A stretch of DNA of 38,381 nt. It comes from Candidatus Daviesbacteria bacterium (GTDB lineage: Bacteria > Patescibacteriota > Microgenomatia > Daviesbacterales > UBA10151). Location: positions 1 through 38,381 of the forward strand of contig JACPEY010000025.1 of NCBI GenBank assembly GCA_016183245.1. Reading direction: 5' to 3'. A program made the translations under genes and the position numbers. Shown here one piece after another: positions 1 to 38,381 of the stretch. Numbering within the stretch: the first letter of the stretch is position 1; each line of letters opens with the position of its first letter. Under the pieces are notes generated by a model. It ran no database searches. It was not told the origin of the DNA and saw only the letters and a list, made by a program, of their open reading frames with translations.

Positions 1-120
1 CTGCTCAAAAACAGAAGATTGGTTAGGGATTATGAAAGACTCAAGAAAAGTGTTGAATCCTTCATCCATCTGGCCATGACCAGACTGATGCTTAAAAGGT
101 TAGTTTTGGATACTACCTGA
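1..120 (+). CDS. IS5-family-like transposase, C-terminal fragment
   Basis: The window opens inside a reading frame that is open to the edge and stops with TGA at 118-120. It reads LLKNRRLVRDYERLK, then ESFIHLAMTRLMLKRL. An RRLVRDYE...E..I..AM.R.ML.RL pattern is typical of the extreme C-terminus of IS5-group DDE transposases, where the last catalytic acidic residue lies just upstream or in this helix. Only 39 residues are visible, so intactness cannot be judged. The frame is too short and too near the edge to appear in the ORF track. Confidence 0.75.
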   Translation: MLKNRRLVRDYERLKKSVESFIHLAMTRLMLKRLVLDTT

Positions 121-140
121 CCTTTTCAAACAGGCTCTAA
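121..140. repeat. probable right terminal inverted repeat of the IS
   Basis: Directly after the transposase stop comes CCTTTTCAAACAGGCTC followed by TAA. Its complement begins GAGCCTGTTTG, which resembles IS5-group ends (GAG.CTGTT...), and TAA could be the short target duplication. The left end is outside the window, so this is inference. Confidence 0.55.
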
Positions 141-240
141 GAGCGCTTTTTGGTTCTCTCCCGACTCAAAAGGGGAGATTATTGGAAGAGGTCGATTCAG
201 GTTCTCTTGTACCTGCAGCCTAAATAATTTGTTTGATTTG

Positions 241-383
241 ACCACAATTAGTTTACATAATTGTAACTATTCAGAGTTTCCCAGTAAATTGTCATTCTTC
301 CCTGCCCTCACTGCCTCCGGCTGAGAGGCGGGTCAAGATGACAAAATCTCTGAGAGAAACTAATGTCGTACCATAATTGTGGT
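241..383. repeat. MITE-like imperfect inverted repeat, copy A
   Basis: The ends ACCACAATTA (241-250) and TAATTGTGGT (374-383) are perfect 10-bp inverted repeats. The arms stay similar inward (AGTTTCCCAG...TTGTCAT against the complement of ATGACAAAATCTC...GAAACT). The inner 263-367 portion recurs at 3810-3997 ahead of tuf, where it carries an extra nested segment. There is no ORF. It lies between the IS end and the greA-like/fusA promoter, and its right end touches the -35 box. Confidence 0.7.
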
Positions 384-411
384 TGACTTTTAGGATCGAA
401 ATGATTAATAT
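383..411 (+). promoter_or_regulatory. promoter of the greA-like/fusA operon
   Basis: TTGACT (383-388), a 17-bp spacer and TAATAT (406-411). The expected start is near 418, giving a 5' leader of about 37 nt. Confidence 0.75.
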
Positions 412-421
412 TTACTTGTTG

Positions 422-448
422 CCTCCTGAAATTTGAGGGAGGTTTTTT
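422..448 (+). promoter_or_regulatory. 5' leader hairpin with T run, overlapping the SD
   Basis: CCTCC (422-426) pairs with GGAGG (438-442), followed by six T. It looks like a small intrinsic terminator, but it lies within about 25 nt of the predicted transcript start. The 3' strand GGAGG is also the best Shine-Dalgarno sequence for the ATG at 455. It could attenuate transcription or hide the ribosome site; which cannot be told from sequence. Confidence 0.5.
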
Positions 449-454
449 ATTATT

Positions 455-685
455 ATGATTGATGCAAAATTAAGGCAGGAGAAATTAAAAATGTGGAAGG
501 ATAATTTGAGACAGCTTGAAGAAGAGTTGGGTGCAATCATGCTTAAAAAGGGTGTGGCTGCCCAGGAAGGGGATTTATCCGAAAATGCAGCTTATACTAT
601 GGCAACTGAAGATGCAGAAACTACCCGAGTAAGAATTGAACAAGTTAAACAGATTATTAGAGATTTGGAGGGCAAGGGGAAATAA
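455..685 (+). CDS. GreA/GreB N-terminal coiled-coil-only protein
   Basis: A 76-aa protein, almost entirely helical and charged. It contains [10 protein letters not shown] followed by a second helix, which matches the coiled-coil tip of transcript cleavage factors GreA/GreB (GDLSENAEY). The two acidic tip residues that GreA uses to place Mg2+ in the RNA polymerase active site appear to be kept (Asp and Glu of GDLSE). The FKBP-like C-terminal domain, which holds GreA on the polymerase, is missing: the frame stops cleanly after the second helix. The stop is one base before the fusA ATG, so translation is probably coupled. It may be an RNAP secondary-channel factor or a degenerate GreA; there is no frameshifted C-terminal remnant downstream because fusA follows at once. 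Confidence 0.75.
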
Positions 686-686
686 T

Positions 687-2894
687 ATGGCTATACAAAA
701 GACTAAAAGAGATTTTCCACTAGACAGAATTAGGAATATGGGCATTATTGCCCACATTGATGCCGGTAAAACCACTACTACCGAAAGAATCCTTTTCTAT
801 ACAGGAAAAACTTACAAGATTGGAAATATAGATGAAGGCACAACTGTTACTGACTGGATGGAACAGGAGCGCGAGCGCGGAATTACCATTGTTTCCGCAG
901 CCATAACTGCTTTCTGGACTGTAAAAAAGGGTCAGTTTGAAGACCAGGAGATGAGAATTAACTTAATTGATACTCCGGGGCATGTGGACTTTACCGCTGA
1001 GGTAGAAAGGTCTTTAAGGGTTTTGGATGGAGCAGTGATTGTTTTGGATTCTTCATCTGGGGTGCAATCCCAAACAGAAACTGTTTGGAGACAAGCTAAT
1101 AAATATAATGTGCCTTTGATTGCTTTTGCCAACAAAATGGATGTAGTAGGAGCAGATTTTGCCGCCACCATTCAATCAGCCAGAGACAGGCTGGGCGCCA
1201 ATGCTATTGCTTATAACTTACCTATCGGAAAAGAAAATGATTTTAAAGGGGTCGTAGATCTTTTAACCGAAAAAGCTATAATTTGGCCTGCCCGCATTGC
1301 TACCTCGCCCGATAACGCTACATCGTTGCGAGCGGGGCAAAGCGTTGCAGGCGGGGAAGGTGATCAGACTGGGGCCAAGTTTGTAGAGGTAGAAATTCCT
1401 GCTGATATGGCGGAAGAAGTCAAAGTTGCCCGGGAAAAATTGGTAGAAGAAATTTCCGGCACAGATGATGTACTGATGGAAAAATACTTGGGAGGAGAAT
1501 CGATTAGTGTTCAAGAGCTAAAACAGGCTTTGCGCAGAGCGGTGATTGCAAATAAGATTGTACCGGTAATGGCTGGTTCGTCTTTGCGCAACAAAGGCGT
1601 TCAGCCCATGCTGGATGCGGTAGTAGAATATTTGCCATCTCCACAAGATATTTCAGTTTTTAACGGTACAAATCCAAAAACCGGAGAAAGTGAAGAAAGA
1701 AAAGCTGACCCGGCTGCACCATTGGCAGCTTTAGCATTTAAGATTCAGGTTGACCCGCATGTTGGAAAGCTTACCTATATTCGAGTATATTCCGGGACTT
1801 TAAAAAGCGGTTCTTATGTTTACAATGCTACCAAACAAATCAGGGAAAGGGTTGGCAGGCTGCTTTTAATGCATGCAAATGACAGGGAAGAAATCGATGA
1901 AGCATTTGCCGGGGAAATTGTGGCAGCAGTGGGACTTAAAGACACTGTAACAGGAGATACTCTTTGTGATGAAGGCACGCCGATTGTTTTGGAATCAATT
2001 ACTTTCCCTGATCCGGTGATTTCTCTGGCAATTGAACCTAAAACAAAGAGCGATCAGGAAAAATTAGGTTATGCCCTGCAAAGGCTTTCAGAAGAAGACC
2101 CTACTTTCAGGGTAAAATCCGATCCGGAAACAGGTCAAACAATTATTGCCGGCATGGGTGAACTGCAGCTTGAGATATTAGTAGACCGGATGAAAAGGGA
2201 ATTTAAGCTGGAGGCAAATGTCGGGCAGCCGCAGGTTGCCTATAAAGAAACTATTACTAAATATGCAGAAGGTGAAGGGAAATATATCAGACAAACCGGC
2301 GGCCGCGGTCAATACGGACATTGCTTGCTCAAAATTGAACCTTTGCCCCGCGGACAGGGCAGGGAGTTTGCTTCAGAAGTGGTGGGTGGAGCAATCCCCC
2401 GGGAGTTTATCCCTCCGATTGAAAAAGGAGTTATGGAAAAAGAAGATACCGGAATTCTGGCCGGATACCCGGTCACTGATATTAAAGTAATTGTTTATGA
2501 CGGGTCGTTTCATGATGTTGATTCTTCAGAAATTGCATTTAAGATTGCTGCATCTTTGGGGCTTTCCGAGGCGGCTAAGAAAGCGGACATGATTTTACTT
2601 GAACCAATCATGAAGGTAGAAGTTACTACCCCGGATGAGTTTTTGGGGGAAATTATTGGTGATTTATCTTCCAAAAGGGCTCAAATTTTATCTTCTGAAA
2701 CCCGCGGTAATGCCAGGGTGGTGTTGGCTTTGGTGCCTTTGGCAGAAATGCACGGTTATGCTACAGCCATCAGAAGCATGTCACAAGGCCGAGCCACCTA
2801 TTACATGGAAGCAGACCACTACGAACCTGTACCAAATAATATCACTCAAAAGATCATTGAATCTTCAGGCTTTACTGGTAGGGTGGAACATTAA
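687..2894 (+). CDS. fusA: elongation factor G
   Basis: Translocation GTPase of the ribosome, 735 aa. The start is the ATG at 687 ([19 protein letters not shown]), not the upstream frame extension at 636, because AAGGGGA sits just before it and homology begins there. GTPase motifs are complete: AHIDAGKTT (about 22-30), RERGITI, DTPGH, NKMD. Domains II-V follow in the normal order, ending [13 protein letters not shown]. It is longer than the usual ~690-700 aa, partly because of a GC-rich insertion of about 25 residues near residue 201 ([20 protein letters not shown]), where most EF-Gs run from IIW directly to the VEIPADM segment. The last codons are duplicated at 3749-3790. Confidence 0.97.
1287..1360. 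repeat. GC-rich in-frame insertion in fusA
   Basis: About 74 bp beginning CCTGCCCGC and ending GCAGGCGGGG, much more GC-rich than the flanking gene and bounded by imperfect inverted ends. It encodes a loop absent from typical EF-G. Composition and edges resemble the GC-rich repeat segments in rplD and map, but it is not the same sequence, so family membership is inferred. Confidence 0.45.
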
Positions 2895-2930
2895 ATTTTA
2901 ATAAACTTATGTCCAAGCCTAATCCTGAAT

Positions 2931-3119
2931 TTGATTTATCTTTGTTCGGTACTGAAGATTGATAGTATTCATCCTTTAGTTGTAACAATCAGAAACGAAC
3001 TAAATAATTTACGTAATTCACCTCGAGCAATCTTCTATACAGTAGCTGGAATAGTTGTGGTGGCGGCTGAAATAAATGCACTTGCTAGAATTCCTCTAAG
3101 TGAGTACCTTCCTCATTAA
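2931..3119 (+). CDS. small hypothetical ORF with one possible membrane segment
   Basis: A 62-aa frame opening with TTG and containing AIFYTVAGIVVVAAEINAL, a plausible single transmembrane helix. No clear ribosome site. A competing 17-codon frame starts at the ATG at 2909 and overlaps it. It lies in the segment between fusA and the toxin-antitoxin pair and may be a remnant. I do not recognise it. Confidence 0.25.
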   Translation: MIYLCSVLKIDSIHPLVVTIRNELNNLRNSPRAIFYTVAGIVVVAAEINALARIPLSEYLPH

Positions 3120-3180
3120 GATAGTTATAGGGCAATACAGATTTGCTAACAGTTATCAAATTTTGTGACAATTTTCCTGT

Positions 3181-3209
3181 TTGACAATACGTACGGAATA
3201 ACGTACACT
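3181..3209 (+). promoter_or_regulatory. toxin-antitoxin promoter with operator-like palindrome
   Basis: Consensus TTGACA (3181-3186), 17-bp spacer, TACACT (3204-3209). GTACG and CGTAC form an inverted repeat inside the spacer/-10 region, well placed for autorepression by the antitoxin. The ATG at 3219 is 9 nt after the -10 box, implying a leaderless or nearly leaderless mRNA. Confidence 0.75.
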
Positions 3210-3218
3210 TAACTCATT

Positions 3219-3482
3219 ATGATTACAGTATCTGCAACAACTGCGCGAAATACCCTATATGACTTATTGGAAGATGCCGCCAGCGGTAAAAAAATTGCCA
3301 TCACCAACAAAGGTGAAACTAAAGCGGTTTTAATAAGCGCTGAAGAGCTGGCTTCCTGGGAGGCTACCATGGAGGTGATGTCTGATAAGAAACTGGTGAT
3401 TGGGATTAAAAAAGGACTGGAAGATATTAAAAAAGGCAGAGTAATATCTTGGGAAGAGGTTAAGAAAAAAGCAGGTCTTTAA
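3219..3482 (+). CDS. Phd/YefM-family antitoxin
   Basis: 87 aa. The N-terminus MITVSATTARNTLYDLLEDA and the ITNKGETKAVLISAEELASWEAT segment match the DNA-binding fold of Phd/YefM antitoxins. The charged C-terminal part (IKKGLEDIKKGRVISWEEVKKKAGL) would wrap the toxin. It ends with TAA directly followed by the toxin ATG, the usual antitoxin-first order. Likely binds the palindrome in its own promoter. Confidence 0.88.
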   Translation: MITVSATTARNTLYDLLEDAASGKKIAITNKGETKAVLISAEELASWEATMEVMSDKKLVIGIKKGLEDIKKGRVISWEEVKKKAGL

Positions 3483-3734
3483 ATGGCGCAAATAATTTTT
3501 ACCAAGACAGCGGAGAAATCTTTTTTAAAACTGCCAATAGATGCTAAAAAGAAAATTGCCAAAGCTGTTGAAAAATTAGCTGATAAACCGCTTGCCGGAG
3601 AGAAACTAAAAGGGGAATTTGCCGGGCAGTACAAACTTTATGCCTGGCCTTATAGGGTAATTTATATTTTCTCTGCAGCAGAAAAGATCTTAACAGTAGT
3701 TGAAGTTGAGCATAGGCAGGGAGTTTATAAATAA
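3483..3734 (+). CDS. RelE/ParE-superfamily toxin
   Basis: 83 aa starting at the base after the antitoxin stop. FTKTAEKSFLKLPIDAKKKI, LKGEFAGQYKLYAWPYRVIY and the VEVEHRQGVYK ending fit the RelE fold: a short helical N-terminus, then a beta-sheet with basic and aromatic active-site residues. RelE members cleave mRNA in the ribosomal A site and ParE members poison gyrase. The Arg of YRVIY and the terminal HRQGVYK favour the RelE side, but this is not certain. Confidence 0.87.
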   Translation: MAQIIFTKTAEKSFLKLPIDAKKKIAKAVEKLADKPLAGEKLKGEFAGQYKLYAWPYRVIYIFSAAEKILTVVEVEHRQGVYK

Positions 3735-3790
3735 ACATCATATAATAAATCATTGAATCTTCAGGCTTCACCGGCCGCGTTGAACATTAA
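3734..3790 (+). pseudogene. duplicated, decayed 3' end of fusA
   Basis: 3749-3768 is ATCATTGAATCTTCAGGCTT, identical to fusA 2853-2872. The next 22 bases differ at six positions but still encode TGRVEH-stop. Upstream, AACATCATATAATAA aligns with fusA AATATCACTCAAAAG (NITQK), with two sense codons turned to stops. This is therefore a second copy of the last ~18 codons of fusA, right after the toxin gene. It implies that the segment 2895-3748 was inserted at the fusA 3' end, with the gene end rebuilt. Confidence 0.85.
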
Positions 3791-3809
3791 TTTCCGAGAT
3801 TTAATTTAA

Positions 3810-3997
3810 GTAACTATTCAGAGTTTCCCAGTAAATTGTCATTCCGAACCTGCCTGCCGGCCCGCTTCGCCGAATCGAGGCGAGCAGGCAGGCGTAGTGA
3901 GGAATCTTAAGATTAATCTAGAGATCTTTCCCCGCCCTCACTGCCTCCGGCTGAGAGGCGGGTCAAGATGACAAAATCTCTGAGAGAAACTAATGTC
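3810..3997. repeat. MITE-like repeat, copy B, with nested GC-rich palindrome
   Basis: Starts GTAACTATTCAGAGTTTCCC and ends GAGAAACTAATGTC, as in copy A at 263-367. After GTCATTC it carries about 80 extra bases: CGAACCTGCCTGCCGGCCCG, then CTTCGCCGAATCGAGGCGAG, then CAGGCAGGCGTAGTGAGGAA and on to AGAGATC. The core GGCCCGCTTCGCCGAA recurs in the rplD 3' end (inverted) and a close relative in map. Either B has a nested insertion or A lost it. Confidence 0.75.
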
Positions 3998-4048
3998 TTA
4001 CTAATTTAACTATTGCATTTATATGAGAAATCCTGTATATTTAATTTA

Positions 4049-4075
4049 CCAGCTTGACAGAAGCTGGATTTTCTT
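4049..4075 (+). terminator. hairpin with T-rich tail upstream of tuf
   Basis: CCAGCTT, loop GACAG, AAGCTGG (perfect 7-bp stem), then ATTTTCTT. It could end read-through from the fusA/toxin region before tuf. A -10-like TATACA lies downstream at 4118-4123 without a good -35. The stretch 4122-4150 is a degenerate word repeat (CACTAATCACTGTTCACTAA). Confidence 0.5.
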
Positions 4076-4153
4076 GCCCTAATTGATTATTGCATAAGTT
4101 TAATTTTTGTTTTAAACTATACACTAATCACTGTTCACTAAGCACTAAACAAT

Positions 4154-5338
4154 ATGGCAGACGCAAAAAAATTTGACAGAAGCAAACCGCACGTTAATGT
4201 TGGAACCATGGGTCACGTTGACCATGGCAAAACAACTTTAACTGCAGCAATCACCAATGTTTTGGCAGCCAAGGGTTTGGCAGAAAAAAGATCAGTTGAT
4301 CAAATTGATAACGCTCCGGAAGAAAAAGCCCGCGGTATTACCATTAATATTTCCCATCAGGAATACGAGACCGAGAAACGGCATTATGCCCATATCGACA
4401 TGCCAGGTCACGCAGATTACATCAAAAACATGATTACCGGTGCCGCTCAAACAGACGGCGCTATTTTGGTGGTTTCCGCTCCGGACGGCCCCATGCCTCA
4501 AACCAGAGAACATTTGTTACTGGCCCGCCAGGTTGGAGTTCCGGCAATTGTAGTATTTTTGAATAAATGCGATATGGTTGATGACCCTGAACTTTTGGAT
4601 CTGGTTGAAGAAGAAGTCCGGGATCTACTCAAAAAATATGAATATGACCCGCAATCACCGATTATTCGCGGCAGCGCTAAAAAAGCCCTGGAAGGTGATG
4701 CAGAATCAGTTAAAGCAATTGAGGAGTTAATGAATAAAGTTGATGAATGGATTCCAACTCCAACACGTGATGTAGACAAGCCGTTCCTGATGGCAGTAGA
4801 AGATGTCTTTTCCATTAAAGGCCGCGGAACAGTAGTTACCGGAAGAATTGAAAGAGGCAAGGTTAAGGTTAATGAGGAAATTGAGATTGTGGGAATAAGG
4901 CCTACTAAAAAGAGTGTTGTAACAGGAATTGAAATGTTTCATAAAATGCTTGATGAAGGTCAGGCCGGTGATAATGCCGGAATTTTGCTTCGCGGTATTG
5001 AAAAAGATGATGTAGAACGCGGTCAGGTTTTGGCAAAACCAGGTTCAATTACTCCTCACTCTGAGTTTGAAGCAGAAGTTTATATTTTGAGCAAAGAAGA
5101 AGGCGGCAGACATACTCCGTTTTTCAAAGGCTACAGACCGCAATTTTATGTCAGAACCACAGATGTAACCGGTGAAGTACAACTGCCGGAAGGGGTAGAA
5201 ATGGCTATGCCGGGAGATACAGTTAAGGTTGTAGGTAAGTTAATTACACCGGTTGCCATGGAAGAAGGATTAAGGTTTGCTGTTCGAGAAGGCGGTAAAA
5301 CTGTCGGAGCCGGAGTTATTACAAAAATCATTGCTTAA
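4154..5338 (+). CDS. tuf: elongation factor Tu
   Basis: 394 aa, full length. It delivers aminoacyl-tRNA to the ribosome as a GTP complex. Motifs: GHVDHGKTT (20-28), RGITI, DMPGH, NKCD and GSA, then the two beta-barrel domains ending GRTVG-like [11 protein letters not shown]. The effector loop and tRNA-binding barrel look ordinary. No Shine-Dalgarno is evident before the ATG. A strong terminator follows, so rpsJ is transcribed separately. Confidence 0.98.
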
Positions 5339-5361
5339 AATACATAGAAGCGTGGTTTATC

Positions 5362-5384
5362 AGGGCCCCAAGTGGCCCTTTTTT
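5362..5384 (+). terminator. intrinsic terminator after tuf
   Basis: AGGGCC, loop CCAAGT, GGCCCT, then a run of T. This is the clearest simple terminator in the window. Confidence 0.88.
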
Positions 5385-5395
5385 AGTGAATAAGG

Positions 5396-5401
5396 TATAA
5401 T
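5396..5401 (+). promoter_or_regulatory. -10 box of rpsJ
   Basis: Perfect TATAAT just after the tuf terminator. No good -35 at the right distance, since that position falls in the terminator stem. The rpsJ ATG at 5432 has a strong SD (AGGAGGA). Confidence 0.5.
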
Positions 5402-5431
5402 TTAGCACATTAACAGTAGGAGGATAAAAAG

Positions 5432-5740
5432 ATGCCGCGAGGACGTATTAGAGTAAAACTGAAAAGTTATGATCACCGGGTATTAGACAATACCTGTGAA
5501 TCCCTTTTGGATACAGCTCTCCGAACCGGTGCCAAAATAGCAGGCCCCATTCCCCTTCCTACAAAAATTGAAAGAATTACTGTTTTAACCTCGCCTCATA
5601 CTGATAAAGACTCCCGGGAAGCTTTTGAAATTAAAACCCACAAAAGAATGATAGACATTATAGAACCTACCCAAAAAACAATAGATTCTTTAATGCATCT
5701 TGAAATCCCGGCCGGTGTTGACATTGAAGTAAAGATGTAA
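5432..5740 (+). CDS. rpsJ: 30S ribosomal protein S10
   Basis: 102 aa, normal length. [52 protein letters not shown] and the GVDIEVKM end are standard S10, the protein that sits in the 30S head and in other bacteria also binds NusB in antitermination. It is normally the first gene of the S10 operon; here 4.6 kb of unrelated genes separate it from rplC. The promoter of the next gene overlaps its last codons. Confidence 0.98.
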
Positions 5741-5746
5741 TAAAAT
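5718..5746 (+). promoter_or_regulatory. promoter of the sigma-region-4 gene, inside the rpsJ end
   Basis: TTGACA (5718-5723), 17-bp spacer, TAAAAT (5741-5746). The ATG at 5760 lies 13 nt past the -10 box and has no SD, so the mRNA would have a leader of only about 6 nt. Confidence 0.75.
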
Positions 5747-5759
5747 CCCTTCTAATAAA

Positions 5760-6257
5760 ATGAGAAGAAAAGAATCGAAGCAAGAATTATTGTTTGAAGA
5801 CGAGGTTTCTGGAAATTTAATTCCCCTTGTTTCTTTTACTGTACCGAAAGAATTACAAGACAGATTATCCCCAGGGGATAGGATAAGAGGTGCAGTATTC
5901 GGAAAATATCCCTCTGAAGATGTACTAAAGGGTAGAAAAGTTGAAGATTGTCAGGCTCTTTATGGAAAAGACATTACAACAGTAACACCTTTAAGCAAGG
6001 AAGCTCATTTGTTTCTAAAAGAGGCAGTAGATGAGGTTTTAGCGCTGCTTCCCTACCGCGAGAGATTGGTTTTAGAGCTACGCTTTGGTTTAGATGATGG
6101 ACGATCTAGGACTTTAGTCGAGACAGGAAAAATAGTTGGTTTAGAGATTAGGGGTAAACCTTATTCCAAAGAACGTACAAGGCAGCTTGAAGCCAAGGCA
6201 ATACGGGGAATGAGACATCCTACTCAACAAAAAAGACTTGAAGATTATACAAAGTAA
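5760..6257 (+). CDS. sigma-70 region 4-only protein
   Basis: 165 aa. The C-terminal half, about residues 85-160 (EVLALLPYRERLVLELRFGL, GKIVGLEIRGKPYSKERTRQ, LEAKAIRGMRHP), matches sigma-70 region 4: the RERLVLELRFGL helix, a -35-binding helix-turn-helix and the RQLEAKAIRGMRHP signature. Regions 2 and 3 are absent. The first ~80 residues are not recognised. With no -10-binding domain it cannot be a complete sigma factor. It could be a DNA-binding regulator, an RNAP flap-binding accessory or an anti-sigma-like decoy. It has its own promoter and is followed by a strongly palindromic stretch. Confidence 0.75.
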   Translation: MRRKESKQELLFEDEVSGNLIPLVSFTVPKELQDRLSPGDRIRGAVFGKYPSEDVLKGRKVEDCQALYGKDITTVTPLSKEAHLFLKEAVDEVLALLPYRERLVLELRFGLDDGRSRTLVETGKIVGLEIRGKPYSKERTRQLEAKAIRGMRHPTQQKRLEDYTK

Positions 6258-6402
6258 GACCTCGAAATTCAGACATACCAGCTCAGCAACTTTAGCAAAA
6301 GTTAACGATCGTTAGGAATTGGTAAAGCACATAAGTATTTGGATGTCTGGAGTTTGGATTACCGAGGTGTAGCTACACTTCCACCCCCGAGGTGGAATTG
6401 AA
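6258..6402. other. nested palindromes after the region-4 gene; candidate structured RNA or palindromic element
   Basis: From the outside in: ACCTCG (6259-6264) with CGAGGT (6363-6368); CAGACAT (6270-6276) with ATGTCTG (6343-6349); inside these, AACTTT-agca-AAAGTT (6288-6303) and the palindrome AACGATCGTT (6304-6313). Immediately after come the palindrome GTGTAGCTACAC (6367-6378) and the hairpin TTCCACC-cccga-GGTGGAA (6379-6397). No ORF. The arrangement fits a multi-stem RNA or a MITE-like element; no known RNA family is recognised. Confidence 0.55.
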
Positions 6403-6431
6403 TTGTCATTCTGAGCGTAGCGAGGAATCTT
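6403..6431. repeat. dispersed repeat of GTCATTCTGAG...GAGGAATCTT type
   Basis: TTGTCATTCTGAGCGTAGCG followed by AGGAATCTT. The same head-and-tail pattern (GTCATTCCGA...GTAGTGAGGAATCTT) is present in copy B at 3838-3908. It is a half copy here. Confidence 0.6.
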
Positions 6432-6505
6432 CCAATTTCATGATATGATTTTCTAGTGCAGATAGTTTTTACTTGGCATGTTTTAAATGAAACAATTCCA
6501 AAATT

Positions 6506-6511
6506 TATAAT
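6506..6511 (+). promoter_or_regulatory. -10 box before the DUF2283-like gene
   Basis: Perfect TATAAT but no convincing -35 at 16-18 bp. Confidence 0.35.
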
Positions 6512-6549
6512 TAGAGTCATTACAGTGTATGTTGCAAGGAGGGGTAAAT

Positions 6550-6804
6550 ATGAAAGTACGAAAGAGGATTAGCTATAGTCCAGATGTTGATATCCTAATG
6601 ATTCAGTTAAGTGATAAGAAGATAGATGATTCTTATGAAACAGAAAATTCTGTGGTTAGTGTTGATAAAAACGGTGAACCAGTCTTACTGGAGATTTTTA
6701 ACGGCAAGCAATATCTAAAAGAATTAGGTAAAACTCTCCCCAAAAATATACGCAGAGAACTCTCTGAACAGTCTGTCGCTGTTGCTCATCAGATTAGAAA
6801 ATAA
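6550..6804 (+). CDS. DUF2283-like small protein
   Basis: The ATG at 6550 is chosen over 6529 because AAGGAGGGG precedes it at normal spacing; this gives 84 aa. MKVRKRISYSPDVDILMIQL, then SYETENSVVSVDKNGEPVLLEIFNGKQYLKEL follows the pattern of DUF2283 proteins (YS...D.LYI.L..........E....V..D..G.....EI). These are small single-domain proteins often found near toxin-antitoxin or mobile genes; their function is unknown. The gene stands alone. Confidence 0.65.
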   Translation: MKVRKRISYSPDVDILMIQLSDKKIDDSYETENSVVSVDKNGEPVLLEIFNGKQYLKELGKTLPKNIRRELSEQSVAVAHQIRK

Positions 6805-6893
6805 TTCTTATTGCACGCCGGCGTGCGTAGTTGCATTACTATACCAGATATCCGGATATTTTCTTAAGATAATAGCCTTATAAAAAATCCCTA
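6805..6893. other. gap with two perfect palindromes
   Basis: GCACGCCGGCGTGC (6813-6826) and ATATCCGGATAT (6848-6859) are perfect self-complementary sequences. The first could act as a short terminator-like hairpin or a protein site. No gene seen. Confidence 0.5.
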
Positions 6894-6923
6894 TTGACAA
6901 AAAGATTTCACTTAGTTTAGGAT
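6894..6923 (+). promoter_or_regulatory. promoter of the SGNH protein gene
   Basis: TTGACA (6894-6899), 18-bp spacer, TAGGAT (6918-6923). The expected start is near 6930, 21 nt before the ATG, with GGGAAGA as a possible ribosome site. Confidence 0.65.
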
Positions 6924-6950
6924 GGATAGAGTTCTGCCTGGGAAGATACA

Positions 6951-9900
6951 ATGGCTGTTTTGAGGAAATTCTCTTTTTGTTCAACATACACTAAACTTTT
7001 ATTCTCCCTTCTATTCCTTATCCTTTTTTATTTGGTTATGGGTTCAGCAAAGGCACAGGAAACAGCAATTAATGATACCTGGATTTTTTATGGTGATGCT
7101 GGTACTGCTATGGCAATGGATCCGGGAGCAGGTTCTTTTGCTGATTTAATTCATACTCAAAACAGCAATATTAATGTTACTCAAGTCAATGAGGGTAAGG
7201 GCAATAGAGATGCTTATATGGGTTTACAGGAAATAGATGGTGCTTTAGGACGGACCCCATCAGCAAAATATGTGGCAATTACATTAGGGGCGAACGATAC
7301 TTATGGTAATGATACAGTTTGTTATGCAAATCCGGATAACTTCTATAATAATATGGTTGGTATGGTTAATAAAGTACTGGCAGCCGGGAAGATTCCAGTC
7401 CTGTCAACTTTTCCAACTGCATCCCGAGTAAATTGCGCCCTTCCTTTAATTGATAAAATACAACAGGTTTATATAAATTTCTCTCAAGTAGTTAAAGGCC
7501 CGGATTGGTGGAACCATTTTAGCGGCCATCCGGAATGGGGAGTAACGAATTTAACTTCAGCCGGGATTATAGAATATAAAAATTTCTGGGCCAGTTGGGG
7601 ATTATCCACTGTATATAATCAGGCGATAGCATCTTCGTCACCCACGCCGACCCCAACACCAACGCCTTCTGTCTTGCCAACTCCAACCTTAACACCGATG
7701 CCAACCGCTACCCCAGTTGGAATAGGCAGCACTGCTCCCTTAAGCGGGATCCCGCCAATGCCTTTAATTAGCAGAAACCTGCCTGTTTTTTCTTCAAGTA
7801 ATTATGCAGGTTCACAAGCTTCTTATGCCAGTGACAGTGATTACTCTACCAGATGGAGATCAGCCGGAACACCTGCCTGGCTCTCTTATGACATTTCATC
7901 AATTACTGATGCGAGCAAATCAAATACAGTACTGATCTGGTGGAATCCTTCCGGCAGATTTGTCTATTCTGATCCGCCTGCTTGGAGTGACCGGAATCTG
8001 CCTCTGGCTTACACCATTGAAGGAAATAGGGCTGTCGGAGGATCAGTTACTCCAAGTACAGGATGGGAAGTGTTAATTTCTGTGCCGAATAATGTTTACA
8101 GACAGCGTCAGCATGTACTGAATTTGTCCGGCTTTAACTGGGTAAGATTAAATGTTACTACAACAGCCGGTTACAGCGGCCTTTTAGATGCAGAAGTTAA
8201 TATGGATCTTTATAATGCCAGCCAGGGTATATATGATGACTGGATTTTTTATGGAGATTCCTTGACAGCCGGAACAATGACTTATGATGAATATATTGGT
8301 CCTTCGTTTGCTTCTTTAATCAGTCAAGCCATGCCCGGATACTGGCCGGTAGTTGAAGATGGCGGAGTCGCCTCAACTAACACTGATTGGGCAGCTCGGA
8401 ACATACCTAATTTTATACAAGCCTTTCCAGGCAGGTTTGTCGGGATTTCCTTTGGAACCAATGATGCCAGAGATCCATATCCTACTACCCCTGAGCAGTT
8501 TTACCAAAACTACAGAACCATGCTGGATGCTGTTATTGCCAAGGGTAAGATCCCTGTTATTCCGCACATACCCTGGGCATCATCTTCTGCCTTGCAAGCA
8601 AATGCTCCTTTATATAATGCCAAAATTGATCAGATAATCGGGGAATATAATGCTCAGGGTAAAACTGTTATTGCCGGTCCTGACCTGTGGACATTTTTCA
8701 AAGATAATCCCAATTTACTGGGCAGTGATGGCGTTCATCTTACAAATACTGGTAATGCAGCTTACCGAAAACAATGGGCAGATGCAATGTTAACCAATGC
8801 TTATCAGGCAACAGTTTCTGCTTCCCCTTCTCCTACTCCTGTTCCAACCCCAACTCCAACAGTCACACCGAGTATGACACCTACACCTACGTCAACTCCA
8901 AGTCCAACGCCACAAGGATTAGTTAATGATGTCTGGGTTTTCTTTGGTGATTCCATTACTGCTATGACTATGGAACCCGGTATTGGTTCTTTTGCAGATT
9001 TAATCCATACCCAAAACACCAATATTAATATTACCCAGGTTAATGAAGGAAGAAGCGGTCGTGATGCTTATTCAGGCTTACAGGAAATAGATGCTGCTTT
9101 ATCCAGAACCCCGGGAGCCGAATATGTGGCTATTACTTTGGGAAGCAATGATACCAATGGCTCTGATACAGTCTGTTATACTAATCCAGATAATTATTAT
9201 AATGATATTACCGGCATAGTTAATAAAGTTATAGCTGCAGGGAAAATTCCGGTAGTTGCTACCTTCCCAAGTGCTTCCAAAGTGAACTGTGCCCCGCCAT
9301 TACTTGATAAAATCCAGCAGGTTTATATCAATTTCCCCCAGGTAGTAAAAGGACCTGATTTGTGGACATATTTTAGCAATAAACCGGAATATTTTCCGGG
9401 AATTCACCCAAATCCTGATGGAGTAACAGCATATAAGCAATACTGGGTTAACTGGAGCCTGACCAATATTTATACAGAATCCACAGTTTCGGCATCACCG
9501 TCTCCGACCCCGGTTCCTACCCCTGTACCTACACCTACGTCAACTCCTATGCCGACACCAACACCAACACCTATTCCAACTGCTACTCCAGCACCAACTC
9601 CTACCCCTACTCCGACACCGTCTCCAACTCCAACTCCAACTCCAACACCTGTGCCTTCGGGATTAAATATCTACGCAGATTCATTAGGCATAGGGTTTGT
9701 CTATAACGAATGGCAAAGCCCCGCAGGAACAAAATGTTATGTTAATCCTGTTAGAGATGATGTTGTATATTCAGGTATATATTCACTGGAGATAAACGTA
9801 AATAGTTATTGTACTACTTTTCTTGCCCGAACCAGCAAGTTTAATATCAGCAATTACGGGACTTTAGAATTTGATATTTATGCTTTGCTGCCAACAGTTA

Positions 9901-10121
9901 CAAATTTTGGAATAACGATTGCCACTAATGCCTGGAGTACAACAGGGAGCTCGTTGAATATCAACAGTTATGTAACACTAGCAGCAGGGTGGCAGCATGT
10001 TTCTATTCCGCTTGCTAATTTTGGTATTGCCCCTGATACCCAAATTGCCGGGATAATGTTACGCGGCTCTAACTATAGCGGCAAAGGCGACCTTTTATTT
10101 GACAATATCTCTTTCAGGTAA
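6951..10121 (+). CDS. secreted triple SGNH/GDSL hydrolase with Pro-Thr linkers and carbohydrate-binding-like domains
   Basis: 1056 aa. A signal peptide (hydrophobic [16 protein letters not shown], then AKAQ) leads three SGNH units. Unit 1 (about 40-225) has GDAGTAM: the catalytic Ser is Ala50 and the D..H end is lost, so it is probably inactive. Between units 1 and 2, about residues 265-425 form a beta-rich domain similar in style to F5/8 type C (discoidin) modules ([21 protein letters not shown]). Unit 2 has GDS (Ser437), GTND and DGVHLT (Asp593, His596). Unit 3 has GDS (Ser668), GSND and GIHPNPDG (His819) and is a close duplicate of unit 1. Three PT-rich linkers lie near 228-257, 622-657 and 845-903. 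The C-terminal 150 residues look like a jelly-roll carbohydrate-binding module. No sortase signal or C-terminal membrane anchor. Likely an extracellular ester hydrolase or acetyl esterase on glycans; the substrate is unknown. It splits rpsJ from rplC. Confidence 0.85.
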
Positions 10122-10158
10122 GGAAAATTCTGTTTTCTCCGAGACTTCTACAGGTTGC

Positions 10159-10188
10159 TTGCATTTACGCTTGAGCTTGTGTTAGAAT
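10159..10188 (+). promoter_or_regulatory. candidate promoter of the main ribosomal operon
   Basis: TTGCAT (10159-10164), 18-bp spacer, TAGAAT (10183-10188). It would give a leader of about 140 nt before rplC. Confidence 0.5.
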
Positions 10189-10195
10189 TTAATTT

Positions 10196-10336
10196 AGCTG
10201 ATGATTATATTGTCAGGTTAATAAAAAGTTTAAAAATTTTCAGTAGATCGCGCGTCTAAAATCGATACGGCGAGTCTAGGCGAGATACTGAGTGAGATCC
10301 TGCGAATAGTCGAAGGACTCACTCTTTTTTGTGGTT
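10196..10336 (+). promoter_or_regulatory. rplC leader with strong terminator hairpin (attenuator candidate)
   Basis: GAGTGAG (10290-10296), a bulged A and TCCT pair with AGGA and CTCACTC (10314-10324), an 11-bp stem followed by six T (10325-10330). The loop GCGAATAGTCGA and flanks belong to the CCTG...AGTCGAAGGA repeat also seen before metK and in rplC. The T run ends six bases before the rplC ATG and no SD is present between them. Such a terminator before an essential operon implies regulated read-through, by a ribosomal protein or an unknown signal. GAGTCT and AGATACT upstream may form part of a competing fold. Confidence 0.65.
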
Positions 10337-11176
10337 ATGATAAATACATTACTTGGTATAAAAAAGAATATGACGAGCACTTATGATTCCCGTGGAAGAA
10401 GGGTAGGGGCAACAATTGTAGAAATTGCTCCAAATCTAGTTACACAGGTTAAAACCAGTGAGGGGAAAGACGGGTATGACGGAGTGCAGCTTGGGTTTGG
10501 AACCAAAAAATCAGTCCGAAAACCTCAACTCGGACACGGCAAAAAGATAGGTATAGAGCAGCCGATTCGCTGGTTTAGAGAAGTTAGAGAAGATGGGCAA
10601 GATTTACAACCTGGAACAGAAATCAAACTGAACCAGGTTTTTTCAATGGGTGATGCTGTGAAAGTAACCGGTATTTCCAAAGGAAAAGGATTTCAGGGAG
10701 GTGTCAGGCGGCATGGCTTCCACGGCGGACCAAAAACTCACGGCCAGTCAGACAGGTTGCGCGCTCCCGGTGCAATCGGTTCCGGAACCACCCCGGGAAG
10801 AGTTTATAAGGGTAAAAAGATGGCTGGACACATGGGTAACGAGCAAGTCAGTGCAAAGAATCTTGAGGTAGTGGGGATTAAAAGGGCAGAGAATTTATTG
10901 TTTGTTAAAGGTGCTGTACCCGGTCCTGTTGGAGGACTGGTAATGATCACAAAATTGGGAAGAATTAAAGGTTATACTCCCCCGCCGGAAGAAAAGGTAG
11001 AAGAGGGGGAAGGGGAATCCTTCGACTCTGCTCAGGACAAGAGCGTTAAGGGTGAAGAAAAAACAGCAAGTCAGAGCTCTGAAACTCCAATTTCCGATTC
11101 ATCTGATCAATCTGGAAATCCGAATCCTTCTGAGTCTTCTGAAAAGAAAGAGGAGGTAAAAGAAAATGCCGGTTAA
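10337..11176 (+). CDS. rplC: 50S ribosomal protein L3
   Basis: 279 aa from the ATG at 10337 (MINTLLGIKKNMT), six bases inside the ORF-track start (GTG 10331). MINTLLG..., the GFQGGVRRHGFHGGPKTHGQ loop and GRVYKGKKMAGHMG near the peptidyl transferase centre are standard. The C-terminus extends about 60 residues beyond the usual end: ESFDSAQDKSVKG, encoded by the CTTCGACTCTGCTCAGGACA repeat, then a Ser/Glu-rich low-complexity tail. It overlaps rplD by 11 nt, with the rplD SD inside its tail. Confidence 0.97.
   Translation: MINTLLGIKKNMTSTYDSRGRRVGATIVEIAPNLVTQVKTSEGKDGYDGVQLGFGTKKSVRKPQLGHGKKIGIEQPIRWFREVREDGQDLQPGTEIKLNQVFSMGDAVKVTGISKGKGFQGGVRRHGFHGGPKTHGQSDRLRAPGAIGSGTTPGRVYKGKKMAGHMGNEQVSAKNLEVVGIKRAENLLFVKGAVPGPVGGLVMITKLGRIKGYTPPPEEKVEEGEGESFDSAQDKSVKGEEKTASQSSETPISDSSDQSGNPNPSESSEKKEEVKENAG
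11020..11050. repeat. TTCGACTCTGCTCAGGACAAG repeat in rplC
   Basis: CCTTCGACTCTGCTCAGGAC is the complement-orientation relative of GTCCTGAG...AGTCGAAG in the metK leader (about 30817-30852) and CCTG...AGTCGAAGGA in the rplC leader. It is translated as SFDSAQDK in the L3 tail. Confidence 0.6.
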
Positions 11177-12083
11177 GAAAAAAGTATCAAAAGTAAAAAC
11201 AATAAGTTCGTCATTGCGAGAGGCCGATGAAATCGGCCCGAAGCAATCTAATTCAGATAATTTCCCTGCCAAGATTGCTTCGTCGAAGACTCCTCGCAAT
11301 GACAAGAAAGAAATGGGTCTCGCTAATCTTTCTATTCCCGTTTATTCCTTAGCAGGAAATGCTGCTGGAGCTATGACTTTACCAAAAGAAATTTTTGGGG
11401 CTAAAGTTAATAAACAGCTTTTGTCACAGGCAATCAGAGTTTATGCCACTAATCAAAAAGATTTACCCGGTTCTACCAAAACCCGGGGTGAAGTTGAGGG
11501 TTCCACAGCCAAAATTTTTAGGCAAAAAGGAACCGGCCGTGCAAGACACGGTGCAATACGGGCACCGATTTTTGTGGGCGGTGGTATTGCGTTGGGTCCT
11601 AAGCCGCGCAAAGTCAGATTAAGTATGCCTCAGAAAATGAAAAAAGCTGCGCTTTTGTCTGCACTATCTGCAAAAGCCGCTGATAAACAGGTAGTAGGTT
11701 TAACTGGCGTGGACAAAGCCTCGGGTAAAACAAAAGAGATAGCAAAGTTGCTGACGCAACTAAATTCAAAATTCAAAGTTGAGAATTCAAAGTTGAAAAG
11801 CGCGTTAATAGTCATTGACGGAAAAGCGGATAATGTGGTGAGGGCTGTCAGGAATATTCCTGGTATTAGCATTTTACCTGCGAATTTGATTAATGCTTAT
11901 GAAGTATTAAAACACGAGATGCTTTTGATAACTAAAGAAGCAGTTAATGTTATTCTGGGGATGAGTGAAACAAGGACTTCAGAATCTGGTAAGGAGGAGT
12001 CTGGACGCGCTCCGCTTGCTCGCCTCGCTGAAGCTTCGGCGAAGCGGGCCAGAATGACAATTAAGAAAGGGGAACAGAAATGA
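11166..12083 (+). CDS. rplD: 50S ribosomal protein L4
   Basis: 305 aa, against roughly 205 for typical L4. The start at 11166 is supported by GAGGAGG eight bases upstream. Residues ~15-46 are encoded by a palindromic repeat element (see the repeat feature). The conserved protein begins near MGLANLSIPVYSLAGNAAG, with RGEVEGSTAKIFRQKGTGRARHG for 23S rRNA and exit-tunnel contact. A second repeat-like segment is internal (LNSKFKVENSKLKS) and a third is at the C-terminus (ESGRAPLARLAEASAKRARM). A start at the in-frame ATG near 11312 would omit the N-terminal element but has a much weaker ribosome site. Confidence 0.95.
   Translation: MPVKKKVSKVKTISSSLREADEIGPKQSNSDNFPAKIASSKTPRNDKKEMGLANLSIPVYSLAGNAAGAMTLPKEIFGAKVNKQLLSQAIRVYATNQKDLPGSTKTRGEVEGSTAKIFRQKGTGRARHGAIRAPIFVGGGIALGPKPRKVRLSMPQKMKKAALLSALSAKAADKQVVGLTGVDKASGKTKEIAKLLTQLNSKFKVENSKLKSALIVIDGKADNVVRAVRNIPGISILPANLINAYEVLKHEMLLITKEAVNVILGMSETRTSESGKEESGRAPLARLAEASAKRARMTIKKGEQK
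11210..11303. repeat. 94-bp palindromic element translated in rplD
   Basis: Outer arms GTCATTGCGAG (11210-11220) and CTCGCAATGAC (11293-11303) are perfect inverted repeats. Inner arms GAAGCAATCT (11240-11249) and AGATTGCTTC (11272-11281) are perfect too, and GCCGAT-gaa-ATCGGC (11223-11237) is a side hairpin. This complete element lies in-frame without stops. Confidence 0.9.
12001..12060. repeat. GC-rich repeat at the rplD 3' end
   Basis: CGCCTCGCTGAAGCTTCGGC then GAAGCGGGCCAGAATGACA. Its complement, TGTCATTCTGGCCCGCTTCG, then CCGAAGCTTCAGCGAGGCGA, matches the layout of the copy B insert at 3838-3890 (GTCATTC...GGCCCGCTTCGCCGAATCGAGGCGAGC). Confidence 0.75.
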
Positions 12084-12508
12084 TAATTTTAAAACGGCCG
12101 ATTATTACAGAAAAATCAATGAAGCTTGCTCAAAGCGGTTTATATACCTTTGAGGTGGATAAAAACGCTACCAAACCGGAAATTGCCAAAAAAGTAGCTG
12201 AAAAGTTTAATGTTAAAGTTGTGGAAGTTAATACTGTTAATGTTAGAGGGAGGGTTAAGGCGCAAAGGAGAGTAAGAAAATCATACCAGCAATCAGGGTT
12301 TAAAAAAGCAATTGTGCATGTTGGTAAAGGACAAACAATTGCCATTTTTGAAACTCCCAAAGAGGAAGTTACCGTTACTACCGGAGAAGGTGAACCAATA
12401 AGATTAAAAGAGAAAAAAGATATTTTGGGAAGGACTAAAGTAAAGGTGGAAAAAAGTGCAGTTGGAGCTGCGCCAACAACCCAGAGAAAGGTAATAACAG
12501 GTAAATGA
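12080..12508 (+). CDS. rplW: 50S ribosomal protein L23
   Basis: 142 aa. ILKRPIITEKSMKLAQSGLY and the KVVEVNTVNVRGRVKAQRR loop are the conserved L23 core, which sits at the tunnel exit and docks SRP and trigger factor. The C-terminus is about 45 residues longer than usual and ends [15 protein letters not shown]. Its GTTGG...CCAAC inverted repeat (within GCAGTTGGAGCTGCGCCAAC) may be another small repeat. It overlaps rplD by 4 nt and rplB by 4 nt. Confidence 0.95.
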   Translation: MIILKRPIITEKSMKLAQSGLYTFEVDKNATKPEIAKKVAEKFNVKVVEVNTVNVRGRVKAQRRVRKSYQQSGFKKAIVHVGKGQTIAIFETPKEEVTVTTGEGEPIRLKEKKDILGRTKVKVEKSAVGAAPTTQRKVITGK

Positions 12509-13290
12509 AAAGTCAAAAGTCAAAAGTCAAAAGTCAAAACTACAACTCAAAAGTTAAAAGTTTAAAAATATTATTAAAAAAGCACTCTGGTAGATCTGCC
12601 GGAGGAATGGTGACAGTCAGAAGCCAGGGAGGAAGGCATAAAAGATATTATCGTGAGATTGATTTTAAGAGAAATAAGTTCGGGATTTTAGGTGAGGTTG
12701 CATCTTTGGAATATGATCCAAACCGTAATGTGGATATTGCCCTGATCAAATATGCAGACGGAGAATACCGGTATATCCTGGCGCCGAAAGGTATCTCGGT
12801 CGGAGATAAGTTAGTATCCGGAGAGAAAGTTGAATCAAAAACAGGTAACGCCATGAAACTAAAAAATATTACCATCGGGACTTTGGTGCATAATGTTGAA
12901 CTTACTCCAGGAATGGGGGGGCAATTGGGCCGTAGTGCAGGCATGTCTTTGCAGGTGTTGGCTAAAGAAGGTGATTTTGCCCATTTGAAAATGCCCTCAG
13001 GAGAGGTTAGAATGATACCTTTGCAGTCCTTGGCTACAATCGGAGTTTTGGGTAACGAAGAAATAAGGCAGGAAGTTTTGGGTAAGGCTGGCAGGTCCAG
13101 ACATATGGGGATTAAACCAAATGTCCGGGGTGTAGCCCAAGACCCGGATTCTCACCCGCACGGAGGAGGAGAAGGCAGGTCTGGTATCGGCCGTAAAACA
13201 CCTATGACCAAATATGGTAGACCGGCTGTTGGTAATACCAGAAATAAAAAGAAATGGACAAATAAGTACAGAATTAAAAGGAGAAAATAA
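12505..13290 (+). CDS. rplB: 50S ribosomal protein L2
   Basis: 261 aa. The conserved part starts near [20 protein letters not shown] and includes [25 protein letters not shown]-equivalent [14 protein letters not shown] (peptidyl-transferase region) and the KYRIKRRK end. The usual N-terminal ~35 residues are replaced by [18 protein letters not shown], encoded by a 7-bp repeat (AAAAGTC four times) and its degenerate continuation. The ATG overlaps the rplW stop (ATGA). A later start would be the ATG at 12607, which would cut into conserved sequence. Confidence 0.95.
12508..12568. repeat. heptamer repeat at the rplB start
   Basis: AAAAGTC repeated four times in tandem from 12508, then degenerate units (AAAACTA, CAACTC, AAAAGTT, AAAAGTTT). 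The unit length is not a multiple of three, so gain or loss of one unit would shift the frame relative to the ATG at 12505. Confidence 0.9.
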
Positions 13291-13574
13291 TGTCTAGAAG
13301 TACTAAAAAAGGGCCTTTTATTGATGAAAAGTTAATGAAAAAAGTGCAGGTTCAAAAGGCCGGCGGGGCAAAAAGTCCGATAAAAACCTGGGCAAGACGC
13401 TCGCAAATCCCGCCTGAATTTGTAGGACACACTTTTTTGGTTCATCAGGGTAAAAATTTTGTGACTGTGTTTGTATCTGAATCAATGGTAGGTCACAGGT
13501 TGGGAGAATTTGCGCCGACAAGGACATTTAGAAGTCACGGAAAGGTGACTGAAAAGAGTTCGGCAAAGACATAA
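13290..13574 (+). CDS. rpsS: 30S ribosomal protein S19
   Basis: 94 aa. [18 protein letters not shown], the [23 protein letters not shown] core and [13 protein letters not shown] are standard S19, a 30S head protein that contacts S13. Its first base overlaps the last base of the rplB stop. Normal length; no repeat insertion. Confidence 0.97.
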
Positions 13575-13575
13575 T

Positions 13576-14016
13576 ATGGAAATACAAACAATACAAAAAT
13601 ATATGCATACCAGTCCCAGGAAACTCCGGTTGGTAGCTGATATGGTGCGCAAGATGGAACCTGCTAAGGCAGTGGAGGTTTTGACGGTAACTCCAAAGCT
13701 TGCTTCTAAAGATTTAGAAAAGGCAATAAAAACAGTTTTGGCCAATGCCAAAAATCAGGGTTTAGATGCATCGAAACTTACTTTTAAAAAAATTGAAATA
13801 AATGAAAGCACAAAGATGCGGCGTTTCCGGGCAGGAACCAGGGGCCGGGTCAAGCCGTATAAAAAAAGGATGAGTCATATAAAAATCGTCTTGACAGACG
13901 ATTTAAGTTCAAAGTTAAAAGTTAAAAGTGCAAAGTTAGAAAAAGCAAACAAAAAAGAAGGAGGAAAACAGACTGAGGTCGTAATGGACAATTCGGCTAA
14001 AAAAGCCAAGAAATAG
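13576..14016 (+). CDS. rplV: 50S ribosomal protein L22
   Basis: 146 aa. The HTSPRKLRLVADMVRKMEPAKAVEVL start and the RFRAGTRGRVKPYKKRMSHI beta-hairpin that lines the exit tunnel are conserved. The C-terminus has a basic extension of about 35 residues. SSKLKVKSAKLEKANKK is encoded by AAGTTAAAAGTTAAAAGTGC, an AAAAGT-type word repeat as in rplB and rpmC. Confidence 0.96.
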   Translation: MEIQTIQKYMHTSPRKLRLVADMVRKMEPAKAVEVLTVTPKLASKDLEKAIKTVLANAKNQGLDASKLTFKKIEINESTKMRRFRAGTRGRVKPYKKRMSHIKIVLTDDLSSKLKVKSAKLEKANKKEGGKQTEVVMDNSAKKAKK

Positions 14017-14049
14017 TCCAAAATACGTACCGAATTAGTCCAAAACAAA

Positions 14050-14691
14050 ATGGGTCAAAAAATTCATCCGGTTGGTTTTAGAATGGGTATTGGGGCAACC
14101 TGGAAATCCAGGTGGTTTGCAAGCGGGGTAAAGTATAAAGAAAACATTATCGAAGATTTAAAAATTCGAGATCTATTGATGAAAAAGTTAAGAGCAGCCG
14201 GTGTTGGTTCAGTTGAGATTGAAAGAGCTGTTAATAAATTGAAAGTAATTATTTATGTTTCCCGTCCCGGAGTTTTAATCGGAAGAGGCGGATCTGGTTT
14301 GACGGAAATTAAAAAATTTTTAATGCAGGAACTGAAGATAAAAAATGATAATAGCTTGGAAATTGCACCAATGGAGTTAAAATCGGCCGATCTTTCGGCC
14401 TATTTGGTTGCCCAATCTGTAGCTGAACAGCTAGCCAGAAGACTGCCGGCCCAAAGGGTGATGAACCAGGCAATTGAGCGGGCTATGAGAAGCGGGTCAA
14501 AAGGAGTGAGGATTGTATTGTCCGGTAGAATTGGCGGAGCAGAGATTGCAAGAAGGGAATGGAAAGCTGCAGGCACCATGCCTTTGCATACTTTAAGAGC
14601 AGATATAGACTTTGCAGTTTATCCTGCTTTAACAAAGTCAGGATATGTAGGCGTGAAGGTTTGGATAAATAAGGGAGAGGTGGAGATATAA
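14050..14691 (+). CDS. rpsC: 30S ribosomal protein S3
   Basis: 213 aa. [15 protein letters not shown] start, KH domain with [13 protein letters not shown], then [20 protein letters not shown] and the [14 protein letters not shown]-terminal domain. S3 lies at the mRNA entry site. The start has no strong SD; the 33-bp gap after rplV holds a repeated AGTCCAAAA. Otherwise ordinary. Confidence 0.97.
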
Positions 14692-14692
14692 T

Positions 14693-15103
14693 ATGGGACT
14701 ATTGCAACCAAAAAGAATGAAACATAGAAAAACCTTTAAAGGAAAAAGAGGCGGTGTGGCTACCAGAGGTAATAGTTTGGCTTTTGGAGGTTTTGGTCTG
14801 AAGGCAATGGCGGCAGGTTTTATTACTGCCAGACAGCTTGAGGCTGCAAGAAGAGCTATGGCTCATTTTACCCAAAGAGGAGGACGTATTTGGATCAGGG
14901 TTTTTCCTGATAAACCGATTACCAAACATCCGGCAGAATCAAGAATGGGTTCAGGTAAGGGTGATGTGGAAGGGTATGTGACTGTTGTTAAACCGGGAAG
15001 TTTAATTTTTGAAATGGGAGCAGTGACAAAGGATATAGCTGAGGAAGCATTAAGGCTGGCTTCCCATAAGCTGCCGATTGATACTAAATTTGTGGAGAAA
15101 TAA
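14693..15103 (+). CDS. rplP: 50S ribosomal protein L16
   Basis: 136 aa, normal length. [56 protein letters not shown] are conserved. L16 helps position the A-site tRNA. One-base gap after rpsC; GGGAGAGGTGG in the rpsC end is the SD. Confidence 0.97.
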
Positions 15104-15107
15104 ATTT

Positions 15108-15392
15108 ATGAAAAAAGGTGAACAGCTAACAGAAATTAAGGGTTTAGGCATTAAAGAGCTAAAAGAAAAAGTTAAAGCTTTTGACAAAGAAATAGATGAC
15201 CTGGTAATGGATAAAAATATGAAAAAATTAAAAGATTTGAAAATGATATCTAAAAAGAAAAAAGATCTGGCACGAGCGTTGACAGCGATAAGGCAAAAAG
15301 AGTTGCTGGGTGAGTTGGAAGCGGAAGTAAGCAAAACTGAAGTTGTAAAAAATAAGGAAGGAGGTTCAAAAGAAGTCAAAAGTAAAAAGTAA
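15108..15392 (+). CDS. rpmC: 50S ribosomal protein L29
   Basis: The ATG at 15108 gives 94 aa (the ORF track starts 30 nt earlier inside rplP). A two-helix core: IKELKEKVKAFDKEIDDLVM, KDLKMISKKKKDLARALTAIRQKE. The C-terminal tail EGGSKEVKSKK is encoded by the boundary repeat GGTTCAAAAGAAGTCAAAAG, identical to the end of rplQ. Confidence 0.93.
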   Translation: MKKGEQLTEIKGLGIKELKEKVKAFDKEIDDLVMDKNMKKLKDLKMISKKKKDLARALTAIRQKELLGELEAEVSKTEVVKNKEGGSKEVKSKK

Positions 15393-15429
15393 AAATTTTT
15401 GATTTTTGCATTTTGAATTTTAAATTATG
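15363..15429. repeat. AT-rich boundary repeat, rpmC/rpsQ copy
   Basis: GGTTCAAAAGAAGTCAAAAG, TAAAAAGT, AAAAATTTTTGATTTTTGCA, TTTTGAATTTTAAATTATG. The same blocks in the same order occur at rplQ/rplM (26097-26218). Both begin in a C-terminal coding tail and end at the ATG of the next gene. Confidence 0.85.
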
Positions 15430-15822
15430 ATTGGTCGAGTTGTTTCAACAAAATTAAAAAATACGGTGACTGTTTTAGTAGAAAGAGTAGCTAAGCACCC
15501 GTTATATAAAAAGACTTTTGTGCGCAGTAAGAGGTACCTTGTTGATGATTTAGTGGGAGTAAAGGAAGGCGATATAGTGGAGATTATCAAGATAAGGCCG
15601 ATTTCTAAAAATAAACACTGGAGGGTGGCCAAAGTGGTGGGGAAGAATTTAGAAGAGATTACGGAAGTAATACTCAAAGATCAAGCAGAGAAAGTCATAT
15701 CAGAGGTGATGCCGGAAGAAAAAGAATTAAGCAGTACGAATGAAGAATTAAGCGACAAAACAGAAATAGTGAAGAAGAAAGTAAAAAAAGTAAAAAAGGA
15801 GGACAAGAACAAGAAAGCTTAA
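15427..15822 (+). CDS. rpsQ: 30S ribosomal protein S17
   Basis: 131 aa. MIGRVVSTKLKNTVTVLVERVAKHPLYKK and GDIVEIIKIRPISKNKHWRV are the OB-fold core that binds 16S rRNA early in assembly. It is followed by a charged tail of roughly 45 residues beyond normal S17. Part of the tail (ELSSTNEELSDKT) is encoded by GAATTAAGCAGTACGAATGA, an AATTCGTAATTC-type word repeat whose inverted relative lies just downstream. Confidence 0.94.
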   Translation: MIGRVVSTKLKNTVTVLVERVAKHPLYKKTFVRSKRYLVDDLVGVKEGDIVEIIKIRPISKNKHWRVAKVVGKNLEEITEVILKDQAEKVISEVMPEEKELSSTNEELSDKTEIVKKKVKKVKKEDKNKKA

Positions 15823-15852
15823 TTCGTAATTCTTGATTCGTAATTCTCATTT
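15722..15852. repeat. AATTCGTAATTC word repeats at rpsQ/rplN
   Basis: GAATTAAGCAGTACGAATGA inside rpsQ and TTAATTCGTAATTCTTGATT then CGTAATTC in the gap (about 15820-15847) are roughly inverse to each other, so they could pair across the rpsQ stop. Confidence 0.6.
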
Positions 15853-16221
15853 ATGGTTCAACACAGGACAAGATTAACAGTTGCAGATAATAGCGGTGCA
15901 AAGTCTATCCAGGTTATTCAACCTTTGGGTGGATCAGGCAAGAGAAAAGCTACTTTGGGACAGAAAGTGGTAGGGGTTGTTAAAGGTGCAGATCCTAACG
16001 GTCAGGTTAAAGCCCATGAAGTAATTAAGGTAGTAATCGTCAGGACTAAAAAAGAAGTCAGGCGGAGTGATGGTTCATATATAAAATTTGACGATAATGC
16101 AGGGGTAGTTATTGATAATGACGGAAATTTGCGGGCAACCCGTATCTTTGGTCCGATTGCCAGAGAGGTGCGGGAGGCCGGATATACCAAGATTATTTCG
16201 CTTGCCCAGGAGGTATGGTAG
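15853..16221 (+). CDS. rplN: 50S ribosomal protein L14
   Basis: 122 aa, full length. [61 protein letters not shown] are conserved L14, located at the subunit interface. No insertion. Preceded by a word repeat rather than an SD. Confidence 0.97.
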
Positions 16222-16237
16222 TTTAACTACGCTCACT

Positions 16238-16546
16238 ATGAAAATAAAAAAAGGAGATAAGGTGAAAATTTTATTAGGCAAAGACCGAGGCAAAGAAGGT
16301 AAGGTTGAATATGTGCGAGGCAAGGATAAAAAAGTGTTTGTGAGTGGGGCAAATCTTTACAAAAGGCATGTTAAAAAGCATGGAGATATTCAAGGCGGGA
16401 TTATCGATCTTCCTAAGCCGCTCGATATTTCTAATGTAATGCTGGTTTGTCCCGGTTGCAATAAAGTAACAAGGATTGGGTTTAAAATGGAGGGAAATGA
16501 AAAAGTGCGGATATGCAAAAAATGCAATAAGGAGGTTACAAAATAA
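16238..16546 (+). CDS. rplX: 50S ribosomal protein L24
   Basis: The ATG at 16238 gives 102 aa (the track frame starts far upstream inside rplN). The KOW motif KIKKGDKVKILLGKDRGKEGKVEYV is followed by NLYKRHVKK. The C-terminus carries CPGCNKVTRIGFK and CKKCNKE, two CxxC pairs that could bind zinc. L24 starts 50S assembly and lies at the tunnel exit. Confidence 0.95.
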   Translation: MKIKKGDKVKILLGKDRGKEGKVEYVRGKDKKVFVSGANLYKRHVKKHGDIQGGIIDLPKPLDISNVMLVCPGCNKVTRIGFKMEGNEKVRICKKCNKEVTK

Positions 16547-16558
16547 TTTAAAATTGTT

Positions 16559-17104
16559 ATGAATAGATTAAAACAGAAATATTCTGATGAGGTTTTGCCT
16601 AAGTTACAAAAGGAACTGCAGATTAAAAATAATATGGCAGTGCCACGCCTTGAAAAAATTGTTTTAAATATCGGTTTGGGAGAGGCAAAAGATAACAGCG
16701 GTATTTTAGATAAAGTTAAAGTTTATTTTTCTCAACTTGCCGGACAAACACCTGTTATCACGAAAGCCAAGAAATCTATTGCTGCTTTTAAAGTAAGCCA
16801 GGGACAGCCGATCGGGATGATGGTGACTTTAAGGGGTGATAAAATGTATGCTTTCCTGGATAAACTAATAAATATTGTTTTGCCAAAAGTCAGGGATTTT
16901 AGAGGAATATCCCAAAACTCTTATGATGAGCAAGGAAATTTAAATATTGGTTTGAAAGAACAGATCATATTTCCTGAAGTCGATTATAAAAGCGTTGACA
17001 GAACCAGGGGGCTGGCGGTTACTATTACGACTACCGCAAGGAATAAAGAGGAAGGCAAAAAATTACTGGAGTATCTGGGGATGCCCTTTAAAGGAGGCTC
17101 ATAA
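16559..17104 (+). CDS. rplE: 50S ribosomal protein L5
   Basis: 181 aa. [60 protein letters not shown] and the [18 protein letters not shown] end. L5 binds 5S rRNA and contacts P-site tRNA. Ordinary length. Confidence 0.97.
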
Positions 17105-17105
17105 T

Positions 17106-17285
17106 ATGGCTAAAGTTTCTAATATTGTAAAGAAGAAATTTAAATATGAAGTTCAGAAAAGGAACCGCTGTTTGCGGTGCGGAAGACCGAGGGCTTATAT
17201 AGGAAAATTCGGACTTTGCAGATTGTGTTTTCGGGAATTGGCACACATGGGGTTACTTCCCGGCGTGAAGAAAGCGAGCTGGTAA
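17106..17285 (+). CDS. rpsN: 30S ribosomal protein S14, zinc-binding type
   Basis: 59 aa from the ATG at 17106. [20 protein letters not shown] then [10 protein letters not shown] gives the CxxC...CxxC zinc ribbon of short type Z S14, ending LPGVKKASW as usual. The ORF track lists it only inside a longer frame (16995). One-base gap from rplE. Confidence 0.95.
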
Positions 17286-17287
17286 TT

Positions 17288-17665
17288 ATGAACGATCCTG
17301 TTGCAGATGCATTAATCAGAATAAAAAACGGATATTCGGTTGGTAAAGTTACAGTTAATTTGAGATTTTCCAAACTGATTTGGAAGCTTGTGGAGTTACT
17401 CAAAAAACAGGGATACCTTGAAAGTGCCCAACAAAAGGAAAGGGAGATTATAGTGACCTTAAAGTATAATTCTAGGATTGCGGCTTTGACTGATATCAAA
17501 AGAGTCTCTAAGCCCTCTCTTCGGATTTATAAAGGAGCTAGAGATTTACCGCGTGTTTTGGACGGACTCGGTATTGCAATTATTTCCACACCTAAAGGTC
17601 TCATGATCGATAAAGAAGCGCGAAAGCAAAAAATAGGGGGGGAGGTATTGGCACTGGTCTGGTAG
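17288..17665 (+). CDS. rpsH: 30S ribosomal protein S8
   Basis: The ATG at 17288 gives 125 aa. NDPVADALIRIKNGYSVGK, RVSKPSLRIYKGARDLPRVL, GIAIISTPKGLMIDKEARK and GGEVLALVW are standard. S8 binds helix 21 of 16S rRNA and in many bacteria represses the spc operon. Two bases after the rpsN stop. Confidence 0.96.
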   Translation: MNDPVADALIRIKNGYSVGKVTVNLRFSKLIWKLVELLKKQGYLESAQQKEREIIVTLKYNSRIAALTDIKRVSKPSLRIYKGARDLPRVLDGLGIAIISTPKGLMIDKEARKQKIGGEVLALVW

Positions 17666-17680
17666 ACCGGCTGGAGATAT

Positions 17681-18250
17681 ATGAGCAGAATAGGGAATTC
17701 ACCGATTACAATACCAGCCGGAGTAGAAGTTTCTAGGTCTGACATGGTCGTTAATGTGACTGGTCCAAAGGGTACTTTGGGTTTAACATATAATCCGCAA
17801 ATTGTAGTGGAAATTGAAGGAGATAGGATAATAGTTAAAAGAAAGAATGAGCAAAAAAAGGTTAAAGCTTTGCATGGATTGACCAGAAATTTAATTGCCA
17901 ATATGGTTACGGGAGTAACTGATCTTTGGCGCAAAAATTTAGAATTGGTTGGAGTGGGATTTAGGGCACAAGTTTCCGGCAACAAACTAATACTGAATGT
18001 TGGTTTTTCGCACCCGGTTGAAATTACTGCACCTCCTGGCATTGATTTTGAGGTAGCAGATAATACAAAGATTAAAGTAGCAGGAATAGACAAGCAGCTG
18101 GTAGGGCAGATAGCAGCAAATATCAAAAAAGTCAGGGTTCCGGATGTATATAAAGGTAAAGGGATAAGGTATCAGGGTGAGTATATCAGGAAGAAATTAG
18201 GTAAAAGCGCCAAGGTCGGTGCAACTGGTGCAGCCGGAGGGGGGAAGTAG
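17681..18250 (+). CDS. rplF: 50S ribosomal protein L6
   Basis: 189 aa. SRIGNSPITIPAGVEVSRSD, the two repeated L6 domains, then RVPDVYKGKGIRYQGEYIRKKLGK. L6 sits near the factor-binding site used by EF-G and EF-Tu. A short Gly/Ala tail (GATGAAGGGK) is added. Confidence 0.97.
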   Translation: MSRIGNSPITIPAGVEVSRSDMVVNVTGPKGTLGLTYNPQIVVEIEGDRIIVKRKNEQKKVKALHGLTRNLIANMVTGVTDLWRKNLELVGVGFRAQVSGNKLILNVGFSHPVEITAPPGIDFEVADNTKIKVAGIDKQLVGQIAANIKKVRVPDVYKGKGIRYQGEYIRKKLGKSAKVGATGAAGGGK

Positions 18251-18257
18251 AAGAATT

Positions 18258-18593
18258 ATGAATAAAGGATTAAGAATTAAGCGGCATAAAAAAATAAGAA
18301 AGAAAATAATGGGTACTAAAGACAGGCCCAGGCTGGCTGTGTTTCGTTCCAGCCGGCACATTTATGCTCAGATAATTGATGATAGTACAGGTAAAACCTT
18401 AGTATCTGAATCTGATTTTAAAATGGAGAAATTACCAAAAAGCCAAAAAGCTGCTCAGGTAGGAAAGAAGATGGCAGAAAAGGCATTAAAGCTTAAAATT
18501 AAAAAGGTGGTATTTGACAGGGGAGGATTTTTGTATCATGGTAGGATAGCAGAGTTTAGTAAAGGTGCCAGAGAAGGAGGGTTGGAATTTTGA
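18258..18593 (+). CDS. rplR: 50S ribosomal protein L18
   Basis: 111 aa from the ATG at 18258 (the track starts inside rplF). RHKKIRKKIMGTKDRPRLAV, FRSSRHIYAQIIDDSTGKTL, DRGGFLYHGRIAEFSKGARE are conserved; it binds 5S rRNA with L5. The N-terminus is short, as in many compact L18 proteins. Confidence 0.96.
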   Translation: MNKGLRIKRHKKIRKKIMGTKDRPRLAVFRSSRHIYAQIIDDSTGKTLVSESDFKMEKLPKSQKAAQVGKKMAEKALKLKIKKVVFDRGGFLYHGRIAEFSKGAREGGLEF

Positions 18594-18672
18594 TTTAGAC
18601 TTTTTGCAACGGCCTGAGATTTTTATTGTAGTCTTGGGAGTAAAAAGTTTAGTTCGGAGTTTATATTCAAAT

Positions 18673-19170
18673 ATGAGAGAAAATCATAAAGTAATAAATA
18701 AAGATAACAGACTAATGAACACGGAAGTGGCAGAGTTTTTCGAGAAAGTGGTTCAGGTTAACCGCGTTTCTAAAAAAACTAAAGGAGGAGATAAAAGGTC
18801 TTTGTCTGTTCTGGTGGTAGTAGGAGATAAAAAAGGTAAAGTCGGGGTAGGTTTGGGTAAGGCAGCTGAAGTGCAATCTGCAGTACGTAAGGCAACCAGT
18901 TATGCAAAGAAGCATATGATTGAGGTTGCTTTAAAAGGAAGAACTATTCCCCACACGATTCTAGTTAAAAATGGTGCAGCAAAAGTGTTTTTGAAGCCTG
19001 CGCCAATAGGTACCGGAGTTATTGCCGGAGGAGCAGTCAGGGTAGTGGTTGAGGCAGCCGGCATTCACGACATTGTGTCCAAAATTTTAGGTACTAAAAA
19101 CCAGGCTTCTAATGTTTATGCAACTTTGGAGGCACTGGGTAGGTTGAAAAACATAAAGGAGGGCAAATAA
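18673..19170 (+). CDS. rpsE: 30S ribosomal protein S5
   Basis: 165 aa from the ATG at 18673; an alternative ATG at 18715 would give 151 aa and still include the whole core. The track start at 18565 overlaps rplR and adds an unrelated peptide. FFEKVVQVNRVSKKTKGGDK, VGVGLGKAAEVQSAVRKATS and the VYATLEALGRL end are S5, which shapes the mRNA entry channel. A 79-bp gap before the gene is unusual for this operon and has no SD. rplO follows at once: no rpmD (L30). Confidence 0.94.
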   Translation: MRENHKVINKDNRLMNTEVAEFFEKVVQVNRVSKKTKGGDKRSLSVLVVVGDKKGKVGVGLGKAAEVQSAVRKATSYAKKHMIEVALKGRTIPHTILVKNGAAKVFLKPAPIGTGVIAGGAVRVVVEAAGIHDIVSKILGTKNQASNVYATLEALGRLKNIKEGK

Positions 19171-19604
19171 TGAGATTAGATAAGCTAATTAAAATAAAGA
19201 CTCAAGATAAAAAAAGGCTTGGCCGCGGTATTGGCTCCGGTAAAGGTAAAACTGCCGGCAGGGGTACTAAAGGCCAAAAAGCAAGGGGAAAGATTCCGGC
19301 AACTTTTACAGGCAGCCTTTCTTTATACAAAAAGTTACCTTTGAGACGGGGTAAAGGCAATGCTAAAGTATCCGTAAAACCAAAACTGATAAACATCAGC
19401 AAGTTGGATGTTTTTAAGACAAAAACAGTTGTAGATATAGCAAAGCTTCTGGAAGCAAAAATTATCTCTCAAAAAGATATTAAAAGAGGCATCAAAATTT
19501 TGGGAAACGGGGAGATTAAGAATGTATTAACTGTTAAGCTTCCGGTATCTGAATCTGCCCGCAAAATTATTGAAAAATCGGGCGGCAGGATTGAGAATGT
19601 CTAA
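19170..19604 (+). CDS. rplO: 50S ribosomal protein L15
   Basis: 144 aa. [20 protein letters not shown] is the classic N-terminal extension that threads into 23S rRNA. It overlaps rpsE by one base and secY by 8 nt. The C-terminus ([21 protein letters not shown]) is normal. Confidence 0.97.
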
Positions 19605-20889
19605 TATATTATCTCCAATTATCAATGCTTTTAAGATTGCAGATCTTAGAAGAAAAATTATAATTACGACGATTTTGGTGATACTTTTTAGAATCTCAGC
19701 CCATATTCCTGTTTCCGGAGTGGATTTACAAGGATTGCAATCTCTGTTTGCTTCCAACCAATTTTTGGGACTTTTAGATATTTTCTCAGGCGGGACTCTG
19801 GCTAATTTTTCCATAATTTCTTTAGGGCTCAATCCTTACATTAATGCCTCAATCATATTTCAGCTTCTAACTATGATTAGCCCGAAGCTGGAAGCTTTAT
19901 CCAAAGAAGGCGAAATGGGCAGGCAGATGATAAACCAATATACAAGATATTTAACCGTGCCTTTGGCAATCCTGCAGGCAATCGGCATGTTTGTGTTACT
20001 GAAAAACCAGGGGATTATTACCCAGGCAAATCCAATTCAAATAACGTCAATTATTGTGGGGATGACTGCCGGTACTATTTTTTTGATGTGGCTGGGGGAA
20101 CTTATTACAGAGTATGGTATTGGTAACGGCATATCGCTTCTGATTTTTGCAGGGATTGTATCAAGACTGCCGGTTGTGTTGACGCAAACTGTTTCTGTTG
20201 TGGACCAGACGCAAGTTATTAATATTTTGATTTTTGTAGTGCTGTCGGTTTTGGTTGTGGCAGGAATAGTTTTTATAAACGAAGGCAGGAGGCAAATTAC
20301 TGTGCAGTATGCCAGAAGGTTTATGGGAGGAAGGGATCTGGGGGCAGGTGCCCAGACATATCTGCCGCTGCGGGTTAATCAAGCCGGAGTGATCCCGATT
20401 ATTTTTGCAGTTTCTCTAGTTTTAGTGCCTTCTTTTGCAGGCAGTTACCTGGCCCAACTTAATCAACCGCAACTGGCTGCCCTTGGCAGGATTTTGGCTA
20501 CAAATTTTAATCCTGACAGTCTGGTTTATAATCTTATTTATTTCCTGCTGGTAGTTGGTTTTACATTCTTTTATACCGCGATAATTTTTAATCCGACAAA
20601 AGTAGCTGATGAAATTAAAAAATACGGCGGATTTATTCCCGGTATCAGGCCGGGTACTCAAACTGCAGCTTTTTTAAATTATATTATGGTGAGAATTACT
20701 TTGGCCGGGGCAATATTTTTAGGAGCAATTGCGGTTTTGCCTTCAATTGCTTCTCAAATTACTGGACTTAAGACTTTAATTTTAGGGGGGACAGGACTTT
20801 TGATTGTGGTTTCGGTTATTTTGGATACTGCCAAACAATTTGAAAGCAAATTAATTGAAAGAAGCTATGAGGTATTTGCAAGAAGATGA
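19597..20889 (+). CDS. secY: protein translocase subunit SecY
   Basis: 430 aa from the ATG at 19597 (the track adds nine residues from rplO). Ten hydrophobic segments are readable. Marker motifs: [16 protein letters not shown] (plug and TM2), [28 protein letters not shown] and the [23 protein letters not shown] cytosolic loop used by SecA and ribosomes. It would export the large SGNH protein among others. Ends in ATGA overlap with adk. Confidence 0.97.
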
Positions 20890-21434
20890 AAGAAAGAATT
20901 TTGCTCATCGGTCCTCAAGGAGCTGGTAAATCAAGTCAGGGTAAGTTGCTGGCAGAATTTCTGCAAGTGCCGCTCATTTCAACTGGCGATATTTTGCGGA
21001 ACCTAGCTGAAGGAGGGACTGAATCGGGTAAAGAATTGGGGAAGATTATGACTAATGGAGGTTTGATTGATGATAAAATCATCAGTCAAATTGTGCAACA
21101 AAGGCTGGCGCAACCGGATTGCAGGGATGGGTTTATTATGGATGGCTATCCGCGTACTTTAAATCAAATTGAATACTTTGATCCATTATTTAATCAAGTT
21201 TTTTATTTAAAATTATCTGACGAAGAGGCTACTGGGAGGCTTCTGAAAAGAGGTCGAATAGATGATACTGAGGAGGCAATCGTACAGAGATTAAAAATAT
21301 ATCACACAGAAACTGATCCGATTATAGATTATTATAACAGACAAAATCTAGTGAGCGTAATTGATGGAACAGGTACAATTGAGCAAGTCCAGCAACGCAT
21401 GAGAGAGGCATTAAATGGCCAAAGCCAGAAATAG
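20886..21434 (+). CDS. adk: adenylate kinase
   Basis: 182 aa. It interconverts ATP + AMP and 2 ADP. The P-loop reads [12 protein letters not shown] (most bacterial Adk have GKGTQ), followed by STGDILR and DGYPRTLNQ for AMP binding. The LID is the short form: [19 protein letters not shown], without the ~30-residue zinc or H-bonded lid. Starts in the secY stop and overlaps map by 20 nt. Confidence 0.93.
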
Positions 21435-22254
21435 TTACGAGTTAAGGTTAATGAGAAAATCTGGCGGGATTGCGGCAAAAGCTTTAAAAAAAGCAATTGA
21501 AACTATTAGTGTTGGGGTAAGCGGAGTTGAAGTTGATGAAGTTGTCAAAAGGGAAATTTATAAATTGGGTGGGGATTTATCGTATAAAACCGTTCCGGGT
21601 TATAAATATGCAACATGTATTACAGTAAATGAACAGGTAGTACACGGTATACCTACGGATAGGAAATTTGAAAGCGGTGATCTGGTTAGTGTAGATTTGG
21701 CAGTTATGTATAAGGGTTGGCATACGGATTGTGCATGGAGTGTTTTAGTTAGGGAACAGGGTACAGGGAACCCGCCGAAGGCCCGCTTCGAAGAGTCGAA
21801 GACGAGGCGAGCGAGGCTCGCCAAAGGCGGCAGGGTACAGGAAGAAGAAAAAAAGAAGTTTTTGAAAACTGGGGAAGAGGCGCTGTGGGATGGCATCAAG
21901 CAGGCAGTTACAGGCAATAGAGTGGGAGATATATCGAATGCAATACAAACTAAGGTAGAAGGAGCAGGGTATCAGGTAGTGAGGAGTTTAGTGGGACACG
22001 GAGTGGGCAGGAGTTTGCACGAAGATCCGGAGATTCCGGGATTCGGAGAAAAAGGCAAAGGTCCGGTTTTGAAGGACGGAATGACTTTGGCAATTGAGGT
22101 AATCTATGCTCAAGGAAAAAGTGATGTAGTTTTAGAGAGCGATGGTTGGACTTTTAAAACTGCTGATAATTCATGGGGAGGACTTTTTGAGACGAGCGTG
22201 ATTGTAGGAGGTAAGCCAGAGGTGTTGACCGGCCCCAACCCAACTATGGGTTGA
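21415..22254 (+). CDS. map: methionine aminopeptidase type I with repeat-derived insertion
   Basis: 279 aa. It removes N-terminal Met from new proteins. All metal ligands are seen: Asp in VSVDLAV, Asp in HTDCAWS, His in VGHGVGRSLHEDP, Glu in LAIEVI and Glu in LFETSVIV; the substrate His is in VVHGIP. Between LVREQG and FLKTGEEALW it has about 25 extra residues (NPPKARFEESKTRRARLAKG) encoded by a GC-rich repeat. The insertion falls on a surface loop, so activity may be kept. Confidence 0.95.
   Translation: MAKARNSYELRLMRKSGGIAAKALKKAIETISVGVSGVEVDEVVKREIYKLGGDLSYKTVPGYKYATCITVNEQVVHGIPTDRKFESGDLVSVDLAVMYKGWHTDCAWSVLVREQGTGNPPKARFEESKTRRARLAKGGRVQEEEKKKFLKTGEEALWDGIKQAVTGNRVGDISNAIQTKVEGAGYQVVRSLVGHGVGRSLHEDPEIPGFGEKGKGPVLKDGMTLAIEVIYAQGKSDVVLESDGWTFKTADNSWGGLFETSVIVGGKPEVLTGPNPTMG
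21757..21841. repeat. GC-rich repeat in map flanked by an 11-bp direct repeat
   Basis: CAGGGTACAGG occurs at 21757-21767 and 21831-21841. Between them lie GGCCCGCTTCGAAGAGTCGA and GACGAGGCGAGCGAGGCTCG, a relative of the GGCCCGCTTCG...GAGGCGAGC core at 3850-3885 and in rplD. The 74-bp offset is not a multiple of three, so the two direct repeats are read in different frames. Confidence 0.75.
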
Positions 22255-22279
22255 CGCTGTGTGCGCAATCTGATAAAAT
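22251..22279 (+). promoter_or_regulatory. internal promoter before infA
   Basis: TTGACG (22251-22256) overlapping the map stop, 17-bp spacer, TAAAAT (22274-22279). The expected start near 22286 leaves about a 10-nt leader before the infA ATG, which lacks an SD. Confidence 0.65.
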
Positions 22280-22296
22280 CAATCGGCTAAAAATTT

Positions 22297-22545
22297 ATGG
22301 CGAATGTAAAAGATGTTATTGAAGTTGAAGGCAAAGTTCGCGAGGTGCTGCCCAGCACATTGTTTCGGGTAGAGATTGATAGAAGTGAAAATTTGCCGGA
22401 ACTTTTGGGGCGGGTGATTTTGTGTCATATCTCAGGTAAAATGAGAATGCACTATATCAGGCTTTTGGAAGGGGATCGGGTGAGGATAGAAATGAGTCCC
22501 AAATATGATTTGGATAAAGGAAGGATAACGTTTAGGTTGAAATAG
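22297..22545 (+). CDS. infA: translation initiation factor IF-1
   Basis: 82 aa. An S1-type OB fold: [57 protein letters not shown]. Slightly longer than the usual 72 aa because of [11 protein letters not shown] in the loop. It sits in the 30S A site during initiation. Confidence 0.97.
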
Positions 22546-22630
22546 AGTCAAGAGACTAGAGACAAGAATCAAGGAAAACAAATACTTGACTCTTGACCCT
22601 AGACTCTGGTCTCGAGCGACTAGTCACTAA
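22546..22630. repeat. GACTCTTGACTCTAG-type word repeat between infA and rpmJ
   Basis: AGAGTCAAGAGACTAGAGAC and, 30 bp later, TTGACTCTTGACCCTAGACT then CTGGTCTCGAG form inverse arms. A related piece, ACTAGAGTCGAGAGTCAAGA, is read in-frame in recX. Confidence 0.7.
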
Positions 22631-22633
22631 TTT

Positions 22634-22750
22634 ATGAAAGTACAGGCAAGTATAAAAACCAGGTGTAAATTTTGCAAAGTGGTCAAGCGCGAGGGCATTT
22701 TATATGTCATTTGCCCGCGCGACCCAAGACACAAACAAAGACAAGGATAA
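22634..22750 (+). CDS. rpmJ: 50S ribosomal protein L36
   Basis: 38 aa, below the ORF-track cut-off. [20 protein letters not shown] and [12 protein letters not shown] give the C..C...C....H zinc ribbon of L36. It ends two bases before the ATG of the next gene. Confidence 0.95.
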
Positions 22751-22752
22751 AA

Positions 22753-23286
22753 ATGAGTGATACAACTATGATTGAAACAAAAGAGCGGATTGCTAAACAA
22801 AAAGTACTAACTGGTGAATTAGCAGAAAGCTACGTATCTACTGCATTATTTACTCTTAGCAGGATACAAACTGACAGCAGGATAAGAAGAGGGATTGGTT
22901 TTGATTCAGGGAAAGAAGTTGAGATTGCGCGTCAGCGAGAAGACGGTGCTGTAGATGTTTTTTTATTTAACTCGAATAGGGAATTGAGAGAGCAATTTCA
23001 TACAGTTAGCGAAGAAAGTTTTTTAAAGATCCTTCTACAATATTTTGGTTCATTAGGAGGAACTGCAGAAGGTGATAATTTTAGATATTCCACAACTGTG
23101 GCGGACTTCGTTCGTAGTGGGCGAGAGCGATGGCGCGGCAGATTACCAAGTGGATTTAAATTTGAGGCTATTAATGGAAGAGAGAATGGGCCGAAAGTGC
23201 CTTATATAGTGGGTTATGCAGAAGAGGCATCAGGTAGAAGGTTTTATGTTAGGAAATATACCCCAGGAGGAGTAAATAAACCTTAA
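22753..23286 (+). CDS. unrecognised 177-aa protein inside the rpmJ-rpsM interval
   Basis: The ATG at 22753 is used; the track start at 22672 lies inside rpmJ. No signal peptide or membrane segment. The sequence is charged, with [49 protein letters not shown] and ending [18 protein letters not shown] do not recognise a family. It lies in a place where infA-rpmJ-rpsM are normally adjacent, two bases after rpmJ and two before rpsM, so it should be co-translated with ribosomal proteins. Confidence 0.75.
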
Positions 23287-23288
23287 TT

Positions 23289-23705
23289 ATGGCTAGAATT
23301 GCAGGAGTTGATTTGCCGGAAAACAAAAGAGTGGATATTGGCCTGACCTATATTTTTGGTATAGGACGGTCAAATGTTGCAAAAATTATTAAAGATACAG
23401 GAGTAGCAGCAGAAAAAAGGATTAAGGATTTAACAGAAGAAGAGATTAATAAAATACAAAAGAGCGTTGAACAGTTTAAAGTTGAAGGAGACCTAAGGCA
23501 GGAGATTGAACAAAATATCAAGAGACTGGAAGAGATAGGCAGTTACAGGGGTACAAGACACAGAAGGGGTTTGCCGGCAAGAGGACAAAGAACCCGCAGC
23601 AATGCCAGAACTAAAAGAGGTAAAAGAAAGACTGTAGGAACTGTCAGGAAAGAGGTAGTTGCAAAAACAGGAGGACCAGTGGGAGGAGAGGCTAAAAAAG
23701 CGTAG
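23289..23705 (+). CDS. rpsM: 30S ribosomal protein S13
   Basis: 138 aa. [51 protein letters not shown] are S13. The basic tail that reaches the P site is extended by ~15 residues ([16 protein letters not shown]). It contacts S19 and the 50S bridge. Confidence 0.97.
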
Positions 23706-23718
23706 CTGATACATTTAT

Positions 23719-24114
23719 ATGGCTAAAAAACAGATAAAAACTAAACAGATAAAAAAGGTAGAAAGAAAAGTTTCGAGCGGTAGGGTTTATGTTACTGCAA
23801 CTTTTAATAATACTTTAATTACTTTAACAGATGCTTCAGGCAATACTTTAGCCTGGGGTACTTCCGGGACAGCAGGGTTCAAAGGCGCCAGAAGGGCAAC
23901 CCCTTTTGCTGCGATTTCTGCCATGGAGAAGTTGGCCCAAAAAGCCAAAGACCTCGGAATGGGGTCAGTTGAAGTTTATATCAAAGGTCCGGGTTCAGGC
24001 AGGGATGCTACAATAAAGGCGCTCCGGGCGGCAGGCATTAATATTACCATGATTGCTGATGTGACCCCGATACCGCATAATGGCCCAAGACCTAAAAAGA
24101 GGAGGAGAGTATAA
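23719..24114 (+). CDS. rpsK: 30S ribosomal protein S11
   Basis: 131 aa. GRVYVTATFNNTLITLTDAS, SAGTAGFKGARR-like TSGTAGFKGARRATPFAA, GPGSGRDATIKALRAAGINI and NGPRPKKRRRV, which ends the protein as usual. It lines the E site. One-base overlap with rpsD. Confidence 0.97.
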   Translation: MAKKQIKTKQIKKVERKVSSGRVYVTATFNNTLITLTDASGNTLAWGTSGTAGFKGARRATPFAAISAMEKLAQKAKDLGMGSVEVYIKGPGSGRDATIKALRAAGINITMIADVTPIPHNGPRPKKRRRV

Positions 24115-24716
24115 TGGCGCGCTATACTGGTCCAAAAAGGAGGTTATCAAGGAGAGAGGGTTTAGCTTTATTTTCCAAAGATGCAAAAGCTTTAGAGAAA
24201 AAAGGGGCAGTGCCGCCGGGCCAGCACGGGATAGGACGAAGACGCAGGATATCAGAATATGGTGTGCAGCTTAGGGAAAAACAGAAAGCTAAAAGATTCT
24301 TTGGTATTTTGGAGAAACAATTTAAAAGATACTTTGATGAAGCCAGCAAAGTAAAAGGTGCAACAGGTTTGGCTTTGCTTCAGACTTTGGAAACCAGATT
24401 AGATAATGTAGTTTACAGGTTAGGTTTTGCAAAAAGCCGCAGCGGTGCCAGACAGATGGTGAGTCACGGCCATATCAAAGTAGATGGTAAAAAAGTGACG
24501 ATTCCCTCATTTGGAGTGAAGATAAATCAGACTATTGAAATTTCGGAACATTTGAGAGATAATACTCAAGTTAAAAAGAGTTTAGAGGAATCTACAACCT
24601 TGCCGGAGTGGCTTGAGAGACGTGCCACAGTAGGCAAGGTTTTAAGAATTCCAAACCGCGAGGAGATGGAGCAATCGATTGACGAACAGCTCATCGTAGA
24701 ATTCTATTCTCGTTAA
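24114..24716 (+). CDS. rpsD: 30S ribosomal protein S4
   Basis: 200 aa. ARYTGPKRRLSRREGLALF, QHGIGRRRRISEYGVQLREKQ and the S4 RNA-binding domain (LETRLDNVVYRLGFAKSRSG, ARQMVSHGHIKVDGKKV). The N-terminal Cys cluster is absent (the zinc-free type). S4 starts 30S assembly and represses the alpha operon in some bacteria. Confidence 0.97.
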   Translation: MARYTGPKRRLSRREGLALFSKDAKALEKKGAVPPGQHGIGRRRRISEYGVQLREKQKAKRFFGILEKQFKRYFDEASKVKGATGLALLQTLETRLDNVVYRLGFAKSRSGARQMVSHGHIKVDGKKVTIPSFGVKINQTIEISEHLRDNTQVKKSLEESTTLPEWLERRATVGKVLRIPNREEMEQSIDEQLIVEFYSR

Positions 24717-24739
24717 TAACAGTAAAAAAACAAAAAATT

Positions 24740-25645
24740 ATGTTTAAAGTAAAGACAGAAAAAGAATTAGATAATTTTGCCACTATTGCCATAGAGCCTT
24801 TAGATGCTGGTTTCGGGCATACACTGGGTAATAGTCTAAGGCGGGTGATGCTAACATTTTTACCGGGTGCTGCTGTAATTTCAGTAAAGATTGATGGAAT
24901 TGCCCACAGGTTTTCAACAATTGACGGGGTTTTGGAAGATGTGATTGAAATTATCTTAAATATTAAAAAGATCCGTTTGAATGTTCATTCAGAAAAGCCG
25001 ATAAAATTGATCCTTAAAGCATCAGGTAAAGGGGTAGTCAAAGCCGGGGATTTACAGATTGAAGGAGATGGAGAAATTGTAAATGAAGACCAGCATATTG
25101 CCACATTAACAGATGCTAAATCCAAACTTAACATAGAGATGGAAGCCATGCGCGGTAAGGGTTATTCAGTTTCAGATGACCGTAAACTAAGTGAAATAGG
25201 AGTGATTGCCGTAGACGCTCTTTTTAGTCCGGTTATAACAGTCAATTACAGTGTTGAACCAACCCGGGTAGGGCGGAGCACAGATTTCGATAAGTTGATA
25301 TTGGATGTTACAACAGATGGAACCATTACGCCTTTGGAAGCTGTGAATGCGGCTGCAAGAATTTTATCCGATACTTTCCACAGGGTTTTTGAACCAGTTG
25401 CAGAAGAAGAGACAGAGGAGTCATCTTCTAAAGTTTCTGATGAAGTTTTGAAACTGACTATAGAAGAGCTTGATTTACCAGTCAGGATTACCAATGCTTT
25501 AAAAGCCATAGAAATTAACTCCATTGAGGATTTGATTAACATAAACCGCCAGTCGCTTTTGAAGGCTAAGAATTTAGGGGCTAAATCAATACATCTGATA
25601 TCGGAGAAACTGGCCGAGAGGGGGTTGACTCTCCGTGAGGCATAG
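24740..25645 (+). CDS. rpoA: RNA polymerase subunit alpha
   Basis: 301 aa. The N-terminal assembly domain has EPLDAGFGHTLGNSLRRVML and GVLEDVIEIILNIK. A linker rich in Glu/Ser follows, then the C-terminal DNA-binding domain from about 240 (LDLPVRITNALKAIEINSIE, AKNLGAKSIHLISEKL). Both domains are complete, so UP-element or activator contacts are possible. Overlaps rplQ by 11 nt. Confidence 0.98.
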   Translation: MFKVKTEKELDNFATIAIEPLDAGFGHTLGNSLRRVMLTFLPGAAVISVKIDGIAHRFSTIDGVLEDVIEIILNIKKIRLNVHSEKPIKLILKASGKGVVKAGDLQIEGDGEIVNEDQHIATLTDAKSKLNIEMEAMRGKGYSVSDDRKLSEIGVIAVDALFSPVITVNYSVEPTRVGRSTDFDKLILDVTTDGTITPLEAVNAAARILSDTFHRVFEPVAEEETEESSSKVSDEVLKLTIEELDLPVRITNALKAIEINSIEDLININRQSLLKAKNLGAKSIHLISEKLAERGLTLREA

Positions 25646-26153
25646 AGTTTATGGTAAACACCTTGGAAGAAACAAAGACGAACGCGACAATCTTTTTAAA
25701 GGATTAGCGCAAGCGCTTTTTACCCACGGAACTATTCAAACTTCCCAGAGTCGTGCCAAAGCAATTAAAGGCTTGGTTGATAAGATAATTAATTTGGCCA
25801 AAGATAAGAAACAAACAAATAAGCTACAGTCTGTTTTAACAAATAAAATTTTAAGAGAGAGATTAGTTACAGAGATTGCTCCCAAAATGGACAATCGTAC
25901 TTCAGGTTATACTAGAGTAGTAAGGATGGGAACTCGGTCAGGCGATCAGACTACAATGGTCAGGATGAGCTTGATTGGAGCAGAGGAATTAAAACCAATT
26001 AAAAAAGAAGTTTCAAAGGAAGAAAAAGTAAAAACGTCCGACTCCGTCGGAACAAAGGTATCAGAGGTGGGGGAAGTAACTTCAGTTAAGAGAGGGGGTT
26101 CAAAAGAAGTCAAAAGTAAAAAGTTAAAAGTCAAAAGTTCAAGTAAAAAGTAA
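25635..26153 (+). CDS. rplQ: 50S ribosomal protein L17
   Basis: 172 aa with a GTG start at 25635 inside the rpoA end; GAGAGGGGGTT just upstream is the SD. MRHRVYGKHLGRNKDERDNL and RAKAIKGLVDKIINLAKD are the core. The tail is about 55 residues longer than usual and made partly of repeat sequence: KTSDSVGTK from the palindrome TCCGACTCCGTCGGA, then GGSKEVKSKKLKVKSSSKK from the boundary repeat. Confidence 0.95.
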   Translation: MRHRVYGKHLGRNKDERDNLFKGLAQALFTHGTIQTSQSRAKAIKGLVDKIINLAKDKKQTNKLQSVLTNKILRERLVTEIAPKMDNRTSGYTRVVRMGTRSGDQTTMVRMSLIGAEELKPIKKEVSKEEKVKTSDSVGTKVSEVGEVTSVKRGGSKEVKSKKLKVKSSSKK

Positions 26154-26218
26154 AAATTTTTGATTTTTGAATTGTAATTTTGATTTTTTGCATTTTGCAT
26201 TTTAAATTTTAAATTATG
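26097..26218. repeat. AT-rich boundary repeat, rplQ/rplM copy
   Basis: Begins GGTTCAAAAGAAGTCAAAAG in the rplQ tail and ends GCATTTTAAATTTTAAATTATG at the rplM start. It is a longer version of 15363-15429, with an extra block TTAAAAGTCAAAAGTTCAAG and an extra GAATTGTAATTTTGATTTTT. Confidence 0.85.
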
Positions 26219-26629
26219 TCCACTAATGTAGTTTCTGCCAAAAATATCAAAAGAGAAAAGCATATCAAAGATGCCAGTGGGAAAATTTTGGGTCGGTTGG
26301 CAACTGAGGTTGCAACGATCCTTATGGGTAAGAAAAAGTCTGAGTTTGTGCCTTACTTAGATCTTGGTGATTTTGTGGTAGTTACGAATGCTAGCAAGAT
26401 AAAAGTAACTGGCAAAAAAAGCAAAGATAAAATCTACACCCGCCATTCAGGTTATCCCGGAGGTCTTAAGACCGAGACTTTTGATAAGATGATTACGAGA
26501 AGGCCGGCATATGTTATTGAACATGCAGTCAAAGGCATGCTGCCGCATAACAGATTGGGCAGTCAAATGATAAAGAAGCTGAAAGTTTTTGAAGGTCCTG
26601 CCAAAGGTGAGCAACAGGAGGCAAAATAA
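26216..26629 (+). CDS. rplM: 50S ribosomal protein L13
   Basis: 137 aa. KILGRLATEVATILMGKKKS, DFVVVTNASKIKVTGKK, YTRHSGYPGGLKT, VKGMLPHNRLGSQMIKKLKV are standard. L13 is an early 50S assembly protein. It forms the usual pair with rpsI two bases later. Confidence 0.97.
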   Translation: MSTNVVSAKNIKREKHIKDASGKILGRLATEVATILMGKKKSEFVPYLDLGDFVVVTNASKIKVTGKKSKDKIYTRHSGYPGGLKTETFDKMITRRPAYVIEHAVKGMLPHNRLGSQMIKKLKVFEGPAKGEQQEAK

Positions 26630-26631
26630 TT

Positions 26632-27051
26632 ATGGATAACGCAAAACCCAGGGTGAAAAATGGTAATACTACGGAAACTGTCGGACGACGCAAAGAGGCG
26701 GTGGCAAGAGTAAGACTTTCTCCCGGTAATGGCCAGACTACAATAAACGGTAAACTTATTACTGAATATTTCCCCGGTCCAATACTGCAAAAACTTTATA
26801 ATAAGCCATCGGAAATTACAAAAACAGCAGGTAAATATATGATTTCGGTCAAAGTTGCAGGTGGTGGACAGGTTTCACAGCTTGGGGCTGTTATCCATGG
26901 AATATCCCGGGCTATTGCTAAAACAGAGCCGGATTTGCGGACTACTCTAAAAAGGGAAGGTTTTTTAACCCGTGATGCCAGGGCAAAAGAAAGAAGAAAA
27001 TACGGTATGGCTCAAAAAGCAAGGGCTAAAAAACAATCTCCAAAAAGGTAA
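26632..27051 (+). CDS. rpsI: 30S ribosomal protein S9
   Basis: 139 aa. TVGRRKEAVARVRLSPGNGQ, GGGQVSQLGAVIHGISRAIA, LKREGFLTRDARAKERRKYG and the basic SPKR tail that touches P-site tRNA. Last gene of the ribosomal run; no terminator is seen before the MazEF promoter. Confidence 0.97.
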   Translation: MDNAKPRVKNGNTTETVGRRKEAVARVRLSPGNGQTTINGKLITEYFPGPILQKLYNKPSEITKTAGKYMISVKVAGGGQVSQLGAVIHGISRAIAKTEPDLRTTLKREGFLTRDARAKERRKYGMAQKARAKKQSPKR

Positions 27052-27117
27052 TTCCTTTGTTAATTGTTGGTTAATATCAAAATATTCCCGGCCGAGAAGA
27101 TAATGAAAATTTGACGC

Positions 27118-27146
27118 TTGACAACATTTCTAGATGTAGATACAAT
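27118..27146 (+). promoter_or_regulatory. mazEF promoter
   Basis: TTGACA (27118-27123), 17-bp spacer, TACAAT (27141-27146). The spacer includes ACATTTCTAGATGT, a near-palindrome around TCTAGA that may be the operator. The ATG at 27156 is 9 nt beyond the -10 box: leaderless. Confidence 0.8.
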
Positions 27147-27155
27147 GTAATTACT

Positions 27156-27395
27156 ATGATTACTACAATTATTGAGATTGGAAATTCCCGCGGGGTGCGT
27201 ATTCCGAAACCGATTTTAATTGAAAGCGGTTTAGGTAATGAGGTGCAGTTACGGGTAAAAAAAGGTGAAATTAGAATTGTTGCGGCTCCCCGGAAAAACA
27301 AAACTTCAAAAGGTGTTTTATTGCTGTCGGAAAAAGCACTTGATACCGACTGGAATAGGCCGGAAGAGGACACAGCATGGTCAAGCTTGCAGTAG
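27156..27395 (+). CDS. MazE/AbrB-type antitoxin
   Basis: 79 aa from the ATG at 27156; the track start (TTG 27111) lies upstream of the promoter. MITTIIEIGNSRGVRIPKPI, then a swapped-hairpin segment LRVKKGEIRIVA, matches the AbrB/MazE DNA-binding fold (GNSxGxRIPK). The acidic end (DTDWNRPEEDTAWSSLQ) would occupy the toxin site. Overlaps the toxin gene by 19 nt. Confidence 0.9.
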   Translation: MITTIIEIGNSRGVRIPKPILIESGLGNEVQLRVKKGEIRIVAAPRKNKTSKGVLLLSEKALDTDWNRPEEDTAWSSLQ

Positions 27396-27715
27396 GTAGT
27401 GTAGTGTTGGTTACTTTTCCTTTCTCCAATTTAAAAGGCCGGAAAATCCGCCCGGCTTTGGTTTTGGCTCAAGTTGAATTTGATAATTTAATCTTATGCC
27501 AAATTACCTCAAAACCATATTCCAGTAAAATAGCAATTCAGATTGAAACTGCCGATTTCATTAAAGGCGGCTTACCAGTTGTAAGTTTTGTCAGGCCGGA
27601 TAAATTATTTACGGCTGATTTATCAATTATTAAAAGCAGTGCCGGAGAGTTAACGATAAAGAGCAAAGGGGAAATTTTACAAAAGGTCCGTAAGTTATTT
27701 ACTACAAGCCGATAG
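27377..27715 (+). CDS. MazF/PemK-family toxin
   Basis: 112 aa. GSVVLVTFPFSNLKGRKIRP, ALVLAQ, ICQITSKPY-like LCQITSKPYSSKI and GLPVVSFVRPDKLFTADLSI follow the MazF/PemK barrel; the Arg of GRKIRPALVL and the serine/threonine of QITS mark the endoribonuclease site. Likely a sequence-specific mRNA interferase. Confidence 0.9.
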   Translation: MVKLAVGSVVLVTFPFSNLKGRKIRPALVLAQVEFDNLILCQITSKPYSSKIAIQIETADFIKGGLPVVSFVRPDKLFTADLSIIKSSAGELTIKSKGEILQKVRKLFTTSR

Positions 27716-27721
27716 TAAGAG

Positions 27722-27749
27722 TTGACAACTTATGATTTTGTGATATACT
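27722..27749 (+). promoter_or_regulatory. promoter of the T-box leader
   Basis: TTGACA (27722-27727), 16-bp spacer, TATACT (27744-27749). The expected start is near 27756. Confidence 0.8.
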
Positions 27750-27755
27750 AATTAC

Positions 27756-28036
27756 ACAACTGAATATTTTAAAGGCGTTTGTTTGCCGATTAGGCAACGT
27801 ATTATTGGAGTCGCGATCCAAGAGCTGAGAGCAAAAATGCTCTACAGAAATTGCACTGTAAATAGCAATAAGCGTGTCGAATATTCGGAGCGCTGTAAGA
27901 TTAAGTTTCTTATAGATCTCCCGCCAGGCGGGATTTTTTATGTAAAAACTTAAAGCAAGGTGGCACCGCCCTCAAAAAAAGAGAGCCCTTGTTAGATCAT
28001 CAGTAATTGATGGTTTAGCAAGGGTTTTTTTAATGC
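27756..28036 (+). promoter_or_regulatory. T-box riboswitch leader of the argF operon
   Basis: The core AAGGTGGCACCGCC (about 27957-27970) matches the T-box. Antiterminator: CAAGG (27956-27960), bulge TGGCACC, then GCCCTC/GAGAGC and CCTTG (27987-27991). Competing terminator: CCCTTG (27986-27991) with CAAGGG (28019-28024), inner ATCATCA/TGATGGT, then seven T. TGGC in the bulge would pair with a tRNA acceptor end whose discriminator base is G. Several hairpins occupy the Stem I region (TTGGA/TCCAA, AGAGC/GCTCT, ATTGC/GCAAT). I cannot fix the specifier codon; arginine would suit the operon. A separate hairpin TCCCG-ccagg-CGGGA plus six T (27919-27939) could be Stem III or an earlier terminator. 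Confidence 0.88.
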
Positions 28037-28052
28037 CCAAAGAAAGGAAAAT

Positions 28053-28274
28053 ATGATTGAACAATTAGAAAAAGTACATATTAAAGTTTTAGAGCCAGCA
28101 GACAAAGCAGTAGTTGCTAAAGACTTGGCTCAACAGCTAGGCGTGCCTGAAAATATGGTACCAACCTATCTCAGTGCTTTGTATAAGGCGCTGGGTTATG
28201 GTGACCAGACGCAAAGGGCAATTGATTATTTAACTTACAAAATAGAGACGAAGAAAGGCTTAGGAGAAATATGA
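28053..28274 (+). CDS. small hypothetical protein ahead of argF
   Basis: 73 aa, SD AAGGA upstream. Mostly helical: MIEQLEKVHIKVLEPADKAV, VAKDLAQQLGVPENMVPTYL, with a helix-turn-helix-like pattern around DLAQQLGVPENMVPTYLSAL. No family recognised. Overlaps argF by ATGA, so the two are translated together and both fall under T-box control. Confidence 0.7.
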   Translation: MIEQLEKVHIKVLEPADKAVVAKDLAQQLGVPENMVPTYLSALYKALGYGDQTQRAIDYLTYKIETKKGLGEI

Positions 28275-29221
28275 TCAAAGAACACTTTTTATCGATAACG
28301 GATTTATCGGCCAAAGAGATTTGGCAGGTATTCCATATGGCAAAGGAATTAAAAGAGGAATTAAAAAGCTTCGGTGGAAATGCTCCTTTATTAAAAGATA
28401 AGAATATGGTCATGCTGTTTGAAAAACCATCTCTTAGGACCAAACTAAGTTTTGATATTGGCATAAGCCAATTGGGTGGTCATGCTATTTATTTTAGTCC
28501 GCAAGAGGTAGGTTTGGGTCAGAGAGAATTGGCAGCAGATGTGGCTAAGGTTGTTTCCAGCATGGCAGATCTGATAGTGGCTAGGGTTTACAGCCATACG
28601 ACTTTGGAGGAGTTGGCTCAGAATTCGAGAGCGCCAGTTGTTAATGCCCTGTCTGATTTGGAGCATCCATGTCAGGCTTTAGCAGACCTTTTTACGATTT
28701 GGGAGGTAAAAAGGTATCAGGATTTATCAGGATTGGTGATGGCTTATGTAGGCGATGGAGAAAATAATGTGACCCATTCTTTGTGTCTTGGTGCCGTAAT
28801 GATGAATATGGAATTTCGATGCGGGTCGCCGGAGGGATTTTGGATGAATGGTCAGATTGTAAGTAAAGCTGAGTCCTTTGGAGGGAAAATAACCGAAACT
28901 AAAGATCCGCAAGAAGCGGTTGCTCATGCTGATATTGTAGTGGCTGATACGTGGGTGAGTATGGGTGATACTGATGAAGAAGTTAGGAAAGAGAGATTTA
29001 GACCTTATCAGGTAAACGCCGCCTTAATGTCTTTAGCTAAACCAGATGCCATCTTTATGCATTGCTTGCCGGCCTACAGAGGAAAAGAAGTAACTGCTGA
29101 AGTTATAGATGGGCCGCAATCTGTGGTTTTTCAAGAAGCAGAAAACAGGCTGCATGTCCAAAAGTCTTTACTGATTTGGTTGTTATCCAGACAATTAAAG
29201 CATAAACTTAACAATAACTGA
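28271..29221 (+). CDS. argF: ornithine carbamoyltransferase
   Basis: 316 aa. Carbamoyl phosphate + ornithine to citrulline. Carbamoyl-phosphate site FEKPSLRTKLSF (about 50-61; most enzymes have STRTR), QLGGHA, HTTLEEL-type ARVYSHTTLEEL, DLEHPCQALADL and HCLPAYRGKEV, whose Cys binds ornithine. Complete. No other arginine gene is near, so it may serve citrulline/arginine interconversion or a salvage route. The ornithine-side signature is what separates it from aspartate carbamoyltransferase. Confidence 0.9.
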   Translation: MIKEHFLSITDLSAKEIWQVFHMAKELKEELKSFGGNAPLLKDKNMVMLFEKPSLRTKLSFDIGISQLGGHAIYFSPQEVGLGQRELAADVAKVVSSMADLIVARVYSHTTLEELAQNSRAPVVNALSDLEHPCQALADLFTIWEVKRYQDLSGLVMAYVGDGENNVTHSLCLGAVMMNMEFRCGSPEGFWMNGQIVSKAESFGGKITETKDPQEAVAHADIVVADTWVSMGDTDEEVRKERFRPYQVNAALMSLAKPDAIFMHCLPAYRGKEVTAEVIDGPQSVVFQEAENRLHVQKSLLIWLLSRQLKHKLNNN

Positions 29222-29269
29222 TGCGGTCGTACACTATATTGTTATCGCCTTTGCAGGCAATAGTCGAAG

Positions 29270-29298
29270 TTGAATTTAGGGGGAAAGTGAGTTATATT
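29270..29298 (+). promoter_or_regulatory. promoter of the phosphohexomutase gene
   Basis: TTGAAT (29270-29275), 17-bp spacer, TATATT (29293-29298). The ATG at 29313 is 14 nt past the -10 box, leaving about 8 nt of leader and no SD. Confidence 0.7.
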
Positions 29299-29312
29299 AA
29301 GACTTGCCATTT

Positions 29313-30713
29313 ATGGATATTCCGGGAGGTATTTTTAAAAGTTATGATATCAGAGGTGTTTATCCGGAAGAGCTGAATGAAGAATTTGCTGTTCCGATAA
29401 CCCGCGCAATTTACAAAGTGATCTCCGACCAGCTCTCCGTAACTAAACCTTTGACCATTGCAGTCGGGCGGGATATGAGGTTATCCTCCCCTGCTATTTT
29501 TGAGGCAGTTTCCAAAACTTTAGTGGAACTGGGTGCGCAAGTGATAGATTTGGGAATAGTCTCCACGCCCACCTTTTATTTTGCTGTTTATAAATATGGT
29601 TATGACGGTGGAATTCAAATTACCGCTTCTCACAATCCTAAACAATATAACGGTTTAAAAATAGTCAGAAGGTCTCCCACCGGTTTGGTCAAAATCGGTA
29701 AAAATACCGGCATGAGTGAGATAAAAAAAATGAGTCAGGAGGGTGTGGATATTGTTTCCCGGGGAGAGGGTAGTCTTACTAAGAGAGACGGCGTTTTGGA
29801 GGAGGAAGTGCAAAATGCTTTGAAGATTGCAGGCTATCCTGAGGTTAAAAGATTTAAAATTGTTGCAGATGCAGCCAATGCTTTGGGCGCACTTTATATT
29901 GATGCTTTATTTAAGGCTATCCCCGGAGAACTGATTAAGATGAATTTTGAACTGGACGGGACTTTTCCGGCTCACCAGGCAGACCCATTGCAACCGGAAA
30001 CTTTAGTAGATTTACAAAAAAAAGTATTAGAAGAAAAAGCTGATTTTGGGTTAGCACCGGATGGGGATGGAGATAGATTGCTTTTTATTGATGAGAAAGG
30101 TCAAATTATTCAACCGTCTTTGATAACTGCCCTGGTGGCAAAAGAGCTGTTGAGCGAGAAAAAAGGCGAAACAATTCTTTTTGATATCCGCTATATTTTA
30201 ACTCCTAAAAAAATTGTTGAAGAATATCAGGGAAAATATGAAATTACCAAAGTCGGACATGCTTTTATTACGGAAAAAATGCACGAAACCGGAGCTCTGT
30301 TTGCCGGGGAATCATCAGCCCATTATTTTTTCCGGGAAACAGGTAATGCAGAATCGCAGCTACCGATGATTTTATTGGTTTTAAAAGTTATGAGCAGGGA
30401 AGGAAAGCCTTTATCGGAAATTGTTGAAGGCTTAAAGAGGAGTCATGAATCAGGGGAAACAAATTTTCGGGTTAAAAATGCTTTGGAAATAATTGAGGCT
30501 TTAAAGGAAAAATATTCGGATGCAGAGATTAGTACCCTGGATGGAGTAGCAGTAACATATAAGGATTGGCGTTTTTCTCTACGGACTTCCAACACAGAGC
30601 CGCTTCTGCGCCTTAATATTGAGCATATTGGTAAAGAAGGTCTGGAAGATAAAAAACAAGAACTTTTGGCAGAGATAGAAAAACTTGCAAAATTTGAGGA
30701 CTTGCCAAAATAG
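29313..30713 (+). CDS. manB: phosphomannomutase/phosphoglucomutase
   Basis: 466 aa from the ATG at 29313 (MDIPGGIFKSYDIRGVYPEE); the track start is a TTG three codons earlier. Four-domain alpha-D-phosphohexomutase: YDIRG, catalytic serine loop ITASHNPKQYNGLKIV, metal loop APDGDGDRLLFID, sugar loop GESSAHYFF (GEmSgH in the family) and the phosphate-binding RTSNTEPLLRLNIE end. It makes mannose-1-P or glucose-1-P for surface glycans. The symbol is by family; substrate preference is not proven. Confidence 0.92.
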   Translation: MDIPGGIFKSYDIRGVYPEELNEEFAVPITRAIYKVISDQLSVTKPLTIAVGRDMRLSSPAIFEAVSKTLVELGAQVIDLGIVSTPTFYFAVYKYGYDGGIQITASHNPKQYNGLKIVRRSPTGLVKIGKNTGMSEIKKMSQEGVDIVSRGEGSLTKRDGVLEEEVQNALKIAGYPEVKRFKIVADAANALGALYIDALFKAIPGELIKMNFELDGTFPAHQADPLQPETLVDLQKKVLEEKADFGLAPDGDGDRLLFIDEKGQIIQPSLITALVAKELLSEKKGETILFDIRYILTPKKIVEEYQGKYEITKVGHAFITEKMHETGALFAGESSAHYFFRETGNAESQLPMILLVLKVMSREGKPLSEIVEGLKRSHESGETNFRVKNALEIIEALKEKYSDAEISTLDGVAVTYKDWRFSLRTSNTEPLLRLNIEHIGKEGLEDKKQELLAEIEKLAKFEDLPK

Positions 30714-30730
30714 ATAGTTTGTGGTTTACT
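30702..30730 (+). promoter_or_regulatory. candidate metK promoter
   Basis: TTGCCA (30702-30707) inside the manB end, 17-bp spacer, TTTACT (30725-30730). It would start transcription at the 5' edge of the riboswitch. Confidence 0.5.
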
Positions 30731-30735
30731 AGCAT

Positions 30736-30887
30736 ATACATCAAGAGATCCTATACCGGATGGTATGGGGCGGCAACCGGAAAGCAATCGGTGCCAGATC
30801 CAAAAGAGGAAGATGTGTCCTGAGTACTGAGTATAGTCGAAGTATCGAAGGGAAACTTTTTAACCTCTCCTGATGAGAGGTTTTTTA
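30736..30887 (+). promoter_or_regulatory. SAM riboswitch (SAM-I superfamily) before metK
   Basis: TCAAGAGATCC, then GGGGCGGCAACCGG and CGGTGCCAGATCC carry the SAM-I hallmarks (AGAG, GGCAACC, GGTGCCA.NTCC). The expression platform ends with CCTCTC-ctgat-GAGAGG (30864-30880) and six T, directly before the ATG at 30888. About 30816-30852 is the GTCCTGAG...AGTCGAAG repeat, placed between aptamer and terminator. High SAM should stop metK transcription. Confidence 0.8.
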
Positions 30888-32003
30888 ATGATAAAAACTA
30901 ACGGTATTACAACTTTTACTTCCGAATCAGTTTGTGCCGGACATCCGGATAAAATCTGTGATCAAATCTCTGATGCTATTTTGGATACAGTACTCGCTCA
31001 GGATCCGCAAGGCAGGACTGCTATTGAGTGTTTGGCAGGGAATAACAGGCTTATTATTGCCGGAGAAATAGGAGCCAGGGCAAAGGTAGATTTTGTAAAG
31101 ATTGCTAGAGATCAAATCAAAAGATTGGGATATACTGACCCTAAATTTAATTTTTGTCACAAATCCCCGATCAGTGTATTTGTACACGAGCAGTCTCCGG
31201 AAATTGCGGTGGGGGTGAAGAAAAAAGGAGCAGGGGATCAGGGTATGATGTTTGGTTTTGCCTGCAGGGAGACTGATTGTTTGATGCCGATCCCAATTAC
31301 TATGGCTCATGCCTTAACAAAAAGGATGGATCAGGTCCGGGAGGAAAATATTGTTAAATACTTAAGGCCGGACGGAAAGTCTCAAGTGACTATCGAGTAT
31401 CGAGACGGCAAACCATATAAGGTGACTCAGGTGGTGATTGCTATTCCTCATGAGGAATCAGTTGATTTGAGTCAGGTTAAAGATGATATATACGAGTTTG
31501 TGGTGATACCTGTGCTGGAGCGTTTCGGACTCAAAATTAAAAAGGATGATGTGGTGGTCAACGGTACAGGTATTTGGCATAATGGCGGCCCGTCATCTGA
31601 TTGCGGATTAACCGGAAGAAAAATTGTAGTGGATACTTATGGAGGGTATGCCAGGGTGGGAGGCGGGGCTTTTTCCGGTAAAGAACCTTCAAAAGTAGAC
31701 CGGGGCGGGGCATATGCTGCCAGGTTTTTGGCTAAAAATATTGTGGCTCATAAATTAGCAGATAAAGCAGAAGTGAGGTTGGCCTACTTTATAGGAGCAA
31801 AAAAGCCAACTATGCAGGATGTAGAAACTTTTGGCACTAATAAAAAATCCCACAAAGTAATTTTATCTTTTATGAATAAAATTCTCGACACCTCTGTTTC
31901 AGGGATCATAGAAGGTTTAGATTTGCAAAGACCGATATATCTTCCAACTGCTGCTTATGGCCACTTCGGCCGCAACGAATTCCCCTGGGAAAGAGTAGTT
32001 TGA
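30888..32003 (+). CDS. metK: S-adenosylmethionine synthetase
   Basis: 371 aa from the ATG at 30888; the track start at 30873 is inside the terminator hairpin. Methionine + ATP to SAM. FTSESVCAGHPDKICDQISD (ATP/Mg site), GAGDQGMMFGFA (P-loop-like hallmark), GGPSSDCGLTGRKIVVDTYG, GGGAFSGKEPSKVDRGGAYA. Full length. Convergent with the EEP gene, whose stop lies 3 bp away. Confidence 0.96.
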   Translation: MIKTNGITTFTSESVCAGHPDKICDQISDAILDTVLAQDPQGRTAIECLAGNNRLIIAGEIGARAKVDFVKIARDQIKRLGYTDPKFNFCHKSPISVFVHEQSPEIAVGVKKKGAGDQGMMFGFACRETDCLMPIPITMAHALTKRMDQVREENIVKYLRPDGKSQVTIEYRDGKPYKVTQVVIAIPHEESVDLSQVKDDIYEFVVIPVLERFGLKIKKDDVVVNGTGIWHNGGPSSDCGLTGRKIVVDTYGGYARVGGGAFSGKEPSKVDRGGAYAARFLAKNIVAHKLADKAEVRLAYFIGAKKPTMQDVETFGTNKKSHKVILSFMNKILDTSVSGIIEGLDLQRPIYLPTAAYGHFGRNEFPWERVV

Positions 32004-32005
32004 TA

Positions 32006-32791
32006 TTAAGAAAATTCTAAAATCATTGGTAAGTGGTCTGATACTTCTGCTCTTGAAACTTCGAAACTTTCAATTTTAACGTCATGGGATACAAATGTAT
32101 AATCGGCAAATTTTTGAAAATCCTTTCTGCCGTAAAAAGGACTTTGTTTGCTTCTGGTTCTTTGGATTTTAAATTCCTTAATTAGATTTCTCATATTATT
32201 TTCAAATATTTTAATGCTTTGAGTTTGGGGTAATAAATTAAAGTCTCCGACTAAAATTTTTGATCCGGATTTGCTGTTTACTATCTCTTTTACTTTTTCT
32301 GAATTTTTAAGGCGTTTTTCAGTATCAAGTTTATCTCCGGGAAAAGGAATGCCGTGGAAATTAAAAACAGTAAAGTCTTTTCCGTTGAAATTAAAACTTA
32401 CAAATTGCAAAGGAGTGGATTGATTTGAAAAGTCCTTTTTAAGAATTTGAGAATCTTTTCTTTTGCTGATGAAATAATTTTCGTTGGAATTTGATTTAAT
32501 TGTATCGGCAATAAATATCGCCTGTCCAAAGGTCAGATTAAAATCTATAGGATTTGCATTACCATCAAGGCCATGCATGATAGGAAAATAGAAAACCTTA
32601 AAGCCGGATAAGATACTTTTTATTTCTGAAAGCAAATTGGCTCGGATGTTTTTATATTGTTTAATATCAGAATTTGTATCGAATATTTCCTGGAAACAGA
32701 AAATATCAGTATCTTTTGAGTTCTGCTGAATAAATTCAATTAAGGGATCAAAAATTCTTCCACACCAGGTGTTTAGAGATATTAATTTCAT
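32006..32791 (-). CDS. endonuclease/exonuclease/phosphatase (EEP) family protein
   Basis: 261 aa. EEP fold motifs in order: LISLNTWCGR (metal Asn), DIFCFQEIFD (metal Glu), FNFHGIPFPG (catalytic His), ILVGDFNLLPQ (Asp/Asn pair), FADYTFVS and SDHLPMILEF (C-terminal Asp-His). All catalytic positions are present. No signal peptide, so probably cytosolic. Substrate unknown: DNA, RNA or a phosphoester. The start overlaps the cyclase stop (ATGA), forming a two-gene operon. Confidence 0.85.
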   Translation of the reverse strand: MKLISLNTWCGRIFDPLIEFIQQNSKDTDIFCFQEIFDTNSDIKQYKNIRANLLSEIKSILSGFKVFYFPIMHGLDGNANPIDFNLTFGQAIFIADTIKSNSNENYFISKRKDSQILKKDFSNQSTPLQFVSFNFNGKDFTVFNFHGIPFPGDKLDTEKRLKNSEKVKEIVNSKSGSKILVGDFNLLPQTQSIKIFENNMRNLIKEFKIQRTRSKQSPFYGRKDFQKFADYTFVSHDVKIESFEVSRAEVSDHLPMILEFS

Positions 32792-33408
32792 CAGGGTTTA
32801 ATGAGTATTACTCTGGCAGGGGAGCCGTCAAGACCAACAAATTTTAAAGGCAGACAAAAAAGTTCATAATGCCCTTGACTGACTTGTGATAAATCGAGCC
32901 CTTCAGCAATAACAATGTTACTGTTTAAAAGTTCGGTATGAGGTCTGGTATCCGGACTACCCTTTTGTTTAATGGATAAAGAATCAATGCCAAAAAGTAT
33001 GATTTTTTGCTCAGCTAAAAATTGTGCTGCATCTCCTGATAAGTAAATATAATCAGGATAAAATTCAGCAAAGCCCCTTATAGAATTTTGAGTTTTTACT
33101 AAAATTCTCTCTCCTGCTTTGATATTTTCTTTTTGAAGATCTTCTATTGTAACTGCAGTTTGACAATGGGTCATATCTAAAACTCTTACCGGGCCGACAA
33201 GCTGGTTTAAGTCAATTTTGTCCACACCAATTCCCTGTTTGGAGATGTGGCGGGGCACATCTAAATGAGTGCCGGTGTGGGAACCAAAAGTTATTTCGGA
33301 AATAAAGGTAGTAGGGGTTTTTAGGGATTTAATTTTTACCTCAGGGTTATTGGGATAAACAGGCATTCCTTTATAGATTGGTAAAGATATATCCAAAATT
33401 TTTCCCAT
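32791..33408 (-). CDS. cyclase-family (KynB-like) metal-dependent hydrolase
   Basis: 205 aa. ILDISLPIYKGMPVYPNNPE and FGSHTGTHLDVPRHISKQGI carry the HxGTHxDxPxH zinc/manganese site of the cyclase/arylformamidase family; GIDSLSIKQKGSPDTRPHTE and NSNIVIAEGLDLSQVSQGHY complete it. Members act on formylkynurenine, polyketides or isatin. No kynurenine genes are nearby, so the substrate is open. Confidence 0.85.
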   Translation of the reverse strand: MGKILDISLPIYKGMPVYPNNPEVKIKSLKTPTTFISEITFGSHTGTHLDVPRHISKQGIGVDKIDLNQLVGPVRVLDMTHCQTAVTIEDLQKENIKAGERILVKTQNSIRGFAEFYPDYIYLSGDAAQFLAEQKIILFGIDSLSIKQKGSPDTRPHTELLNSNIVIAEGLDLSQVSQGHYELFCLPLKFVGLDGSPARVILIKP

Positions 33409-33409
33409 G

Positions 33410-33439
33410 TTGGTATTGTAATTTGTGAAATGCTAAAAT
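33410..33439 (+). promoter_or_regulatory. tRNA-Pro promoter
   Basis: TTGGTA (33410-33415), 18-bp spacer, TAAAAT (33434-33439), 11 bp before the tRNA. Confidence 0.55.
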
Positions 33440-33443
33440 ACAA
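33415..33443 (-). promoter_or_regulatory. promoter of the cyclase/EEP operon
   Basis: On the minus strand: TTGTAT (33443-33438), 17-bp spacer, TACAAT (33420-33415), then six bases to the ATG: leaderless. It overlaps the divergent tRNA promoter. Confidence 0.7.
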
Positions 33444-33450
33444 CAAGTTT

Positions 33451-33521
33451 CGGGGAATAGTATAGTAGTAACACGCCGCGCTGGGGGTGCGGAGTCAGGA
33501 GTGCAATCCTCCTTTCCCCGA
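33451..33521 (+). tRNA. tRNA-Pro (anticodon GGG)
   Basis: 71 nt folding as a cloverleaf. Acceptor CGGGGAA/TTCCCCG has seven pairs, including the C1-G72 typical of bacterial tRNA-Pro. Anticodon stem CCGCG/TGCGG with loop CTGGGGG (anticodon GGG, G37). T stem AGGAG/CTCCT, discriminator A, no encoded CCA. The D arm is weak (GTAT/ACAC, one mismatch) and the elbow is odd: the D loop AGTAGTA lacks the GG pair and the T loop is TGCAATC rather than TTC.A.T. Confidence 0.87.
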
Positions 33522-33557
33522 CTAACTATAGGTCTTATCTAGCCACAAATCCGCTTA

Positions 33558-33586
33558 TTGACATTTGGGTTTATTTTGGGTAATAC
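33558..33586 (+). promoter_or_regulatory. promoter of the zinc-finger nuclease-like gene
   Basis: TTGACA (33558-33563), 17-bp spacer, TAATAC (33581-33586); the ATG is 7 nt further on, so the mRNA is probably leaderless. Confidence 0.75.
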
Positions 33587-33593
33587 TTAAATT

Positions 33594-34430
33594 ATGACTT
33601 CTAGTTTAGTTATCTGCGCATACTGTACCAAAAACTTTCTTAAGGATAATAGACACATCAATGAAAATATAAAACTAGGCAACAATTTTTATTGTTCTTC
33701 TGACTGTCAGTACTCTTTTAAAAGCAAGAAAGTAGAATTAGGATGTGAAAATCCAGCTTGTACGAATAAATTCAAACGTGTTCAAAATGAAATCTCTCTC
33801 CATTATTATTGTTCCAGATCTTGCGCAGTAGCTATAAACAATGGAAGATTTCCTAAAAGAGTGGCAACAATCAAACGATGTAAATATTGCGGAAAGAGAA
33901 TGTTTAAATACAGAATATATTGTTCAGTTAAATGTAAAGCAAAAGATAAAACCATTAGCAAGGAGGAAATTCTTAAACAAATTACAAGCTTTCACGAAAA
34001 ACATAGACGCATCCCGCTTAAAAGAGAATTTAATCATTATAGTGCGGCTCGAAAACGTTTTGGCAATTGGAATAATGCTATTAAAGTAGCAGGATTCAAA
34101 CCTAATCCTGTCATGTTTGCTGATAAGTGTATAGCTAATGACGGTCATGCTTGCGACTCTGTAGCAGAAAAAATAATTGATGATTATCTTTACGAAAGAG
34201 ATATTCCGCACATAAGAAATATTGCTTATCCGGAAGGTGTTTATACAGCCGATTTTAAAATAGGGTCCAACTTGGTTGAATATTTCGGATTAGCAGGTGA
34301 GCATAGGAGATATGATGAGTTGAGAGTGATTAAGCAAAAACTTGCAAGAAAATACAAAGTAAAGCTGATACAGCTTTACCCTAAAGATCTTTATCCCCAC
34401 AGTAGGCTTGAAGCTATTTTGGGGGCTTGA
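33594..34430 (+). CDS. zinc-finger protein with homing-endonuclease-type repeat and PD-(D/E)XK-like domain
   Basis: 278 aa. Three Cys4-like knuckles: CAYC...CSSDC (about 8-38), CENPAC...CSRSC, CKYCG...CSVKC. Residues ~122-172 (ISKEEILKQITSFHEKHRRI, then AARKRFGNWNNAIKVAGFKP) match the homing-endonuclease-associated repeat. The C-terminal ~95 residues (CDSVAEKIIDDYL, YTADFKIGSNLVEYFGLAGE, KVKLIQLYPKDL) resemble a restriction-like/VSR fold with acidic residues E, D and E in place. Likely a DNA-binding nuclease, possibly selfish or repair-linked. It lies between tRNA-Pro and recA. Confidence 0.65.
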   Translation: MTSSLVICAYCTKNFLKDNRHINENIKLGNNFYCSSDCQYSFKSKKVELGCENPACTNKFKRVQNEISLHYYCSRSCAVAINNGRFPKRVATIKRCKYCGKRMFKYRIYCSVKCKAKDKTISKEEILKQITSFHEKHRRIPLKREFNHYSAARKRFGNWNNAIKVAGFKPNPVMFADKCIANDGHACDSVAEKIIDDYLYERDIPHIRNIAYPEGVYTADFKIGSNLVEYFGLAGEHRRYDELRVIKQKLARKYKVKLIQLYPKDLYPHSRLEAILGA

Positions 34431-34455
34431 CCTTTGGGAAATATTTGGTTATCTT
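34427..34455 (+). promoter_or_regulatory. recA promoter
   Basis: TTGACC (34427-34432) overlapping the previous stop, 17-bp spacer, TATCTT (34450-34455), ATG six bases later: leaderless. I see no LexA-type operator. Confidence 0.7.
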
Positions 34456-34461
34456 TAACAT

Positions 34462-35538
34462 ATGGCGCAAAATAATCATCAAAACAATGATGCCAGAAAA
34501 GCGGCAATCTCCGCTGCCATGGCACAAATTCAAAAACAATACGGTGCAGGTTCTATCATGAGGTTGGGTGAGCGCGTTGAGAAGTTTACCATTGATGTTA
34601 TTCCAACCGGGTCTATTGCGCTTGATTTGGCCTTAGGCGTTGGCGGTTTACCCAAAGGCAGGATTATAGAGATTTTTGGTCCGGAAGCCTCAGGTAAAAC
34701 AACCATTACCCTTCATGTTATTGCAGAGGCCCAGAAAAAAGGCGGAGTGGCGGCATTTATTGATGCAGAACATGCACTAGATCCTCAAAGGGCGCAAAAA
34801 ATCGGTGTGAATTTGGATGACCTGTTAATTTCCCAACCTGATACAGGCGAACAGGGTCTGGAGATTGCAGAAAGTTTAATCCGGTCCGGCGGGATAGATG
34901 TTTTAGTGATAGATTCCGTTGCAGCACTGGTGCCCCGTTCGGAACTTGAAGGGGAAATGGGGGATTCTTCAATGGGGATGCAAGCCAGATTGATGTCTCA
35001 GGCACTCCGGAAATTAACCGGAGCAGTTTCCAATACCAACACCATTGTAATTTTTACCAATCAACTGCGTCAAAAAATCGGCGTGATGTTTGGAAACCCT
35101 GAAACTACTCCTGGAGGGTTGGCTCTCAAATTTTACTCATCAGTCCGCCTGGATATCCGAAAAATTGAAAATATTAAAGACGGGGATTTGGTTGTGGGTT
35201 CAAGGCACCGCGTTAAAATTGTCAAAAATAAGGTCGCTCCCCCCTTTAGGATTGCTGAATTTGATATGAATGAAGATGGAATTTCACACCAGGGAGAATT
35301 ACTGGATGTTGGAATAGAGCTGGGGATTTTAACAAAATCCGGTGCATTTATAAAATGGGAAGAAAAGCTTTTGGGTCAGGGAAGAGCAGCAGCAATAATG
35401 TACCTTAAAGAAAATCCTAAAGAAGCAGAGAAGTTGGAAAAAGAAGTAAGGGAAGCATGGGGAAAACAAAAAGAGGGTAAGGAAAAGATTGTGGTTGGAC
35501 AGGAAGAAATGACTAATTCGTTGCAAGAGACTGTTTAG
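34462..35538 (+). CDS. recA: recombinase RecA
   Basis: 358 aa. Walker A GPEASGKT (73-80), DAEHALDP, Walker [13 protein letters not shown], loop L1 [20 protein letters not shown], loop L2 [32 protein letters not shown]. The C-terminus is acidic/charged as usual. Strand exchange and repair. recX follows. Confidence 0.98.
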
Positions 35539-35580
35539 GAGTATTTTCTCCGCATGCAAATAATTTTATATCTTCGTAGT

Positions 35581-35700
35581 AATTTTCAATTTTTAATTTA
35601 CAATTTACAATGAATTTTCAATAATTTAATGTTCAGACGTTTGAAAATTGTTGCATTGAGATTTTAATGAAAATTGAAAACTGGTAATTGAAAATTAAAG
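35581..35700. repeat. ATTTTCAATTTTTAATTTACAATTT word repeat with inverse arm
   Basis: Left arm AATTTTCAATTTTTAATTTA, CAATTTACAATGAATTTTCA; right arm AAAATTGAAAACTGGTAATT, GAAAATTAAA. Made of degenerate 7-9-bp words and fills the recA-recX gap (35539-35714), which holds no gene. Confidence 0.75.
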
Positions 35701-35714
35701 TAACTTCAAAAAAT

Positions 35715-36356
35715 ATGTCTACTATAACCTCAGTTGAGCCACAAAAGAAGAAGCTGCGCAGGTTTAATATCTACCTTGATGGAGAGTTTGCCTTTGGGGC
35801 AGATGAAGATTTAGTGGTTAACAGAAGGTTGGTAGCAGGTAAAGTAATTGCGCCGGAGGATCTGCAGGAAATCTTATTTGAGGCAGAGGTAGGGAAGTTG
35901 ATGGAGAAAATGTATAGATGGTTTTCTCTCCGGCAGCATTCAGAAAAAGAAGTAAGGGATTATTTTAGAGTCAAGGGAAAAGAAGAAATGAGCCAGCTAG
36001 CTGTTGATGCTGTAGTTGAAACTTTGAAAAGAAAACGATTGGTAAATGATTTTGAATTTGCTAAAGCTTGGGTTGAGGCCAGAAGGAAAAGTAAACAAAA
36101 AGGAATAAGGGCTATAAAGGCAGAACTTTTTCAAAAAGGAATTGATAAAGAAATTATAGAAGAAGTGACTAGAGTCGAGAGTCAAGAGTCTAGTGAAGAA
36201 CAACTGGCAAAGCAGGCATTGGAGAAGAAAATGAAAGTTTGGAAAAACCTGGATTCACGGAAACTGCGGCAAAAATCAATTGAATTTTTACTCCGAAAAG
36301 GATTTGATTATGAAACCGTCAAATCAATGCTTGACAAATTTATAGCTATCCCATAG
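35715..36356 (+). CDS. recX: RecA regulator RecX
   Basis: 213 aa from the ATG at 35715; the TTG at 35688 used by the track lies in the repeat. RRFNIYLDGEFAFGADEDLV, RWFSLRQHSEKEVRDYFRVK, VVETLKRKRLVNDFEFAKAW and the three-helix repeats fit RecX, which modulates RecA filaments. TRVESQESSEE (about 152-162) comes from an ACTAGA...TCTAGT repeat piece. Confidence 0.88.
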   Translation: MSTITSVEPQKKKLRRFNIYLDGEFAFGADEDLVVNRRLVAGKVIAPEDLQEILFEAEVGKLMEKMYRWFSLRQHSEKEVRDYFRVKGKEEMSQLAVDAVVETLKRKRLVNDFEFAKAWVEARRKSKQKGIRAIKAELFQKGIDKEIIEEVTRVESQESSEEQLAKQALEKKMKVWKNLDSRKLRQKSIEFLLRKGFDYETVKSMLDKFIAIP

Positions 36357-36359
36357 AAT
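36331..36359 (+). promoter_or_regulatory. promoter of the coiled-coil gene
   Basis: TTGACA (36331-36336) inside the recX end, 17-bp spacer, TAGAAT (36354-36359). Short leader of about 12 nt with AGGA. Confidence 0.7.
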
Positions 36360-36377
36360 CTCAGCCAGGATAATTTT

Positions 36378-37100
36378 ATGCCTGTTAAAAGTACGGCAAG
36401 AAGTAAAAAAGTAACAGAAACTCCAGTGGCAGAAGATGCTAATGTTGAGGTTGCTCTAAACGTAAAACCAACTGCTAAAGTTGATCCGTTTAATATTTTG
36501 ATTAAATCTATCTCCGAACTTCAGGCAGAGTTTGAAAGGCTACAAAAGGAAATCTCTCAAACAAAAGAGGTTTGGCTTATTGAACAAAAGGCCCATCAGA
36601 AATCTTTGGAAGACAGAAATATCCAGGAAGAACTGGAAAGGAAAAGAAATCAGGAAACTTATGAATATGAAACTGCCAGAAAGCGCAAGCAGGAAGAGGA
36701 TATGTTCGCCGATAAAAAAGCTCTATGGGAAAAACATTTGTCTGAGCAAAAAGAAGCTATTGAAAAGGACAGAAAAGAATTGGAAGAATTAAGAAAGTTA
36801 GTCACTGCTTTTGAAGGTGAGAAAGAAAAGGCTGTCGAAGATGCGCAAGTAATCTTACAAAAAGAATTAACCGGAAGTTTTGAGAATGAGAGAAAAATGA
36901 GGGAACAGGAAGTAAAGGCGGAAAAAGAAATTTTAACCTTACACCTTTCTAACTTAAGTTCGGAAAGTTCGCGGCAAACGGCAGAAATCCAGGCCTTGAA
37001 AAAGGCTTTAGAGGAAGCAACCTCTCAAGTCAAAGAAATAGCAGTGAAAGTCATTGAATCCGGGACAAAAACCCGGCAAGATTTGACAAATGACCTATAG
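36378..37100 (+). CDS. coiled-coil protein
   Basis: 240 aa. A disordered N-terminus of ~40 residues, then almost continuous heptads (ISELQAEFERLQKEISQTKE, ERKRNQETYEYETARKRKQE, LRKLVTAFEGEKEKAVEDAQ). No membrane segment or enzyme motif. A scaffold or filament-like role is possible; no specific family can be named. Lies between recX and the rny region with its own promoter. Confidence 0.75.
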   Translation: MPVKSTARSKKVTETPVAEDANVEVALNVKPTAKVDPFNILIKSISELQAEFERLQKEISQTKEVWLIEQKAHQKSLEDRNIQEELERKRNQETYEYETARKRKQEEDMFADKKALWEKHLSEQKEAIEKDRKELEELRKLVTAFEGEKEKAVEDAQVILQKELTGSFENERKMREQEVKAEKEILTLHLSNLSSESSRQTAEIQALKKALEEATSQVKEIAVKVIESGTKTRQDLTNDL

Positions 37101-37111
37101 AAGTATACAAG
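37083..37111 (+). promoter_or_regulatory. promoter of the 243-aa gene
   Basis: TTGACA (37083-37088) in the end of the coiled-coil gene, 17-bp spacer, TACAAG (37106-37111); the ATG is 9 nt later, with no SD. Confidence 0.65.
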
Positions 37112-37120
37112 ACTAACAAT

Positions 37121-37852
37121 ATGGGAATTGAAACTCCAGCTGTTATTGTAGATTCTCCGCAAAAACGATATAGGCAATTAAGAAAAGCCCTTAGACCTTT
37201 TGTCCAAGAATATAAAGAAGCTAGGCTTTGCACACCTGATTTAATAAACTATACTTGGACAGGTATTTGGGGGGTAATTAGTGAAAGAGCGGAGTTTGAT
37301 TACCAAGTTTTAAAATCTGACCGTACCGCGGAAGAGCTGGCGCAACTCCAAGAAGAGAATAGGGACAATTTACTTTTACCTGATGGTATCTATACCCCGA
37401 AGGGGTTGGTTGGACTAGGCAGGGCCTTTCCTTTAATGGGAAGCTGGACAATTACCCGGGAAGAAGCAGTTAGAATCTCACACAGCGCCGTAAAAGGCGG
37501 GTCATTTGATATAGAAATGAGTCCGGATGCTCCATATAGGACTCGCCAGGGATATACGGAACAACAACTGAGAGATACAATCGCAACTGACGGTAGAAGG
37601 GGCATGAGATTGCCAACATACATAGTAGGCAGTCAATTTAGTAAGCTCCTAACAGGACATTATTTTGATGAAAAGACCTGGTCAAGAATCCTTGGGTCTT
37701 TCTGTGGCAACCGGGCCCTAGCTGCCAGCTTCTTTTCGGATGGTAGCCTCCGCGTCGGCCGCTGGCTTCCGTCCTATGGGGGTCGGGGTCCGGATTTGGG
37801 TGGTCGTTCCGAGGGAGAAAAAATTGAAAAATCAAATTTGGCTTTGGGGTAG
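37121..37852 (+). CDS. unrecognised 243-aa protein
   Basis: Soluble, no signal peptide. Visible segments: KRYRQLRKALRPFVQEYKEA, TWTGIWGVISERAEFDYQVL, GIYTPKGLVGLGRAFPLMGS and SFFSDGSLRVGRWLPSYGGR near the end. The mix of aromatic and Gly residues suggests a folded domain, but no motif identifies it. An antisense frame (37638-37835) is a shadow. Confidence 0.7.
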   Translation: MGIETPAVIVDSPQKRYRQLRKALRPFVQEYKEARLCTPDLINYTWTGIWGVISERAEFDYQVLKSDRTAEELAQLQEENRDNLLLPDGIYTPKGLVGLGRAFPLMGSWTITREEAVRISHSAVKGGSFDIEMSPDAPYRTRQGYTEQQLRDTIATDGRRGMRLPTYIVGSQFSKLLTGHYFDEKTWSRILGSFCGNRALAASFFSDGSLRVGRWLPSYGGRGPDLGGRSEGEKIEKSNLALG

Positions 37853-37855
37853 TGG

Positions 37856-37884
37856 TTGAAAAATGTTGGGAAAAAGGGTAAACT
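37856..37884 (+). promoter_or_regulatory. rny promoter
   Basis: TTGAAA (37856-37861), 17-bp spacer, TAAACT (37879-37884). Expected start near 37891. Confidence 0.55.
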
Positions 37885-37890
37885 ATAGAT

Positions 37891-38001
37891 AGATCAGAAG
37901 AATCTGAGGGTATTTTTAAGAATGAATTTACATTCTCAAAAAGTTTTTAATAACTAATTTTCCTCAGGCCCGTTATGGGCAATTTTTCTGATTTAAATTA
38001 T
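37891..38001 (+). promoter_or_regulatory. structured leader of rny
   Basis: CTGAGG (37904-37909) pairs with CCTCAG (37962-37967), enclosing AGAATG-aattta-CATTCT. Directly after it comes GCCC-gttat-GGGC (37968-37980) and a T run, an attenuator-like end about 15 bases before the ATG. No known riboswitch class recognised. Confidence 0.55.
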
Positions 38002-38381
38002 ATGCAACGTACATTTGGTCCTATCAGATCTAGTCAATCAATGAATCCATCTTCTGATGGAGATTTTATCAAACGTGAAGCGGAATTGGCCAAAAGAGAA
38101 GGGATTTTAGAAGAAAGAGAAAGACAGATTTCCCAAAAGCAGAAAATGGTCGAAGATAAGTTAGAGCAGCTGGAGAAAGTCCGTAAAGATTTGGTTTCAA
38201 AGCTGGAAAAAGCCTCCTCAATGTCAAAGGATGAAGCCCAAAAGATACTTCTTCAAAATTTAGATGCTGAGTTAGCTGGTGAAATTTCCAAAAAAATAAA
38301 AGAAGCAGAAGAAGAGATTAAACTGACTGCAGATGAAAAAGCAAAAGAGATTTTAGCAGATGCTATGCGTCATGGGGTAAC
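38002..38381 (+). CDS. rny: ribonuclease Y, N-terminal part (runs off the window)
   Basis: 126 complete codons visible. A long charged coiled coil (KREAELAKREGILEERERQI, EKVRKDLVSKLEKASSMSKD) is followed by EAQKILLQNLDAELAGEISK and ADEKAKEILADAM, which matches the RNase Y segment ahead of the KH domain (LT.EEAK..LL..LE.E...... AK.I...A). The KH and HD domains lie beyond the edge. Unlike typical RNase Y there is no N-terminal membrane helix: the protein starts MQRTFGPIRSSQSMNPSSDG, and an in-frame stop just upstream rules out a longer start. Confidence 0.8.
   Translation, partial: MQRTFGPIRSSQSMNPSSDGDFIKREAELAKREGILEERERQISQKQKMVEDKLEQLEKVRKDLVSKLEKASSMSKDEAQKILLQNLDAELAGEISKKIKEAEEEIKLTADEKAKEILADAMRHGV

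Follow-up and report, generated by a model that had tools for sequence, protein, structure and literature searches.

What is a terminator-like hairpin doing directly in front of a ribosomal protein gene cluster? The window analysed here (38,381 nucleotides, contig JACPEY010000025.1 of a Candidatus Daviesbacteria bacterium) has such a hairpin just before rplC, the gene for L3. The earlier note had proposed that the ribosomal superoperon is governed by an undescribed attenuator, and comparison with relatives supports this idea: the position is conserved, the structure covaries, promoter, leader and terminator are all present, and the leader contains a motif known to bind a ribosomal protein. The hairpin is likely (probability about 0.7) to form the end of an S8-sensed leader that attenuates the L3-to-spc ribosomal protein cluster by feedback. 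The S8 site of 16S rRNA is copied in the leader, so excess S8 probably shuts off the ribosomal gene cluster.

Layout of the leader

The hairpin is formed by GAGTGAG-A-TCCT (10290-10301) and AGGA-CTCACTC (10314-10324), which make 7 + 4 pairs with A10297 bulged, and is followed by six T at 10325-10330 and a gap of six bases before the rplC ATG at 10337. The sequence thus confirms the 11-bp stem, the T-run and the spacing to the L3 ATG originally described. The predicted fold of 10284-10336 has an energy of -19.0 kcal/mol (z = -3.3), and two of 200 shuffles folded equally well. The consensus scanner, whose rules admit short loops only, did not return the hairpin at 10290-10330.

The earlier description of a leader of ~140 nt from a plausible promoter, with no Shine-Dalgarno sequence before rplC, was also borne out. 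A promoter-like pair of elements is found ~150 nt upstream of rplC, at 10159-10188, and the transcript start inferred near 10195 gives a leader of ~135 nt. The two elements are spaced by 17-18 nt in nearly all leaders of the Daviesbacteria-related family. No Shine-Dalgarno sequence stands upstream of rplC; rplD, by contrast, has GAGGAGGT upstream. The features are listed in Table 1.

Table 1. Features of the rplC leader and associated genes (positions in the window)
Feature	Position	Strand	Remarks
Predicted leader promoter, TTGCAT-18-TAGAAT	-35 10159-10164; -10 10183-10188	+	TTGCAT-like -35, TAxAAT -10
Mini-ORF, ATG ATT ATA TTG TCA GGT TAA (MIILSG)	10201-10221	+	~6 nt from inferred transcript start
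P1 5' strand, CAGUA	10241-10245	+	pairs with 10286-10290 (UACUG); 98.9% of cells paired, nearly invariant
P2, UCGC-G-CGUC / GAUACG-GCGA	10248-10273	+	paired in 38/38 with compensatory changes
Site 3, GCGA	10280-10283	+	alternative partner of 10248-10251 (helix P1b)
Predicted intrinsic terminator, hairpin and T6	10290-10330	+	G10290-A10291 at base common to extended P1
Dispersed-repeat-like hairpin tip	10298-10317	+	AGTCGAAGGA; absent from most relatives
rplC (L3)	10337-11176	+	Pfam Ribosomal_L3; first gene after the putative attenuator
rpsH (S8), proposed sensor protein	17288-17662	+	Pfam Ribosomal_S8, E 2e-40; same gene cluster, downstream of leader

The gene upstream of the leader is not the one found in many relatives, where rpsJ ends just before the leader promoter. 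Here rpsJ is not directly upstream of rplC; it lies at 5432-5740 (tuf and rpsJ together span 4154-5740), and the ~4.6 kb between rpsJ and rplC (5760-10121) encode a sigma-70 region 4 protein, a DUF2283 protein and a GDSL lipase of 1056 amino acids. Elsewhere in the window, at 33594-34430, a protein with a homing-endonuclease-associated HNH repeat is encoded next to tRNA-Pro and recA.

Distribution and covariation

How widespread is the leader? A covariance model built from 38 family leaders located it directly upstream of rplC in 43 of 45 genomes of the Daviesbacteria-related family (Patescibacteria/Microgenomates), a search that partly re-finds its training sequences. The single location and the negative searches are independent of this: the full matches all lie directly before rplC, about 330 genomes of other families, out of 374 class genomes searched, gave no match, and a search of 380 genomes of the phylum returned family members only. 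One further match, in G040, was weak (E = 0.046). As for the two genomes missed, the contig of G013 starts inside the terminator, while the leader of G027 (L039) keeps the promoter, the mini-ORF and the start of the core and then runs into unrelated sequence with no terminator, which is either a natural loss or an assembly fault.

The family leaders consist of a conserved promoter, a mini-ORF of 3-7 codons near the 5' end, an RNA core and a terminator. The absence of conserved pairing among rplC leaders had been named as grounds for abandoning the attenuator; the relatives show conserved pairing with compensatory changes. Pairs were counted on the alignment, using a structure predicted by RNAalifold to which P1 was added by eye. 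Overall, 96.4% of cells pair, vs. 87.9% after shuffling and 27-48% when the partners are slid; both partners have changed in nine pairs, and the structure scores 0.283 for covariation, vs. 0.122 +/- 0.009. The secondary structure is therefore backed by covariation.

A probable S8-binding motif in the core

Which protein might the core bind? Its invariant nucleotides, GCGUC...GAUACG with a bulged purine, form the uS8-binding motif of helix 21 of 16S rRNA. In the numbering of the S8 site, the 5' strand reads G10252 = 595, C10253 = 596, G10254 = 597, U10255 = 598 and C10256 = 599, and the 3' strand G10264 = 639, A10265 = 640, U10266 = 641, A10267 = 642, C10268 = 643 and G10269 = 644. The determinants of the site in helix 21 are the 597-643 pair, U641, A642, and a purine at 595 in a triple with 596-644 (PMC4176348). 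All of these are found in the leader, together with the U598-A640 pair and the flanking helices, and the triple is G-(C-G), as in Thermus thermophilus (PMC4176348). Requiring the strict core plus three or more outer pairs picks out 40 of 45 leaders but only 9 of 18,000 shuffled sequences; the core departs from the standard form in four or five leaders of the family (L027, L051, L132, L039). The likeness to the S8 site was noticed before it was put to these tests, and the E. coli helix 21 reference sequence was checked against E. coli 16S genes. A search for 16S rRNA in the window's own genome found none, and helix 21 was therefore taken from relatives. There it mostly reads (A/G)CAU(C/U)/(G/A)AUAUG, and the chief difference from the leader is at 597-643, which is A-U in the relatives and G-C in the leader. 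The 16S matches of some relatives (L213, L214, L216, L218) span 1.8-2.3 kb, pointing to insertions or introns in their rRNA genes.

The product of rpsH retains STPKG and IYK, the conserved stretches that contact RNA. A strict-core scan of the window found no S8 site near rplE. A second apparent core at 10272-10289 (GAGUC..GAUACU) was put down to chance: it is not conserved in relatives and it overlaps P1.

From the sequence match we infer that S8 is the ligand. Could the sensor instead be another ribosomal protein of the cluster? L4 controls the leader of the S10 operon in E. coli, with attenuation, and here rplC and rplD are the first genes of the cluster. L4 has also been assigned to an rplC-first leader in Archaeoglobi, according to a published table of new r-leaders (PMC7247131). 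However, sensing by L4, L3 or L2, with the S8-like core a coincidence or part of a different fold, is unlikely, as the invariant nucleotides match the S8 motif nucleotide by nucleotide and no Rfam leader matches. S8 is a likelier ligand than L4, which the earlier note had named alongside other ribosomal proteins.

Two mutually exclusive helices

The core can fold in two ways, since the 5' strand of P2 (site 1) has a second partner in site 3. The 5' strand is UCGCGC in one set of relatives and UUGUGC in another, and both site 2 (GCGA, or ACAA/GCAA) and site 3 (GCGA, or GCACAA) track its type. The Watson-Crick run between sites 1 and 3 has a mean of 4.39 within the same genome, compared with 2.41 +/- 0.10 when site 3 is shuffled and 2.22 across genomes of different type. 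On a tree of the L3 protein there are ~11 changes of type, and sites 2 and 3 both follow in five of five independent pairs on supported branches (sign test, p = 0.0625; five pairs cannot reach p < 0.05). Both sites follow site 1, and so both mutually exclusive helices appear to be under selection. Site 3 pairs poorly in two relatives, L032 and L050. P1 varies too little for its pairing alone to say much; the UUU in front of it is also conserved (U at -1 in 40 of 41 leaders, at -2 in 36 and at -3 in 39).

How might these helices govern termination? RNA polymerase would start at the conserved promoter and transcribe the mini-ORF, followed by the core. In one fold, P2 would imitate the helix 21 site recognised by S8. 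The alternative would pair the P2 5' strand with site 3 as P1b, so that P1 (CAGUA/UACUG) runs on into the terminator base. With free S8 plentiful, S8 would hold P2, the long P1-P1b helix would not form, the terminator would close fully and transcription would stop before rplC. With S8 scarce, P1-P1b would form and weaken the terminator base, and the cluster, including rpsH, would be transcribed.

Constrained folding of 38 cores is consistent with this direction of control: 2.74 of the 3 basal terminator pairs form with P2, but only 1.26 with P1 and site 3. The mean energies of the two states are -30.2 and -30.5 (unconstrained, -33.7), and the constrained states lie within a few kcal/mol of each other; S8 binding at tens of nanomolar would suffice to tip the balance. 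The affinity of E. coli S8 for helix 21 is about 28 nM (PMC4176348). It counts against the switch that for the window's own core in isolation the P2 state is already the more stable (-31.6 vs. -27.6), although a longer fold gives the other state. P1 and the terminator overlap by only about two pairs, which makes the switching (antitermination) step the weakest link on paper.

The mini-ORF

Is the short reading frame at the 5' end part of the device? It is present in all 38 leaders with room for it, compared with a mean of 3.9 and a maximum of 11 of 38 in shuffled sequences. Its ATG lies 8-15 nt after the -10 element (a 10-nt window) and an in-frame stop follows after 3-7 codons. ATG is the only trinucleotide universal at this position, and the other frames have no such regularity. 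Start and stop are kept while the sequence between them drifts, and it is likely that the mini-ORF is translated.

Short ORFs upstream of an attenuator are familiar from the leader peptides of amino-acid operons. The mini-ORF shares this position with them but has only 3-7 codons, is near-leaderless, lacks conserved regulatory codons and does not overlap the core. It may be a second input to the attenuator. It might even be the only one, the translation of the near-leaderless ORF, and not a protein ligand, picking the fold and so reporting ribosome activity. The maintenance of start and stop in 38 of 38 leaders speaks for such a sensor, and so does the occurrence of short promoter-proximal ORFs in other families of the class. 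However, this explanation is improbable, about as much so as sensing by a different ribosomal protein: the mini-ORF ends ~20 nt before the core, two leaders that have lost the mini-ORF region (L044 and L045) retain core and terminator, and the S8 motif would be left unexplained.

The predicted terminator and the repeat in its loop

Compensatory changes affect seven of the ten terminator pairs counted in the family alignment, showing that the hairpin is kept up while its sequence drifts. A T-run follows the compensating stem in all aligned leaders, at 0 to 107 nt from the ATG. After the T-run there is also a conserved NNTG (often AGTG, AATG or TGTG), at 10325-10333 in the window, in relatives and in other families of the class.

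Could the S8 site act mainly on the translation of rplC or on the stability of the mRNA, leaving the hairpin as a partial terminator that is minor or constitutive? The S8 site of E. coli does act on translation (PMC10931766), and here rplC has no Shine-Dalgarno sequence and the hairpin stands just before its start codon. Yet the conserved T-run argues for termination, and so variable a distance to the ATG is unlike that of a fixed start-site blocker. Control at this level is less probable than either of the alternatives above, and S8-dependent termination remains the preferred reading.

The earlier note had also suggested that the hairpin was made from a repeat turned into a regulator. The CCTG...AGTCGAAGGA repeat accounts for the upper part of the hairpin only: GAGTGAG/CTCACTC is conserved throughout the family, while the loop varies and is repeat-like in only about nine leaders. 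The suggestion is therefore wrong, as the repeat merely fills the hairpin tip in some species and the basal stem is conserved without it. By pattern search, the genome has 20 exact copies of AGTCGAAGGA, vs. five of the reversed control. The repeat, TCCTGAGC..GTCGAAGGA, recurs within the window at 11018-11040, towards the 3' end of the rplC coding sequence, and the P2 loop of relatives is filled by it too; RNA loops seem to be tolerated landing sites.

The least probable explanation, an ordinary terminator of the upstream GDSL lipase gene or a repeat-derived hairpin with no regulatory role, could draw on the repeat copy at the tip and on the lack of another clear terminator behind the lipase gene (end at 10121), but it was rejected: a conserved promoter separates that gene from the hairpin, and leader, stem and core are kept in relatives with other upstream genes and repeat-free loops.

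The earlier note had pointed to the same geometry at two other genes present in the window, argF and metK. For the supposed T-box at argF, Rfam returned no T-box between 20000 and 38381, even at E <= 3. A SAM-I/IV match does exist directly before metK (30733-30868), although it is sub-threshold (30.6 bits, gathering threshold 41.1, E = 0.19); it is probably a diverged SAM riboswitch.

Comparison with known leaders

Rfam 15 covariance models gave no plausible match to any family at 10120-10400. The papers searched contained no S8-dependent transcription attenuator, and none of them dealt with ribosomal protein leaders in Patescibacteria. In the published table of 20 new r-leaders, those with rplC first are from Archaeoglobi only, and no Patescibacteria example is listed (PMC7247131).

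The E. coli spc operon offers a close parallel in its S8 operator at the start of rplE, which likewise imitates the helix 21 site of S8 within the mRNA of a cluster encoding S8. That operator sits at the third gene, where it blocks translation (PMC10931766), whereas the S8-like site here (10248-10273) lies before rplC, ahead of the whole cluster, in a leader that has an alternative pairing and closes with a predicted intrinsic terminator. The L4 leaders also belong to an S10-type cluster, with attenuation in E. coli and rplC first in Archaeoglobi as tabulated (PMC7247131); unlike the E. coli L4 leader, which precedes rpsJ, the leader here comes after rpsJ, and it has a different core; no sequence or Rfam relation to the L4 leaders was found. 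Feedback by a ribosomal protein through a terminator is also known for the rplJL leader of Bacillus subtilis, where L10(L12)4 attenuates transcription (PMC4538822), but the protein, the operon and the RNA are different. What would be new is a ribosomal leader that joins a mimic of the S8 site to transcription termination.

rplC leaders in other families of the class

Do other families of the class have similar devices? Terminator-like hairpins lie close to rplC in 54 of 65 upstream regions, compared with 9% after shuffling, in leaders with different bodies. The presence of terminators before rplC across the class with several unrelated leader types suggests that attenuators have been invented there repeatedly.

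One of these types has a permuted S8-like pair, GAUACUUUGG...CCAAAAGUC (AAGUC/GAUACU), before rplC (L153, L159, L160 and L248-L262 in family f7; L278 in f41), and in these leaders GUCUCGG is complementary to the terminator arm CCGAGGU. This permuted type is possibly a second, independent S8 attenuator. In 16 of 18 f7 sequences GATACT falls in the spacer of the predicted promoter, only L159 (genome G050) and L278 of f41 being free of this, so that in most of f7 only transcripts reading through from rpsJ would contain this half; the permuted core is for this reason treated as a lead only.

In family f6 (L149, L151, L161, L282) the terminator is preceded by GGUGGGACACCUGAA..AAGGAGUCC. Several families (L158, L163, L164, L168, L169, L263, L264, L275) have a perfect GGAGGUGA there and no obvious conserved start codon, and f17 and f39 (L167, L265, L279, L287) have a stem around GUUCGUC. 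In f29 (L148, L156, L280) a short ORF just after the promoter encodes a conserved peptide (MSKLLINSLVT, MSKLLIVSMIT or MSKLLMTSLVT) and ends in TGA or TAG; mini-ORFs near the 5' end are thus not limited to the Daviesbacteria-related family.

A broader proposal can be put forward tentatively, and it is more doubtful than the S8 attenuator itself: a two-input device, in which a near-leaderless ORF reads ribosome activity and an S8 aptamer chooses between two conserved pairings, would give a bacterium with a reduced genome a single control point for most of its ribosomal proteins, and different rplC attenuators would have arisen in related families, one or more of them with a circularly permuted S8 site.

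Implications for ribosomal protein control in Patescibacteria

According to a 2024 review, control by S8 is translational, and the mechanism outside E. coli and its close relatives is unknown (PMC10931766). If the S8 attenuator is real, it would be a direct and testable answer to this question. Control by S8 would have moved upstream, over the whole cluster, and from translation to transcription in a lineage of Patescibacteria. The leader would illustrate rRNA mimicry cleanly, alongside a natural alternative fold, and would add to the few clues to gene regulation in Patescibacteria.
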